Shown: positions 1 to 64,000 of the stretch, piece after piece
Layout of the letters: every line of letters begins with the position of its first letter
Position numbering within the stretch: position 1 is the stretch's first letter
NCBI GenBank assembly: GCA_902812465.1
Contig: CADDZE010000013.1
Span: 1-64,000, forward strand
Direction: 5' to 3'
Length of the DNA: 64,000 bases
Source: Acidobacteriota bacterium
Lineage (GTDB): Bacteria > Acidobacteriota > Terriglobia > UBA7540
The notes under the pieces: generated by a model
The model's database searches: none
The model's input: only the letters and a program-made list of their open reading frames with translations
What the model was told of the DNA's origin: nothing
Made by a program: the position numbers and the translations under genes

Positions 1-396
1 GCATGCTTGGAAGAATGAGCTTTTGCCTACCCAGTGTATCTCAGCCGCGATTCCCGGCAAACCATAGCATGCGCTGGAAGTTCTGGAGGAAAAGCATGAG
101 TGTATCTCAGCCGCGATTCCCGGCAAACCATAGCTGGAATACTGGTAAGCGTAGACAAATCCAAGTGTATCTCAGCCGCGATTCCCGGCAAACCATAGCG
201 ACCGCGTGGAATTGTTCCCCACAAACCAGAGTGTATCTCAGCCGCGATTCCCGGCAAACCATAGCCGTTTGGGAACGTCGCGTTTCGAGCCTTGAAGTGT
301 ATCTCAGCCGCGATTCCCGGCAAACCATAGCCGGCGGGCACATCGACGGGGAGCTGCTTGAGTGTATCTCAGCCGCGATTCCCGGCAAACCATAGC
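1..396. CRISPR. CRISPR array, right-hand end (36-bp repeats, 29-30-bp spacers)
   Basis: Six identical 36-bp repeats start at 33, 99, 164, 230, 296 and 361 (each begins AGTGTATCTC and ends AAACCATAGC). The five spacers between them are 30, 29, 30, 30 and 29 bp and unrelated to each other. Bases 1-2 (GC) match the last two bases of a repeat and are followed by a 30-bp spacer (3-32), so the array continues past the left edge. A 36/30 geometry is typical of type II arrays. The likely transcribed strand is minus, because there the repeat reads GCTATGGTTTG...ATACACT, the nearby anti-repeat pairs with the repeat's 5' 25 nt, and a promoter-like pair of hexamers lies in each repeat. No cas gene is in the window, so the subtype is inferred. 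Confidence 0.95.
361..388 (-). promoter_or_regulatory. Possible promoter inside the repeat unit (leader-proximal copy)
   Basis: On the minus strand the repeat holds TTGCCG (4 of 6 to TTGACA), 16 bp, then TACACT (4 of 6 to TATAAT, keeping the key T, A and final T). TACACT is the last six bases of the repeat, so transcription would begin inside the next spacer. Neisseria type II-C arrays carry a promoter in each repeat in the same place. The same pair occurs in all six copies. This is pattern matching only. Confidence 0.35.
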
Positions 397-467
397 GCCA
401 TAGCGCCACAACGGGGCAACACATCTAAAGCTAGACTTAGGCGCTATGGTTTGCCGGGAATCGCGGC
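397..467 (-). ncRNA. Candidate tracrRNA: anti-repeat plus following hairpin
   Basis: Bases 443-467 are an exact 25-nt reverse complement of the CRISPR repeat, 46 bp beyond the last repeat and inverted to it. If the array is read on the minus strand, RNA from 467 leftwards begins with an anti-repeat that pairs with the first 25 nt of the crRNA repeat, the part that tracrRNA binds in type II systems. Directly after it a short hairpin forms (TCTA, loop GCTT, TAGA; plus-strand 424-435), followed by AGATGTG, reminiscent of the nexus of the Neisseria tracrRNA. No clear terminator follows; the RNA would run into the array. A decayed inverted repeat copy, or a tracrRNA read on plus, are alternatives. 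Confidence 0.45.
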
Positions 468-569
468 GGTTTGACCATGCCAGAGCATCGGCCTATACTG
501 TCCTCTGACAGCAGGACAATCAACGCTGCGTCGGGGCGAGGAGCCGCCGGGCAGGGAAGCAAGGTGTGT

Positions 570-1085
570 ATGGCAAATATCTTTCGTGGAATCGCTGCGT
601 CTACCGCAGCCATTGTCAAGGGCTTCTCGGTAACGCTCCGCAACATGTTGCGCCCGACGGTTACGGAAAACTACCCGGATGAGCCAGTTCACTTCGAGGA
701 CCGCTACCGCGGGGTCCACGTCCTACGGCGTGACGAGAACGGGCTGGAGAAGTGCGTGGCCTGTTTCCTGTGCGCGGCCGCCTGCCCTTCAAACTGCATC
801 TACATTGAGGCTGCGGAAAATACCGGCGAGCAGCGCATCAGTGCGGCCGAGCGCTATGCCAAGGTCTACAACATTGATTACAACCGCTGCATCTTCTGTG
901 GCTATTGCGTAGAGGCTTGCCCTTGCGACGCCATCACTCACGGGCAGGGCTTCGAGATCGCCGCCTACGACACCAACGCGCTCGTCTATCGCAAGGAGCA
1001 GCTGCTCGAGCCCGCTCCCTCACGGCCCGAACCTAAGACAGCACCCCCTCCTCCGGTCGCGGGCGAGTCCCTCCTGCGGATCTAA
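570..1085 (+). CDS. nuoI: NADH-quinone oxidoreductase subunit I (NuoI), orphan
   Basis: 171-residue 2x[4Fe-4S] ferredoxin-type subunit, which passes electrons between the peripheral iron-sulfur chain and the quinone site of complex I. Two cluster motifs are visible: CVACFLCAAACP near residue 68 and CIFCGYCVEACP near residue 107, the classical CxxCxxCxxxCP pairs. The amphipathic N-terminus and the length fit the family. The ATG at 570 is chosen because GCAAGG lies a few bases upstream and the protein then starts like other NuoI. A longer frame starts at TTG 471 but would overlap the anti-repeat. No other nuo gene flanks it, so it is a stand-alone copy. The C-terminal tail is Pro-rich. Confidence 0.9.
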   Translation: MANIFRGIAASTAAIVKGFSVTLRNMLRPTVTENYPDEPVHFEDRYRGVHVLRRDENGLEKCVACFLCAAACPSNCIYIEAAENTGEQRISAAERYAKVYNIDYNRCIFCGYCVEACPCDAITHGQGFEIAAYDTNALVYRKEQLLEPAPSRPEPKTAPPPPVAGESLLRI

Positions 1086-1093
1086 ACAGTAAA

Positions 1094-2182
1094 TCATGGA
1101 CGGTTCAGCTGCAGGTATTCACGCAGGGTCGGATCGCTGCGTACTTTCCAGATGTGCCCGTCAATCCAGTAGTGCAACAAGCCCGGGGCGGCAAAGAAGG
1201 AGAAGATGATCTGGTTGCGCAGGGTGGTGTCGCTTGGTCCGAAAAGAGGGTGCACCACGAAGCGCGGCACAAAATCGAAGATAAAGGCGTAAAGAGCGGC
1301 GCACCCGACGTAGGCCAGCCAGCGGCTGTTGATGAACGTGGCCAATCCGAAACGCCGCCCCTGGCCGGCATCCTTACCGTACTTGTTCTGATTGTAAAAC
1401 CAAACCAGCCGGTGGTACTGGATATTGTGGTAAATGGTCACGGCCGCGTAGACCCCCAGAAGCGGCATGCCGCTGCGGAACAAGAGGTAGTTGATAGGGA
1501 TGGCGGCCGCCAGCAGGCATTGCTTCGGCCAGTTGAGCGGCATCCCGCGTCGCCACTTGTCGAACTGACGCACCAGGTAGACGAGCGTCACCAGGATAAG
1601 GACGAACAGCAGAGCGTTGTGGAAAAGCTCACCCGCGCGCGGAGGAATGGGGAAGGGAAGGAGCTCACGAGCTTCTTTGTCATGGAAGGGGTAGGTGAGG
1701 AACGGATAATAGAACGCGGTAGCCAGAAAGATTTTGTCCAGACGATTATCAGCCGGATCGAAGTCCTTGTTCTTGGCCTTATAGAGCATCATGAAGCCAT
1801 AGTGCTGCTTGAAGATATGGTAGTAACCCCACAGCTCCGTAGCCAACTCAAGCCAATCGCCCAGCCCAAGGAGGATCAGGACAGGACCGATGGTGAAGAA
1901 AAAGACCAGGCTACCCCACAACCAGCGGCCGCGGCGGGCCCGCTCCTCGGCATCGAAGTAGGTGCGGGAGATGGTAGCGAACCCGTGGGTCTCGTCAAAC
2001 ACAATAGCCCAGATGGCCACCAGCAGCAGCAGCGGCACATGCGTGAATCGCCACAACGCCCAGAAAAGGTAGCCAGCCGCCGCGCCACCGAAGGTGAACC
2101 ATAGCAAGTCGACGGGCTGGGAGATGATCCATCGGGAAGCGGGCCGGGACGCTTGCTCCAGTACTGCAGTCGTGGTCCCCAT
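1094..2182 (-). CDS. Multi-pass membrane protein with conserved-looking histidines, unknown function
   Basis: About 362 residues from the chosen ATG, with roughly eight to nine hydrophobic segments. Histidine-bearing motifs sit at segment edges: DETHGF, YYHIFKQHYGF, TIYHNIQYHRLVWFYNQNKYG (abridged: H-x4-H) and HYWIDGHIW. This spacing recalls membrane-bound metal-dependent oxygenases or desaturases, or the Brp/Blh carotene oxygenase group, but no family signature is complete. The frame is open to 2296; ATG 2182 is preferred because residues before it look non-conserved, though ATG 2236 is possible. It ends 9 bp from the convergent nuoI. The function is not recognised. Confidence 0.7.
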   Translation of the reverse strand: MGTTTAVLEQASRPASRWIISQPVDLLWFTFGGAAAGYLFWALWRFTHVPLLLLVAIWAIVFDETHGFATISRTYFDAEERARRGRWLWGSLVFFFTIGPVLILLGLGDWLELATELWGYYHIFKQHYGFMMLYKAKNKDFDPADNRLDKIFLATAFYYPFLTYPFHDKEARELLPFPIPPRAGELFHNALLFVLILVTLVYLVRQFDKWRRGMPLNWPKQCLLAAAIPINYLLFRSGMPLLGVYAAVTIYHNIQYHRLVWFYNQNKYGKDAGQGRRFGLATFINSRWLAYVGCAALYAFIFDFVPRFVVHPLFGPSDTTLRNQIIFSFFAAPGLLHYWIDGHIWKVRSDPTLREYLQLNRP

Positions 2183-2472
2183 GCGTGAGAAACCCCGCAC
2201 TTCGCCTGTGGCGAAGGTCAACTCACCAAGATACATAAAGCGCGGCTCGAGCGCCAGTCCAGAACCCCACTTCTCCAGAACCCTCGGCCCCGACAATCAC
2301 CGACGGCCAGCGCCTTCTCGAGTGAGCTCCAAGTTTCAGTGCCGGGGGAGCGCAAGAATCTCCCAAATGGGAGATGCACCATCGCCGGGACCATTTAAAA
2401 TTGCGTCGCATGAGGCACGAACGGGTCCTTCAAACCACGACCGAGAGCGGCCAGAAGTGTACGTGGCGGCGA

Positions 2473-2968
2473 ATGCAAACTGTTCCAGTCATGATCGCGG
2501 GATTGTCCCTCGCGATGCTTCCGGCCTGCACGGGAACACGCACGGCAAGCACGGGCTCTCCGCGCTCCGAAGTGACGCAGCCGGCGCGTAGCATGGCTGT
2601 CTTGCCTGATCCCTGCAAGCTGATCACCCAAGCCGAGGCTTCAGCCGCATGGGGCATTAAGCTCGGTCCCGCCCAACCCGTCGATCTCAAATCCCTCGGC
2701 AAACGGTGCCGCTTTGAGACAGGCTCGTTTGACGAGCTGTTTCTGGACGCAACCAACATCACCGGCCTCGTGGATAGCTACGCCCATTTGCCGGATGCGG
2801 TATCTGTTTCAGGACTCGGTGATAAGGCCGTGTGGATGCCCGGGAACACCTCCACGCTGTGCATTGTTAAGGGCAACACCCCTGGTGAACATCCGCTTTC
2901 CTCCCACCGTCAAGTCATTGACCGCAGGTGTTCGGAAGGTCGGTGAGCCGGTCGCTAGCCGAATGTGA
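2473..2968 (+). pseudogene. Small lipoprotein (DUF3558-like) with a frameshift
   Basis: Starts with a lipoprotein signal (MQTVPVMIAGLSLAMLPAC, lipobox LPAC). A mature domain follows, beginning PDPCKLITQAEASAAWG, the pattern of secreted DUF3558-like lipoproteins: a 'CxLLT..E..' start, then a Gly-Asp-Lys-Ala region (GLGDKAVW). Near 2880 the frame is lost: after KGNT the original frame reads through to a stop at 2946 with unlikely sequence. The next frame continues plausibly as LVNIRFPPTVKSLTAGVRKV and ends at TGA 2968. The shift lies at a C4 run (about 2878-2881), so one extra C would explain it. It is either a real disruption or a consensus error. Confidence 0.6.
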
Positions 2969-2982
2969 ACGGCGGAGAAACC

Positions 2983-3747
2983 ATGAGTCACAAGGAACAG
3001 ATGGGACTACGCGTCGTGCTGCTAGGGTCGCTCGTGCCGGCGCTATGGGCGGCTGTGCGGGCTAGGAATCCCGTATCCAGGCAGTCAAGCGCCAGCTTTC
3101 CGGCTTCGCCAAGAGCGTGCCAGCTCCACGGACGGGCATGGCCGCGTGCTACTACTGAATCGCCGGGCCGAAGCTATCCTCAACGAGAACGCGGAATCGC
3201 GCTGCGTAAGGGCAGGCTTACTGCAGTAGATTCCTCCGACGCGCGACGCTTACGGCTACTGCTTCGCTCAGCCACCCTTGCTGACCTTGCTCCGGGCATC
3301 GCAGGCATCGACACGATGGCCCTCCAGCACGATGAAACCTCCAAGCCCCTCTATTTAACCATCATGCCAGCACGCGGCAGAGACGTACCAAGCCGGGGCC
3401 GGCCAGGCGCACTTGTGTTCATTTCCGACCCGGCCACCGAACCGGCCTCGCGCATGCCTTTATTATCCCGGCTCTTTGGTCTAACTCCGGCCGAATGCCG
3501 CCTCGCGGCTCTCCTACTGCAGAATGTCGAACTCCGCGCCGCGGCACAACACATGCACGTAACGACTGGCACCGCGCGCTTTATGCTGAAGAGCATTTTT
3601 TACAAGACACACTGCCACCGTCAAGCAGAACTGATCCGGCTCGTGAGCATGATTCCCGGCATCCCGCCACAACCGAAAAGCTCTTCCACAAAGCCTGACG
3701 AGGCCGATCCGAACGCCAAGCTGGATGCCCCAGGCGCTGCTTCCTAG
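2983..3747 (+). pseudogene. LuxR-type HTH regulator remnant, frameshifted
   Basis: The C-terminal third is a clear LuxR-type helix-turn-helix: FGLTPAECRLAALLLQ, then an atypical recognition region (TTGTARFMLKSIFYKT) and RQAELIRLV. Upstream, a PAS-like strand typical of these regulators (GHGRVLLLNRRAEAILNEN) is in another frame at about 3131-3190, and GIALRKGRLTAVDSSDARRL continues in the frame of the HTH. At least one frameshift near 3190 therefore separates sensor and DNA-binding parts. The annotated 5' end (ATG 2983) is only where the downstream frame opens; its first 50 residues do not look like a LuxR N-terminus. It directly follows the broken lipoprotein, so this stretch seems degraded. 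Confidence 0.6.
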
Positions 3748-3891
3748 GCGGGGAACCGGGCCATCCAGGGCCAGCGAAAAGGTGAAACGGGGCGGGCCAA
3801 GAGCTAGTGCTAGAGAGAGTCCGATAAGGTATGTTATGTTAACCTTAGCAGCCTGGCTCGTTCGCCAGCCAACACCATCGAGAAACCGCCG

Positions 3892-4296
3892 CTACTCGTT
3901 GCCTGAGAGCGTCTTTAAATATCGCCGCCGTAACTCGCTCAGGGTCATTGGCCCCCGCCGTATTCGGGTGGCCAACAAGGTACCTTGCGACGTCCGCACG
4001 GTGGTGACATAGACGGTGTCTCCAGCGCGCAGATCACCAAAGGCGAGCGGCCTGCCTTGTTCGTTCTGAATTGTGGTCTTCTCATTGACGGCCACCAACT
4101 CGGTGACCTCCGTTGGGAACTTGAGGACGAGTTCCTTCTTCGGTAAGTCGACAGAGGAGATGATGAAGAATTCGTCGTTGCTGGGGTGCGCCGTATACTG
4201 GGTGTTCTGAGCGCGTCCTGGGATGGCTGCCGGCCACAGAACTAGGACAGACGCCACCGTCGCCCGGCGCCAGAGGATATTGGCTCTTCTGCTCAT
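3892..4296 (-). CDS. Small secreted protein, DUF5666-like
   Basis: 134 residues with an N-terminal signal (SRRANILWRR, then a hydrophobic run ending PGRAQ). The mature part reads as a small beta-rich domain: FIISSVDLPKKELVLK, TVYVTTVRTSQGTLLATRI. This alternation, with 'KTTIQNEQGRPLAFGDLRAG' in the middle, resembles DUF5666/OB-like secreted domains ('...F.DLk.Gd.V.v'). The start ATG 4296 was chosen because the signal peptide begins there and GAGAGG lies about 11 bases upstream. It lies 90 bp upstream of the convergent-free MacB unit end, on the same strand, but is separated from it by the end of that operon. The role is unknown. Confidence 0.65.
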   Translation of the reverse strand: MSRRANILWRRATVASVLVLWPAAIPGRAQNTQYTAHPSNDEFFIISSVDLPKKELVLKFPTEVTELVAVNEKTTIQNEQGRPLAFGDLRAGDTVYVTTVRTSQGTLLATRIRRGPMTLSELRRRYLKTLSGNE

Positions 4297-4385
4297 CCTA
4301 CAACCTCTCTTTCTCAGATGTTGCGTTTTCTCCAGCCCACATGGCATGTTGTTCACCAAAATCCAGTCGTCTCCGGATTTGCCAA

Positions 4386-5606
4386 CTACTCATAGCGCAA
4401 CGCGTCGATTGGGTCGAGGCACGCAGCCTTATGGGCTGGGTAATACCCAAAGAAGACCCCGACCGCTAAGGAGAACATTGTCGCGATCACAATGGCTTCG
4501 GGGGAGACGCGAGTACGCCACTCGAGTATTCTGGAAACCAGGTAGGAACCTAAAACACCGGTTACGACGCCCACCGTCCCTCCCAAGCAGCTTAGCATCA
4601 CAGCTTCGCTGAGGAATTGCATTTGCACATCCTGTTCGGTAGCCCCCACGGCCATGCGCACGCCGATCTCCCGCGTGCGCTCAGTAACCGACACCAGCAT
4701 GATGTTCATGATCCCGATGCCGCCCACTAGCAGAGAAATGGAAGCGATGCTGGCCAGCAGGATGGTCATGATGCGCTGCGACTGTGCCTGAGTCTCGGCG
4801 ATGGCGGCGGGATGGCGCAAGTTAAAGTCGTCAGGCTGATCGGGACGCAGGTGATGGCGCTCGCGGAGCAGAGCCGTGATCTGGCGCTCCGCGGGCACCA
4901 AGGCCTCTGGCGAGACCGCCGAGCACATGATGTCGTCAACCCATGTAATGCCCTTGATCTTTCGCTGCACCGTCGTATAGGGCATGATCAGCACGTCGTC
5001 CTGATCCCCACCAAAGGGTGACTGGCCCTTGGGAGCCAGGACGCCCACGACCAGACAGGGGAGGTTCTTGACCCGAATTGTCTGGCCCACTGGGTCCTGT
5101 TGGCCAAAGAGATTCTCGACCACCGTCCTGCCCAACAGGCAGACGTCGGTAGCCTCCTCCACGTCGTGCTGGAAAAAAGCGCTTCCCGATTCTACAGGCC
5201 AGTGGCGCACCTGGAGATAGGCTGGAGCCACGCCGCGCACGGTGGTATACCAGTTCTGACCCTTATAGACCACCTGGACGCCGGTATCGACATGGGGCGA
5301 CACATTCTGGACCAGAGGAATCTGCTGCTCGATGGCGCGGGCGTCCGACACGGTCAGGCTCTTGGTTCCCCAATTGCCCGTGCGGACACCGTTGACCTGC
5401 CGTCCTCCTGCTTCGATCCAGATCATGTTCTCGCCGAGGTTGCGGATCGATTCCTTCACCTGGTCGGAAGCCCCCTGCCCGATGGCCACCACGCAGATCA
5501 CCGCTCCGACGCCGATGATGATGCCCAGCATAGTGAGCGCCGTCCGGAGCTTGTTGCGGCTCAAGGCAGCGAAAGCGACTCTCAGAATAACGGAGAGGCT
5601 ATTCAC
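4386..5606 (-). CDS. MacB-like ABC transporter permease, distal copy
   Basis: 406-residue FtsX/MacB-type permease: one N-terminal membrane helix (TMLGIIIGVGAVICVVAIG), a large periplasmic MacB_PCD domain, then three C-terminal helices. The second helix region has LLVGGIGIMNIMLVSVTERT and REIGVRMAVGAT, the family signature. It ends with the usual DPIDALRYE. The start is GTG 5606, preceded by AAGGA at a good distance; the frame stays open to 5687 but those residues do not match the family. It is a tandem paralogue of the next gene upstream (5712-6929), with near-identical C-terminal cores. It is the last gene of the sigma/MacAB unit. It probably exports a lipophilic or peptide substrate with the ATPase and MacA-like adaptor; the substrate is unknown. 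Confidence 0.88.
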   Translation of the reverse strand: MNSLSVILRVAFAALSRNKLRTALTMLGIIIGVGAVICVVAIGQGASDQVKESIRNLGENMIWIEAGGRQVNGVRTGNWGTKSLTVSDARAIEQQIPLVQNVSPHVDTGVQVVYKGQNWYTTVRGVAPAYLQVRHWPVESGSAFFQHDVEEATDVCLLGRTVVENLFGQQDPVGQTIRVKNLPCLVVGVLAPKGQSPFGGDQDDVLIMPYTTVQRKIKGITWVDDIMCSAVSPEALVPAERQITALLRERHHLRPDQPDDFNLRHPAAIAETQAQSQRIMTILLASIASISLLVGGIGIMNIMLVSVTERTREIGVRMAVGATEQDVQMQFLSEAVMLSCLGGTVGVVTGVLGSYLVSRILEWRTRVSPEAIVIATMFSLAVGVFFGYYPAHKAACLDPIDALRYE

Positions 5607-5711
5607 TTCGTCCTTCCCCAGCCCCCACAGGCAAAAGGGCTCCCTGCCTTGCTGCGCCAGCAAAGGCATCCCAGAAAATCCGCTCAACCACGCGCACGCC
5701 GTGCTGCAGCT

Positions 5712-6929
5712 TCACTCGTACCGCAAGGCTTCGATGGGGTCGAGACGCGCAGCCTTGCGTGCGGGATAGTAGCCGAAGAAGATGCCTACCGCGGCGGCAA
5801 ACAAGACCGCAATGGCGATCGATGAGGGTGGCACCAGCGTCGGCCAGTTGAGCATGTTGGACACCACCATCGAGCCAAAGACCCCGGCCACCACCCCCAC
5901 CAGACCGCCGAGCATGCTCAGCACCATGGCTTCGCTCAGGAACTGCATCTGTACGTCTTGTTCGGTAGCTCCCACGGCCATGCGTACACCGATCTCCCGC
6001 GTGCGCTCCGTCACGGATACCAGCATAATGTTCATGATTCCGATGCCGCCTACCAGCAAGGACACGGAGGCGATGCTGGCCAGCAAGAGCGTCATGATGC
6101 GCCCGGACTGGGCCTGAGCTTCCGCCAGGTCGGAGGGGCTGCGAATGATAAAGTCGTCGTCCTCATCAGGGCGCAAATGGTGGCGTTCGCGCAGTAGGCT
6201 CGCGATCTGGACTTCCGCCGGGTGAATGGCCTCCTGCGAGATGGCCGAGCAGATCACGAACTGCAGCCAGTCAATGCCGATGATCTTCTTCTGCACGGTG
6301 GTAAACGGCATGATGATGGTGTCATCCTCATCCTGCCCGAAGGGTGACTGTCCTTTGGAGGCGAGCACGCCAATCACTCGAAACGGCAGGTTTTGGATGC
6401 GTACCGTCTTGCCCACTGGATTTTCCGAGCCAAACAAGTTCTGGACCACCGTGAGCCCTAGCACGCACACATCGGCCGCGGAATCCACTTCGTGCTCGGT
6501 GAAGGCGCTTCCCTCTTGGATCGGCCAGCGGCGGATGCTGAAATATTCCGGGGAAACGCCGCGCAGGTGCGTATACCAGTTCTGGTTACCGTAAACGATT
6601 TGGGCGTTCGATCCCACTCCGGGCGAGACGGCAGCGAGCAGAGGGATCTGCTGCTCCATGGCCTTGGCGTCCCCCAGCCGAAGCGTCTTGGTGGCCGAGC
6701 TTCCCATGTGGACGCCGTGCTGGTTGACGTCGCCGGCGGCGATGAAGATGATGTTGTCACCCAGGTTGCGCAGTGCATCCTGAACCTGATTAGCCGCTCC
6801 CTCGCCGATGGCTACCGTGCAGATGACGGCGCCCACGCCAATGATGATGCCCAGCATGGTCAGGACCGTGCGCATCTTATTGCGCCCCAAGGCTCGGAGC
6901 GCCACCCTAAACACTGCCTGCAGGTCCAT
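5712..6929 (-). CDS. MacB-like ABC transporter permease, proximal copy
   Basis: 405 residues with the same architecture as its downstream paralogue: N-terminal helix (TMLGIIIGVGAVICTVAIG), periplasmic MacB_PCD domain (about 50-240), and C-terminal FtsX-type helices with LLVGGIGIMNIMLVSV. It ends DPIEALRYE. The start ATG 6929 overlaps the stop of the ATPase gene by one base (TGATG), so translation is likely coupled. In MacB proper the ATPase and permease are fused; here they are separate, as in many acidobacterial exporters. Two permease genes with one ATPase suggest a heterodimeric permease, or two exporters sharing an ATPase. Confidence 0.9.
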   Translation of the reverse strand: MDLQAVFRVALRALGRNKMRTVLTMLGIIIGVGAVICTVAIGEGAANQVQDALRNLGDNIIFIAAGDVNQHGVHMGSSATKTLRLGDAKAMEQQIPLLAAVSPGVGSNAQIVYGNQNWYTHLRGVSPEYFSIRRWPIQEGSAFTEHEVDSAADVCVLGLTVVQNLFGSENPVGKTVRIQNLPFRVIGVLASKGQSPFGQDEDDTIIMPFTTVQKKIIGIDWLQFVICSAISQEAIHPAEVQIASLLRERHHLRPDEDDDFIIRSPSDLAEAQAQSGRIMTLLLASIASVSLLVGGIGIMNIMLVSVTERTREIGVRMAVGATEQDVQMQFLSEAMVLSMLGGLVGVVAGVFGSMVVSNMLNWPTLVPPSSIAIAVLFAAAVGIFFGYYPARKAARLDPIEALRYE

Positions 6930-7768
6930 CAGGCCTCCTCGTCCTCGGACTCATCCTCATCCTCGTCCAGGCCCACCGGCGGCATCGTGCGGAGCACGTC
7001 GGCAGCATAGACGCGGTCGTCCACCAGGGTGTCCTTTCTCACCTTGCCGTCGCGAAAGAGCACGATACGCTTGGCAAAGCGGGCGATATCCGGTTCGTGG
7101 GTCACCAGCAGGACCGTGAGTTTGCGCTCCTCATTGAGGCGCTGGAAGATTTCCATGATCTCAACGCTGGTTCGGCTGTCCAGGTTGCCAGTAGGTTCGT
7201 CAGCCAGGAGCAGCGAAGGATGGTTGACCAAAGCCCTTGCGATAGCCACGCGTTGCTGCTGCCCGCCGGAAAGCTGCGAAGGATGATGATTTTCGCGGCC
7301 CTCCAGGCCGACTTCACGCAGAGCCTCACGCGCGCGGCGGATGCGCTCTTCGTGCGGCACGGAGCAGTAGATGAGGGGTAGCTCGACATTTTCGAGAGCC
7401 GAAGTGCGGGGCAGCAGATTGAAGCCTTGAAAGACGAAGCCGATCTTCTGATTGCGAATGTGCGCCAGTTCCCGCTTGGAAAGCCGCGAGACGTCCTGGC
7501 CATCCAAGCGATAGGTACCCTTGGTTGGGCGGTCAAGACAGCCAATCAGGTTCATGAAGGTTGACTTGCCTGACCCGGAGGCCCCCATGATCGCCACAAA
7601 TTCGCCTCGGGCGACCGACAACGAAACCCCACGCAGCGCGTGCACCTGCACTTCACCGAGGTCATAGATACGGTGAAGGTGCTCGACCTCGATCACTGGC
7701 ACGGAGTCTACCCCATCCGCCGCGCTCCTGCTTCCTAATTCTTCCGTTGACAATGTCTGTTCCGTCAT
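6929..7768 (-). CDS. ABC transporter ATP-binding protein (MacB/LolD type) with acidic tail
   Basis: 279 residues. Walker A is GASGSGKST, the Q-loop region FVFQGFNLL, the signature [15 protein letters not shown], Walker [13 protein letters not shown] and the H-loop VTHEP. These mark the LolD/MacB/FtsE class. The start ATG 7768 has a good GGGAG site upstream; the frame is open to 8038 but overlaps the macA-like gene there. The C-terminus after 260 is very acidic ([14 protein letters not shown]), which is unusual for the family. It sits between the adaptor (7846-9243) and the first permease and powers both permeases by inference. Confidence 0.93.
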
Positions 7769-7845
7769 AAATCTCCCGTTTTGTTTGCAGCGTCTGAAGC
7801 GGGTTGTCCGAGCCGTGCGCCCGAACGCGCTTCCCGGCGACGCCA

Positions 7846-9243
7846 TCACCGTCGCGGGCCACCAAACCGCGGGCCACCGGGAGGACCCGATGTCGTCGGG
7901 TTCGCGGCCATCTCCTGTCCGGTCACCAACACATCGCCGGGCTTCAGGTCGCCTTCCAGCATCTGGGTGAAATTGTAGTCCGTGATTCCCACCTTCACCT
8001 TTTCGGGGCGCAGTTGCTTGTCCGGGCCCAGCTTCCAAACCACCTGCCAGCCACCGAGGTGCTGGACCGTGGCGGAACGCGGAATTTTATATTGATCGTA
8101 GAGCTGCTCCAGTTTCGAGCGCGGCATTTCCGGCGTAAAACGCAGGGCGGCGTTGGGAATCTTCACGCAATTGGAAGCATGCCCCGTGGGAATAGTCACG
8201 TAAGCGGTTTCGCCGGGAAGCAGCTTCTCCTGGGGGTTCTCAAAGTCGATGATGGTGTTGTAGGTCACGACGTTTTGCACCGTAGTGGCGTTCAACCGGA
8301 TCGCGCTGACCCGGCCGTGGAAGGTCTCCGTGGGGAAGGCATCCACTTGAAACGTGACCGGGGTGCCGATGTGGATGTTACCCGTGTCGGACTCGTCGGT
8401 GGCCGCGTAGACTTGCATCCGCTGCAGGTCCTGGGCAATGCTGAAGACCACCGGCGCCTGCAGGGAAGCTGCCACCGACTGGCCGACGTCGACATTGCGG
8501 GCGACGATGGTGCCGTCGATCGGGGAAACGATGGTTGTGTATCGAAGGTTGGTTTCTGCCTGCTTTAACGCCCCGGTCATGCTCTCCACCTGCGCCCGCG
8601 CCTGGGCCAGCTGTGCCTTGGTCTGTTCGAGCTGAGCAATGGATTGATTCAGCTGCGCTTCGGCTGCCTGCACGGAGGCATCGGCTTGGCCCATATTCGA
8701 AAGCGTCGAGTCTGCCTGGTCGCGCGAGAGGACGCCTTGCTGAGCAAGGTCCTCAATCCGCTTGGCGTTCACCCGCGCGTATTCGGCGGCCGCCTTGGCC
8801 TTTGCCAGATTGGCGCGGTTTGTTTCGATCACCGCCTCCTGCGAGGCGATGCTCGCCTCCAGGTTCAGCACGTTGGCCCGTGCGTTGGCCAGGTTACCGC
8901 GCGCCTGGATCACTTGCGCTTCGTAGACCGCCGGATCAAGCTGCGCCAGCACCTGCCCGGCATGCACCCGGGAATTGAAGTCGGCGAAGATATACTGGAC
9001 TGTGCCGGAGACATACGAGCCGACCGGCACGGTCGTGAGTGGATTGATGGTGCCGGTGGCCTGGACGATCGAGGTGATTTCCCCGCGCTGGACTTGCGCT
9101 GTCAGATACTTGGCTTCCCCAGAGCGCGCTCGCATCACCATGCCAACCGTCACCAGTACCAGCACCACCACACCTGCCAGCAGCAGATACCTCCTGTGCT
9201 TGGCCTTCAGTTCATAGCTCGGCGTTTGGAATCTCGGTTCCAT
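7846..9243 (-). CDS. MacA-like periplasmic adaptor (HlyD/RND-type membrane fusion protein)
   Basis: 465 residues: one N-terminal membrane anchor ([18 protein letters not shown], about 20-37), then a first lipoyl half ([17 protein letters not shown]), a long coiled-coil hairpin rich in Ala/Gln/Glu (about 110-225), a second lipoyl half ([20 protein letters not shown]), and beta-barrel domains. The family bridges inner-membrane ABC exporters to an outer-membrane channel. No TolC-type gene is in the window, so the outer-membrane partner must lie elsewhere. The coiled coil is long enough for a MacA-type hexamer. The C-terminal tail is Gly/Pro/Arg-rich. The gene starts 77 bp upstream of the ATPase. 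Confidence 0.92.
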
Positions 9244-9270
9244 AGGCAGTCTCGCTTCTTAGTCTGCGTA

Positions 9271-9377
9271 TTTTCAATAATTTAGCGGCTTTGCTTTGCT
9301 TGATCCCTTCTTTTCAATAACTTAGTGGCTTTGCCTTTCTGGTTCAACGTGTTTTCAATAACTTAGCGGCTTCGTTC
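9271..9377. repeat. Three tandem-spaced 24-26-bp direct repeats
   Basis: TTTTCAATAAYTTAGYGGCT occurs three times, starting at about 9271, 9311 and 9352, i.e. with a period of 40-41 bp. The bases between copies differ. They lie in the 206-bp gap between the Spy-like gene and the macA-like gene. On the transcribed minus strand they read AGCCGCTAAGTTATTGAAAA. The period is close to four helical turns, so they would lie on one face of the DNA. The role is unknown: protein-binding array, RNA element or selfish spacer repeat. Confidence 0.75.
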
Positions 9378-9449
9378 CTTATAATTGCTTCCCTCCTATC
9401 GGTCGGAATCCTCCGGGGGCGATCCCCGAGCGTCTCCTCCGTTGGGCTT

Positions 9450-9827
9450 TCACTCCTGTCGCGGATGACTTTTTCGATACGCATCGTAGTTGCGAAGAAT
9501 CTCGTTGTACTTCTCGAGCTGCGCCGGCGTGAGAAGCTTGCGGATCTTGTCCCGCGTCTCCATCCGGATAGCCTCGAACTGGGGCTCGATCTGTTTCTGC
9601 AAGTCAGCATTGCGGCGGTCCCAATCCTCAATCAGCCTGCTCACTTGCTGCGTCTGGTCACTGGACAAGTTGAGTTGCTTTTGCAAGAAAACTACCAGAT
9701 CGTGCGGGGTGTGGCGCGGATGCCGCCAATGATTGGTCTGCCAGCCATAAAAGAAGGTCCCGGCCGCCCCCACTAGGGCTCCGAGGACGAACGTCAGAAC
9801 GAAATAGATGTAAGCCCTCCGGCTCAT
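9450..9827 (-). CDS. Spy/CpxP-like periplasmic stress protein
   Basis: 125 residues. An N-terminal signal anchor (IYFVLTFVLGALVGAAGTFF) leads into an all-helical domain with LNLSSDQTQQVSRL and LLTPAQLEKYNE. These match the two LTxxQ-type motifs of the Spy/CpxP/heavy-metal-sensor group. Such proteins act in the periplasm as chaperones or as brakes on envelope stress signalling. Its start overlaps the anti-sigma stop (ATGA, 9824-9827), so the two are coupled. By position it may feed stress information to the sigma/anti-sigma pair. Confidence 0.85.
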   Translation of the reverse strand: MSRRAYIYFVLTFVLGALVGAAGTFFYGWQTNHWRHPRHTPHDLVVFLQKQLNLSSDQTQQVSRLIEDWDRRNADLQKQIEPQFEAIRMETRDKIRKLLTPAQLEKYNEILRNYDAYRKSHPRQE

Positions 9828-10294
9828 CGTTGCCTTTCGTCGGCGGGTGCGGGAAAGCTGCGGACGGGGTCCGGCACAGCGGAGAAGTCATCGAGTAGAG
9901 CCGAGTGATTCTCTGGTTCTGGCCGTCCCAAGCCCGCTGCCATGGTCTGGGATTCCCGCACCGGACCCGAGGGGGGCGCGACTAGCGCCACCAAAGACAG
10001 GAGCACTAAGAGCAGGCCTGTCAGAACCACGCGACGACCCACAAACTCGAGGAAGTCTTCGCGCAAACTTCCTGCGGGGATCGCTTCCTCCAACCGCCGC
10101 ACCAGCCGAGCGGCAAACCCGAGACTAGGCTCCGGCGGCGGTTGCTCGGCCAGAGCAGCGAGGCCTGCGCGGATCAGGCTCCACCGCCGGGCATAGGCCT
10201 GGCAATCCGCACAGCGAGCCAGGTGCTCCCGCCCCCTGCCCACCAGCTCCGTTCCCTCTTCGAGCAGCTGTCTGACTTCGTCGCACCTCATCAT
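9824..10294 (-). CDS. Anti-sigma factor with zinc-finger and one membrane helix
   Basis: 156 residues. Near the N-terminus HLARCADCQAYA gives the H-x3-C-x2-C zinc-binding anti-sigma (ZAS/zf-HC2) motif. One membrane helix (about 88-107, VVLTGLLLVLLSLVALVA) places the C-terminal third outside the cytoplasm. It follows the sigma gene after only 4 bp. By family knowledge the ZAS domain holds the sigma factor inactive until an envelope signal releases it. The outer segment is short and Pro/Glu-rich. Confidence 0.88.
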   Translation of the reverse strand: MMRCDEVRQLLEEGTELVGRGREHLARCADCQAYARRWSLIRAGLAALAEQPPPEPSLGFAARLVRRLEEAIPAGSLREDFLEFVGRRVVLTGLLLVLLSLVALVAPPSGPVRESQTMAAGLGRPEPENHSALLDDFSAVPDPVRSFPAPADERQR

Positions 10295-10298
10295 CAGC

Positions 10299-10916
10299 TC
10301 ACCTGCTTCGCTGCCAGCGCTTCCAGTCTTCGAGCATCCGCTTGCGCGCCCGATGCAGCCGCACCTTCACTGTACTTTCTTTTAGCGACAGCAATTGGGC
10401 AATTTCTTCGATCGAGCGACCGTCTAGCTCCTTTAACGCCAAAATCATACGGTCCTCGGCTGAAGCGCGGCTCATCAGCTTGTCCACCAAATCACCCAGC
10501 GCCAGCTTCTCCTCGGCGGTCAGAGCATCCACGTTCAGACCTTCCAGCCTGGCCTCCAGCGCCCTTTGCCCCTCCTGCGTCATCTGCCAGAAGTAACGCA
10601 CCCGCGCCATCGCCTGCCTTCGAAGAAAATCGTAGCAGTGGTTTACCGCAATCCGGGACAGCCAGGCGAGGAAAGAGGACTGAAAACTATACGTCGCAAT
10701 TCCCTGGAAGGCCTTCACGAAGATGTCCTGTGCCAAGTCCTCAACTTCATCCCGCCGTCGCACCAGGCGGAAAACCAGGGCGAAGATGCGGCGCTGGTAC
10801 CTTTCCACCAACAGGCCAAAAGCCGCCCGATCCCCGCGCTGTGTGCGGCGGATCCACTCTGCTTCCTCATCCGCCGCCTCCAACCGCACCTCCCGAATGT
10901 CGCGATCATCGGCCAT
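10299..10916 (-). CDS. ECF RNA polymerase sigma factor (RpoE-like)
   Basis: 205 residues. Region 2 is clear (YQRRIFALVFRLV, DEVEDLAQDIFVKAF, FLAWLSRIAVNHCYDFLRR) and region 4 ends in a helix-turn-helix (IEEIAQLLSLKESTVKVRLHRARKRM). It is the first gene of a minus-strand unit continuing with anti-sigma factor, Spy-like protein, adaptor, ATPase and permeases. A candidate self-recognised promoter lies upstream (10954-10980). It most likely directs transcription of its own exporter unit under envelope stress. Confidence 0.93.
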   Translation of the reverse strand: MADDRDIREVRLEAADEEAEWIRRTQRGDRAAFGLLVERYQRRIFALVFRLVRRRDEVEDLAQDIFVKAFQGIATYSFQSSFLAWLSRIAVNHCYDFLRRQAMARVRYFWQMTQEGQRALEARLEGLNVDALTAEEKLALGDLVDKLMSRASAEDRMILALKELDGRSIEEIAQLLSLKESTVKVRLHRARKRMLEDWKRWQRSR

Positions 10917-10953
10917 GCGCCTTCCATGGACTCATTCCCTCACCTCAACTAAG

Positions 10954-10980
10954 GACGAGGGGGAGGCAGAGAGGGTTACA
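10954..10980 (-). promoter_or_regulatory. Candidate ECF-type promoter of the sigma/MacAB unit
   Basis: On the minus strand TGTAACC (10980-10974), 16 bp, then CGTC (10957-10954) match the AAC plus CGTC layout of many ECF promoters. It lies about 38 bp upstream of the sigma start codon. The spacing and position suit autoregulation. It was found by eye only. Confidence 0.35.
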
Positions 10981-11023
10981 AGCGACGAGGGTGACAACTG
11001 GTTATCAACGCTTTAAAATCGAC

Positions 11024-11052
11024 TTGACTGAGTAACTACCTTATGCGATCAT
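11024..11052 (+). promoter_or_regulatory. Candidate promoter of the XRE gene, near-leaderless
   Basis: TTGACT (5 of 6), 17 bp, GATCAT (4 of 6). The predicted transcript start falls 2-4 bases before the ATG at 11062, and no ribosome-binding site is visible upstream. The message would be leaderless or nearly so. Confidence 0.4.
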
Positions 11053-11061
11053 GAAATCGCT

Positions 11062-11436
11062 ATGGTAATCGGACGCCGACTAAGAGCACTACGCGAACAG
11101 AAAAACCTTTCCCAGGGCGACATCGAGAAGCGCACGGGCTTGCTTCGTTGCTACATCTCGCGCGTCGAGAACGGACATACTGTGCCTTCGCTTGAGACTC
11201 TCGAAAGGCTCGCAGCAGCATTGGAAGTTCCCCTTTACCAGCTCTTCTACGAGGGAGAGAATCCACCTCCGCTGCCGAATCTCAGCGCTCGCGAGTCCAC
11301 CGAGGACTTGGTGATGGATGAGGCGACGGAGAAAGAGGTTCGCTTCTTTGAGAAGGTAAAGCGGGTGCTGGGCCGGATCGATGAGAAGGACCGCCAGCTC
11401 CTGCTTTACATGGCCCAGAAGTTGGCCAGCCGCTAG
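11062..11436 (+). CDS. XRE-family transcriptional regulator
   Basis: 124 residues with an N-terminal lambda-repressor-like helix-turn-helix: IGRRLRALREQKNLSQGDIE, then GLLRCYISRVENGHTVPSLE and LERLAAALEVPLYQLF. The C-terminal half is helical and charged (KEVRFFEKVKRVLGRIDEKD) and may dimerise. The start is fixed because the upstream ATG at 11051 runs into a stop after five codons. It is divergent from the ECF sigma unit and shares its 145-bp control region, so it could regulate that unit; this is inferred from position alone. Confidence 0.9.
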   Translation: MVIGRRLRALREQKNLSQGDIEKRTGLLRCYISRVENGHTVPSLETLERLAAALEVPLYQLFYEGENPPPLPNLSARESTEDLVMDEATEKEVRFFEKVKRVLGRIDEKDRQLLLYMAQKLASR

Positions 11437-11502
11437 GCTGGTAGAGCGTCCTGCAGCAATTCTGCGGAGAAGGCCGTTCGTCCGCTTAGGGAAACGTGTC
11501 AC

Positions 11503-13083
11503 CTATTCCCATTCAATGGTTCCGGGTGGTTTCGAAGTAATGTCCAGAACCACCCGGTTCACTCCGCGGACCTCGTTTACAATGCGCGTAGCCATGCGTT
11601 GCAGCAGCTCCGCCGGTAGAGGCGCCCAGTCCGCCGTCATCCCATCCTCGGACTCGACGGCGCGAATGGCTACCGTAAAAGCATAGGTTCGCGCGTCGCC
11701 CATCACGCCTACCGTGGAGACCGGCAGCAGCACCGCAAACGACTGCCACAGGCGGTTGTAGAGTCCGGCACCGCGGATTTCCTCGGTCACAATCGCATCC
11801 GCCTCGCGCACCATGCGCAGGCGGTCGGCGGTGATCTCGCCTAGAATCCGCACGGCCAGCCCCGGCCCGGGAAAGGGCTGACGGCTGACGATCTCTTCGC
11901 TCAACCCCAGCTCCCGGCCCACGGCTCGCACCTCATCCTTAAACAGCTCGCGCAGGGGCTCGATGAGCTGGAATGTCAGGTTTGGTGGCAGCCCCCCCAC
12001 ATTGTGATGGCTCTTAATCGTGGCGGCCGGCCCGTTGACGGATACCGACTCGATCACGTCCGGATAAAGCGTTCCCTGCACCAAGTACTCGACGTTCCCC
12101 AGGCGCCGCGCCTCCTCTTCAAAGACCCGAATGAACTCATCGCCGATGATCTTGCGCTTGGCCTCAGGATCGGTGACACCGCGCAGCCGCTGCAGAAACC
12201 TGGAGGAGGCGTCCACGCTGCGCACCTTGAGGTGGCCTTGCTCGCGCAGCGCAGCACTCACGCTTTCGAATTCGCCCTTCCTCAGCAGGCCATTGTCGAC
12301 GAAAACGCAGGTCAGCCGGTCGCCGATGGCGCGGCCCACCAGCGTGGCGGCCACGGCGGAATCGACCCCGCCCGAGATCGCGCACAGCGCCCGCCCTTCG
12401 CCCACCTGCTCGCGGATACGCTCGATGCTCTGCTCAATAAATGAGCCAGGAAACCAGTTGGCTGGAGTACGGCAGATATCCTGGATGAAGCGGCGCAAGA
12501 TCTCGCTTCCCTGCTCCGTGTGGCGGACCTCGGGATGGAACTCGAGCGCGAACATCCGGCTCTCCGGATTCTCGATCACCGCGATGGCGTTCTCCGTCCT
12601 GCCGGTGATGCGAAAGCCTGGCGGCACCTCCACCACGTGATCGCCGTGACTGTTCCAGACTCGCAGGGGCGAGGGCAGCCCGCGCAGGAGCTCGCTTTGC
12701 CTGTCGATTTCCAGGCGGGCGAAACCGTATTCCCGGCGACTGGCTGACTCCACTTTTCCGCCCAGGTGGGCAGCCATGAACTGCAGGCCGTAGCAGATGC
12801 CAAGCACCGGCACATTAAGCTTGAAGATGCGCAGGTCGGCGCGCGGCGACGCAGGATCGTAAACCGAGGCCGGACCGCCCGAAAGAATGAGGGCCTGTGG
12901 GCTCATTCGCACCAGCTCATCAAAAGGCACCGTGCACGGCACAATGACCGAGTAGACGTGCATCTCGCGGATGCGCCGCGCGATCAGCTGGGTATATTGA
13001 GAGCCAAAGTCCAGAACCACGATGGGACGCGCCGATGGGGTCGGCGGGTAGGGCGAGGAGGTGCGATGGGATGACGAAGTCAT
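11503..13083 (-). CDS. guaA: GMP synthase (glutamine-hydrolysing)
   Basis: 526 residues; converts XMP, ATP and glutamine to GMP. The N-terminal class I amidotransferase has the Cys nucleophile in GICYGLQF and the His-Glu pair in FHPEVRHT. The ATP-pyrophosphatase domain has the PP-loop [10 protein letters not shown]. The C-terminal dimerisation domain has [12 protein letters not shown] and ends KPPGTIEWE, as expected. The ATG 13083 was chosen as just upstream of the conserved [14 protein letters not shown]; the leader is Ser/Pro-rich. It lies 67 bp downstream of leuS on the same strand. All key residues are present. Confidence 0.97.
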
Positions 13084-13150
13084 CGAATGATGGGATAGCT
13101 TTCCGGGCGCTGACCAGTCACCCGTTAATCTCAGGGCTGGACGGTCCGCG

Positions 13151-15679
13151 TCACTTGGCAACCACGCTGACCAGCTTCTTGGGCACCACAATGACCTTGA
13201 CCACACTCAGCCCGTTAAGATGCTGGGCGACGGAGTGCAAGGCCTGGCGTTGGATCTCTTCGTCGGAGCTCGCCGCCCGCACGCGGATCCGCCCGCGCAG
13301 CTTCCCGTTCACTTGCACCGGAATCTCCAGCTCGTCTTCGGCGGCAAGCACTGGATCGTAGGCCGGCCACCGGGTTCGCAGCAAGGGCTGATCATGGCCC
13401 AGCGATTCCCAAAGCTCATCGGCCAGGTGCGGCGCAAACAGCGAGAGCATCTGCACGAACATTTCGATGGCCGCCTTGAGCACAGTCGGGCGCACCCGTC
13501 CTTGGTCAATCGCACCCTCCCGTTCGCTCAAATCGTTCACGAATTCCATGAGCAGGGCGACGTCCGTGTTGAAGTGCCAGCGCTCCTCCATATCCTCCGT
13601 GATGTGGCGGAGTACCTGGTGCGCCTTCCGCAGCAGGTGCCGCTCTTCCGGCCCCAGGTCACTCCCGGGGTCTGGCGCGCCGGTCGCCTGCAAGCGGCGA
13701 GCATGGCGGGCGACGAGGCGGTAGGCACGCCCCAGGAACCGCCACGCTCCCTCGATGCCCGCGTCGCTCCACTCGAGGTCTTTCTCCGGCGGGGCCACGA
13801 ACAGCATGTAAAGCCGCAACGTGTCAGCACCGTACTTGTTGCACATGTCGGTCGGGTCGACGACGTTGCCCTTGGACTTCGACATTTTCGCCCCGTCCTT
13901 GATCACCATGCCTTGGGTGAAGAGCCGGGCGACGGGTTCGGAAAAGTTAACCAGGCCGATATCCTGCATCACCTTGGTGAAGAAGCGCATGTAGATGAGG
14001 TGCAGGATGGCATGCTCGATACCGCCAATGTACTGGTCCACCGGAAACCAGTACTGGACCGCATCGCGGTTAATAGGAGCGGTCGCGATCTGGTTGTCGG
14101 TATAGCGATAAAAATACCAGGACGAGTCGACGAAGGTGTCCATCGTGTCCGTCTCGCGCCGCGCCGCGCCCCCACACCGGGGACAGGTCGTGTTCACGAA
14201 CTCCGGCACCGACGCCAGCGGCGACTGGCCTTCGCCGGTCAGCCTCACGTTTGGCGGCAAGACGACGGGTAGGTCTTTTTCCGGCACCGGCACAATGCCG
14301 CACCCCGGGCAATAGATGATGGGAATCGGCGTACCCCAGTACCGCTGCCGCGAAATACCCCAGTCCTTCAGACGATACTGCACGCTTCGCTTCCCGAAGC
14401 CTTGCGCCTCCGCATCGCTTATCATGCGCTCGATGGCCTGCTCGGAAGTCAGCCCCGTGTAGGGCCCCGAGTTCACCAGCCTGCCGTAATCGACAAACGC
14501 CTCCTCCGCCAGCGCTTGCGGGCCACCGGTTTCGCCCGAGGTCTCCCCGGGGCTGCTGCCCGGTGAGCCACCCGAGCTCAGCGGGACGATCACGGTGCGC
14601 AGGGGGAGTCCGTAGGCTTGGCAAAACTCGAAGTCGCGCTGGTCGTGCGCGGGAACAGCCATCACGGCGCCGGTGCCATATTCCATGAGCACGAAGTTCG
14701 CGATCCAGACGGGCACCTCCTCGCCGTTGAACGGATTGCGCGCGGTAAACCCCGTCGCGATGCCCTCCTTCTTCAAGTTGACTTCGACGCGGGCGCGCAC
14801 TGCCGAATTCTTGATGCGCTCGGCCTCCGCCGCAAGCTTCTCCGGTGAGCTCGAACGGGCAACCAGCTTGGCCACGATGGGGTGCTCGGGCGCCAGGAAT
14901 AGCGCCGTGCAGCCATAAATGGTGTCGATACGCGTGGTGAAGATGCGCACCCCCTCGCCCAGCTGAGGAATCAGGAAGTCCACCAAGGCGCCGGCGGACT
15001 TGCCGATCCAGTTGCGCTGCATCGTTAGCACGCGCTCGGGCCAGCGCACCAGCTCCTTCATCTCGTCGAGCAGCCGCTCGGCGTAGGCGGTGATCCGCCA
15101 AAACCACTGCTCGAGTTCGCGTTCCCTGACCGGCGTATCTTCGTGGCGCCAGCAACAGCCGTCCACCACTTGTTCGTTGGCCAGCACGGTTTGGCACTTA
15201 GGGCACCAATTGACGCGGCTCTTCTTGCGGTAGGCGAGGCCGCGCTCGTACATCTTCAGGAAGAACCATTGGTTCCACCGGTAATACTCTGGCAGGCAGG
15301 TGGTCACTTCGCGGCGCCAGTCGTAGCTGACGCCCAGGCGCTGAAACTGCTGCTTCATCCGCGCAATGTTCGCGAAGGTAAACTCGGAGGGGTGCCGCTG
15401 GTGTTTGATGGCAGCATTCTCCGCCGGCAGCCCGAAAGCATCCCAGCCGATCGGGTGCAGCACGTTGTAGCCCCGCATCCACTTGTAGCGGGCCAGCGCG
15501 TCGCCGATCATGTAATTGCGCACGTGGCCCACGTGGAGCTCGCCCGAAGGATAGGGCAGCATCTCCAGCACGTAGTACTTCTTGCGCGCCAGGTCGGCTT
15601 CCGCTTCAAACAGCTTCTGCTCGGCCCAGCGCTTCTGCCACTTAGCCTCAATTGCCTGCGGATTATATTCAGGATCCAT
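13151..15679 (-). CDS. leuS: Leucyl-tRNA synthetase
   Basis: 842 residues; charges tRNA-Leu. The class I HIGH motif appears as [15 protein letters not shown] and KMSKS as [15 protein letters not shown] zinc-like motif ([14 protein letters not shown]) and the CP1 editing domain lie between them. The start ATG 15679 gives [15 protein letters not shown], typical of the family. A low-complexity insert rich in Ser, Gly, Pro and Glu (about 14520-14585, in the editing domain near [11 protein letters not shown]) is unusual; the rest is standard. Confidence 0.97.
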
Positions 15680-15890
15680 AGGAAGACCGCGTTTAGTGAT
15701 CAATCGCCCCTTCCGCCCAGCCCGGCCCAAGGAGCGCATGCGGGGATGCGCGCGCCACTCGTGGCGAACCGCCTGAAGCCAGCCACTGGGCAAGCAGAGC
15801 TACGCCCCCACGGCCTCGTTCCCCGATCACCGTGAGGCGCCGCACCTCCGACCTTCTCGTAAAGCTCAGTGTAGCATCCACAGCCAGCGT

Positions 15891-16736
15891 TTAGTCCAAC
15901 GCCAACCGCCGCATCATTTGCAGATTCCGCTTATCGTCACCTGGCCGGTCGATAGGCGTTTCACAGATGAAGGGAACATCTTGCAGCTTCGGATGGCGAA
16001 CGATGCGGCGAAACGCTTCCTTACCCATCTGCCCGCGTCCGATATGCTGGTGGCGGTCGACGCGGGAGCCGAGCGGCGCCTTCGAATCATTGGCATGAAT
16101 CACGTGCAGGCGCTCGAGCCCGATCAAAGCGTCCAGCTTGTAAATGATGTCTTCCAGGCCTTCATCCGTGTGAATGGCATAGCCCATGGCAAAGCAATGC
16201 GCTGTATCGAGACAGGCTCCAGTGCTCAGCTCGTCGGACGCGCCGGCGATGATTGCGGCCAGCTCCTCGAGTAAACTCCCCAGCGCGCTTCCCTGCCCTG
16301 CCGTGTTCTCAATCAGGATCGTTAGTCCGTCCAGCGGCAGGCCGCGCGCTGCCCGCTTCAGCGCGCCGATGCAGCGCTGAATGGCCTGGCTGCGGGTCGA
16401 ATCCTTGGCGCTGCCGGGATGAACGATGAGATAGTCAGCGCCCAGGGCCAGCGCCCGCTGGAGCTCGCGCCGGAAGGCAGCAATAGACCTTTCACGCAGT
16501 GCCCGCTCTCCGGAGGCCAGGTTGATCAGGTAATTGGCGTGAATCGCCACCGGCCGGTGACCGTAGCGTTCCCGCGCTGCCCGGAAGCGCTGGCACTCTT
16601 CCGCAGTTGGCTGCAAAGCCCGCCAGCCGCGCGGGTTGGCCGAGAACATCTGAAACGTATCGCATCCCAGCCTCTTCGCATGATGCACGGCGTTCTCTAG
16701 GGCGCCGGCAATTGACGTGTGGACTCCCACTCTCAT
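15891..16736 (-). CDS. nfo: Endonuclease IV (AP endonuclease)
   Basis: 281 residues; a zinc-dependent TIM-barrel enzyme that cuts DNA at abasic sites. Signature blocks are present in order: HTSIAGALENAV, FQMFSANPRGW, AIHANYLINLAS, YLIVHPGS, ILIENTAGQG, CLDTAHCFAMGY, HANDSKAPLGSRVDRHQHIG and ICETP. These carry the expected zinc ligands (His, Glu, Asp). The start ATG 16736 gives the usual MRVGVHTSIAG. It is probably monocistronic; the next gene is divergent. Confidence 0.95.
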   Translation of the reverse strand: MRVGVHTSIAGALENAVHHAKRLGCDTFQMFSANPRGWRALQPTAEECQRFRAARERYGHRPVAIHANYLINLASGERALRERSIAAFRRELQRALALGADYLIVHPGSAKDSTRSQAIQRCIGALKRAARGLPLDGLTILIENTAGQGSALGSLLEELAAIIAGASDELSTGACLDTAHCFAMGYAIHTDEGLEDIIYKLDALIGLERLHVIHANDSKAPLGSRVDRHQHIGRGQMGKEAFRRIVRHPKLQDVPFICETPIDRPGDDKRNLQMMRRLALD

Positions 16737-16968
16737 GAAGAATGGCTGACCTGCACTGCTCTATGGTAGCACGGCCCAACGAAGCGGCTCTTGGCCTTCC
16801 ACTACCTAGTACGTCTCGACGCGCGCCAACTCTACGGGGGCTGACGCGCATCAGTCGGAAAGTCTTCAGGGGTTGACGACCAGCGAGTGGGCAGGATCAG
16901 CCAGTCGACCCATCAAGCAGCGCCGGGTTAACGAACGCTCGGGTAGAATCCCAGCCAGGAGGGGAGGC

Positions 16969-17967
16969 TTGAGCGCCGTGGATCTCCGCCCGCTGACCCT
17001 GGGCGAGCTTCTGGACCGCACATTCAGCTACTACCGGCAGCACTTTCTGCTGTTCGTTGGCATCATGGCCGCACCGCAGGTGTTCGCGGCCATCAACGGC
17101 TTGTTCAGTTTCAGCGCTCTGATGCCTATGTTCTCGACGCCTCCGGGGACGAATCCGGCCCAGGTCAACTCCATGCTCGTCGGCCTGTTTAGCAGGTTGG
17201 CCGTAGCTCTCCTGCTGTTCAGTGTGGTGTATGCCGCGGTCTATGCAGCCGCCGTGGCTGCGACGAGCTTCGCCATCTCGGATATCCACCTGGGAGTGTC
17301 CAGCTCCATTCGCAGCGCCTATCGCCGGGTTCGCGGGCATATTGCGGGCCTGATCGGAGTGATGTGGGGACTCGGCTGGCGCGCTGCGGCTTGCGGCGCC
17401 GCTGTCGTGATCGCCTCCTTGGTGATGGGGGCTCTCATCGGGCTGGTAGCCGCCGCCAGCGCCACCCTGCAGGCCAGCCCTCGCTCTCGTTGCTGGTCTT
17501 CCCGGTCATTATCCTCGGCTACCTCGCTGCATTCATCGCCGCTGGATTCATCCTGCTCGCTACGCGCTGGCTATCCCCGCACTTCTGCTTGAAGGCCTGC
17601 GGGCGCGCGATGCGCTGCGGCGGAGTTGGAAGCTGACGCGGGCAATATGGGAAGGCTGTTCCTAATTGTCGTGCTGATGGCGGTCATCCGTTGGGTAGCT
17701 TGGGCGATCTTCACGGGTCCCTTCCTCATTGCGGCGATCGTTTTGGCCACCCGGGTTGGCCAGATGTCTCCCTGGCTCTACTTCCCGATGTCTGCTTCCG
17801 GTGGGGTCTCGGCTGCGCTCACCGGCCCCCTGCTGGCCATCAGCCTAGTGCTGCTCTACTACGATGTACGGGTACGCAGGGAAGGATTCGACCTGGAATG
17901 GATGCTCTCCACGCTTCAACGCGGCACGCGAGAGATGGCAGCCCCCTCCCCCCCTCCTTCCCCATGA
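16969..17967 (+). pseudogene. Multi-pass membrane protein, three frameshifts
   Basis: Starts at TTG 16969 behind a strong AGGAGGGG site. It begins LSAVDLRPLTLGELLDRTFSYYRQHF, of the glycerophosphodiester-phosphodiesterase membrane-domain type. The frame is lost near 17480, where PSLSLLVFPVIILGYLAAF continues in another frame. It is lost again near 17560 (YALAIPALLLEGLRARDAL) and near 17640, after which the first frame resumes as RLFLIVVLMAVIRWV and runs to 17967. The joined protein would be an ordinary six-helix member of the family. Three single-base shifts in 170 bp indicate decay or a local consensus problem. It is the first gene of the DUF4129/MoxR/DUF58 cluster. Confidence 0.7.
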
Positions 17968-18205
17968 GGCGCCACTATCATCAGCGGCGATGGCAGCTTG
18001 ACGGCACTGCGCCAGTCTGCCATTGTGTTAACTTAAAAGTAATAAACGGCCTGGGCGCCCTAACACCTGCTTCCACAGAACCTGATGGACGCCAGCTCCG
18101 ACAAAAAGATCGACCTCGGGAGCCTTGTAGGTCGCGCTTCAATTCGTTACATTCGAAACGCCAACGCCATTCCCAGATGGCTGACAGGGGAACACCGTTG
18201 ATTTT

Positions 18206-18235
18206 TTCAAACAAAGCCGTAATGTCTCTTATAAT
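18206..18235 (+). promoter_or_regulatory. Candidate sigma-70 promoter before the DUF4129 gene
   Basis: TTCAAA (4 of 6), 18 bp, then a perfect TATAAT at 18230-18235. The next ATG in the DUF4129 frame is 17 bp downstream (18252), with no ribosome-binding site, so the leader would be only about 10 nt. It lies in a locally AT-rich stretch between 17968 and 18251, where no gene is seen. Confidence 0.4.
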
Positions 18236-18251
18236 CAGTAACATACATTTT

Positions 18252-19294
18252 ATGGAAGATCCGGCGCCTAGCTTCCTTTGGCTTCGCCCTATCCGTTTCT
18301 GCTTTCTACCCTTGACCCTAGGTGCTACTGCCGGATTCGCCCGCTCAGGGCCTCCCAAATCGTTTCCACCAAGGGTTCTCAACTTGCAGGAGTCTTTCGC
18401 CGAACTCGAGCGCTGGTCGACCGCAGCGCAGAGTGTTGAGAAGCATCCCGAGCTGGCTGCTTCACTACGAAGACACCTGCCCGAAGCGTGGCGGGTGAAG
18501 ATCGGGCAGGAGGAATTCTCCGTCCCGACCACCTGGCTGCGTGACTCACTGCGATTGGTCGAAGCGAGCCATGACCTGGCGGCCCATTATGCCGGGGAGA
18601 TCACCTGGCGGCTGGCCGAGATGCGCCGTGAGGCCCGTGCCCTCCATGAAGAGCAGCCTGCCCTTACCCCAGACGCGGCGGCTGCTGCCCTCCGCCAAGT
18701 GCTCGCGCGCCGTGAGCTTCGCCGTGTCGGCCCGGACACGTGGCTCGAAACAGGGGGTGAGGCGCTGGCCGAGTGGTGGAACAACTTGCGGCAGCGGCTC
18801 GCCGGAGCCTTAAAAGGCCACACCAGGTGGTTGACTATATTACTCTCACTCTTCGTGCTGACCGTCTTGGCCCTGCTGGCGGGCTGGCTGGTACGCATCG
18901 CCCTCGGACGCCAATGGGCTAGCCAACTCCGCCTGGAACCGCCGCTGGTGGTGGGAAAGCGCTGGCAGGACTGGGCGCGCCAAGCACTAGCCGCGGCCAA
19001 CCGCGCCGATTATCGTCAGGCTATCCGCCTGGCTTACTGGGCAGCGGTCTACCGCCTAGCCGAAGCGGAGTGTGGCAGGTGGACCCGCCCCGCACCCATC
19101 GCGAATACCTGCGATTACTGCCTGGTTCAGACAGGCGGCGTCCAGCGCTCGCTGCCGTCACGGCCCGGTTCGAGCGCACCTGGTACGGAGGCAGCCGAGC
19201 TCAGGCCGAGGACTTCCGCGAGCTGGTAGCACACCTGGAGGACATCGGATGCTCCATTCGCGCAACCCCGCAGACCGCAAGCTCCTCCTCCTGA
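18252..19294 (+). pseudogene. DUF4129-domain membrane protein, frameshifted near its 3' end
   Basis: About 345 residues if repaired. A signal-like N-terminus is followed by a helical extracytoplasmic part (LPEAWRVKIGQEEFSVPTTW), a single membrane helix (TILLSLFVLTVLALLAGWLV, near 200) and the DUF4129 domain (ANRADYRQAIRLAYWAAVYR). Near 19068 the frame is lost (CGRWTRP). The conserved tail VDPPRTHREYLRLL then FERTWYGG continues one base over and ends at 19294, overlapping the DUF4350 start. The single-base shift is the only fault. In other genomes this gene travels with DUF4350, MoxR and DUF58. Confidence 0.75.
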
Positions 19295-20421
19295 CCGGCG
19301 CGCTGTTTGTGGCCGTCTGCGGTGCGGGGTCATTTCTGGCCACCCCGCCCGAGACGCGCTACGTCCCCTTCCCCTCCAGTTACTCGGCCCGGGGCTGGGG
19401 AGCGAAGGCCGCCTACAACCTGCTGGTTGAGCTTGGGTGCCACACCGAGCGCTGGATGAGGGCGCCGACAGACCTGAACGCACCGGAGCAGGAGGCATCA
19501 CGCTGGGAACGGCGAGTTCTTGTGCTGGCTGAGCCTGTCTTCCCCGCCTCGGCTGACGAGCAGTTCGCCCTTCGGAGATCCATATCTTCAGGAGGACGGG
19601 TGCTAGCTACGGGCGCCGCCGCTGCTTCACTCCTCGACCTCGGGGAGACCGCCCTGGCTGAGCCGGCCCGCTTGCCGCATGAGTTCTCCGCCGAGGCTCC
19701 GTCGCCGCTTACACGTCAAACTCCGCGCATCGCCATGCGATCCTGGACGCGCTTGTGCAACCTGAGGAGGGGCGAGCAGTACTATGGCGATGCCGCCGGC
19801 GCCACAGTCATCAAGGCGTCGCTCGGAAGGGGTGAACTAATCTGGTGGGCGGACTCCTTGCCACTCACCAACGGCGGACTTTCCCTTTCCTCAAACCTCA
19901 TGCTTTACTTGAACTCTATCGGACCTCCGCAAGGCGCCCGCATCCTATGGGACGAGTACTATCACGGCGAGCGGCTAGGCCTAGGGTCCTACCTTGGCCA
20001 GACTCCCATCCCGTGGATGGCAGTCCAGCTTGGCCTTCTTCTTGCCGCCGCATGGCTTGCCATCGGGCGCCCGCTCGAGCCTCGGCTGGCGTTGTCCCCA
20101 CCCTCCCGGCTTTCACCACTCGAGTTCGTCGAAAGCCTCGGCGATCTCTATCAGCGAAAGGGCGCCGCCTCAGCAGCCTTGGAGGTGGTTTATCAGCGGT
20201 TCCGCCGGATGCTCGGGCGGCGACTTGGACTGCCCGCGACGGCTACGGTTGCGCAGGTGAGCCGCGGTGTGCGCGAGAAGATCGGATGGACTGTGCCGAG
20301 ATTTTGGGAAACACTGCAGCGCTGCGAACGGGGAGTCCGCAATCCTGATCTCACGGGCCAGGAAGCTCTAGGGCTTATCCAGGAGCTACACGATTACACG
20401 CGAAGGTTCAGACTGGAGTGA
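19249..20421 (+). CDS. DUF4350-domain protein
   Basis: 390 residues: an N-terminal membrane helix (LLLLTGALFVAVCGAGSFLA), a DUF4350 domain starting SYSARGWGAKAAYNLLVELG with a GATase-like fold, a second helix (PWMAVQLGLLLAAAWLAIG, about 265-283) and a charged helical C-terminus. The start ATG 19249 overlaps the end of the DUF4129 gene by 45 bp. The stop TGA lies between two possible MoxR starts (GTG 20418 and ATG 20424). It is intact, unlike most of its neighbours. It is part of a conserved cluster of unknown membrane or cell-wall function. Confidence 0.85.
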   Translation: MLHSRNPADRKLLLLTGALFVAVCGAGSFLATPPETRYVPFPSSYSARGWGAKAAYNLLVELGCHTERWMRAPTDLNAPEQEASRWERRVLVLAEPVFPASADEQFALRRSISSGGRVLATGAAAASLLDLGETALAEPARLPHEFSAEAPSPLTRQTPRIAMRSWTRLCNLRRGEQYYGDAAGATVIKASLGRGELIWWADSLPLTNGGLSLSSNLMLYLNSIGPPQGARILWDEYYHGERLGLGSYLGQTPIPWMAVQLGLLLAAAWLAIGRPLEPRLALSPPSRLSPLEFVESLGDLYQRKGAASAALEVVYQRFRRMLGRRLGLPATATVAQVSRGVREKIGWTVPRFWETLQRCERGVRNPDLTGQEALGLIQELHDYTRRFRLE

Positions 20422-20423
20422 GG

Positions 20424-21390
20424 ATGCCCGCGAAAACCGCCGAACTGGCTAACCACGTTCGAAACCAACTGGCGAAGGTTATCGTCGGCGAAGCAGATGC
20501 TATCGACGAATTGGTGGCCGTCTTGCTTTGCGGGGGGTCACGCCCTGCTGGAGGGTGTGCCGGGGACGGCGAAGACCCTCATGGTGAAGGCGCTGGCGCG
20601 GATTTGCCGTCTCGAGTTCCAGCGCGTGCAATGTACACCGGACCTGATGCCGGCCGATATCCTCGGCACTAACGTACTCACCATGGCCACTGGAACCTTT
20701 TCCCTTCACCGCGGCCCCATCTTTACCGACCTGCTGCTGGTCGACGAAGGGAATCGCATGCCGCCCCGCACGCAAGCGGCCTTGCTGGAGTCAATGGAGG
20801 AACGCCAGTTAACCCTGGATGGCGTGCGGTACCCGGCTTCCAGCTTTCTCACTGTCTTCGCCACCCAGAATCCAGTCGAATTCGAAGGCACGTATCCGCT
20901 GCCAGAAGCGCAGCTCGACCGCTTTCTTTTCAAGATTCGGATTCATTATCCGGAGGCAGAAGAGGAAACCGAAATCCTGAGCCGCTACCAGAGAGGGTTT
21001 GACGCGCGGGACTTGGACAGCGTCGGGCTGGTGCCGCTTGAGGAAGGCCTGCTGGCGGCGGCGCGGGCGGAGGTAGCCCAGGTGCGCGTGGAGCCCGCGC
21101 TTTTCCGCTATATTACCGCCGCCGTTCGCCGCACCCGCGACTGGCCCGCTTTGAGCCTGGGCGCCAGCCCGCGCGCTGCTGTCGGCCTGATGGCAGCATC
21201 CAAGGCTCTTGCGGCCATGGATGGACGGGATTACCTGATCCCTGATGACGTCAAGGCAGCAGCGCCTCCCGTACTGCGGCACCGCCTGATCGTCAAGCCG
21301 GAAGCGGACCTTGAGGGCATCACGGCGGATCGGGTAATCGCCGATATCTTCGACCAAATCGAAGTGCCCGGGGCGGTGCATGCCGAATGA
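20424..21390 (+). pseudogene. MoxR-type AAA ATPase with a one-base shift at a G6 run
   Basis: The N-terminal part (NHVRNQLAKVIVGEADAIDE) reads to VLLCGG, then the frame breaks at six Gs (20532-20537). With five Gs it would read straight into HALLEGVPGTAKTLMVKALA (Walker A GVPGTAKT), LLLVDEGNRMPPRTQAALLE (Walker B), sensor FATQNPVEFEGTYPLPEAQ and LSLGASPRAAVGL, ending at 21390. All ATPase motifs are otherwise intact. MoxR proteins act as chaperone-like ATPases with VWA partners, normally the DUF58 protein next door. The break may be a consensus error, a true mutation or a slippage-prone switch. Confidence 0.8.
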
Positions 21391-21760
21391 GTTTGGAAAG
21401 TCCTACCAGGACGCCGAGGTCTGGCAGCGCGCCATGGACCTGGCGGAGAGCTGCTACCGCATGACCCGTTCCTTTCCTAAAGATGAGCTTTATGGCATGA
21501 CCGCTCAGGTCCGGCGCGCCGCGGTGGCCATTCCCGCCACCATCGCCGAAGGCAAGGCACGGGGCACCCGCGCGGAATACATCCAGTTTCTCCGCCTGGC
21601 ACACGGATCGCTAATGGAGTTGGAAACACACGTGGTGCTGGCGCGACGGCTGGGCGTCGTCTCGGTGGAAGATGCCCTGCAACTCCTCAACCAGTGCACG
21701 AGCTTCGGCAGCCAGCTCCAGGGTCTGATTAACTCACTGGATCAACAGGACGAAACATAG
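21380..21760 (+). CDS. Four-helix-bundle protein of the S23 / bAvd family
   Basis: 126 residues. Family motifs: YQDAEVWQRAMDLAESCY, then FPKDELYGMTAQVRRAAVAIP, ATIAEGKARGTRAEYIQFL, and HGSLMELETHVVLARRLG. Members include proteins coded in 23S rRNA intervening sequences and accessory proteins of diversity-generating retroelements; no retroelement is seen here. Its ATG overlaps the end of MoxR by 11 bp. It separates MoxR from DUF58, which are normally adjacent, so it looks inserted into the cluster. Confidence 0.92.
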   Translation: MPNEFGKSYQDAEVWQRAMDLAESCYRMTRSFPKDELYGMTAQVRRAAVAIPATIAEGKARGTRAEYIQFLRLAHGSLMELETHVVLARRLGVVSVEDALQLLNQCTSFGSQLQGLINSLDQQDET

Positions 21761-21835
21761 GCTGGGCAGGATTAAGTTGGAAGAAAGAGAGGTGGGAGCG
21801 AAAACGGAGGGCCGCGACATCCCTCAACCGGGATC

Positions 21836-22887
21836 ATGAGCCCAGTCGCACGCCTCACTCCAGCCAGCGTTGCCGCCCCGGCACAGCATGCGGGGCGCGG
21901 GGGGATGGCGCCGGCGCGCCGGGTCTTCATCGCGTTGCTAGTGGGGCTAGTATGGATTGGGCCAGCCTGGTTGAACTGGCGGTTTCTCTATGCGTTGGCG
22001 GCGTGGGACGTCCTGGTGGTGCTCGCCTGGTACGGCGACCTCAAACGGCTGCCACCGCCGCAATGCCTCAAGACGTCGCGTGCCTGGGCTGCACCTTTAG
22101 CTCAGGGGGATTCCGCAAGCGTCAGGGTGAGTGTTCTCAACAAATCTCAAGTAATACTTGAGGTAAGCCTTCAGGACGAATTGCCGGCCTCCTGGCTGCC
22201 TCCTCCCGCCTCCTCGGCACTTTCGACCCCTCGGCCACGGGCCCTGCCGCAGCTCGTGTTGACCGCCCGCTCAGGGCAAGCCGTCGGCGCTGAATATCGC
22301 ATCCGGCCTAGCGAGCGAGGCGACCACCGCGTCGGAAGAGTCTGCCTCCGCTACCGCACCGCCTGGCAGCTTGCCGAGCGATGGGCCTTCGCTGACCTGT
22401 GCCAGACTGTTCGGGTCTACCTGAGCCTGCAGCGGTCGAAGCGTCAGGCACTCTATCTCGCGCGCAGCCGGCAGGTGGAAATGGAGAAGCGGCTGGAACG
22501 CCGCCGTGGCCTGGGCCGCGAGTTCGAAAGCCTGCGCGAATACCGGCGGGGCGATGAAATGCGCGACGTCTGTTGGACCGCCACGGCGCGGCGGGGCAAG
22601 CTGATCACCCGGACCTATCGCAGCGAGCGCAGTCAGCGCTACCGCGCCACCTGGTGCTGTTCGTGGCCATCGCCCAGCCCGATCTGGCGCAACTGGCGGC
22701 TCGACGGCCGGCATCAGTCCCCGAAATGTATCGCTATCTGGCGGCGCAAGAATTGGTCCATCGGCGCGAGTTGCTGCTGCGTCGCCTGCGCCAGCAAGGA
22801 GCACTGGTCCTCGAACTCAGACCGGAGAACCTGCCTTCCGCGCTGGTGAACCAGTATTTGGAAGTGGAGGAGCGCAGGCTGTTGTAG
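21836..22887 (+). pseudogene. DUF58 / VWA-like protein with internal deletion and frameshift
   Basis: The N-terminal 265 residues are a normal DUF58 protein: two membrane helices, a beta-rich region and RRGLGREFESLREYRRGDEM followed by DVCWTATARRGKLITRTY. At about 22638 the expected VWA-like middle (around 110-130 residues) is missing. The sequence jumps in another frame to RHLVLFVAIAQPDLAQLA, the usual C-terminal strand, and continues to 22887. Deletion plus shift means no intact protein can be made. This makes loss of the MoxR-DUF58 function likely, unless the assembly dropped a segment here. Confidence 0.75.
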
Positions 22888-23176
22888 GAGGGCTGGCGAA
22901 GGTTGATAGCTTGAGAACGCTTCGGTGCGGTAAACGACCGTCGCAGCCAAAGGGCTGAAGGCTGGGAGCGAAAGGAATTTTTTACTCGGTAAGGACGGCA
23001 GGAAGCTGCGCCAAAGCACCAGAATCATTCTGCATATCAATAGTTTATCGACGCCGTGGGATGGCAAGGCGCTTGCATGCCGGGAAACCGGAGCACCGCG
23101 CATCACGGTGCGGATTAATCAGCCGGTCATTTTCGGCGTGTCTGTGACAGGCGGCCGAAAGGGGAAAGGAGGGAAC

Positions 23177-23575
23177 ATGACAACCTCGAGAAGAATCTTC
23201 GCTGCTCTGTTAGCTCTGGCGCTAGTTGTGCCGCCGGTTTCAGTCGGTGAAACACAGCCCACCGCAGGCACAAGAGCGGTCCAGCCGTCAGCGACGGCGT
23301 CAGCACCATCGGCAGCGCCGGCAGTTTCGGACGAAAGCGCTGCGGCCGCTCCGCAGCGGTCACGAGCAGCGCGCCGTTCCTATGCAAGAGAGACTCGTGC
23401 TCATCGCCGGCACCATCGCATCTCCAAGGGTGAGGTAGCGATGATGGGAGCGGTGGCGGGCACGTCGCTGAGTATTGGGGCACTGGCGGGAGGCGGGACG
23501 GGTCTGGCCATCGGCGCTATCGTGGGCGGATGGGGCGCTTACGCTGTGCATCGGCTCTGGCGGCACCTGCACTAG
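23177..23575 (+). CDS. Small secreted protein with a glycine-rich helix pair
   Basis: 132 residues from the ATG at 23177, behind AGGAGGG. A signal peptide (RIFAALLALALVVPPVSVG) is followed by an Ala/Ser/Pro-rich spacer, an Arg/His-rich stretch (RAARRSYARETRAHRRHHRI) and a hydrophobic glycine-zipper-like segment (GAVAGTSLSIGALAGGGTGLA). That segment suggests membrane association. The family is not recognised. It converges on the SpoIIM-like gene and overlaps its extended 3' end. Confidence 0.6.
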   Translation: MTTSRRIFAALLALALVVPPVSVGETQPTAGTRAVQPSATASAPSAAPAVSDESAAAAPQRSRAARRSYARETRAHRRHHRISKGEVAMMGAVAGTSLSIGALAGGGTGLAIGAIVGGWGAYAVHRLWRHLH

Positions 23576-24630
23576 GGGCGGGGCAGCAGAACCGCTGGGG
23601 AGCCGGCGTGGCCCAGCTGAGTTTGGCCGAAGGGTGGCCCGCACATGGCTTCAAGTAAAGCTTGAAGAAATGTCGGCGCGCCGACTTCCGGCCGCATGCC
23701 GAAAGATACAGGACCAAGACAGCGGCGGTGGCCCCCGCCACCGCGAATTCCAGGGACAGAGGAGCCGGCGAGGGCGAAACAAATCCCTCCATCACGCCGG
23801 CCACAATCAGCAGCGGAATGATTCCAAGCGCCAGCCGCACGCCCCAACCCCCGTAGTACACCAGCGCATCACGGCGCCGCAGTCCTCCGGTGAAACAACA
23901 AGCCCCGGGCCAGGAGCAGTCCCCCGCCGCCCGCCAGAAACACGGCTCGCAATTCCAGCACACCATGAGGAGCCACAAAGGAGGCCAGCTGCACCACCAT
24001 GCCGGCCTGCCAGCACGCCGCCGTGACCACCCCTATCAGCAGGCCATTCATAGCCAGCATGTAGACCGTACCCAAGCCCGCGGTCAGCCCCAGCGCGAAG
24101 GTGGTGAAAGAGACCGTCAGGTTGTTGGTCAGAATGGCGCTCGACGCCAGCGGCTTCACGGTTACAATGGACTCCGTCCACATCCGGCGGTGTTCTAGGG
24201 CGCTGTTCATCGCATCGCCCAGAAAGAAGCGCTGAAACGAAGGATCGCCCAGGCATGCAAGGAACCCTGTCAGGGCGCCGGAGCAAAAGATCACGAACGC
24301 CGCGAGTGTGTAGCTGAACGTGGCGCGGAAGACACCCGGGAAGACATCGCGATAGAAGCTCCAGATGCTACCCACGCTGGCGCGACGGTCCATGTAGATC
24401 AGGTTGTGGGCCCGCCCCAGCAACTGGTTCAAATACTCAGCGAGCCGCCGATTGGCTGAATCTTCCCGGACGGCAGCGAGGTCCGCCGCAACCTGGCGGT
24501 ACAGCAAGCTTACTTGCTGCAGTTCGCGATGATGAAGAGCGGCAATGCCGCGCGAGCCAGACCGCTCGAGGAGGCTTTCTAACTCGTTCCAGAACGGCTT
24601 GCGCCTCTCTAGCCAGCGGGCCGTGATCAT
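23517..24630 (-). pseudogene. SpoIIM / DUF95 family membrane protein, frameshifted
   Basis: Begins MITARWLERRKPFWNELESL, the usual start of acidobacterial/actinobacterial SpoIIM-like proteins. It then has several helices (FSYTLAAFVIFCSGALTGFL, FALGLTAGLGTVYMLAMNGL, ASFVAPHGVLELRAVFLAG). Near 23890 the frame ends in HRRTAAP. The expected continuation GGLRRRDALVYYGGWGVRL and IIPLLIVAGVMEGFVSP lies in another minus-strand frame that stays open to 23517. One indel in TTTCACCGGAGG would explain it. SpoIIM and RDD genes sit next to MoxR/DUF58 clusters in many genomes. Confidence 0.75.
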
Positions 24631-24731
24631 GGGTCGGTGCCGTATCGCGCAAGAACGATGCGTCCCGGTCCGCGACGCGTGTTAAAAAACTGATTCGGCT
24701 GTTAAACGACGAACCGCGAGTACCGGATTTC

Positions 24732-25478
24732 ATGGATCATCTTACCATCGAAACACCCGAGCAAATTCCGCTCGAGTTTGCTCTGGCAGGCGTCGGCAGC
24801 CGATTTCTGGCCTTGGCGCTCGATACGCTGATCCAGGCCGCCGCCCTGTTGTTGGTCCTGGCCATCGCCGTCGCGCCCGCCGCTCTAGCTTGGCAGCAAG
24901 CCGGAGTCTGGCCGGCTGCAATCCTGGTTTTCCTGCTATTCCTCATCCAATTCGGCTACTTCGCCTTCTTCGAGGCTGTGTGGAGCGGCCAGACACCAGG
25001 TAAGCGCGCTCTCCACCTGCGCGTCATCAAGGTGACGGGCCGGCGCTCGGGAACGTTGGACGCCATAGCGCGGAACCTCCTGCGGATCGTGGATGCCCTG
25101 CCCGGTGTCTATGCGGTGGGCGTACTGTCCGCCCTGATCAGCCCGGAGAGCCGCCGCCTGGGTGACTACGTGGCCGGTACCGTGGTGGTGCGCGAGGGTA
25201 CGGGCGGGGAGAAGGATTCGGTCGCTTGGACGCCGACGCTCTCCATCGCTGGAACTCGTTACGATGTCAACCGCGTGGCTGGCGAGGAGTTCGCCGTGAT
25301 CGAAGCATTTCTCGTGCGTCGCGACCAACTCGACCACGGGATCCGCACCGCGATCGCGAGTAAGATACTCGATCGCCTCGCGCCCAAACTGGGTTTGAGC
25401 GCGGCAGACCGGGCTCGGCCCGAAGCCGTCCTGGAACCGCTGGCTGCGCAGTATCGCAGGCAGGCGCGTTCCGGGTGA
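24732..25478 (+). CDS. RDD-family membrane protein
   Basis: 248 residues. Starts LTIETPEQIPLEFALAGVGSR with the RDD-type motif SRFLALALDTLIQ. Two membrane helices (about 36-56, 65-83) follow, then the second conserved block GQTPGKRALHLRVIKV. Another hydrophobic part and SPESRRLGDYVAGTVVV complete the domain. The C-terminal 90 residues are helical and cytoplasmic. It is divergent from the SpoIIM-like gene. The family is proposed to act in transport or membrane assembly; its role here is unknown. It is intact. Confidence 0.9.
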   Translation: MDHLTIETPEQIPLEFALAGVGSRFLALALDTLIQAAALLLVLAIAVAPAALAWQQAGVWPAAILVFLLFLIQFGYFAFFEAVWSGQTPGKRALHLRVIKVTGRRSGTLDAIARNLLRIVDALPGVYAVGVLSALISPESRRLGDYVAGTVVVREGTGGEKDSVAWTPTLSIAGTRYDVNRVAGEEFAVIEAFLVRRDQLDHGIRTAIASKILDRLAPKLGLSAADRARPEAVLEPLAAQYRRQARSG

Positions 25479-25679
25479 GGTGCTCTGGCAAACCATGCGC
25501 ACTCCTGGTCTCCTCGCTTTGCCCAGAGCTCGCTTCGCACCCAGAAGATTAGCTCGAAGGTCACTCGGCCGAACCCAACTTCAAGGCGGATGGTCGTGAA
25601 CCCCTTTCGATCCACTTGCACGAAGCACCGGACAATGCTTTACTCGGCCCTCGCCCTGCCTGGGCTCGTAAGGAGGCGG

Positions 25680-27836
25680 ATGAAATCTCGAGCTGGTGTC
25701 ATCGTTTGGGCCGTCACCCTGGCTTTGATCCCTTCGCTCTCTGGCCAGCAGAGCCCATTCTTGCCGGACGACATCTACAACAAGCTAACGAACGAAATTT
25801 CCGGCTCTATCGCATACCAGACCCTGCGCACCCTCACGCAGTTCCACGCGCCCTCCGGTGAGTCGCAGGGCTTTTGGAACGAAGCCCAATGGGTGGAGGA
25901 GCAAGCGAAGAGCGAAGGCCTGGAGGACGTCCGGTTTGTTGCGCTGCCCCCTTGGGAGGGCGCCGCCGGTGCGCCGGTTTCGAACTGGACGCTTAAGGGT
26001 GGGGAGCTTTGGCTGACCGAGCCAGTAACCATCAAGCTGGGAGACGTAAGGGAGACGCCGCTTTCCGTCGCGGACCATAGTCCCTCGGCGGATGTCACCG
26101 CAGAGCTGGTGGACGTCGGCGAGGGCAGCGAAGACAGCGACTATGCGGGCAAGGACGTATCCGGTAAGGCAGTGCTCGCGTACGGCCCGCTGGCGCGCGT
26201 CGAGCACCTGGCGTGTGAGCTGAGGGGAGCCGTGGCAATCGTTTCCTATTACTCGACCCGCACCGATCCCTGGGCTGACCACGCCGACCAAATCGCATGG
26301 TCCCAACTCCCGCGCCCGCACCCCGGTGCTAGGCCGAACGTGCCGGCTTTTGTCGTATCGCCGCGGACCGGGCTGATGCTATCGCGCTGGATGTCCGGGC
26401 GCGCACCCACCCATATCTTCGCCGGGCGGGCCCCGTTCCCTCCGGGTACCCGCTTTCGAGTGCGCCTGCGCATCGAAGCCGACACGACGGAACCTGAAGA
26501 TCAAGGCTTTGTCGAGGGGGTGATACACGGCACGGGCGACCACTCGCAGTCTATCGTCCTCACCGCTCACCTCCAGGAAGGTAAGCCTTCTGCCAACGAC
26601 GACCGAAGCGGCTGTGCCAGCCTGCTCGAGATCGCCCGCGCGCTTGAAACGATGATCCGCGACGGCCGGCTTCCCCGCCCCAAGCGCGATATCCGTTTTT
26701 GGTGGACCAACGAGATCGAGGCAGAGATGGCCTACTTCGCCGCCCACCCGGAGGAGCGCACCCGCATCCTCGCCGACATCAACCAGGATATGGTGGGTGC
26801 CCGGCAGTCCCTGGATGGACGATTGCAGCAAGTCAGCCGCACACCCTATTCGCGCTGGAGCTTTGTCAATGACGTCGTCGAGAGCATTGTGGAGAGTCTG
26901 GTGCGAGGCAACAACGCTTACTTGCCAGCCTGGCAGACGGGCGCCCCGGCACCCTATTCCCGCCCCATCTTCGCCCGCCTGGGAACCCGCGAACCCTACC
27001 GGGCCGAAGTGGTGCCGTACTTCGACGATACGGACCATATGGCTTTCAACCTAGTCGGTATACCCGGCGTCGACTTCACCAACTGGCCGGACGAATACAT
27101 CCATTCCTCCGACGATGACCTCTGGCAGATCGATCCAACGCAGTTGCAGCGCAACGCGGTGGCGGTAGCTGCCTCCGCCCTTTACCTGGCGAGTTTTGGC
27201 GCGGACGAGGTGCCCGAGTTGACGGCCGTCGTCGCCGGTGGTGCTCGCGTCCGCTTGTCACGCGACCTGGGCATCGGAACCGCCCGGCTGGCTGCCGCTC
27301 CTGCCAGCGAGCGCGACGAGGCCTTCCGCGACGCGTGGAATTTGCTCGATCAGGCCGAGCGGCGCGAGGTTCGCGGCCTCAATTCCCTCCGTCCCTACGC
27401 CGCGCCCGCTATCCAGAAGTTGATCGAGCGCTTGTCTGAAGATATGAAGTTGACGGAGCTGAACCACCAGAAGCGGCTGGAAGAGTGGTACGAAGCGCTC
27501 GCAGGTCGGCGGCCGAGCCCGGGGCTGGAAAGCAGTGTCCTAACCGCGAAAGAAAGGGAACTCGACGCACGCGTCCCCAAACCCGCCGCTTCGCTCGCCG
27601 ACTTCCTCCGTCGCAGCCAGGAGATTCAAGCTCCTCCTGAACTGCACAAGTTGATGGTGTTCGAAGCGCTCAATTTCGCGGACGGCCAGCGGTCGGTTCT
27701 GGAAATCTACCGCGCCGTCCGGGCCGAGAGCCTTTCGGCTGGCGAGTGGTACTATGGAAGGGTTACCCAAGACCAGATCGACGATTTGTTCAAAGCGGCG
27801 GAGAAGGTGAGGGCCGTCGAAATCACGACCAGGTAG
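25680..27836 (+). CDS. Secreted M28-type metallopeptidase with PA insert
   Basis: 718 residues with a signal peptide (IVWAVTLALIPSLSGQ). A PA-like insert covers about 110-270 (DYAGKDVSGKAVLAYGPLA). The peptidase core has the zinc and catalytic blocks in M28 order: LTAHLQEGKPSANDDRSGCA (His and Asp ligands), WWTNEIEAEMAYF (Glu pair), INQDMVG, and a late DEYIHSSDD (His ligand). This is the aminopeptidase layout. The start ATG 25680 is behind AAGGAGG; a longer frame from 25590 lacks support. The C-terminal region after 560 is helical with no clear family. Confidence 0.85.
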   Translation: MKSRAGVIVWAVTLALIPSLSGQQSPFLPDDIYNKLTNEISGSIAYQTLRTLTQFHAPSGESQGFWNEAQWVEEQAKSEGLEDVRFVALPPWEGAAGAPVSNWTLKGGELWLTEPVTIKLGDVRETPLSVADHSPSADVTAELVDVGEGSEDSDYAGKDVSGKAVLAYGPLARVEHLACELRGAVAIVSYYSTRTDPWADHADQIAWSQLPRPHPGARPNVPAFVVSPRTGLMLSRWMSGRAPTHIFAGRAPFPPGTRFRVRLRIEADTTEPEDQGFVEGVIHGTGDHSQSIVLTAHLQEGKPSANDDRSGCASLLEIARALETMIRDGRLPRPKRDIRFWWTNEIEAEMAYFAAHPEERTRILADINQDMVGARQSLDGRLQQVSRTPYSRWSFVNDVVESIVESLVRGNNAYLPAWQTGAPAPYSRPIFARLGTREPYRAEVVPYFDDTDHMAFNLVGIPGVDFTNWPDEYIHSSDDDLWQIDPTQLQRNAVAVAASALYLASFGADEVPELTAVVAGGARVRLSRDLGIGTARLAAAPASERDEAFRDAWNLLDQAERREVRGLNSLRPYAAPAIQKLIERLSEDMKLTELNHQKRLEEWYEALAGRRPSPGLESSVLTAKERELDARVPKPAASLADFLRRSQEIQAPPELHKLMVFEALNFADGQRSVLEIYRAVRAESLSAGEWYYGRVTQDQIDDLFKAAEKVRAVEITTR

Positions 27837-27894
27837 CGCGCTCCAGTGTTATGGCGCGCCTGCGACCGATCATCACGAGACCGGGCTATGAGCC

Positions 27895-28137
27895 ATGAGT
27901 GAACAACACCAGCTTTTGTTACCTGTGCGGCCTGAGGACGTCCGCATTGTGCCAGGAAACAGCGGCAAGGGACTACAGGTCACCTGCTCCTGCGGGTGCG
28001 TAAACTGGAACCACGTCGAGATTCGCGAAGCACGGTGGCAGTGCCGAAATTGCCGGCGGATCCTCAGCTACAACTTCCCCGGGCTGGTGGAAAAGGTGTT
28101 GGCGAAGACCGAAACGCCAGCTTCGAGCAGCGCTTGA
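27895..28137 (+). CDS. Small zinc-ribbon protein
   Basis: 80 residues with CSCGC (near 31-35) and CRNCRR (near 50-55), a CxC...CxxC knuckle pair suggesting one zinc site. The start ATG 27895 sits just after GAGCC. There is no signal or membrane segment. It lies 58 bp after the M28 peptidase on the same strand. The function is not recognised. Confidence 0.6.
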   Translation: MSEQHQLLLPVRPEDVRIVPGNSGKGLQVTCSCGCVNWNHVEIREARWQCRNCRRILSYNFPGLVEKVLAKTETPASSSA

Positions 28138-28433
28138 AGCTGTGCGCACCGCGGGCGCAAGGCGGCTTTTTCTCGGCCGGCGGCCTTCATTGAGCCGGCG
28201 TATGAAGGCGCGTAAGTCGAGCTCAGCCTAGCAAGGGTAGAATTCTTGCGGGGTTCGCACACGGGACCCAGGCAAATGTGAAGTATTACTTTAGGTTTTA
28301 GTCGGCTGGTCTCGGCTGGTCTGTGGCGTCATTTGCTTCGTGGAAACTCCAGAGAGCATCCGTAGCGCAGCGACTGCTCGTGGCGGAAACCTGGCGGAAA
28401 GTCCACCAGAGTAAAGGGCGCCGGACGACTTCC

Positions 28434-29114
28434 GTGAGCAAGGTGGCTTCTTTCAGTGCGGACACGGATCCTCCCGTGCGCGGCCACTGGCACGTGCCCG
28501 AACATCATTTGGGCGACGCTGTGGTCCTCACCCACGGAGCTGGCTCAAACTGTGACGCACCGTTGCTCGTACGGCTAGCTGAAGCCCTTTGCCGAGCAGG
28601 CTTTGCCGTCTTGCGCTGCGACCTTCCTTACCGGCAGCAAAGAAGGTGGGGTCCTCCGATGCCTGCAAGCTCTGCGCGCGACCGGGCAGGTTTGCGCAAT
28701 GCGGTCTGGGCTGTAACGGAGCAAGGGAACAGGCGGGTGTTTCTGGGAGGCCACTCCTACGGGGGCCGGCAGGCTAGTGTGCTGGCGGCGGAGGAGCCTA
28801 CCCTGGCAGGCGGTCTGTTACTGACCTCCTAGCCCCTTCATCCGCCCCGCCGTCCGGCTGAACTGCGCACTTCGCACTTCTCTCGCTTGAGGACACCTGT
28901 GGTGTTCGTTCACGGCACGCTTGATCCGTTTGCCTCTTCGGAGGAGTTGAAGGCCGCCTTGCAATTGATCTCGGCTCCCCGGGCGGTGGTCAGCGTACCA
29001 GGGGCCGGCCATGATTTGCAGTTTGCGGCAAAGACTCACAAGATGCAGCAGACTACGCAGGATCCGCTTTGGATCAGAGAGGCAGTCGAGGCGTTCCAAC
29101 GGCTCATCAGTTGA
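28434..29114 (+). pseudogene. Alpha/beta-hydrolase (dienelactone-hydrolase / Tex30 type) with in-frame TAG
   Basis: The first part has VVLTHGAGSNCDAPL (oxyanion), a cap-region RCDLPYRQQRRWGPP and the nucleophile elbow LGGHSYGGRQAS. At 28830-28832 a TAG stops translation after LLLTS. The same frame continues as PLHPPRRPAELRTSHFSRL, then TPVVFVHGTLDPFAS (acid) and VPGAGHDLQF (His), ending at 29114. Homologues usually read SYPLHPP here, so TAC to TAG, a single substitution, explains the break. Everything needed for catalysis is on both sides of it. The start GTG 28434 is a guess; the frame opens at 28323. Confidence 0.8.
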
Positions 29115-30469
29115 TGCGGATGGCGAGTGCTATTCTTGGAGGAGCCTCGCGGGAAGAACGGAGGCGGCCCAAGGGGCGGTGTCGGCGCGCCGACAATATC
29201 TCAAGTAGCTCTTTAAGCTGTCCCGCTCACGAATCCCCGCTGCGCCTTCCCGTTCAACGCCTCCTTTCGCCTCCTTCAAGCGGAACCGGCTTAGCGCCAA
29301 AAAGCGTCAAGCTCGAAGCCGCGCTAAGCTTACTGACCCTGCCCGCCTTGCTCACGGCGTGCCACCGTCAAGCACCGCCACAGCCTTACTTGGCCTTCGT
29401 AGTGGACCAAGCAAGCAGCGCGGTTACAGCGGTTGACCTCGGAAGCTTTCAGGTGGTGACGCGCATCTCCGTCATCCCGCGGCCAGCACGGATCGTGCGA
29501 CGCCCGGGAGCCCCCGAACTCTATGTCGAGGCTCCTGCGGGCGAGCTCAGCGTCATTCGTTTCCCTTCCCTGGCCGCTGAAAATTGGCGTGTCCAGGCGA
29601 GCCCAGTACGCAGTCTAATCTTCGCTCCTGACGGCCGGTTCGCCTACGCGATCGAGTCCCCCGCTGTGATCCTCCGCTTGAACTGCGATCGCCGCCGCAT
29701 CGTCGCTCGCTGGCGCTTGGACGCGCAGGTCGCCGGAGCAGTGCGCTGCGATCGGCTAGCTCTCACGCCCGACGCCAGTACGCTAATCGCCGAGGATACT
29801 GCCGGCAGCCGGCTGATCTTCTGCGACCCTGGACAAGGCAGGGTCTTGGGAGTCACGGATGTGGGCAAAGATCCGCGAGACATGTGTCTACTTCCCGATG
29901 GGAGCAAAGTATTCGTGGCCGACGCTGGCGAGGATCGTATCTCCGCCGTTGAGGTGGCGAGGCGGCAGCTTCTTTCGCACCTCGAAATCGGATACCCCCC
30001 CAGTTACCTTGTCGCCAAGCCGGATGGAGGCGAGATCTTTGCCCTAAGCCGACAAGCCGAAACGCTCACGGTAGTGGATGCCTTCCACGACAGTATCGAG
30101 CAAAGCTTCACCACGGGCACCGCGCCAGAAGCGGCCGTGGTTCGCCCGGATTCAACGGCGCTTTATTGGACCAATTCCGGGGATGGTACGGTGTCGGTAA
30201 TGGACCTTTCGAGCCGCGAGCTTTTGAGCGTCACACGCGTCGGAACCCGGCCCACTTCCCTAGCTCTCACGCCCGACGGGCGCTTTCTAGCCGTAGCCGA
30301 CACGGGAGGGGGAAACCTCGCAATCCTCAAGGCCGATCCCCGCGAACTGAAATCCCCTTTGGGTAACCGCAAGGCGCGCGAACGCTCCGCGCTCGTCACC
30401 GCCATCCCGGTGGGGGCTGAGCCCGTTGACGTGATCATTCCTGGCTGGACTATAGGAGGGTTGAAGTAA
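29114..30469 (+). CDS. Seven-bladed beta-propeller (YVTN-type) lipoprotein
   Basis: Repeats of the type 'ALTPDASTLIAEDTAGSRL', 'MCLLPDGSKVFVADAGEDRI', 'ALTPDGRFLAVADTGGGNLA' mark a YVTN/cytochrome-D1-like propeller over about 100-450. A lipobox (LLTAC) lies at about residue 83 of the frame, preceded by SLLTLPALLTAC, so the mature lipoprotein starts there. ATG 29114 overlaps the preceding TGA (TGATG), but 80 residues before a lipobox is odd. The true start may be nearer, or the 5' end may be damaged. It is probably a periplasmic or surface binding protein. Confidence 0.75.
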   Translation: MRMASAILGGASREERRRPKGRCRRADNISSSSLSCPAHESPLRLPVQRLLSPPSSGTGLAPKSVKLEAALSLLTLPALLTACHRQAPPQPYLAFVVDQASSAVTAVDLGSFQVVTRISVIPRPARIVRRPGAPELYVEAPAGELSVIRFPSLAAENWRVQASPVRSLIFAPDGRFAYAIESPAVILRLNCDRRRIVARWRLDAQVAGAVRCDRLALTPDASTLIAEDTAGSRLIFCDPGQGRVLGVTDVGKDPRDMCLLPDGSKVFVADAGEDRISAVEVARRQLLSHLEIGYPPSYLVAKPDGGEIFALSRQAETLTVVDAFHDSIEQSFTTGTAPEAAVVRPDSTALYWTNSGDGTVSVMDLSSRELLSVTRVGTRPTSLALTPDGRFLAVADTGGGNLAILKADPRELKSPLGNRKARERSALVTAIPVGAEPVDVIIPGWTIGGLK

Positions 30470-30597
30470 AGGGTTAAAGGTAGGCCGGGACCGATCGGAA
30501 CGGGTGCTGTGATTCTCGCACCTTCGCGCCTCAGGTGGTTCGTTTCCTAAGCTGCTGGAGACCCTGTCTAACTCCCGGGAGGCCGCCGAAACTTAAA

Positions 30598-32778
30598 CTA
30601 ATACATTACCTCTGGTTCGAGCAGTGTCAGCCAGCCTTCAGGGGGAACGATCTCGACGGGCAATTCTCGGGCCCACAATGACAACTGAAGTTCGGTCCGT
30701 TCAGTTAGCGATCCGCGCGCGTGTGTACTCAGCAACACCTTGGACAGGGCCAGCTCCAGCACCTTGCCGGCGGCGATTCGCAGCAGCGGAGAACTCACTG
30801 GCCGAACCTCCTCGCCTTCCCAAAGCCTGACGGAGCCAAGCCTGGTTCCGCTGGGCTCCCTGAGGACTTCGGCGTGCAGCCGCACGGCTCGCTCGCCGCA
30901 GCGCAGGTTGAACCGGACCTCGAATTCGGGATGCAACTTGAGGAAGTGATCGCCCAGGTCGACACGCAAGTAGAGCACGCCGTCAGCCTCGCCGTAATAC
31001 AGCGTATCGATATAGGGTGCGGCACCATGCAGCGTGCCCGAGCGGTGGTCGGGCGAATAGAAACCTGCTCCCAGCCACTCAAAGTAAGTGGTCACCTGGC
31101 CGTCAATCACTGGCGAGAGGGCGGCGCTGGGGGGCACATGGCGAGCTGCGAAGCGCGGACGCTTGATAGGCAGAGCTAGGATGTCAGGAGGCGAGGCACC
31201 CAGCAAGTGGTAAATGTTGCTGAGGTGCTGGCGGTACAGCAGATCGAACCTTTCATCGTTGTCGGTCGAGTGCTCGGGGCCGTACCACCAGCACCAGTCG
31301 CTGCCTTCAGCCACCCAAAGTTCGTGCCGCGCCTTCTCGACGTCGGCGGGAGCGAGGTTGGGATCGCCGGCGCGCTGGCCAAAGAATTCGCGGGCTTCGG
31401 TTAGCAGCTCCCACGCTCGATGGTCCTCTTCGTGCCCAATCCAGACGTCAAAGTTGGCGTTGATCCAAGAGCCCGGAACCAAGTGGGTCAAAACGCCTGC
31501 GGGCACAGCGCGAAGCGCCTCGCTAGCGGTCACGGCTCGCAGCGATGAGCTGTCTTCGAGCAAGGCGTAGAAGTTACGCAGGAACTCGCGGCCGTTACCA
31601 GGATAGAATTCCCAGGCGTTCTCGCCATCCAGAATGACCGAAACGACCGCCGGGTGCTCGCCTACGCTCCGTCCAGCCGCAACCAAGCGCGTGTAGAGGT
31701 CGACGGCAGCAGCTTCCGGCCGCATGCGCGAGTAAACAAAGCCAATCAGGTCGGCAATCTCGTGGTCCCGGAAGAAGATGGAGATCGCACGGTCGCCGGC
31801 GGAGAATCGGTACGGGCGGTAAAGCTCCCGCGCGCCGGCCACGGAACCATCGCCACGCCGGGAGAACCCGACGCCCAGTGAACGGCCCAAGACGCCCTCG
31901 TCGCAGGCAGTCCATTCGAAGCCCTCCTCAGCTGCGATGCGCAGCACTTCCTCGGAGAGACTACCTTCGCTTGGCCACAATCCGCGCGGGCGCCGCCCGA
32001 AGACCTGGGTGTGCAGTTCGACGGCGGCGCGAAGCTGGTCGCGCGCGTCTTCCGGATGGCGGAAGATCCGGCCTGGCAGGCGCATTCCCGGATGCGACTC
32101 GGCAGCTACCTGCGAGTCACAGAGGAGGGGAAGAATCGGATGATAGAAAGGGGAAGTCGAAATTTCGATCTGGCCGCGGGCTTCGGCGCTGCGATATTCT
32201 TCCAGGACGCGATTCAGGATCTCCAACTCCTTGGCCCGCAGGAGCGCTTTGTCTTCTTCGGTAAACCCGCGGCCGCGCTGCGCGAGGCGGCTAATCTCCG
32301 GGTCTTGGTTGAGATAGATTTCGTCGAACCATGCGACTTGCGAAAGTACTTGAAGGTCCAAGATGTCTTGGACGGTGAAATAGCGCGCCATGGTGGTTCG
32401 AAGTTCCGCTGGCCGGGCCTTGTCATACAGCTCGCGAAATCGCGGATACCGGTTAAGGAGGCGGTGATTGATCTGGAAGCCATAGTGCAGCACAGCCTGG
32501 CGCTCCTCCAGGGTGAGGCGCTCGGCCGGCTTAAACGCCACGCTGTAGGCCTCCTCGCGAGCGGTATCCGCGGCGTAGTCCCGGATTTGGGTGATCAGCG
32601 AGGGGACAAGGTTGAAGGTGACGTGAACGGAGGGAAACTCCCGCAGCATGGCCACCATGCCGTAGTAGTCCTTGAGCGCGTGCAGGCGCACCCACGGCAT
32701 GGTGTAGAAGTCAGCTGCCAGGTCCTTGTAGTACGGCTGGTGCATGTGCCAGAGAAGCATGAAGTGGGTCGGTGGCAT
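30598..32778 (-). CDS. Glycoside hydrolase family 57 enzyme (alpha-amylase/glucanotransferase class)
   Basis: 726 residues. The N-terminal motif LLWHMHQPYY (residues 8-17) is the GH57 conserved region 1. The nucleophile glutamate lies in LWPSEGS (268-273). The acid/base aspartate lies in ILDGENAWEF (382-391). The C-terminal third is beta-rich, as in larger GH57 enzymes that act on alpha-glucans. There is no signal peptide, so it is cytoplasmic. It is divergent from the LptF-LptG gene (about 106 bp between). The start ATG 32778 gives the usual short leader before the His motif. Confidence 0.93.
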   Translation of the reverse strand: MPPTHFMLLWHMHQPYYKDLAADFYTMPWVRLHALKDYYGMVAMLREFPSVHVTFNLVPSLITQIRDYAADTAREEAYSVAFKPAERLTLEERQAVLHYGFQINHRLLNRYPRFRELYDKARPAELRTTMARYFTVQDILDLQVLSQVAWFDEIYLNQDPEISRLAQRGRGFTEEDKALLRAKELEILNRVLEEYRSAEARGQIEISTSPFYHPILPLLCDSQVAAESHPGMRLPGRIFRHPEDARDQLRAAVELHTQVFGRRPRGLWPSEGSLSEEVLRIAAEEGFEWTACDEGVLGRSLGVGFSRRGDGSVAGARELYRPYRFSAGDRAISIFFRDHEIADLIGFVYSRMRPEAAAVDLYTRLVAAGRSVGEHPAVVSVILDGENAWEFYPGNGREFLRNFYALLEDSSSLRAVTASEALRAVPAGVLTHLVPGSWINANFDVWIGHEEDHRAWELLTEAREFFGQRAGDPNLAPADVEKARHELWVAEGSDWCWWYGPEHSTDNDERFDLLYRQHLSNIYHLLGASPPDILALPIKRPRFAARHVPPSAALSPVIDGQVTTYFEWLGAGFYSPDHRSGTLHGAAPYIDTLYYGEADGVLYLRVDLGDHFLKLHPEFEVRFNLRCGERAVRLHAEVLREPSGTRLGSVRLWEGEEVRPVSSPLLRIAAGKVLELALSKVLLSTHARGSLTERTELQLSLWARELPVEIVPPEGWLTLLEPEVMY

Positions 32779-32884
32779 AGCTCCGGATAAGTCCTCGGGT
32801 TGCTGCTAGAATTGGTCTTGGAGACGCAGAACTCGCCACCCGGAGGCACGGTGCGCTCCGGCAGAGTTCCAAGCCTCAGCTGCG

Positions 32885-35227
32885 ATGAGGATTCTGACTC
32901 GTTACATCCTCAAAGAGATTATCTCCCACTCTCTCTTAGGCTTACTCATTTTCACCTTTGTTGTCTACATTCCTCATATCGGCCATTTGCTGGAATTGGT
33001 TGTTCGCCATGATATCTCTCTGCCCCACATTCTGCTTCTGTTCCTCGTGCCGGTGCCCAGCATTCTGGTGCTGACTATTCCCATGGCCGTCTTGCTGGGC
33101 ACTCTCATCGGACTGAGTCGTATGGCGGCCGACGGCGAGGTGATCGGGGCACGGGCCTGTGGCATCTCCCGGTTTCAGTTCGTGGTGCCGGTGATGATTT
33201 ATGCGGTCGCTGGCTGGGCGGTGGGTTTGTGGATGAGCCTCTACTTGGCGCCCGCGTCCAGCTTAAAACTCGAGCAACTGGAGGAGGAGGTCAGGACGAC
33301 CCAGATACCCTACCAAGTCCAGCCGCGCGTCTTCATGGAGCAGTTCCCCAACCTGCTTCTGTACCTCGAGGATGTCAGTGCTTCCCGCTCCTATTGGCGC
33401 GGAGTCTTCATCGTGGATTCAACGGACCGCCAAGCCCCGAAGGTGACGCTGGCGGGGAGCGGACTTCTTGTCAGCGATCCGGCGAGCGGCGCCCTGACTT
33501 TGCACCTCGAACGGGGCGCTACCCATCAGCTTGACGCAGCAGATCCGGCACGGTACTCCGTGGTCTCATTCGCATCCACGGATCTCCCTCTCCCCGCAGT
33601 ACAGCCGACGGCGCGTCCTGCTTCTCGCGTGCCAGCGACCATGACCCTGGGAGAACTTTGGAACGCCACACGCCAAAGGGACGATCCCGTCCGGCCAGGA
33701 TTGCAGTCTAGCGTGATTTCGGAAAGACGAGCGGCCCTGGTCGAGCTTCACTACCGCTTCGCTCTGCCCATGGCGTCGCTGGTGCTGGCGCTGGTCGGAA
33801 TTCCCCTCGGCTTGTTTACGCGCAAGGGCGGCAAGGCAGTGGGCGTGCTACTGGCCATGCTGGCGGTGTTCGTCTACTACATGGTGATGGCGTTTGGCCT
33901 GAGCTTAGCCAAGCAGGGACGCTTACCGCCCGCGATTGGCCTTTGGCTAGCCAACACTGTATTTGCCGCCCTAGGCATCTTGATGCTCGCCCAAGTTCAG
34001 CACGTGAGGCGGCGGCTGCAATTTCTTCAAGAAACACTTGAAGAAGGGCGCCGCCGTTTCGAGCAGTGGAGGCTGGCGCGCCGCAACCTCTCACCCGAAG
34101 GGATTCTGCTGCATCCTAGGGCACTGGCGACGCGGGTGTTCCAGATTCTGGATCTCTACGTGGTCCGCGAGTGGCTGTTCTATTTGGTAGTGCTGCTGAT
34201 CGCCTTCGCCGGCGTCTATATGGTGTTCGACTTTTTCCAGCTTCTAAGCGATATCGTCCGCAATCATGCCGGGCCACGCCTGGTCCTGGATTATTACCGG
34301 TACCTCCTTCCGCAGATTATTTACCTCATGCTCCCGCTGAGCGTATTGGTCGCGACTTTGGTGAGCTTCAGCCTGCTCGTCAAGACTAGCCAGATTGTGG
34401 CGGTGAAATCCGTAGGCATCAGCTTGTACCGGCTTTCGTTACCGGTACTGATCCTTGCAGCGGTGCTCAGCGGCGCCATCTTTTTGCTGAGCGATTTATA
34501 CCTTCCCGCCTTCAACCAGCAGCAGGACGCCCTCCGCAACCAGATCAAGGGACGGCCTCCCCAGACGTTCTACCGGCCAGACCGGCGATGGATTTTCGGC
34601 GAGTCCAACCGTATCTACAACTATCGCTTCTACGACCCTGACCGGGCACTCTTTGCGGACCTAGCGGTGTATGAGCTGGATCTCCAGCGTTTTCGCCTGA
34701 TCCGGCGGATCTATGCTGCCAGAGCGTTCTGGGAGCCGCACCTGGGAGGGTGGGTGCTCGAGAACGGCTGGATCAGGGACCTGGATGGCGACCGGGTGAC
34801 CTATTACGCGCCTTTCGCCGTGGCGACGTTCAGCGAGCTGAAAGAAGCGCCGTCCTATTTTGTGCACGAAGTGAAAACCTCGGAGCAAATGAGCGTGCCA
34901 GAGCTGCGACGTTATATCGCTGAACTGCAGCGCAGCGGGTTCGATGTGGTGCGCCTGACGGTTCAGTTGGAGCGCAAGTTTTCCTACCCCGTCATAACCT
35001 TCGTCGTAGCGCTGATCGGCATCCCTTTCGCCCTAACGACGGGACGGAAAGGAGCGCTGGCGGGTGTGGCAGTAAGCATCCTGATCGCCATTGTGTATTG
35101 GTCGTCCTCCAGCCTCTTCGAAGCGATGGGCAATTTGAACCAGTTGCCGCCGGTGGTGGCGGCGTGGTCGCCGGACGTTTTGTTTGGCTTGGGAGGGCTC
35201 TACTTGTTGCTGCGAGTCAGGACCTGA
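32885..35227 (+). CDS. Fused LptF-LptG permease of the LPS exporter
   Basis: 780 residues, twice the size of LptF or LptG. The first half (1-395) starts ILTRYILKEI, with helices LLIFTFVVYI, LLLFLVPVPSILVLTIPMAV, a periplasmic beta-jellyroll and RFALPMASLVLALVGIPLGL. A charged linker (about 370-410) leads to a second copy: LDLYVVREWLFYLVVLLIAF, LPQIIYLMLPLSVLVATLVS, a second jellyroll and KFSYPVITFVVALIGIPFAL. This is the YjgP/YjgQ permease duplicated head to tail in one chain. It would form the LptFG core with LptB (not in the window). ATG 32885 fits the family start. Confidence 0.93.
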   Translation: MRILTRYILKEIISHSLLGLLIFTFVVYIPHIGHLLELVVRHDISLPHILLLFLVPVPSILVLTIPMAVLLGTLIGLSRMAADGEVIGARACGISRFQFVVPVMIYAVAGWAVGLWMSLYLAPASSLKLEQLEEEVRTTQIPYQVQPRVFMEQFPNLLLYLEDVSASRSYWRGVFIVDSTDRQAPKVTLAGSGLLVSDPASGALTLHLERGATHQLDAADPARYSVVSFASTDLPLPAVQPTARPASRVPATMTLGELWNATRQRDDPVRPGLQSSVISERRAALVELHYRFALPMASLVLALVGIPLGLFTRKGGKAVGVLLAMLAVFVYYMVMAFGLSLAKQGRLPPAIGLWLANTVFAALGILMLAQVQHVRRRLQFLQETLEEGRRRFEQWRLARRNLSPEGILLHPRALATRVFQILDLYVVREWLFYLVVLLIAFAGVYMVFDFFQLLSDIVRNHAGPRLVLDYYRYLLPQIIYLMLPLSVLVATLVSFSLLVKTSQIVAVKSVGISLYRLSLPVLILAAVLSGAIFLLSDLYLPAFNQQQDALRNQIKGRPPQTFYRPDRRWIFGESNRIYNYRFYDPDRALFADLAVYELDLQRFRLIRRIYAARAFWEPHLGGWVLENGWIRDLDGDRVTYYAPFAVATFSELKEAPSYFVHEVKTSEQMSVPELRRYIAELQRSGFDVVRLTVQLERKFSYPVITFVVALIGIPFALTTGRKGALAGVAVSILIAIVYWSSSSLFEAMGNLNQLPPVVAAWSPDVLFGLGGLYLLLRVRT

Positions 35228-35606
35228 CGGGTTCGGGCTTTTGACTGGCCCAGCGGCAGAAAATCTATCGCCTCGCTGGATAGTCGGCGCGTCGACCGAA
35301 TCGCATGCATTACTTGAAGTTGAGCGGTCAGGCTTACGATGCTCCGGCCCCGGACACCCTGGCTGGCCGGCCCACTGCGGCCGAACCTCCTGCTGCTGGT
35401 CTTTTCCCGGGAACCTTCCCTCCTACCTTAACATCTATCGATCTTGGCCTGGCGGCGGTCGCCCTGCCGGACTGCCGTGGACGCCGCACGCGTTCTTACG
35501 CTATAAATAGCTATCATCAAGTCGCGCGATACCCAGCATGGGCGTCCTGCTCGCCTCGCATGAGGAGGAGCGCCGAATCGGCATACGACGTAAAGGAGAA
35601 AAGGTC
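35228..35606. other. Intergenic region without a gene
   Basis: No reading frame here is convincing. The only feature seen is a promoter-like pair near 35478-35507 and the ribosome-binding site AAAGGAG at 35592-35598 of the next gene. Confidence 0.6.
35478..35507 (+). promoter_or_regulatory. Weak candidate promoter of the radical SAM gene
   Basis: TGGACG (4 of 6), 18 bp, TATAAA (5 of 6). It lies about 100 bp before the TTG start at 35607. This is a weak match. Confidence 0.25.
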
Positions 35607-37265
35607 TTGAACACGAGAGGCCGAAAAATTGTCCTCGCTGCAAGCGACTCGGAATCCAGTGAGTACCTGCGGAGTACGTGGCGGCAAATGCTGCTGGCAA
35701 CGCTTCCGGCACGATACGCCCGATACCTGAACGCCGACTGGTCGGTGAAGAATGAGTTGGCGCCCGACGGCCAGGCCAAGTACGTCCCTCACGGGTTGCG
35801 CATCGTTGAAGCGCTGCTCTTGCAGCGGTTCCCGGCGGAGGACATCGCAGTCTGTTATCCCGACCAACTCGAGCTTTTCGTGGGTGAGGATACGCGGGTT
35901 GTCGGCATCCACGCTCACAACCCGCTGGGTATCACCTTCGCGACGGACATTTACCCGGCTTTCTACGGCCGCGATATCGAGCCCATTAACGCTTTCCAGT
36001 TTCGCCGGCTTATCGAGCATCCTGTACTGAAGCAGCACAAACATCACCTTAGGGTGATTGTAGGCGGCCCCGGAGCGTGGCAGATCGAAAAGAAAAATCT
36101 CCAGGACGCATGGGGCGTGGACTGCATTGTGGATGGTGAGTCCGAGGAGGTGGCCGTTCCCCTATTCGAGGCCGCCTTGCGCGGCGAGCCTCTGCCCCGT
36201 CGCGTGGAGGGACGCAGCCCGCACCTGGAACACGTTCCACCGATCCATCATCGCTCGACTTTCGGCACGGTGGAGATCACCCGCGGCTGCGGGCGCGGCT
36301 GCCAGTTCTGTTCCGTGGCGCTGCGCGGCGGCAAGAGCATTCCACTCGAGCAGATCCTGCACAATGTGCGCGTCCAGGTCGCCGAAGGTGCGGACACGAT
36401 TTTGTTTGTCACCGAAGACCTGTTCTTGTACGAGCAGGGCCCCAAGTTTGAAACCAACGTGCCTGCCCTTAAGCGTCTGTTCGAATCTGTCGCGGCGGTA
36501 CCCGGCGTGAAACATATCGCCTTAACCCATGGAACGATCGCCCCGGTGGTGAAGGATCCCTGGGTGATCGAGGAACTGTCGCTGGCCGTAGACAAGAGTC
36601 TCGATCAGCATCGTGCCTCGACGCACCCCGAGAAGCGCTACCAGCACATGTTTGTAGGCTTGGAAACGGGCTCCGTGCGGCTCTTCAAGCAATACATGAA
36701 GGGTAAGGCTTATCCCTACCGGCCCGAGCAGTGGCCTGACGTGGTGCTGAAAGGGATGGAAATCCTGAACAAACACAATTGGTTTCCCATTTGCACGTTC
36801 ATCCTCGGCCTGCCCGGCGAAACGCCCGAAGATACGCGGGATTCCCTCGACCTGTTGTACGCGCTGAAGGACGCTAAGTGGTGCGTGATTCCTACCCTGT
36901 TCGTGCCACTCGAGGATACACGCCTTGAAAACCGGGCCAGCGCCAAGCTGGCCGAGCTCACCGACCTACAATGGGAGTTCTTCTTTACCTGCTGGCGTTA
37001 TAACGTGGACTTCTGGCGCGGGTCCAGGGTGCAGTGGAAATTTAACGTGGGTGTTCCGATCTACTATTACTTGCTCGGCCGTAAGTTATTCGGGCATGGA
37101 ATCAAGTATCCTCTCTTCCGCTTCGCTCATTTCCCGGAGCGCTTCCTAAAGGGCAAGCTCTACCTGAACTTCGCCAACGGGACCCATCCGCGGTATCGCG
37201 TTCCGGAGCAGGTACCTATTCCCGCGGAGCGGCAGCGCCCGGCGGCTCCCCTTGCCAGCTTATAG
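35607..37265 (+). CDS. B12-binding-type radical SAM protein
   Basis: 552 residues. The N-terminal part (1-200) has a Rossmann-like, cobalamin-domain pattern (VVGIHAHNPLGITFATDIY, LRVIVGGPGAW). Then comes EITRGCGRGCQFCSVA, whose C-x3-C-x2-C binds the radical SAM [4Fe-4S] cluster. Downstream ICTFILGLPGETPEDTRD is the usual SAM-pocket strand. The start TTG 35607 follows AAAGGAG at good spacing; the ATG at 35538 lacks a site and gives an odd tail. It resembles UPF0313-type or anaerobic magnesium-protoporphyrin-cyclase-like proteins. The substrate is unknown. It is convergent with the VWA gene, 30 bp apart. Confidence 0.85.
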   Translation: MNTRGRKIVLAASDSESSEYLRSTWRQMLLATLPARYARYLNADWSVKNELAPDGQAKYVPHGLRIVEALLLQRFPAEDIAVCYPDQLELFVGEDTRVVGIHAHNPLGITFATDIYPAFYGRDIEPINAFQFRRLIEHPVLKQHKHHLRVIVGGPGAWQIEKKNLQDAWGVDCIVDGESEEVAVPLFEAALRGEPLPRRVEGRSPHLEHVPPIHHRSTFGTVEITRGCGRGCQFCSVALRGGKSIPLEQILHNVRVQVAEGADTILFVTEDLFLYEQGPKFETNVPALKRLFESVAAVPGVKHIALTHGTIAPVVKDPWVIEELSLAVDKSLDQHRASTHPEKRYQHMFVGLETGSVRLFKQYMKGKAYPYRPEQWPDVVLKGMEILNKHNWFPICTFILGLPGETPEDTRDSLDLLYALKDAKWCVIPTLFVPLEDTRLENRASAKLAELTDLQWEFFFTCWRYNVDFWRGSRVQWKFNVGVPIYYYLLGRKLFGHGIKYPLFRFAHFPERFLKGKLYLNFANGTHPRYRVPEQVPIPAERQRPAAPLASL

Positions 37266-37295
37266 GGTCCCGCAACCGCCCGGCCCGCCACGTCC

Positions 37296-39065
37296 TCAAG
37301 AGCGCTTCCCCGCTTTGAGCTGATCCAGGCTGAAAGCCACTGAACCCAGGTTCCCTGAGGATCCATCGCGGGCCACCACGCGAAGATGGTCGGTGCCTGG
37401 AACCAGCCTCAGCCGCCCGCTGAGGCTGAGGCCCTGGCGCACCATCTGCTGCCATTCGCTACGCGACAAGCGCAGGCTGACGGGCTGGCGCAGGCCGGCT
37501 AGCATTTGGCCTCCGGCACTGAGCTGGGCAAAAAGCAGCTCGACCGAGCCTACCCAGCGGTCACCCTGCTGCTCGAGCGTGAGGTCGTTCGCATCCACGC
37601 GAACCGCTAGATCAAGTACACCGGGAGAGGGATCGGGCCGGGCGCCGACAGTCAGTTCCACACCGGTGGCGTCCAGTGGACTCAGCGCCGCCTCGCGCAG
37701 CGCCGCTTCCGTCTCTTCCGCGCTTCGCGCTGCGTCCAAGGCGAAATAACCGCGCCGGCAAAGCACCCGGACGCCCGCGCGCCTTACCTTGACCTTGATT
37801 TCATGAAAGGAGCCATCCCAAGCGATTTGGGGATAATAGCCTAGGGTATAACTCAGGCTAGAGTCAGCCAGCGCGCGGCGAACGGCGCCGAGCACGTCGT
37901 TGCTCCCGTAGAAGGCACGGCCGCCTGTGCTGCGCGCCAGCTCCTCCATGGTGTCGGCGGCAGGCGTCACTTGGCCCACACCCTCGATCGTTGGCTCGCT
38001 GGGCGACCGCGCTCCCGTGGGGCGCTCGGCGCTGGTGTGGAGGTCAGCGCCGAAGGGCCCGATCAAGCCCCGTGCGTCCACGGGATAGATGGCCAAATTG
38101 GCGTGGTTCAACGTGCGCTCGGTGCGCTCGATCTCAGGGCCCAGGCTGCGCTCGCCGCGTACAACGTTGGCCCAGTTCGCCGTACCGGCGCCGATGGTAA
38201 ACGGAAAGCTAGCAGAGAGCCAGACGAGGCTTTTGCGACCCGGGACCGGCAGAAGGCGATTAGCGATAGCTCGCAGCGCGTCGAGGGTACGCAGCGAACG
38301 GTCCACGGAATAGAAATCGGCACTCTGCTGTGCCGTCTGGCGCAGGTAGTCGTCAAACCCCGCTTCAAAGGCAGGGTTAGAACTCGTGTTGGACCCGCCC
38401 AAGGCGGCCGGCACAATGACGGTGAGTGAAGGCAGACGGGGCGGCGGCTCCGAAGCAGCGACCTGGCCCGATTCCCGTGTGGTGTAACGCGCCAGGGCGG
38501 CTAGCAGTGACTGGGTGTCGCTCGTGAAATCGTGGAGGATTCGGAGGTTTGAGCCCAAGGCATAGATGGCCACCCGATCCTCAGGACGAATTTGTTCCAA
38601 GAACTTCACCACCTGCGCCCTAGCGTAGGCCTGGTCGTCGAAGTGGGTGTTGAGGCCATCCAGCAGGATCACTGTCAGGCTGCCCGGCAGGGCGGCGCGT
38701 TCGTCGCGGTTAGAAAAGGTGCGGGGAGGAAGGGGAGAGGGTGTCGCAGAAGCCCGGCGCCGGTTTGATTCGACGGAAAAGACGCTGATCGGCTGCTGGC
38801 GGCCGTTGTCCCACAGCGCGAAGTCGTTCACCGCGAGATCGGAAACCGGCTCTCCCTTCTTGTCCTCCACGACTACGTTGACTTCCACCAAGCGGGTCGT
38901 GGCGCGGATGACGGGCGGAGCGTGCCCTCGCTCAGCATCCTGCGCCGCCAGGCCAAGCGCGGCCAACGAAACGGCTGCGCTGGCGCACCAAAAGGCAGAC
39001 CGCAGACGAGCGGTCACCGCGGCCCGGGCGGTGTTGCGTCTTCCCGACCTGTCAACGGGACTCAT
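37296..39065 (-). CDS. VWA-domain protein, acidobacterial VWFA-related type
   Basis: 589 residues: a signal-like N-terminus (SAFWCASAAVSLAALGLAAQ), the front domain VIRATTRLVEVNVVVEDKKG with VSDLAVNDFALWDNGRQQ, typical of this phylum, then a von Willebrand type A fold. TVILLDGLNTHFDDQ replaces a strict MIDAS DxSxS. TLGYYPQIAWDGSFHEIKVK and VRVLCRRGYFA end the core. It is the last gene of the TPR/CRTAC1 operon, starting 2 bp after the CRTAC1 stop. It is probably secreted and involved in protein binding. Confidence 0.9.
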   Translation of the reverse strand: MSPVDRSGRRNTARAAVTARLRSAFWCASAAVSLAALGLAAQDAERGHAPPVIRATTRLVEVNVVVEDKKGEPVSDLAVNDFALWDNGRQQPISVFSVESNRRRASATPSPLPPRTFSNRDERAALPGSLTVILLDGLNTHFDDQAYARAQVVKFLEQIRPEDRVAIYALGSNLRILHDFTSDTQSLLAALARYTTRESGQVAASEPPPRLPSLTVIVPAALGGSNTSSNPAFEAGFDDYLRQTAQQSADFYSVDRSLRTLDALRAIANRLLPVPGRKSLVWLSASFPFTIGAGTANWANVVRGERSLGPEIERTERTLNHANLAIYPVDARGLIGPFGADLHTSAERPTGARSPSEPTIEGVGQVTPAADTMEELARSTGGRAFYGSNDVLGAVRRALADSSLSYTLGYYPQIAWDGSFHEIKVKVRRAGVRVLCRRGYFALDAARSAEETEAALREAALSPLDATGVELTVGARPDPSPGVLDLAVRVDANDLTLEQQGDRWVGSVELLFAQLSAGGQMLAGLRQPVSLRLSRSEWQQMVRQGLSLSGRLRLVPGTDHLRVVARDGSSGNLGSVAFSLDQLKAGKRS

Positions 39066-39067
39066 GC

Positions 39068-40786
39068 TCAGCGTACGATTCCCTGCCCTTCGACGATCGT
39101 CACGTAACGGTCTATCGGCAAGTCCGTGAAGCGCTCGACCCTGCCGCTTGGCAGGGGCCACTTCACTTCCAGCCAGTCGATCTTCGCCCGGCTCCCGATA
39201 CCCAACACGTCGCGCGGATCATGAGACGCGAGGTAGCTACCGCCTCCCACCTTAAGGCGTTGCCGGCGCAAATCGCCCGCTTGCCAGGTGATCAGCGCGC
39301 CGATGGCATCTGGATTGGACCGCTGGCCCACCAGACGAACGCCCAGCCAGTGGTTGCCCCTGGCCGCGTTGTTGCGCAGCAGCACCGGGGCGCCGTTGTT
39401 GACGGCTACCAGCACGTCCACCGCGCCGTCGTTGTTAAAGTCGCCAAGGGCCATGCCGCGGGCGGCCATCGGACGGGAAAAGATCTCGCCGTTCTGCGCG
39501 CTGACGTTCTCAAAGCCCTTGCCGTCGTTGCGGAATAGCAGCATGGGTTCTTCGTATTTAATCTGGCTGAAGCGCTCCTCAATGCGATCGTCAGGATGAC
39601 CGTTGGCCAGCAGAAGATCAAGGTTTCCATCGTTATCGTAGTCGAAGAACTTCACTCCCCAGCCGCTCATCAAGCGGGTAGCCATACCGATGCCGGTGGG
39701 AACCGCCACGTCATCGAAGCTGCCGTCGTGGTTGTTGTGGTAGAGGGCATACATTTCCTGGTCGACGTTGGAGACAAACAGGTCCATCCAGCCATCCTGG
39801 TCATAGTCGGCGGAGTCGACACCCATGCCGGAGCGCGCCCGGCCATCAGCACTGAAGCCGACGCCCGCCTGTAAGGCGACCTCCTCGAACTTGCCTTCGT
39901 GGTTAAGGAAGAGGAAGTTCTGCACCGTGTCGTTGGCCACAAACAGGTCCATCCAGCCATCGTTGTTGATGTCGGTCGCCACCACGCCCCAGGCCTTGCC
40001 GGCCACGCTGGCGATGCCTGTTTCCCTGCTCACGTCCGTGAAGGTTCCGTCGCCGTTGTTGTGAAACAGCCAGCTCGGCATGGGATCGTAGACACGCGGA
40101 ATGCAATAATAGCGCTCGCCGGTGTCGCGATTGCCGCAGAACTGGTTCTTGGATTTACTGAAGTCGACGAACCGGCAGACAAACAGGTCCAGCCTACCGT
40201 CATTGTCGTAATCGAACCACACGGCGCTAGAGGCCCAGCCGGGAGCAGCAACGCCGGCCTTGGCCGTCACGTCGGTAAAGGTCCCATTGTGATTGTTGTG
40301 GAAGAGAATGCTGCGACCGTAGTGAGTCACGTACAGGTCGGGCCAGCCATCGCCATCGTAGTCGCCCACCGCCACTCCCTGCCCGTACCCGCCACAGGCC
40401 ACGCCCGCCTTTTCGGTTACGTCGGTGAAGGTGCCGTCGCGGTTATTGTGGTAAAGGGCGTTACGCAACGGCGATGGAGGAGTGAAAAAGTCACACTGGC
40501 CGCTATTCACCAGATAAATGTCGAGCCAGCCGTCGTTGTCATAGTCGATGAACGCACACCCGGCGCCGGTGGTCTCGGGAAGATAATATTCCGGCGACCG
40601 TCCGTTGCGATGGACCCAGGTGATGCCGCTCGCCGTGCTCGGAACCACTTCAAACCCTGCCGGCTGCGGTGAACGGCCGCCCGGCGCAAGCGCCAACAGC
40701 GGCGAGACTTCGAATCCCCGACCAGCCAGGCTGCCCAGGCCCAGCAGCTTGAGAAACGTGCGCCGCGATTTCATGCTCTCAGCCAT
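39068..40786 (-). CDS. FG-GAP / ASPIC-UnbV protein (CRTAC1-like), first copy
   Basis: 572 residues, with a Tat-like start ([17 protein letters not shown]). Repeated calcium-type blocks such as [36 protein letters not shown] and [13 protein letters not shown] form a beta-propeller. The C-terminal ASPIC/UnbV domain ([39 protein letters not shown]) completes the architecture. These proteins are exported and abundant in Acidobacteriota; their role is unknown. ATG 40786 lies 4 bp after the TPR gene stop. Fourth gene of the operon. Confidence 0.93.
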
Positions 40787-40790
40787 TTCC

Positions 40791-42062
40791 CTACAACTGT
40801 GGCGTGCCCGCACCCCCAGGCTGCTGCACCTGGCGCGGCGCCATCTCCCCGCGGTCACTCGAGTTGCGGTAGGACTGGGGCGGCAACTTTCTTTCGGCCT
40901 GCTGGACAAGCGCGTTGAGCCGCCGGAACTCTGCTTGTTCAGCCGCCGCCTCGCGCGTTCGCTTGGCCCGGGCTAGCGCCTGAGCCAAGTTATAACGGAC
41001 TTCGGGACTGTAAGGTCCCAATCGCTTGGCGGTCATCAATTGGCCAATCGCTTCGTTCACCCGTCCCAATCCCAGCAAGGTGCGTCCCAGCAAGTAGTGG
41101 GCGGCAAACGAGTCCGGCACCATCTGGACGGCTTTCTGGGCCAGCGGCAGCGCGTCCGCAAACCGGCTGAGGCGCACGTAGATATAGGCTAGTTGCATGT
41201 AGGGCATGGCGCTCTCGGGGTTCACCCTCATTTCTTGTTGAAGCTCGCGCTCCGCCTCATGGTATTGCGAAAGCTCCGCCAGCATGGCACCATAGGCGTA
41301 ATGGACGAACGGAGTGTCGGGGTAATCCCGAGCGAGTTGATCAAACGCCTTCCGGGCCTCGTCGAAGTCCTGCAGGGCCTCCAATTCCCCGATGTGCCCT
41401 GCCGCAGCGACCACCGCGTCCTTCGACGGATCCAGCTGGCTGGGCAACAGGGGCACGTGCAGCAGCGACAACCCCAGGGCCATCTTCACGTTGTTGGAGA
41501 GGACGCCTTCGACCACCAGTGACGATAGCAGCGACTTGGCATCCTCAAAGTTACCCTGAAGGATCTCGATCAGCGCCTGATGATAGCGCGCCGCGTGGAC
41601 CAGTTCTTGGTTGTCTCCTAGGCCCTTAGCTCGCGCGCGCTGCAAATGGATCAGGGCGTTCTCGTAGTCATGAATCTCAAATTCGCACAGCCCCAGCATT
41701 GCCCACGCGGCTCCATACTCGGGATCAAGCTCGGCCAGGTTGCGGAACGCGGCAGCCCCTTCACTGTAGCGGTCGGAATCATAGAAGAGCGTTCCCAGAT
41801 ACCACCAGCCCTCGTCCCAGCGCGGATTCAGCTTGAGGGCTTTCTGATACAGCACAACAGCCTCGTCCGTGCGATTGTCCTGGCGGGCTGCGTCTGCCTG
41901 CTTCGCAAGCTTCTCGAATCCGGCGGTGGAAGGCAGCGGCCTAGGGGGCCGCGGTTGTTGGCACCAAACGGCGGGAGCAAGGCAGAGGAACAGTGGAAAA
42001 AGCCTCCGGCAGGAAAGTTGGTGGATGGATTCGTTTACTTTGCCCAATTCAGTACCGTCCAT
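40791..42062 (-). CDS. TPR-repeat protein, third of the operon
   Basis: 423 residues with a signal-like start ([14 protein letters not shown]) and about eight TPR units, such as [40 protein letters not shown] and [20 protein letters not shown]. It has a Gln-rich C-terminal tail. The start ATG 42062 overlaps the end of the preceding TPR gene by 14 bp. It is probably periplasmic and a scaffold for the neighbouring secreted proteins. Confidence 0.85.
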
Positions 42063-43992
42063 CAACGGGCACCAGCCGACGACTGCTGTTCTCCGCTCCC
42101 GCACGGGCCCGCAGGCGCTGGAAAGCTGCCATTTCCTGTTCGGCCAAACCGGATTTTCCCAGCTTCTGGTAGACCTGTGCCAAGGCATAGCGGGTTCCGG
42201 GGTCAGCGGGATCGAGACGGGCCGCCGTCTGCAACTGCTCGAGTGCTGCCCGATAATCGCCTCGCCGGCGCCGCACCTCCCCCAACCCAAAGTGAGCCTC
42301 GGCCATGCCCGGCTGGATCTCAAGGGCGCGGCGGAAGGCTTGCTCCGCTTCGCCAGTTCGCTGCTCGGTCAAGTAGATCCGCCCCATGTTAACAAAGACG
42401 CGCGGATCGGCGGCAGCCGATGCAGCTAGCTCCTGCAGGACCCCCAGGGCATGGTCCCAGTCGTGATTCTCCCAGTAAGTCTCGGCAACGTCACGCAGCA
42501 CGGCAGGCGACCGGCCATGTCTTTGAAGAACAGCCTGGTAAATTTCCAACGCCTTGGCGGACTCATGATTGCTACGGTAATTCTCGGCCGCCAAGAGCAT
42601 GGCCGGCTCCGAATCCGGGAAGGAGGAGGCAAGGTGTTGCAGCAAGCCCAGAGAGATGCTCTGCAGGGTTTCGCCCAGGAAGAAACAGCGTCGCGCGTCC
42701 GAGAGCGGCGCCGCGAGAGCTGGCGCCAGTTGCCTGGCGGCCTCGACCATGGCGTTGTTCAGGAAAGCCTCGCGAAATCCCGAGTACGCGGCTGCCGAGG
42801 GAAACCAGCGTCGCGCCGGAGCTGCTGCCCCCTCTCTCGTCAGCATGAACCGCACGGCCAGCCCCACTTCGGCCAAACCCTCCGGCTTCAACCGGGACGC
42901 GGCAGGTCCCGTGCCACCATTGGATGCCAGTGCCTGCAGCCATCGATTCTGCACGAATTGCTCCGGGAATTGCTCTCTGGCGTGCCGCAGTGCTTGTCCC
43001 GCTTGATCCTGGTTACCGAGCAGGTAGGCGAGGGCGATGTAGTCTATCCACTCCGGCGCGAAGGGTACGTCTTGCGGAGTGATCCGCGTCCACATCCGCG
43101 CTGCCTCGTCGCGCTTGGATTCGAGCGCCAGAGCTAAGGCGAGCCGCAGCCGGGCCCAGGCGGAGTCAGGAGCCAGTTGGACGCACCGCCGCAGCGCTTC
43201 TTCTGCCTCTGCATATCTCCCCGATTCGAGGTGGACGCTGCCTAGTCCAAAGATGACATCCGAATCATCCGGAGCGGCTGCCGATGCCTTCCGGTAGCTC
43301 TCAATCGCCGCATCCCAAGCCCCCTGCGAAGCGCTGCGTTCCCCGCCGAGGCAATAGAAGTACGCGGCTGCCGGTCCCTCCGCCTTCATCTGGCCATAGG
43401 CGAGGGCGGCGAGGCTGAGGGCGGCCTTTCCGGCTAAGTAATAGCCCTCCGGCCGTCCCGGATCCAACTCGAGTGACCTCACCGCAGCCACCAGCGACGC
43501 CGCCATTTGCCCCACGTTGCTGGCCGCCTGCGCCCGGAGCAGCCAGGCATTGGAGTCGCGCGGATTCAGCCGGGTCGCCTGCTCAAGAAGTCGCAGTGCC
43601 GATTCGTCCTGGTAGAGCGCCAGGCGGCAATATCCCGAGAAATACCAGGGAACGAAAAGCCTGGGATTGAGCGTGCGAGCGCGATCGAGCGCCTTCAGCG
43701 ACGAGGGGCAATCACCCAACATCGCCCGGACGGCGCCAAGGTTGCTCCAGAGCTCGGCCGAATCCGGATTGGCTTTCAGCAGGCGCTCGTACGCCCGGGC
43801 GCGCTCCTCAAGGTCAGCCCGCCCTACCTGCTCGCTTCCGGAACTTTGGGTCGCAACCTCGGCCCGCGCGCGCCCGACCAATGTTGCCAGGAGCCCACAG
43901 AATAAGACAGAGACCACAATCCCTCGGCGAGCTGCCTTCAAAGCGCGCCCAGGGTGACAATGGCGATCGCCCTGTTGGACCATACCCGTCAT
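42049..43992 (-). CDS. Large TPR-repeat protein, second of the operon
   Basis: 647 residues, with a membrane signal (GIVVSVLFCGLLATLVG) and many TPR units: YERLLKANPDSAELWSNLGA, SYRKASAAAPDDSDVIFGLG, AFRRALEIQPGMAEAHFGLG. Its start overlaps the stop of the first TPR gene (ATGA, 43989-43992), and its 3' end overlaps the third. Middle residues 320-420 have no clear repeats. It is exported by inference. Confidence 0.87.
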   Translation of the reverse strand: MTGMVQQGDRHCHPGRALKAARRGIVVSVLFCGLLATLVGRARAEVATQSSGSEQVGRADLEERARAYERLLKANPDSAELWSNLGAVRAMLGDCPSSLKALDRARTLNPRLFVPWYFSGYCRLALYQDESALRLLEQATRLNPRDSNAWLLRAQAASNVGQMAASLVAAVRSLELDPGRPEGYYLAGKAALSLAALAYGQMKAEGPAAAYFYCLGGERSASQGAWDAAIESYRKASAAAPDDSDVIFGLGSVHLESGRYAEAEEALRRCVQLAPDSAWARLRLALALALESKRDEAARMWTRITPQDVPFAPEWIDYIALAYLLGNQDQAGQALRHAREQFPEQFVQNRWLQALASNGGTGPAASRLKPEGLAEVGLAVRFMLTREGAAAPARRWFPSAAAYSGFREAFLNNAMVEAARQLAPALAAPLSDARRCFFLGETLQSISLGLLQHLASSFPDSEPAMLLAAENYRSNHESAKALEIYQAVLQRHGRSPAVLRDVAETYWENHDWDHALGVLQELAASAAADPRVFVNMGRIYLTEQRTGEAEQAFRRALEIQPGMAEAHFGLGEVRRRRGDYRAALEQLQTAARLDPADPGTRYALAQVYQKLGKSGLAEQEMAAFQRLRARAGAENSSRRLVPVDGRY

Positions 43993-45149
43993 GGATGGGG
44001 CGCGGAGTCTCCCTCCCCAGCGGAGACGTGGGCCCTCCTTTCAGCTTCCAGCCGGGCCTGCTCCGCCTTCCGCATGGCATCGATCAGCGCCTTTTCGCGA
44101 TTGCCATCCTGAGTGCGATGCATACGGAAGTAAACCTCGGCCAGCAGGATGTGGGCGTCGAGGTAGCCCGGCTGCTTTTCAAGAATCCCCTCGAGCAGCG
44201 ATGCGGCCTTGGGATAGTCCTTATCTCCCATGGCCATCACCGCATACTCGTACGCCACGGACGTGTCGCCGGGGCGAATCTGGTTAGCCTTGTCCAGATA
44301 CTTCCGCGCGCTGCTAGTTTCGTTGGCCAAGCGCTTCAGGCGCCCCAGAAAATAATTAGCCTCGAAATCGTTCGGGTCGCGGGCCAGCTCCTTCTCATAC
44401 TCCGTGACGGCCTTCTCCGTCTCTCCCAGGCCCGCGTGTGCCGTTCCCAGATCGGCGTGGATACCCGGCATATTTGGAGCCAGCCTCTCCGCATTCTCAA
44501 ACGCCTTCAGCGCTTCGCGGTAGACCTTGGCCCCCAGGAACGCCTCGCCCAGTACCTTGTAGCCTTCCGGCGAACCCGTCTTGGACACCGATAGGTAAAT
44601 CAGCGGCAGCGCCTGCTTGTACAAGCCTAGGCGCAGGTAAGCCGACCCCAGCAGAAACGCCGCCGAGTCTTCGTCCGGTAGGGCTTTGTGGACCAGCCCG
44701 GCCTCGTACGCTGCCAGCGTGAACTCCTTCAACTGGTAGTGGCAGAAGGCAAGCAGCTCGAGTGCCTTGGGATCGCCCGGATTGAGCATCAACGCCCGCG
44801 CCAGGTTTTCGGCCGCGTGCTTCGGTTGGTTCATTTTCAGGTATGCCAGGCCCAGGTTAACGTAGAGCGGCGCGCTATCCTGGTTCAAGGCCAGGGCGCG
44901 CTCATACGCGCGAATAGCCTGCTCGTGCTGGCCGAGCTTGACGTAGGCGATGCCCAGGTTCGAGAGCACCTCGAAGCTCGGCGGACTCTCTCTCAGGCAC
45001 TTCTCGTACTGGACCACGGCGAGCTCGGGCTGGTCTTGCGCCAGGGCGTGGTCCGCCACCACGCAGGAAGGAGCCTGGTCCGCCGCCGATCCCGCGCCCA
45101 GTAGCAAGCAGGCACTGGCAGTGGCAACGAGCTGGGCGGACTTCACCAT
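43989..45149 (-). CDS. TPR-repeat protein, first of the operon
   Basis: 386 residues, with a signal-type start (QLVATASACLLLGAGSAADQ) and about nine TPR units: AIRAYERALALNQDSAPLYV, ALMLNPGDPKALELLAFCHY, EKELARDPNDFEANYFLGRL. It is the first of five minus-strand genes (three TPR, CRTAC1-like, VWA) with overlaps or gaps of 4 bp or less, so it heads one operon. No clear promoter was found in the 350 bp upstream. Confidence 0.87.
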   Translation of the reverse strand: MVKSAQLVATASACLLLGAGSAADQAPSCVVADHALAQDQPELAVVQYEKCLRESPPSFEVLSNLGIAYVKLGQHEQAIRAYERALALNQDSAPLYVNLGLAYLKMNQPKHAAENLARALMLNPGDPKALELLAFCHYQLKEFTLAAYEAGLVHKALPDEDSAAFLLGSAYLRLGLYKQALPLIYLSVSKTGSPEGYKVLGEAFLGAKVYREALKAFENAERLAPNMPGIHADLGTAHAGLGETEKAVTEYEKELARDPNDFEANYFLGRLKRLANETSSARKYLDKANQIRPGDTSVAYEYAVMAMGDKDYPKAASLLEGILEKQPGYLDAHILLAEVYFRMHRTQDGNREKALIDAMRKAEQARLEAERRAHVSAGEGDSAPHP

Positions 45150-45507
45150 GAGCGCAAGCAGCGATGGTTCACATTGTAGCGCACCGCCCGCTTTCTAGCC
45201 CCTCACTCCGACTCCGGGCGGGCTCTGCATCCGCCGGGCTACGATTTGACCCGGCGCGGCATTTTGTGACGGCGTGCTGAAACGCCGATCCTTATTTTTC
45301 AATCACTTTTCCGGTTCGTTTGGTCAAAATCACTTTTGGGGCTCAGCGTGCACTCAGGGCTGGCGCACTTTCCCTTCAAGCAATACACTTCGGCCAAGCC
45401 GATACAGAGAGAACAATCGGTACACGGCAGACAATCGCTAGCCGTCTATACATTCCTCAGGTTTGCGCGAAGGCGTCTTGGCCACGCTCGGCAACGACGT
45501 CCCAAAC
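45150..45507. other. Intergenic region between TPR operon and receptor terminator
   Basis: No convincing coding frame. It should hold the promoter of the TPR operon, but no strong -35/-10 pair was recognised on the minus strand. Two short T-rich motifs (TTTTCAATCACTTTT and TCAAAATCACTTTT, near 45295-45335) recur 30 bp apart. Confidence 0.55.
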
Positions 45508-45532
45508 AAAAAAGGCGGGCTCCACGCCCGCC
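45508..45532 (-). terminator. Rho-independent terminator after the first Oar-like receptor
   Basis: On the minus strand a 7-bp GC stem (GGCGGGC / GCCCGCC, 5-nt loop) is followed by TTTTTT. It lies about 108 bp beyond the receptor stop codon. It would separate the receptor from the downstream TPR operon. Confidence 0.85.
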
Positions 45533-45639
45533 CCATACCTTCCTCCACTCTGGACGATCACTTTGAGCTATCGCCAGCCAGCTGGCCTTCTGCCGGCGAT
45601 TAGAAAGCGCCACCGCAAGATGGAATCGCCCCTCCCCGC

Positions 45640-48600
45640 TTAGAAGTAGAGCTTCAGCGCCACCTCCAGTTCGCGATGCCCGTACTTGTTGGTGATGGTG
45701 CCCAACTGGCTCCCATTCACGAGCTGGGCATGACCGTCGGCAAAATGATGGGCATTGGCCGGTAACACCCAGTTGAATAGGGGAGTGGTGATGAAGGCCG
45801 ACCCGGTGGTGCCCAGGTTGGCGTGGTTGAAGACATTGAAGCCTGCAAATCTGAACTCTAGCCGCCGATCCTCCCCCAAGTTAAACGACTTGAACAGGGT
45901 CATGTCCCACTCCTGCGAGAACGGACCCCGAAAGGTGGGCAGCTCCAGGCTCCCGAACTGATTAATTCCGGGAAGGGTTACGGAAGATGGGCTGAACCAG
46001 TGGTCGCCCACGTGCTTGAAGCCTCCCGCTTGCCACGTGACGATCGGCCGCACCACGTTCCCGTCCGCGTTGGTGGTGTTGTAGTCCAGCATATCAGGGG
46101 TGCCGTACCATCCTACGCCACTGCCCGAGAACCGGCTCCCCTTCTCCAGGGCATCATTGGCACAGAGGTTGGTGGTCGCCCCAGGCGCCATGGTGCAGTT
46201 GATGGTGGGATTACCGATGATGACGGGAGCGCCGCCCGTGAAGTGGGTAATTCCAGAGAACTGCCAGCCGTCCAGCACACCCTTCGCCACTTTGCTGGAA
46301 GAGAAGTGCTGGGCGCCCAAACTCGGCAATTGATAGATATACGAGATGTTAAAGATATGGGCATGGTCCCAGGGAAGCGGCCCGTAGTAGCGCTTCGAGT
46401 CGAAGGGATCCACCACCCCCTGGAACGTCTGGGTGAAGCCCAAGGTCTTGGACCAGGTGTAGGATCCGAGGAGCGTCAAGCCGTGCGACACATTCCGGCG
46501 CAAGGTGGCCTGCAGGGAATTGTAGTTAGCCGTGTCGCTGTGCGTTGACCAACTGATCCGCGCATAAGGCTTGTACGGACGGTAGTCGGGCGTATTGGTG
46601 TCTCCGTTGGCACAGCAGTCTGTCGTACCTGGGATCCACATGGCCCCAGGAGGGATCACGTTGGCGTCCTGCTGGCGATAGAGATGTCGGCTCACATTTC
46701 CGACGTACGACGCCTCTACCACCGTCTTCCAGCCGACGTTCTGCGAAAGGGTAACATTCCACTCATAGGTCTGCGGCTGGTTGGGGTCGTGGGGATCCTC
46801 GGCTTGCACGGTGATGTTCCCCAACGCGCTGAAGGGGTTGGATGCTTCAATTTGCTCCAGAGTGAGAGGAGCACCGGTTCTCTGCACCGTGGCGCTGAAG
46901 GAGAACGGATCGGCATTCGCCATATAGAAGGAGGTGTTACCCTGGTCACGGCTCACGTAAATGCCGAAGCCGCCCCGCAACACCGTCCGTCCCTTGCCGA
47001 ACACGTCCCAGGCAAAGCCCACCCGCGGCTGCACCACCGGGCGGGGATTAGGAAAGACGCTGCGCGAGACTAAGCCGCTGCTCGCCGTCGCGATGCCATT
47101 GATGAAGCTCGTGGGCTTCGAGGGATCGTACAGGGAAGGGATGAAGGTGGTGGCCAGGCCGCGCGCCTCATTCCACGGCTGCATCCAGGAGAAACGCGCG
47201 CCATAGTTCAGCGTTAGCTTGCGGGTGGCCTTCCAGGAGTCCTGGGCGTACCATTCCATGTTCCAGAAGCGCCACAAACCATCGTTGTTGGGAAGCCCCT
47301 GAGTGAAAGCGGCAAAATTATCCGTCAGAATGTCCCCGAACGAGTTCCCAGTCGTGTAGCCTCCCCAGTTCTCAGCCGTGATCAGCATGCCCTCGGTGAC
47401 CGGACCCCCATTCTGGTCGTTACGCGTGCGGTCGATGTTGCCGCCGAACTTGAAGGTGTGGGTTCCGTGGACCTTGGTGACGTTGTCGATGAACTCGAAA
47501 ATAGTTTTGTCGGCAAAGATGCCGCTGCCCACATCACCTTCGCCCCACCGTCCGGTGCCCGGGTTGCCGCCATTATAGAAGCTCCACTGGTCGGTGATCT
47601 GGGGCATCGAGTCGCCACCGTAGACGAGGCCATTGCGGAAGGCCGGCACCTGCGAATTCTTAAAGTTCAGCCCCCTAAACTGGAACCCCAAAGCGGACTT
47701 GCTCAGCTTGGCGGGGTTCTGGTAATGGTTGGGCAGCGTCAACTGCTGGACGTTGAATTGCATCTCGTTGGTCAAAGTGGGGTTGATGACCTTGACGAGG
47801 TTCAGAGTCATCGACTCCCCCAGATTGTCTCCCACCGTGGGCGTCGGCTCGGGCACGTTGGACGTCCACCCTGAATTAATGCCGGACCACAGCCCCCACG
47901 GGTAGAACTGTGTCTCATGGTTCCGGCCCAAGCGAACGTACATGCGCGTGGTTTCCGATAAGTTGTAATCCACCCGCACATTCTGTTCGTTGCGGTTCAG
48001 GGGATAGAGCGGGTTGCCGGCAAAATTGTAGTTGCCGTTCGGGTCGACGTAGTTGGGAAGTGGATACTCATTCAGCAGCAAGGCGCTGTTGGAATTGATT
48101 TCGCTCTGGGGAAGGATATTGCTGAGGATGGCGGTGTTGCTCCATCCGCTCGCCGGGTCGTCAATCTGGCAAGGCATGTTGAGGGCGCGTCCAGCCCAGC
48201 CGGTCTGCACCTTATTCCCCTTGCTGTCCGTGGTGAAGACTGGCGTGCACAATGGCTGCCCCTGCGCGTTTTTGATGGTCAGCAGCTCACTGAAGTCACC
48301 CTTGCGCATCGCCGCCGACGGCACGACCGCTAGCTGGGTACCGAAATCGGGCAACTGCCGCTGCCACTCCATCCCCACCCAGAAGAACATCTTGTCGTTG
48401 TTCTTGTTAAAGTCCGAATGAGGAAAACGCACGGGACCGCCCAGGTTGAAGCCCGGATAGTTAAATTTGCTGGCCGGCTTCTTGATTCCGGCATTGTCGT
48501 TGGACCAGTCGTTGGCGTTGAAAACGGCATTCCGCGCGTAGTAGTACGCCTCCCCGTGCAGTTTGCTCCCTCCGGACTTAGTGACCGCGTCGACGATGAG

Positions 48601-49389
48601 GGCCGCCCGCCCCTGGTCGGCTTCGAAGCTCGAAGACTTCACCGAGAACTCCTGCACCATGTCCATGTTCGGCTCGACGATGAAACCACCGTTGTTGCCG
48701 GGGTCGATCATATTCGCGTTATCCAGTCGGATGGAGTTCTGGTCGCTCCGCAACCCGTTCACATTGAATTGGTTAATTCCCTGCCCGGTGCTCGACCCAA
48801 ACTCGGGATTGAAGCCTGCGTTCACCACCCCCGGCAGCAGCGTCAACAACTCCATCACGTTGCGGCCCTCGGTGGAGATGTTCTCAATCTGGTGGGCGGA
48901 AATGACGTCTGTCTTGGCACCGCTATCGGTAATCACGACAGCGCCAGCCTGGGCGGTTACCTCAACCGTTTGCACTTCCGAGCCCACCTCAAGGGTAATG
49001 GGCACCCGGAGGCGATCGTCGGGGTGAACCACGAGACCCGTCTGCTGGTACTTCCTGAAGCCCTTCGCCTCCACTGAGAGCGTGTAAGTGGCCGGAGGAA
49101 CCAAATCGATACTGTAAAAGCCACTGGCATCCGATTGGCCCCTGATTTCGGTTCCACTCGCCTCATTCCGCAAAACAACGGAGGCACGGGGGATAACTGC
49201 CCCCGTCGGGTCTTGGACAATCCCGTCCACGCGCGCGGAGTTCTGCGCCCAAGTCGGCGAAACCGCCCACCCAGCGAGCAGGCACACCACCAATCCCACC
49301 TGTCCCGGCCAGCTAACCCTTCGCCGTTCAGGCAAGCCAAAGCTCGCGCTTCCAAGACCCCTGGTACCCAAACCGCCCTTCCGCACCAT
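45640..49389 (-). CDS. Oar-like TonB-dependent outer-membrane receptor, first copy
   Basis: 1249 residues. A signal peptide (VGLVVCLLAGWAVSPTWAQ) is followed by a carboxypeptidase-regulatory-like domain (RVDGIVQDPTGAVIPRASVV, GFYSIDLVPPATYTLSVEAK), a plug (ISTEGRNVMELLTLLPGVV) and a long beta-barrel ending LEVALKLYF with the terminal Phe. This is the Oar type of the phylum, used for large-substrate uptake or adhesion. ATG 49389 is preferred: GGAGG lies 8 bp upstream. A GTG at 49404 has its own duplicated GGAGGATAAAG. A strong terminator follows at 45508-45532. Confidence 0.93.
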   Translation of the reverse strand: MVRKGGLGTRGLGSASFGLPERRRVSWPGQVGLVVCLLAGWAVSPTWAQNSARVDGIVQDPTGAVIPRASVVLRNEASGTEIRGQSDASGFYSIDLVPPATYTLSVEAKGFRKYQQTGLVVHPDDRLRVPITLEVGSEVQTVEVTAQAGAVVITDSGAKTDVISAHQIENISTEGRNVMELLTLLPGVVNAGFNPEFGSSTGQGINQFNVNGLRSDQNSIRLDNANMIDPGNNGGFIVEPNMDMVQEFSVKSSSFEADQGRAALIVDAVTKSGGSKLHGEAYYYARNAVFNANDWSNDNAGIKKPASKFNYPGFNLGGPVRFPHSDFNKNNDKMFFWVGMEWQRQLPDFGTQLAVVPSAAMRKGDFSELLTIKNAQGQPLCTPVFTTDSKGNKVQTGWAGRALNMPCQIDDPASGWSNTAILSNILPQSEINSNSALLLNEYPLPNYVDPNGNYNFAGNPLYPLNRNEQNVRVDYNLSETTRMYVRLGRNHETQFYPWGLWSGINSGWTSNVPEPTPTVGDNLGESMTLNLVKVINPTLTNEMQFNVQQLTLPNHYQNPAKLSKSALGFQFRGLNFKNSQVPAFRNGLVYGGDSMPQITDQWSFYNGGNPGTGRWGEGDVGSGIFADKTIFEFIDNVTKVHGTHTFKFGGNIDRTRNDQNGGPVTEGMLITAENWGGYTTGNSFGDILTDNFAAFTQGLPNNDGLWRFWNMEWYAQDSWKATRKLTLNYGARFSWMQPWNEARGLATTFIPSLYDPSKPTSFINGIATASSGLVSRSVFPNPRPVVQPRVGFAWDVFGKGRTVLRGGFGIYVSRDQGNTSFYMANADPFSFSATVQRTGAPLTLEQIEASNPFSALGNITVQAEDPHDPNQPQTYEWNVTLSQNVGWKTVVEASYVGNVSRHLYRQQDANVIPPGAMWIPGTTDCCANGDTNTPDYRPYKPYARISWSTHSDTANYNSLQATLRRNVSHGLTLLGSYTWSKTLGFTQTFQGVVDPFDSKRYYGPLPWDHAHIFNISYIYQLPSLGAQHFSSSKVAKGVLDGWQFSGITHFTGGAPVIIGNPTINCTMAPGATTNLCANDALEKGSRFSGSGVGWYGTPDMLDYNTTNADGNVVRPIVTWQAGGFKHVGDHWFSPSSVTLPGINQFGSLELPTFRGPFSQEWDMTLFKSFNLGEDRRLEFRFAGFNVFNHANLGTTGSAFITTPLFNWVLPANAHHFADGHAQLVNGSQLGTITNKYGHRELEVALKLYF

Positions 49390-49404
49390 AACTTTATCCT
49401 CCAC

Positions 49405-49886
49405 TTTATCCTCCGGCTACAGGTCCCCCTGATGGCATAGTTAGGGAGAGGGGGTACTATGAAATCATCCTTATTGATTGGCGGACCCGAACCTTCACCC
49501 GAGACCACTAGTGCAAAAGCACTACTGAGCTGGCTTCCAGCAGACTACCCGATGCTAACGCCACTAGCGCCTATCTACGCCCGTTTGACAAGTTACGATG
49601 CGTTACGTAACTGTGACGCATAGACTAAGATTAGAACTTCGAATAGGTTCCGAAGAATTAAACCTGTACTCTGTAACGCTTGAACATCGGCACTTAAGGC
49701 AAGCTTTCGCCTCCGTCTTAGAAACCTTTCACCGGGTGCCCGCCCAATCGCTGTGCGCTTTTCCCACTAAGCTCCTCGCTTGTTTTCTGCCGCCGCCCCG
49801 CGCCCCAGTTTTTTGCCCTCTAAGGGTCAACTAAACTCCCTGCTACCTTCACGCTGTTATGATATCCTCAGGGCACAGAACAAGAG
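49405..49886. other. Intergenic control region with two inverted repeats
   Basis: No gene is seen before the tRNA. Two palindromic elements are present: TAGTGC-AAAA-GCACTA (49509-49524) and TGCGTTAC-GTAACT-GTGACGCA (49599-49620, 7 of 8 pairs). The second lies near a TTGACA on the plus strand. They could be operators for the Oar-like gene (minus) or for transcription toward the tRNA; nothing proves it. A small frame at 49598-49834 is not convincing. Confidence 0.4.
49858..49863 (+). promoter_or_regulatory. Possible -10 element of the tRNA gene
   Basis: TATGAT (5 of 6) lies 24 bp before the tRNA. No good -35 is visible at the normal distance. Confidence 0.25.
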
Positions 49887-49960
<74 letters not shown>

Positions 49961-50684
49961 CCGCTTGTCTTCGATAGCTTGAGCTTGCCGAACGCCTAGG
50001 TGAGCCGAGCCCCGATTGAAACGTACTCCTGCCAGGCGCGAACTCGCTACCTGCCCCAGGTGCTGCTGATGTCACCAACGTGCTAGCGCCGCGCTGGGCC
50101 GGGCGTAACCGGCCGCGCTTGGGAGCTGTGCATACCAGTTCGTGCTGTTTTCCATTGCCGTGGCCATCTAGGGCACGGTCGTCCTGCTCGCAGGTCCTGG
50201 CTGTGCTCCTCGATGCTCCTGGCGCTGGATGCCTGGTCAAGCCCTAAGGGTAAGAGTGTCGGCCCGAGTTCGCGAGGCTCCTCGATGAGAGGGAACCGTT
50301 CGACCCGGGACCGCGGGCGACACTGATCTATGCGTGGGTGACTTCGGTGAGGAAATTTCTAGTCTTGGTAGAGGCGCAGCCGGCGGAAAAAGCGAGAAGC
50401 GACGCCGTCTAACGGAAACCGCGGCTCTCCGGGTTCCAAAGCCAGCCTCTCATCTCTGGGCTTGGGAAAGGCCAGCTACGGATCACCGGCCGGACAGGGC
50501 AAACCCTGTTGCAGCCGAGCGATCACCCAGCCCCAACCGCCCTTGTGCGCGATGGACGTCCGTCTCTTGTGCTGATGCTTGATCGAAAACCCTCCGGCAC
50601 CGTGTGCGCTAGGTTCCAGCTGCCGCGGAAGAGCAAGCTTATTCCCCGCCCGCCTCATGATGGGCCCAACCAACCGCCAGCCTG
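49961..50684. other. Region without a recognisable gene
   Basis: About 720 bp downstream of the tRNA with no convincing coding frame on either strand. No copy of the tRNA 3' end and no integrase remnant were recognised, so there is no sign of a tRNA-targeted element. Confidence 0.6.
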
Positions 50685-53600
50685 TCAGAAGCTGATCTTC
50701 AAAGCGAGCTGGACGATGCGTGGCCCCCAATCACTGGCGACTTCGCCGTTCCCAATGTTGTTAGGTCCGCTACATGGCTGGCCTGGTAGGGTGGCTCCGC
50801 TGCAAAAGACATTGACCGTCTTCCATTGCGGATGATTCAGTGTGTTGAACGTCTCCAAGCGGAACTCCACCGTGGAATGCTCACCGTTAAACCACGGTGC
50901 CTTGAAGTCCTTCAACAAGGCCAGGTCCCAGTTGTTACGCCCGGGCCCTGTCAGTACGTTGCGGCCCAGATAGCCGAACATGCCCGGCTCACCGTTCGCG
51001 TAGAGCTGGCTGAGGGCGGGCTGTCCGATGACATTCGGATCGAACCATCCCGGAGTCGGCCCGAATTGAGGATCCTGGATAACACTCTTGTGAATCCGCA
51101 CCGATCCCAGCGAGTTACACATGATGCCTTCTCCAATCCCACTGCTCATCCCGTTGATTCCACACTGAAAGTTAATGGGCTCTCCGGAAAAGAAGCTGGT
51201 GATGCCACTTACCTTCCAACCGCCAAGCATATGGCGCGACCACGCAGAGGAAGCCTTGGTGAAAAAGGGGAGATTGTATACGAAATTTGTCGTCAAGATG
51301 TGAGTGCGATTGATGTCGGAGGTGGCGTACCAACGTCTCAGGTTACTGTCATCGACTCCCGTGGTGAAGTAGGTGCTGGTCGAGTCGTCGAGGGCGTGAG
51401 ACCAGGTGTAGGCCACCTGCATGGTCAGGCCGTGGCCAAAGGGGTGGCTATACTCCACTTGAAGCGCATTGTAATTGGAGTCAGCCGCATCCTCCTTCAA
51501 GCCGATCGTGCCGTAACCCTGGTAAGGTACAAAGAAAATGCTAGGCGCCTCGTCATTCATCAACACCTGCTGAACGTCACATACCCCTGCCGCATTGCAT
51601 CCTGGCACCACTCCAGCCAGAGCCGGAACGATGCTGGTAGTCATCCCTTTGGGTACCTGATTGATGTTTTGCTGGTTTGCGAGATGTCGTCCGACGTTGC
51701 CCACATAGCTCACAGTCAGCACATTATTTCCGCCAAAGTCGTGCTGAATTCCTAAGCTGAAAGCCTGAACGCTTGGAAACTTCCAAACAGGAGGGAGCGT
51801 AAAGATGTTGGCAGGCCCCACCGGCTGCGAAAGAATGTTGGCCCTGGGTTGAATGGCAGCATAGCCAGCTAGATTGAATAGAGAAGGGATCAAGGCAGCC
51901 GGTGGGTTTCCCCCAATTGCGCCGGACATAGACTCATTCCAGTTGCCAATTTCGTAGTAGATTCCGTAGCCGCCCCGAATCGCCGTCTTGCCATGTCCGG
52001 TAGGATCCCAGGCGAAGCCAAAGCGAGGACCCAGATTTTTCTTTCCAACGCGCAAGCATCCCGGAGGAATTCCCTCGGTTCCGCACTCAACCAGACCGTT
52101 TCCATAGATACTGTTTGTGTAGATTTGGCCTGTCGCTGGGTTGGGTGTCAGAAGTCCCGCTGCATTGAGGGGTGCTTCTAGCGCCCGATTATATAAGCTG
52201 GGCTCAAAGGCGGAGTCAATGGTAGGATGTTGCACATCGCGCAGATCGGTGAAGAAGTAAGCACGCAGGCCCAAGTTCAGGGTAAGCCTGCTAGTCACTC
52301 GCCAATCGTCCTGAAAGTAAGGCTCGAAGTCCCACTGGTGGTAATCGCCATACTCCATGCCTCCGACCGGCACACCGTTCACTGTGGCCGTAGCCTCCGT
52401 ATATTGACCGATCTGCCCGAGGAACAGGTCAGCCAGCGCGTTTCCGGTGGTGATGGCGGATCCGGCCGAGAAGGTAAGAAACCCTTGTGTATCTGCTCGG
52501 TTAGGTCCGTAGGTGTTGAGGTGCTGTCCGTAAATCCCAAATTTGAGCATGTGGTGACCCACGTTCCACACCATGCTCTCGGTTCCGGTAATAAAAGGCT
52601 GAGATGAGTAGGCATTCACATAAGCGTCCTGGGTGAAGGAGAAGGGATTGCCACCTTGAACGGCAATCGATGGGAGCATCGGGTTACGGCTGTTGGCAGG
52701 AAACAGGTTGCGTACCGGCCAGTCAGCGGGTTTGTCGATCGAGTGAGCTGGGGAGGAAGGCCCAGCTTGCTGGAGAAGGTGCCAATGGTCATTGGTGAAG
52801 CTCATCACAAACTCATTCATCAGGCTCGGTTTAAATACATGCGTCACATCGAGTACGGCGCTCTTGGTGGGACCCAAAAAGCTGGTCTGGGAAGTGTCAT
52901 AGGCTGAAGCAGTCCACAGAGACGGCGTAACCACGGTGTTCCACGCATCTTGCGTATACCGGCCAAAAACCCGTGTCTTTTCGCTGATATTTTGATCGAT
53001 CCGAATCGAGTCTTCTCTCCATCGGGTCGGCAGTCGCGGGGCATCGACGTAGCCGATAACCCCGTTATTAGCAAGTGGCACAAAGGCGTCCAAAAGGGCT
53101 TGGCCAGCTGAGCTCACTGGAACCGTATCATTGAGATAAAGCTGATGACTGACCGGGTCTCTGGGCAGTACACAACCCGAGGCAACCACAGGGTTGAACG
53201 ATGATGAGCTTGGGTCACATTGGCTAAAGTTGCCACGCCGCATGAGCAAGGAGGGAACCGTTGCACTGTTCACTGTGCCTTGGCTGTAACGCCGCCACTC
53301 CTCCGAAAGAAAGAAGAAGGTTTTGCTCCTGTCAGTGTTGTAGTGATGGGGAATCAAGACGGGGCCACCCAAGGTGAACCCGTAGTCATTCCAGGTGAGC
53401 GGTGTCTTCGGCGCGTGCCCTCCGGGAGGAGCAAGCTGGCGGTTGGCGAACCAATCGTTCGCGTCGAAAGCGTCGTTGCGCACGTACTCATATAGGTCGC
53501 CATGAAACTGCTGGGTTCCGGATTTGGTGACCACCTGAATGTTGGCGCCGGCGTGCCTTCCCACGTCGGCACCATAATTGGATGTGGAGATGCGAAATTC

Positions 53601-54266
53601 AGCGATGGCGTCGATGCTCGGAAAGGTATTGGTCGTCGAGCCTGAAGTATCATCGGTGTTTGCCCCGCCGTCGACCTGCCAATTGTTATATTGCATGCGG
53701 TTCCCATTGAAGGACATGTTTAGGTTTGCGTAAATGCCGACGTCGGTGGTGTCCAGGCTGTTATCCGGAGACGCGCCGGGAACCAAGAGCGCCAAAGCTG
53801 TAAAATTACGCCCGTTCAGGTCCAGATTCTCGATCTGACGGCCGGAAACGACGCTGGAGAGAGCGGCTGTCTCTGTCTGCACATGCGGAACATTGCCAGT
53901 AACAGTCAGCTCCTGCGTGGACGCTCCCACCTTGAGGCGAAAGTCAACCCGTTGAACTCGGCCGACGGTCAAGATGATACCCGTGCGTACCTCCTTCACG
54001 AAACCGGGAGCCTCCGCGGTAACCGTGTAGCTGCCAATGGGTAGCGCAGGGCTTGTGTACACTCCCACGTTGTTGGTGACCAGCAGGCGGTAATATCCCT
54101 GCTCAAGATTGGATACAGTGACTTGTGCCTTAGGAATGGCAGCCCCGGATTGGTCAGTCACTAGACCCACGATAGTGGCTTCCTGCCCCAGAACCAGCCC
54201 GGGAGCCAGGAAGGCCTTAACCCACAAGCATAAAATCACCGATAAATAGACCACCAGTTTATTCAT
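50685..54266 (-). CDS. Oar-like TonB-dependent outer-membrane receptor, second copy
   Basis: 1193 residues. A signal peptide (LSVILCLWVKAFLAPGLVLG) is followed by a carboxypeptidase-regulatory-like domain (TIVGLVTDQSGAAIPKAQVT), a plug (ENLDLNGRNFTALALLVPGA) and a barrel ending PRIVQLALKISF. ATG 54266 has GGAGG upstream; a longer frame to 54404 adds non-signal residues. The candidate promoter at 54446-54474 gives a leader of about 170 nt. It is similar in plan, but not close in sequence, to the first copy. The substrate is unknown. Confidence 0.93.
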   Translation of the reverse strand: MNKLVVYLSVILCLWVKAFLAPGLVLGQEATIVGLVTDQSGAAIPKAQVTVSNLEQGYYRLLVTNNVGVYTSPALPIGSYTVTAEAPGFVKEVRTGIILTVGRVQRVDFRLKVGASTQELTVTGNVPHVQTETAALSSVVSGRQIENLDLNGRNFTALALLVPGASPDNSLDTTDVGIYANLNMSFNGNRMQYNNWQVDGGANTDDTSGSTTNTFPSIDAIAEFRISTSNYGADVGRHAGANIQVVTKSGTQQFHGDLYEYVRNDAFDANDWFANRQLAPPGGHAPKTPLTWNDYGFTLGGPVLIPHHYNTDRSKTFFFLSEEWRRYSQGTVNSATVPSLLMRRGNFSQCDPSSSSFNPVVASGCVLPRDPVSHQLYLNDTVPVSSAGQALLDAFVPLANNGVIGYVDAPRLPTRWREDSIRIDQNISEKTRVFGRYTQDAWNTVVTPSLWTASAYDTSQTSFLGPTKSAVLDVTHVFKPSLMNEFVMSFTNDHWHLLQQAGPSSPAHSIDKPADWPVRNLFPANSRNPMLPSIAVQGGNPFSFTQDAYVNAYSSQPFITGTESMVWNVGHHMLKFGIYGQHLNTYGPNRADTQGFLTFSAGSAITTGNALADLFLGQIGQYTEATATVNGVPVGGMEYGDYHQWDFEPYFQDDWRVTSRLTLNLGLRAYFFTDLRDVQHPTIDSAFEPSLYNRALEAPLNAAGLLTPNPATGQIYTNSIYGNGLVECGTEGIPPGCLRVGKKNLGPRFGFAWDPTGHGKTAIRGGYGIYYEIGNWNESMSGAIGGNPPAALIPSLFNLAGYAAIQPRANILSQPVGPANIFTLPPVWKFPSVQAFSLGIQHDFGGNNVLTVSYVGNVGRHLANQQNINQVPKGMTTSIVPALAGVVPGCNAAGVCDVQQVLMNDEAPSIFFVPYQGYGTIGLKEDAADSNYNALQVEYSHPFGHGLTMQVAYTWSHALDDSTSTYFTTGVDDSNLRRWYATSDINRTHILTTNFVYNLPFFTKASSAWSRHMLGGWKVSGITSFFSGEPINFQCGINGMSSGIGEGIMCNSLGSVRIHKSVIQDPQFGPTPGWFDPNVIGQPALSQLYANGEPGMFGYLGRNVLTGPGRNNWDLALLKDFKAPWFNGEHSTVEFRLETFNTLNHPQWKTVNVFCSGATLPGQPCSGPNNIGNGEVASDWGPRIVQLALKISF

Positions 54267-54445
54267 ACTCCGCCTCCGCTCACCGTTTCGACAACCGCTC
54301 TCGGGCACCTCATGTCCCAGCCTTCCCCGTGCATTCGTCGGCCGGGCCGAGGTCTGTCGTGCGCTTCTGGACGGGACGGATGTGCAGAACGAGCCCAGCC
54401 TCAAGTGCCGACACTGATACTCGCCGATTTATTTTTTAAGGCGCT

Positions 54446-54474
54446 AATCTAGACTCGAGATGGCACTTTGTCAA
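54446..54474 (-). promoter_or_regulatory. Promoter of the second Oar-like receptor
   Basis: A perfect TTGACA (54474-54469), exactly 17 bp, and TAGATT (54451-54446; 4 of 6 to TATAAT), on the coding strand of the receptor. The region is AT-rich. It is the best sigma-70-like promoter in the window. Confidence 0.55.
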
Positions 54475-54546
54475 GTAGTTTATTCTAACGTGCTCCAATC
54501 CATTTTGTCAGGCGGCGGTGTGGTAATACTTCATTCATAAGCGAAG

Positions 54547-55065
54547 TTATAGGAGGGTGAAGGACCACATCGGATGGCCCCCCGATCCCGCCAACCCCGG
54601 CTGCTTCTGAGAGTGAGAGAGCTCCCTGGCGGAAGTTGAAGCCAAACCCCTAATTGCTGGGTGAGGTTTGTGCGAGACGCTTGGCCAGGTGAGGCGACCT
54701 TCATTCGAAGACTCAAGGTAGCCTTCGACCTCGGCCGGATGCCGGCGCAGATACTCCGCTGTCCATCGGGACTCGTACATCCCGCGGACGATCTTCATGG
54801 CCCCTACACCGCAGCCGTTCCCGCAGAGCACTACGACTTCGCAGGCGCCAGTTATTGTGGTGCGAGTCAAAGCGCAGATAACTTTCTCAGCCGGCTCAGT
54901 CGCACCGTCTTCGGCGGCCTTCACCATTTGGTCCCCTGACGTATTAGATCGGCAATAGCTCCGAATTGCGGCCCGTACTCTTTGGCGGCAATAGGCCAGA
55001 ACTCCTCGTAGCCAAACACGAGCCCCGCTTTTTTCTGGGAGCATCCTCGATGAAATGGCCAGCAC
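54547..55065 (-). pseudogene. DUF5677-like gene remnant, frameshifted
   Basis: The open frame holds KVICALTRTTITGACEVVVL and MKIVRGMYESRWTAEYLRRH, then PAEVEGYLE. This is the helical core of DUF5677-type proteins, where a member normally reads 'R.l.E....a.yl..hpe'. Upstream, YEEFWPIAAKEYGPQFGAIA and DLIRQGTKW lie in a different minus-strand frame ending at 54921. One indel near 54930 separates the halves. The 3' part after YLE looks random. A related full gene would be about 250 codons or more, so this is a remnant. Confidence 0.5.
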
Positions 55066-55277
55066 GGCTTTGGGGACTCATAATGTGTCCAATGTTATGG
55101 CGAAGAAAAGGTGAAAGTCAAGGCGCCCGTCCACGAAGCCATGACGGGGTTTCGTTCTAAGGTTGCCACAACGAAACTGACGAAAAGAAGCGTGTGCCGA
55201 GGGGTGCTGGCTGGAGGCCGGCTGAGCGCGATCAAGGAAACGGCGCATGCTTTGCCCGCGACGCTGGCCCGAATGGG

Positions 55278-55562
55278 TCATCCGAACTGGCCACAGTATT
55301 TGCATTGGCAGTTCGAGGCGTGATCTCCTCCGAAACAGCCGCAATATTCGCATCGGCAGTTTGAGGCATGGTTTCCGCCGAAGTACTTGCACTGAGGACA
55401 TTGGCAATTGCTGGCGTGCGTCCCGCCGAAATATCCGCACTCGGGACACCTGCAATTCGATAAATGTTTTCCGCCATACTTGTATTCCACAGGGTTTCCG
55501 GTACGAAGAATAGCATCAAACCCTCGCTCTGGCCACGGCACGAGCGCTATGCGGGCTGCCAC
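55278..55562 (-). CDS. Tiny protein of four HxxxCxCxxC repeats, putative metal binder
   Basis: 94 residues. After a 30-residue leader come four 16-residue repeats: GGKHLSNCRCPECGYF, GGTHASNCQCPQCKYF, GGNHASNCRCEYCGCF, GGDHASNCQCKYCGQF, then G and stop. Each unit offers His and three Cys in H-x3-C-x-C-x2-C, enough for one metal. Codons differ between copies (TGC/TGT, CAC/CAT), so the protein, not the DNA, is what is conserved, which supports real translation. GTG 55562 starts 2 bp after the DUF3800 stop. No known family is recognised. Zinc binding is inferred from the ligands only. Confidence 0.8.
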   Translation of the reverse strand: MAARIALVPWPERGFDAILRTGNPVEYKYGGKHLSNCRCPECGYFGGTHASNCQCPQCKYFGGNHASNCRCEYCGCFGGDHASNCQCKYCGQFG

Positions 55563-55564
55563 GG

Positions 55565-56350
55565 CTATGCTCTGTAAATAAGAGGATTGTAAGCCTTACG
55601 CATTTCCGCCTCGTCCCATACTTTGTAAAGGGAAGGGATGATATTCCGCATAATCTCTGACAAGCCTGCACCAGGAACGTCTCCGCTGATTGTTTTATTT
55701 CTGTTTACAGACCAAGCCAAGAGGTCAGCGGCTTGCAGGCCGGGCGTCTTTTTCATTTCTGCCGACTCTACATCCCCGATCAAGTCCCACCTGCACATGG
55801 GATCGATTTCGTCGGCTCTTGAATGGCGCCGTCTCTCCTGTTTCCATTTTGCCTCGAAACGTGCTCTGAACGGCTCATTCCGGTCAAAGAAATAGTGAAC
55901 GGCGTTCGGACCGATGAGGCCGGGATACTTTACGAAGTACCAATCCAGGACTTTCTCTGAGCAAAATTCGTTGCACATTTCAATCGGGTCCGGAAGTTGG
56001 TAGGTTTGGGCCTTCAACTTGTGCCAAGCGTCACGGTCAACGGTGCAGTAGAACATCCTAAACTTCTTTTTATCCAAGTGCTGCATGTACATGAGGCATT
56101 TGAAAACCAGGCCGAATGCACTTTGCGGCGTCCAACCCGGCCCGCTGAATCCATCCCTTAAGTGGGCCAACTCACGCATGTGGAGGTAAGAGGCCGGCGG
56201 TGTGTGGCCGCTCAGCATCTTCGCCCATTCAACATCGAACTCCTGCCAGATGTCGTCGGGGCCGGCAAAAGCAGCCGGGGTTAGGTAGTTGCCTCCTGGC
56301 TCGCCGCTGCTGTCGAGATAGACGCGTAAGACCACAACCGTTCCCTCCAT
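55565..56350 (-). CDS. DUF3800-domain protein (RNase-H-like, possible nuclease)
   Basis: 261 residues. An early acidic strand VVVLRVYLDSSGEPGGNYLT is followed by a helical middle, a late strand (AVHYFFDRNEPFRARFEAKW) and the closing block KTPGLQAADLLAWSVNRN. This order (YxDxSG near the start, LQxADLxAW at the end) is the DUF3800 signature; the fold is thought to be RNase-H-like with carboxylates for metal, and members are frequent in defence and mobile islands. The start ATG 56350 is preferred as it precedes the conserved strand, though the frame opens at 56476. The base composition is more AT-rich than the neighbours. It pairs with the Cys/His-repeat gene. Confidence 0.85.
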   Translation of the reverse strand: MEGTVVVLRVYLDSSGEPGGNYLTPAAFAGPDDIWQEFDVEWAKMLSGHTPPASYLHMRELAHLRDGFSGPGWTPQSAFGLVFKCLMYMQHLDKKKFRMFYCTVDRDAWHKLKAQTYQLPDPIEMCNEFCSEKVLDWYFVKYPGLIGPNAVHYFFDRNEPFRARFEAKWKQERRRHSRADEIDPMCRWDLIGDVESAEMKKTPGLQAADLLAWSVNRNKTISGDVPGAGLSEIMRNIIPSLYKVWDEAEMRKAYNPLIYRA

Positions 56351-56607
56351 TTCTGGCACGGGCGACCGGTTTAGCGCTCGCCAGCGGATCGTTACCAAAC
56401 GAATTCCAATGAGTGTGAACGGCGGCCATTCACATCGAAATTTATTGCGCCGGGCCGATACCAAGCCTTCGGGCATATCGTTTGCTTTCCGTCCGCCGAT
56501 GTGAAAGTGAATTGTCCCGGTGGCCCATCGGTTACCATGAGTAGTAGTTCAATTTCAAGCCTGGCTATCGAGTCCGCCGATGAGAACGGTGCTGGCCTGG
56601 TTGCCCG

Positions 56608-58398
56608 CTAGGGCTTCAGAACCAAAAACGTGACCCCGTAACCCTTCAACGTGAGGGTGATTCGCGGCGCCGGAGGGATGCTGGTGGAGACAGGACCGTT
56701 GGCAGGGTCCGTGTTCGAGTCCAGCGTCAGTTGATTGACCGACGAAAACGAACCGAGCGCCGAAGTATTAACGATAATCGTCCGCGGAGCGCCCGGGCCA
56801 TTGTTGTCCGTCGGTGCCTGGACGGCATGGTCGGCAATCATTATTACAACCGAGCCATCCGCGTTTCGCACGGCGAGCGTTTCGACATCATTGGCGGCGC
56901 TCGTTACGGACTGAACAATGTCAGCGCCCGGTGGTGAAGGAAAAAAGCTCTGCAGCGCCCGATCGACCCAGTAGCTCAGGTAGGGTTTACCAGTGTCGTA
57001 ATCGACCTCGCCGTACTGGCGATCGGCGTCGAAATCCCAATGATACAGCGCTGCGGCGCCGGCTTGCGCCAGCTGGGAAAACACATAAGGACGCCAGCCG
57101 GCAAAGAACGGGCTGGTGCCCCGCGGGTCGATAACGAACTTTTGGCCCGGATTACAGGCACTCATGCCGTTCGGCCCTTCAAAATCCGCATTGACATTAT
57201 TCTCGGTAACCCAAACCGGCACGCTTGCCAGGGAAGGCCGTGTCCGTAACTGGGAGCGGATATATTGCACGTGTGGAACAAACGTTTGGGTGACTTGGGT
57301 CAGCAATGCGGTGTCAGGATCGGATTGATTACATGACGAGTAGTAGTGAGTGGCGACAGCATCTACTTCCGCGGTTACATCTGAGACAAACGTCGGCAAA
57401 AACTTTTCCGGTTCGTTACCAAAATCTGCCAGCTCCAGCGCCACGAACTTGAGGGGGACGGACGAGCCGGCCGACTGCATCGCTGGGACCACCAAATTAT
57501 AAAGTGCAGTGTAGTCACTGGCCGTCAGACCATTGATGTTGGGCTCGTTGAAGATACCCCACCACGTGATTGGCTGAAACGGCTGGTGTGCATGGGTTAC
57601 ACCAGCCGCATCTGTAAAGCCGCTCGTAGTGTTGTAGTACTTCACGAGGTTCGCGCAATAGTTCGCGAAGTCCTGGAAGTGACTGCGGAGCAAATGACCG
57701 TTCGCATCATTCATAAAGCCGGGTGCGACGGCGATCTGGAATTCAGGACTGTGATCGCCTACGCTCAAGACCGGGTTGACCACCGCGTCGAGTTCGGTAA
57801 AATCCCACGTTCTTGCGTCTTTTTGGGGCACACCTCCGTCGATCGCCTGGAGGCGAATATGCTGGGGGCGGAGCCGGGCTAGGGTCGCTGTAGCATTGGG
57901 GTTGAGTGCAAAAAACTGGTAGTCCCAATCGGCGGGTTGAAAGGAAGTGGACATGAAAGTGGCAAGCCGTCCCTGAACTCCGGCACCGATCTTGGCCACC
58001 ACCGCCACCACGAGCGAAAGGCTGGCGGTGCTACTGACCGTGCCATCGCTGGCCGTCACCGTGAGTGCGTATGTTCCCGGCGGAGCAGTAGTCTGAGCAG
58101 TAAAAGTCAGGCCACCCGAGCTGGCCAAACCAGGCGAATTGATCGTTACGTCCACTCCGGAGGGGAGCCCGGAAACGGTCAAAGTGACTGGCTCGGTGCT
58201 GCCAGAATGCGTCACGGTGGCACCAACCGAAACCGCCGTGCCGTCCGGGGGCACGATAAGGCTGGTGACAGCGAGCGTGAGGGTGATTTGATCGGCGGCA
58301 ACAGAAGGCGGCGTTGATGCTTGATCGCCGCCACAGGAAGTGGCAATCGCCGCGGCTGTCAGAAGACCTGGGAGCGCGAGCCTGCTGAGCCGATCCAT
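56608..58398 (-). CDS. Lipoprotein with Ig-like domain and TIM-barrel glycosidase domain
   Basis: 596 residues. Lipoprotein signal (LALPGLLTAAAIATSC), then a bacterial Ig-like beta domain (about 40-125, ITLTLAVTSLIVPPDGTAVS, GTYALTVTASDGT). A TIM barrel follows, with WWGIFNEPNINGL (acid/base Asn-Glu) and PVWVTENNVNADF (nucleophile Glu) in clan GH-A spacing. A beta domain closes the C-terminus. The ATG at 58398 follows GGAGA. The GH family is not assigned; GH39/GH5-like is a guess. It is exported and probably surface-anchored. Confidence 0.82.
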   Translation of the reverse strand: MDRLSRLALPGLLTAAAIATSCGGDQASTPPSVAADQITLTLAVTSLIVPPDGTAVSVGATVTHSGSTEPVTLTVSGLPSGVDVTINSPGLASSGGLTFTAQTTAPPGTYALTVTASDGTVSSTASLSLVVAVVAKIGAGVQGRLATFMSTSFQPADWDYQFFALNPNATATLARLRPQHIRLQAIDGGVPQKDARTWDFTELDAVVNPVLSVGDHSPEFQIAVAPGFMNDANGHLLRSHFQDFANYCANLVKYYNTTSGFTDAAGVTHAHQPFQPITWWGIFNEPNINGLTASDYTALYNLVVPAMQSAGSSVPLKFVALELADFGNEPEKFLPTFVSDVTAEVDAVATHYYSSCNQSDPDTALLTQVTQTFVPHVQYIRSQLRTRPSLASVPVWVTENNVNADFEGPNGMSACNPGQKFVIDPRGTSPFFAGWRPYVFSQLAQAGAAALYHWDFDADRQYGEVDYDTGKPYLSYWVDRALQSFFPSPPGADIVQSVTSAANDVETLAVRNADGSVVIMIADHAVQAPTDNNGPGAPRTIIVNTSALGSFSSVNQLTLDSNTDPANGPVSTSIPPAPRITLTLKGYGVTFLVLKP

Positions 58399-58633
58399 TC
58401 GTTCTCCATCGCGGAGGTGGACCATCGCTTGGGTACCCGAAGGGGAAACAAGCATAGCTCAAGCCTGTCCCCAGCGAAAAGGAGGATGGTCAGGGGTAAG
58501 AGTGTAAGCCGAGTGAGCTCATCGCGCTCCGGGGCGAAGCCCTAGCCACCTTCGTCGAGACCGAGGTACACCGAGCCGAGCGCCGCTCCGGAGCATGAGG
58601 GCATGGCAGATCTCGAATGGCCAGACCACACGT

Positions 58634-59950
58634 TCAGTATTGCCGCCTTTCGACGCGCGGACGCTCAGCGCGGCTCATGCTCTTTTGCACGATGGCGGGA
58701 TGCTTCAGACCGCGCACCTCGTCGATATGTTCACAGACCTTAAGTATGGCGTCAGCGATGTCATCCATATCGCGGCGGCTACCCAGGAAGATATGGTGAG
58801 GTAGCCAGACCGCCTCCACGTAGGCAGCCCGCTCGGACACCGGACAATGATAGGAGCCCCTCAGGTCCAGAGGTTCCTTTCGTCCCCAGCTCAGCGCCGG
58901 GTAATCTTGCGGATCAATAGGGAAAAGCGAACTTCGATAGACGGGCTCGTAGAAGAGGCCGTCGCATGGGATACCTTCCATTTCCAGGGCACCCAGGAAT
59001 TCAGCCCGTGAAGCGCCATCGAAATGCTCAGGCAAGTACTTGAAAACGTACTGGTAGGCGGCAACGCGTGTCAGACGGGGGTCACGCTTCAGAAAGCCGA
59101 GTCCTGGGGTGCCCTGCAGGCGCCTTTCCAGGTACGCCATGTTGGCACGCCGCACCTTGGCTTGTTTCTCGAGGCGTTTGAGCTGCACATCGAGGATCGC
59201 GGCCTGGAACTCCGTGATGCGGTAGTTGTGCCCAACGAAGCGGTGGCCAAACTTATCCGTTTGGCTAGCACGGCCGCAGTTAGCGTAGGTCTGGGTACGC
59301 TCGTAGAATTCCAGGTTGCTAGTGATGACCGCACCTCCCTCCCCCGCGGTCATCAGCTTGCTCGACTGAAAGCTAAACGCACCGAGATCGCCTGTGGCAC
59401 CGGCTCCCTTGTTGCGCCACCGACCGCCATGAGCATGGGCGCAATCCTCGATGACGGCTAACCCGTGCTTGCGGGCCAGTTGCGTGATCTCATCCATGTC
59501 GGCAAAGCGCATGGCTAGGTGAACGGGCAACAGGGCACGCGTCCTTGGCGTGATGGCCTGCTCGATCAGCTTGGCATCGAGGCAGTAGGTATCCGGATCG
59601 ACGTCCACAAAGACAGGAACCGCATTGAGCAGCATGATGGGCGCGACGGTGCCTTCCCAGGTGTAGGCAGGGACAATCACTTCGTCACCCGGCCGCAGGC
59701 CCGCCGCCCGAAGCGCGATTTGGATCGCTACCGTGCCGTTGGCGACCGCCAGCCCATACTTCGCTCCATGCAAGCGGGCGAATTTCCGGGCGAAGGTGTT
59801 CGCCACCTGGTTTGGGAAGGGATATCCTCCCCAGTTGCGGCTCCGAAGCACCCTCCCGAGAGCCTGCATCTCCTCCCCTGTGTAAACTGGCCAGGGCGCA
59901 AACGGCTTCCTTCGAACAGGCTTGCCTCCAGTAATAGCGAGCTTGCCCAT
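58634..59950 (-). CDS. DegT/DnrJ/EryC1/StrS-type PLP aminotransferase
   Basis: 438 residues. Starts with the family's LAITGGKPVR and has GTVAIQIALRAAGLRPGDEV, VIVPAYTWEGTVAPIMLLNA, IEDCAHAHGG and the PLP lysine in FSFQSSKLMTAGEGG. This is the sugar aminotransferase class that acts on nucleotide-linked keto-sugars or related cyclitols. No sugar-nucleotide gene is nearby. ATG 59950 lies 13 bp after the glycosidase stop, so both are in one operon. Confidence 0.92.
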   Translation of the reverse strand: MGKLAITGGKPVRRKPFAPWPVYTGEEMQALGRVLRSRNWGGYPFPNQVANTFARKFARLHGAKYGLAVANGTVAIQIALRAAGLRPGDEVIVPAYTWEGTVAPIMLLNAVPVFVDVDPDTYCLDAKLIEQAITPRTRALLPVHLAMRFADMDEITQLARKHGLAVIEDCAHAHGGRWRNKGAGATGDLGAFSFQSSKLMTAGEGGAVITSNLEFYERTQTYANCGRASQTDKFGHRFVGHNYRITEFQAAILDVQLKRLEKQAKVRRANMAYLERRLQGTPGLGFLKRDPRLTRVAAYQYVFKYLPEHFDGASRAEFLGALEMEGIPCDGLFYEPVYRSSLFPIDPQDYPALSWGRKEPLDLRGSYHCPVSERAAYVEAVWLPHHIFLGSRRDMDDIADAILKVCEHIDEVRGLKHPAIVQKSMSRAERPRVERRQY

Positions 59951-59963
59951 AGATTCCTTAATC

Positions 59964-61811
59964 TTAGAATTTCGCACGGACCACGTTGGAATAAGCGGAC
60001 TGGCCAGCGTCATTCGCGGCGCGGACCCGATAGCAGGTCAGGGGCCCAGCTGAAGTCGTGTCCGTGTAACTCGTGCTGGTTGGTGGCAACGTCGCGATCC
60101 TCCGCCACTCTCCTGTGCCCCCTACCCGCCGCTCGACCAGGATCCGGGTGGGGCTTCCACCGTGCACGACCCAGCTCAAACGCGCCGTTTCACCGCTAAC
60201 AGAGACCTGCAAGGAGCTGGGCGCTTCGGGCAGTAAGGGCCAGTCAAAGTAGCTCTCGTCGGCAATGGCCAGCACACTGTCGCGCAGCGGAAGCCCTTCC
60301 AGCACTTGCTTGGTTCCCTTCTTCCACTCCAAAGGGGAGATTTCGCCGGTCAAAATGTCAGCCAGCACGGGGTGCTCAATGCCTGTGTTCTTCAATTCCA
60401 GGTCGATCGCCAGAGGCGGGAACACGTTGCCCGGCAAACTGTGCGCACCGAGCCAGTAAGCCACAACTGCCTTACCCGAATCGGAACGGAAGCCGTAGGC
60501 GAAAAAGGGAGCATTAGCCTGGCGGCGCAGTGCCGGAATAGCCCGGCTAGAAATAATGATCGAAGGATCGAACTTGGTGTCCGAAAATACGGCGTTGGTG
60601 TTTTGCAGCGCGAAGTAGACGGGGCGCGGCGTGAAATCGTCCGGCAGATAGCGGAGGCCGTGGATGAGGCCGAAGTCGTCGAATTCGTTGCCGTCCGTGC
60701 CAGCCGCCAGCAGCCACACGAACGTTCGAACTCCCGCGGCCCAGTTGTAGACGAGCCCGCGCGGCACGTACTTCGCCTGCACCGACTCGTCCGAGCCATT
60801 CCAGGACGGAATGGAGTTGAACTCGTCGTCAAAGAACTCGATATCCGGCCGGATACCTGGGTAGCTCCGGACGAGTTCGCGCAACTTGGCCGGCGACTCC
60901 TCGCCGTAGGCTCCGTAATCCATGGACTCCGGATTCAGGTTCTGTCCGTACCCCGGGTAGGTGTGATAGGCATAGACGTCGATGCCAGCTGCACACTGGC
61001 AGGCATCGAGTGCACGCCGGGTGAAGTCGCGACTAGGATCAGCCTGGCCGCCATAAATCACCTTGGCCTCCGGATCCGTGGTGTGAACCGCAGGGATGAA
61101 AGCCTTGAGCAGGCGTCCGTACTCTTCGGGATTACCCCAAGGGTTCCAATAGCCGATGTCTTGCTCGTTCCACAGGGCGTAATAGTGCACCCGGCCGCGA
61201 AAATGGTTCACTGTCCATTTCACATAATTCACGAAGGCTTCGATCTGCTCCGCGGTTTTGGGCGGCCAGAAGATGGAGTAGAGGCTCCGGTCGTCGTTGT
61301 GGAAGGAGCCAGGTTCAGGGGTGATCTCGTCAGGGCGTTTCCCTGCGGGCGAGGTGTACATCGGATTCCCATACAGGAGCTGAATCTGGACCTTCACACC
61401 GTTATCCACCAGGGAGTCGACGTAATCATCTACCTCCGGCGGGATGGAATAGAGACCGCGCCTGCGCTCCACCCAGTCCCAACTTGTGGGCTCTGAACTG
61501 TTTTCGTACTGGCCGATGCGAATCCACGCCACACCCGCATCGAACATGCGGGTCCACCACCAGCGGTCCCAGGGCAAGTAAGGTTCGCGCGGCAGGTCCG
61601 AGTTGATGCCGAAGCCGTTTCGGATCTGAGAAGACCGCTTGGGAGGAATACGCGTCAGGCCGTGACGCTCGGGTGGTGGTGCGGCTCTGCTCGTGGATAG
61701 AGCGACGCCCAGAACCACCAATAAGCTGGCGGCGAGGCTGAAAGCCGGCCTTGACGTACGAAGGCTCGGCCACAAGCCTCCACTTTCATGCAGGCATAAG
61801 GGTTGGTTCAT
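59964..61811 (-). CDS. Secreted TIM-barrel glycosidase with C-terminal Fn3 domain
   Basis: 615 residues. A signal-type segment (FSLAASLLVVLGVALSTSRA) is followed by a TIM barrel with RVHYYALWNEQDIGYWNPWG (acid/base Asn-Glu), IEFFDDEFNSIPSW (possible nucleophile) and VRTFVWLLAAGTDGNEFDDF. Then comes a beta domain and an Fn3 module at the C-terminus (SSLQVSVSGETARLSWVVHG, CYRVRAANDAGQSAYSN). It looks like a GH39-type or cellulase-like enzyme, but this is not assigned. It is the first gene of a two-gene operon with the aminotransferase. Confidence 0.82.
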   Translation of the reverse strand: MNQPLCLHESGGLWPSLRTSRPAFSLAASLLVVLGVALSTSRAAPPPERHGLTRIPPKRSSQIRNGFGINSDLPREPYLPWDRWWWTRMFDAGVAWIRIGQYENSSEPTSWDWVERRRGLYSIPPEVDDYVDSLVDNGVKVQIQLLYGNPMYTSPAGKRPDEITPEPGSFHNDDRSLYSIFWPPKTAEQIEAFVNYVKWTVNHFRGRVHYYALWNEQDIGYWNPWGNPEEYGRLLKAFIPAVHTTDPEAKVIYGGQADPSRDFTRRALDACQCAAGIDVYAYHTYPGYGQNLNPESMDYGAYGEESPAKLRELVRSYPGIRPDIEFFDDEFNSIPSWNGSDESVQAKYVPRGLVYNWAAGVRTFVWLLAAGTDGNEFDDFGLIHGLRYLPDDFTPRPVYFALQNTNAVFSDTKFDPSIIISSRAIPALRRQANAPFFAYGFRSDSGKAVVAYWLGAHSLPGNVFPPLAIDLELKNTGIEHPVLADILTGEISPLEWKKGTKQVLEGLPLRDSVLAIADESYFDWPLLPEAPSSLQVSVSGETARLSWVVHGGSPTRILVERRVGGTGEWRRIATLPPTSTSYTDTTSAGPLTCYRVRAANDAGQSAYSNVVRAKF

Positions 61812-61938
61812 GGCTCATGGTTTGAAATGCTGTACTGGCTGCCGTTGCGCAACCTCTTTGGGGCTGCCAAGCAGGCTGACTATAACACCCTAAGGGAAGG
61901 GTCAATGTCAAGAGCACGGCGTCAGAGCAGTCAGCGTT

Positions 61939-63819
61939 TCATGGTAGGGGCTCCCCCTCGTAGAAAGAGCGTTGCTTTAGGGTGGCCTGAGCCAGGTGCG
62001 CGTTCCTCTTCTCTTCTGAACTCAGAACAAAGCGGTGTGGGGTGAATCGCTCCATTCCCACGCGGTCCTTCCCTTCTTCGATTTCGTAGAAGTGGTCGGC
62101 GGCGAGGTGGTGCCACACCTGCCGTAAACCGCTGGGCCATGTCACCTCCAGTCGGTCGATGGCCGTGGCTCCGCCCAAGCCGAAGTGGGCGCGCAGATCG
62201 CTTTGGGACATGTAACTGCCTCCGCCGGCAATCTCGCGGATCTGCGAAAGTCCGCCCGCTAGCAATTTGACCCGTGCGCCCATCGCATCCCGGTTACTGC
62301 GTGTGCCAACCAGTCTGAAGCTGACGAAATGATTCGGGACTTTGTCCGTTGCACCTTCATTGTGAAGCAAAAGGGGCGGATCCCCGTTGTTAGCCACGAC
62401 CACATCCAACCAGCCGTCGTTGTCCAGGTCGGCGAAGGCTACGCCGCGTCCAGCATACGGGATAGCGAAGCCCGGGCCGGAGCTTTTGGAGACTTCGCTG
62501 AACCACCCACGGTGCTCGTTGTGAAAGAGCGAGTTGAGTTGCTTGTAGTGAACCTCCGGGGTCACCTTCTCGATCTCCGGGTAAACACTGCCGTTGGCAA
62601 TAAAAATGTCCAGCCAGCCATCGTTGTCGTAATCGAAGAAGCCCCCGCCAAAGCTGAGCACCTGGCGAGTCGGCCCGGTGATGCCAGCTTGCTGGCTGAC
62701 TTCCTCCAAATATCCTTTACCGTCGTTGTGCCAGAGGTGATCGGACATCATCTGAAAATCAGTAATCAAGAGATCCAAATAACCGTCATTATCATAGTCG
62801 CCGAGCGCGATACACATACCCGCCATGGCGTTGCCCTCTGCGGTATAGGCCATGCCGCTGGTGGCCGCTATGTTGGTAAAAGAACCGTCGTGGTTATTGT
62901 GGTAGAGGTAGGCGTCGGTGCCGTCGTTGGCGACAAACAAGTCCGGCCAGCCATCGTTATCGTAGTCAGCCGCACCCACGGCCAAATTGAATCCGTTCGG
63001 CTGGTAGATTTTAGCTGCCCGGGTGACTTCCGTGAAGGTTCCATTGCCGTTGTTGTGATAGAGCACATCCGGACTGCCAGGGTAAGCAGAAGGCCGGCAA
63101 CTGCTCAGAATGCCATGTCCAATGTCGCAATTCCGCTTGCTGCCGGGCAGAAAGTTGGCATAGCCGCCGGCATAGAGGTCAAGCCAGCCATCGCGGTCAT
63201 AATCGAAGAAGGTGGCAGCGCTGTGAAAGGTAGTTCCCAATTCCGTCGCCGGCACACCCGCCTGATCGGTGACGTCGCTGAACGTTCCGTCGCCATTGTT
63301 GTGGTAAAGCACGTTCTTACCATACTGGGTAACATAGAGATCCGGGTGACCATCGTTGTCGTAGTCGCCCCAGACACAGCCCAAGCCGTAGGCCGTTCCG
63401 GGAACACCAGCCTGTTCCGTCACGTCTGTGAAGGTCCCATCACCGTTGTTGTGGTAGAGAGCATTGCGCGCCGCCATCCCGCGATGGTAAAGATCACGCC
63501 CATTGACAAAATAGATGTCCTGATAGCCGTCTCCGTCATAGTCGGCAACGCAAACGCCCGGACCCGCTTCCTCCAGAATCGTCGATGTCCCATTGTTCCC
63601 CTTGAAGTGAACGAAAGCGATGCCCGCCTTCCGAGTAATATCTGAAAACTGCACCGATGTACCGTGCTTGGGCTCATGCGAGCGGCCAGCCGAAAGCAAG
63701 CCGGCCGCTGGGACCAGACTGCGGCTCAGGCACACGGTGGCCAGCACCAATCCCCAGACGGGATAGAGCCTGCTCAATCCGGACCTGGAGGGCCGTCTCA
63801 ATTCAGATCGCCGTTTCAA
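61939..63819 (-). CDS. FG-GAP / ASPIC-UnbV protein (CRTAC1-like), second copy
   Basis: 626 residues with a signal-like start (LYPVWGLVLATVCLSRSLV). Propeller repeats include VADYDGDGYQDIYFVNGRDL, GDYDNDGHPDLYVTQYGKNV and [20 protein letters not shown]. The ASPIC/UnbV end has LVGTRSNRDAMGARVKLLAG and IAGGGSYMSQSDLRAHFGLG. It ends in a charged tail. It is a homologue of the protein at 39068-40786 but longer at both ends. It follows the third Oar-like gene after a terminator, so it has its own promoter. Confidence 0.93.
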   Translation of the reverse strand: MKRRSELRRPSRSGLSRLYPVWGLVLATVCLSRSLVPAAGLLSAGRSHEPKHGTSVQFSDITRKAGIAFVHFKGNNGTSTILEEAGPGVCVADYDGDGYQDIYFVNGRDLYHRGMAARNALYHNNGDGTFTDVTEQAGVPGTAYGLGCVWGDYDNDGHPDLYVTQYGKNVLYHNNGDGTFSDVTDQAGVPATELGTTFHSAATFFDYDRDGWLDLYAGGYANFLPGSKRNCDIGHGILSSCRPSAYPGSPDVLYHNNGNGTFTEVTRAAKIYQPNGFNLAVGAADYDNDGWPDLFVANDGTDAYLYHNNHDGSFTNIAATSGMAYTAEGNAMAGMCIALGDYDNDGYLDLLITDFQMMSDHLWHNDGKGYLEEVSQQAGITGPTRQVLSFGGGFFDYDNDGWLDIFIANGSVYPEIEKVTPEVHYKQLNSLFHNEHRGWFSEVSKSSGPGFAIPYAGRGVAFADLDNDGWLDVVVANNGDPPLLLHNEGATDKVPNHFVSFRLVGTRSNRDAMGARVKLLAGGLSQIREIAGGGSYMSQSDLRAHFGLGGATAIDRLEVTWPSGLRQVWHHLAADHFYEIEEGKDRVGMERFTPHRFVLSSEEKRNAHLAQATLKQRSFYEGEPLP

Positions 63820-63902
63820 AAGAAAGCGTTAACAGTCCAGCCGAAAGTTTAGCTCACCGGGGTGCCACCGAACCCCTGGCTGCCCAACACCGCACCGAGA
63901 AA

Positions 63903-63929
63903 TAAAAAAGAGGCCACCCCGGTGGCCTC
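63903..63929 (-). terminator. Rho-independent terminator after the third Oar-like receptor
   Basis: A perfect 9-bp stem (GAGGCCACC / GGTGGCCTC, loop CC or CCCC) is followed on the minus strand by TTTTTTATT. It lies 31 bp after the stop of the receptor to its right. Confidence 0.9.
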
Positions 63930-63959
63930 CCAAACTGAAAAAGTAATGCTCTCCAGGGC

Positions 63960-64000
63960 CTAGAAGATGAACTTCAAGCCGAACTGCATGACACGCGGGC
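63960..64000 (-). CDS. Oar-like TonB-dependent receptor, 3' end only
   Basis: The last 13 codons are in the window, reading ARVMQFGLKFIF and a TAG at 63962-63960. The end matches the other two receptors (...VALKLYF, ...LALKISF), with alternating hydrophobic residues and a terminal Phe, the outer-membrane barrel signature. A terminator follows. The rest of the gene lies to the right of the window. Confidence 0.75.
   Translation of the reverse strand, partial: PRVMQFGLKFIF

Follow-up and report, generated by a model that had tools for sequence, protein, structure and literature searches.

The array and the inverted repeat copy beside it

The window, which is the whole stretch of 64,000 nucleotides analysed here from an acidobacterial genome assembly, opens with a CRISPR array (Table 1). 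The array is truncated at base 1 of contig C13, and its leader and cas side lies off the contig, beyond position 1 of the window. The repeats are located at 33-68, 99-134, 164-199, 230-265, 296-331, and 361-396, and read GCTATGGTTTGCCGGGAATCGCGGCTGAGATACACT on the crRNA strand. These coordinates agree with the initial annotation, which reported six 36-nt repeats separated by spacers of 29-30 nt. No further copy of the repeat was found outside the array in the same assembly, with up to three mismatches allowed. The five spacers showed no exact 20-nt match in IMG/VR. Together with the partial spacer they showed no match in INPHARED, and no protospacer was found among the collected loci.

An exact inverted piece of the repeat, 25 nt long and 46 nt past the last repeat, and a small TCTA/TAGA hairpin had been pointed out in this flank. 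Both are present, the hairpin at 424-435 inside the interval. It was also correct that the crRNA strand is the minus strand and that the piece is complementary to nt 1-25 of the crRNA repeat; the duplex is calculated at -55.8 kcal/mol. Against the nearest repeat the arms extend to 28 nt (372-399 and 440-467), with 440-442 added. The minus-strand RNA was folded as had been suggested, and its energy was -69.5 kcal/mol compared with -34.2 for shuffles, 11 SD lower. An exact 25-mer would be expected about 1e-10 times by chance in 64 kb. Together, these two values exclude chance for the match at 443-467. The sequence facts on the copy and the array are thus firm. No terminator was found at 443-467 or the array end, and no minus-strand promoter was found upstream of the array in the window.

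Table 1. Coordinates of the array, its flank, and related solitary repeats
Feature	Sequence	Position	Strand	Remark
Partial spacer, truncated by contig start	Window	1..32	minus	Window position 1 is base 1 of contig C13
Type II-C CRISPR array	Window	33..396	minus	Six identical 36-nt repeats; orientation from relatives and own tracrRNA
Extra repeat: oldest, first-transcribed	Window	361..396	minus	Identical to the other five, unmutated
46-nt interval	Window	397..442	minus	The 25-30 nt nearest the array would serve as guide in an extraneous crRNA
Cis anti-repeat, inverted copy of repeat nt 1-25	Window	443..467	minus	25/25 against the repeat reverse complement
Sigma-70-like promoter, directed away from the array to the ferredoxin-like gene	Window	471..499	plus	Consensus match only
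4Fe-4S dicluster ferredoxin gene, outside the CRISPR system	Window	570..1085	plus	Transcription directed away from the array
Solitary repeat L132	UViG_3300035099_000117	3644-3679	minus	Between predicted genes
Solitary repeat L133	UViG_3300017988_000011	7627-7662	minus	
Solitary repeat L134	UViG_3300033977_000098	6911-6946	minus	Between predicted genes

Cas9, the true tracrRNA, and the orientation of the array

The system is type II-C. The profile search of the same genome detected the N-terminus of Cas9 at the end of another contig (C11:69983-70570, E 8e-90), a fragment which PADLOC also calls Cas9. The initial annotation had proposed type II, to be abandoned if the genome contained no Cas9 gene. 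This fragment, in the same assembly, and the Cas9 and type II Cas1 proteins of relatives bear the proposal out. An HNH_4 match on contig C16 was dropped as a Cas9 candidate, because the Cas9 profile search of the genome yielded the C11 fragment only. The search of the genome with the Pfam model RuvC_III gave no match, and it is uninformative because the controls were silent too. No cas1 was found in the assembly, where the stretch expected to carry it is missing. As the Cas9 N-terminus and the tracrRNA described below are on C11, the gap between C11 and C13 most likely holds the remaining cas9, cas1, cas2, the leader, and the newest part of the array. The linkage of C11 and C13 is presumptive, because the remainder of the locus is absent from the assembly.

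Cas9 scored above the curated cut-off in 15 of 396 Acidobacteriota genomes. The expectation that Cas9 would be uncommon holds for the phylum, but not for the family to which the genome of the window belongs. Variants of the repeat are present in 12 of 39 genomes of the same family. The named public relatives by Cas9 are Acidobacteria MAGs, including one Candidatus Acidiferrales. Five relatives with the same repeat family have a full or nearly full Cas9. The array adjoins both Cas9 and type II Cas1 in L027, L030, and L034, which were tested for both, and Cas9 is also found beside the array in L033 and L037. The cas1 beside cas9 is of the NMENI type. On one contig, the order is tracrRNA, divergent from cas9-cas1-[leader-array-trailer].

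The flank is conserved among the relatives only at the crRNA 3' end, where an inverted-repeat region (CCCCCGGA...TCCGGGGG) faces cas1. At the crRNA 5' end the sequence varies, and in several relatives the repeats there are decayed or altered; L027 and L032 have decayed ones. Judged in these relatives, as the leader of the array itself is off the contig, the leader and acquisition end is at the crRNA 3' end. In type II-C systems, spacers are acquired at the 3' end and promoters are present in the repeats (PMC12638026). The copy at 443-467 therefore lies at the old end of the array, which is the 5' end of the pre-crRNA.

A complete tracrRNA is encoded at C11:69804-69930 on the minus strand, upstream of and divergent from cas9. 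It consists of a bulged anti-repeat, a nexus, a terminator, and a T-rich tail, and aligns with the tracrRNAs of eight other loci. The consensus structure includes ten pairs with changes on both sides, and the C11 sequence scores 104 bits with a model built excluding the genome of the window. Searches of the tracrRNA and the end regions with Rfam found no family except a tRNA.

The initial annotation had taken 443-467 itself for the tracrRNA of this system. Its complementarity to the crRNA repeat, on the right strand, is the property it shares with tracrRNA anti-repeats. Unlike those, it has no bulge, and neither nexus, terminator, nor poly-U accompanies it. The tracrRNA models R1 and R2 do not match it on the minus strand; they match the array repeats weakly on the plus strand, trivially. 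It is only 46 nt away from the array and at the trailer end, far from the cas and leader side, while the full tracrRNA adjoins cas9 in the same genome. It is therefore very improbable that 443-467 is the tracrRNA, and this assignment was rejected.

A search for anti-repeats close to an array may mistake such a cis copy for the tracrRNA proper. Inverted terminal repeats have been proposed as raw material for the origin of tracrRNA.

Inverted copies in other type II-C arrays and solitary repeats

The survey of type II-C arrays covered 56 arrays, 52 of them with usable flank, and mononucleotide shuffles of the flank served as comparison. Four rows (L061, L071, L079, and L090) are invalid as the array runs to the contig end, and inverted pieces on the leader side in L054 and L087 were not counted. 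Upstream of the array, the longest exact match to repeat nt 1-25 is 25 nt in the window, 22 nt in L030, and 13 nt in L119. Elsewhere among the ~52 usable arrays it is 4-11 nt, reaching 11 in L111 and at most 10 in the others. The inverted copies of the window, L030, and L119 all start at repeat position 1. Two other II-C arrays share the architecture of the window.

The unit in L030 consists of a repeat with nt 1-22 inverted where they stand, then the direct TGCTGAGATACACA and a 30-nt spacer. Such a flip is a plausible origin of the inverted copy. The array of L119, from Alpha proteobacterium AAP81b, has an 18-bp hairpin with a 3-nt loop at its old end (15330-15405). It is composed of the first repeat and its inverted copy, ~50 nt past a co-directional gene. 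The exact inverted-plus-direct pattern was not found in a collection of 84,980 species, in which the genome of the window itself may not be included. Within the order, two of 40 genomes have it, G000 and G038. The inverted copy is absent from most relatives, including G029 and G033, whose repeat is identical.

The position of the copy near the contig start, its perfect arms, and its short loop are what an assembly or library chimera, a snap-back artefact near a contig end, could leave. However, the contig runs on into unrelated genes, not back through the array, and similar end structures are present in the independent assembly G038 and in the public isolate genome L119. A chimera is hardly credible.

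The copy can also be interpreted as a neutral relic, a functionless by-product of array-end decay, left by template switching at a quasi-palindrome or by an old repeat that was inverted in place. The chance of this is considerable, although below even. Array ends decay anyway (PMC12080349), and the in-place flip in L030 fits such a process, as does the rarity of the copy in the species collection and the order. The arms of the window and L119 run 3-5 nt beyond the repeat boundary, as expected of snap-back copying. On the other hand, the copies match their own, differing repeats perfectly (25/25 and 22/22), start exactly at the first repeat position, and span the tracrRNA-binding part in three lineages.

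Shorter or differently placed inverted pieces were observed in other arrays. An inverted 11-nt stretch from the start of the repeat lies just upstream of the array in the Bacteroidetes L111 (Polaribacter) and L101 (Flavobacterium). This stretch may belong to a tracrRNA or form a shorter hairpin with the extra repeat. The leader side of the II-C array in L054 bears an inverted copy of the other repeat end (AGATCCAGTACATT) at 14470-14525, which creates a hairpin where new spacers are acquired.

Some bacterial genomes contain solitary repeats that belong to the repeat family of the window: L036 (G028:C78, ~948-983), L029 (G033:C18, ~81771-81806), and L035 (G021:C295:15704-15739). One of the three is mutated. 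They could be decayed arrays, contig-end arrays, or solitary repeats of prophages. The contig of L036 also bears a second, different array at 4779-5098 with the repeat GTCGCCCCGCAGAGTAACGCGGGGCGCGGATTGAAAC, type I-C-like by resemblance only.

On each of three IMG/VR viral contigs there is one full-length 36-nt solitary repeat of this II-C family, and the three differ in sequence (Table 1). No array surrounds them in the contig stretches examined, and phage-type genes are present beside them. A CGCGGCC-AAAA-GGCCGCG hairpin comes after the repeat of L134. Following the reasoning of PMC10651486, these viral repeats are candidate RNA anti-CRISPRs (Racr) against acidobacterial II-C Cas9.

Possible silencing of the extra repeat

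In II-C arrays, the extra repeat is the first and oldest repeat (PMC12080349). In the window, where the cas side of the array appears to have been lost at the contig break, the first repeat would be this extra repeat and would yield only a useless extraneous crRNA. An inversion or a template switch at the end of the array probably gave rise to the inverted copy of repeat nt 1-25. Were transcription to enter from upstream, the copy would fold onto the intact extra repeat over 28 bp and hide the nucleotides that tracrRNA would bind. Production of the extraneous crRNA would then be blocked, to the possible benefit of the system.

Cofolding is consistent with such competition. In the window, 25 nt of the extra repeat pair with the upstream copy and only 9 nt with the genome's own tracrRNA; in L030, the values are 23 nt and 9 nt. 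The internal repeats of both arrays pair with the tracrRNA. The upstream copy is thus predicted in silico to outcompete tracrRNA for the first 25 nt of the extra repeat. Against a role of the copy, the interval 397-442 also folds into a weak hairpin in the would-be guide, and such a hairpin is itself a known silencing route.

The surrounding genes differ in direction. In the window, the array lies behind the adjacent gene, which is transcribed in the opposite direction, and the upstream sequence showed no promoter on the minus strand; there may therefore be hardly any transcription of the extra repeat. Read-through is plausible in L030 and L119, where the gene upstream is oriented towards the array. 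The gene pointing away in the window and the two relatives that have the same repeat without the copy make a neutral relic almost as probable as a functional hairpin. For the functional hairpin, the chance is close to even that the inverted copy, at the old (trailer) end of a II-C array, silences the extraneous crRNA in the manner of the II-A leader-repeat hairpin.

Known II-C silencing routes are a mutated extra repeat, a terminator, and a hairpin in the guide, and about one quarter of II-C systems have no known means to stop extraneous crRNA (PMC12080349). Three natural examples of an inverted copy would partly fill this gap. More generally, II-C arrays might silence the extra repeat via an inverted copy at the old end, as a fourth II-C route, convergent with the II-A hairpin and independent in several lineages. 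This generalization is tentative and rather doubtful.

The locus resembles other type II-C CRISPR-Cas9 systems in repeat and spacer length, the promoter-like repeat end TACACT, acquisition at the 3' end, the tracrRNA divergent from cas9, and the Cas9 and type II Cas1 of its relatives. What sets it apart is the copy of repeat nt 1-25 that stands inverted at its old end. In II-A systems, a leader-repeat hairpin blocks extraneous crRNA (Liao 2022, as described in PMC12080349 and PMC13187072), and type VI systems show the same (PMC13187072). The likeness lies in the pairing of an upstream sequence with the extra repeat, for which tracrRNA would then have to compete. The window differs in that the system is II-C, the oldest and not the newest spacer is concerned, the pairing partner is a perfect repeat copy and not the leader, and the hairpin is predicted only. 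With the II-C silencing routes, the predicted hairpin shares the place and the presumed purpose, but the survey of more than 650 II-C systems reported no hairpin between upstream sequence and extra repeat (PMC12080349).
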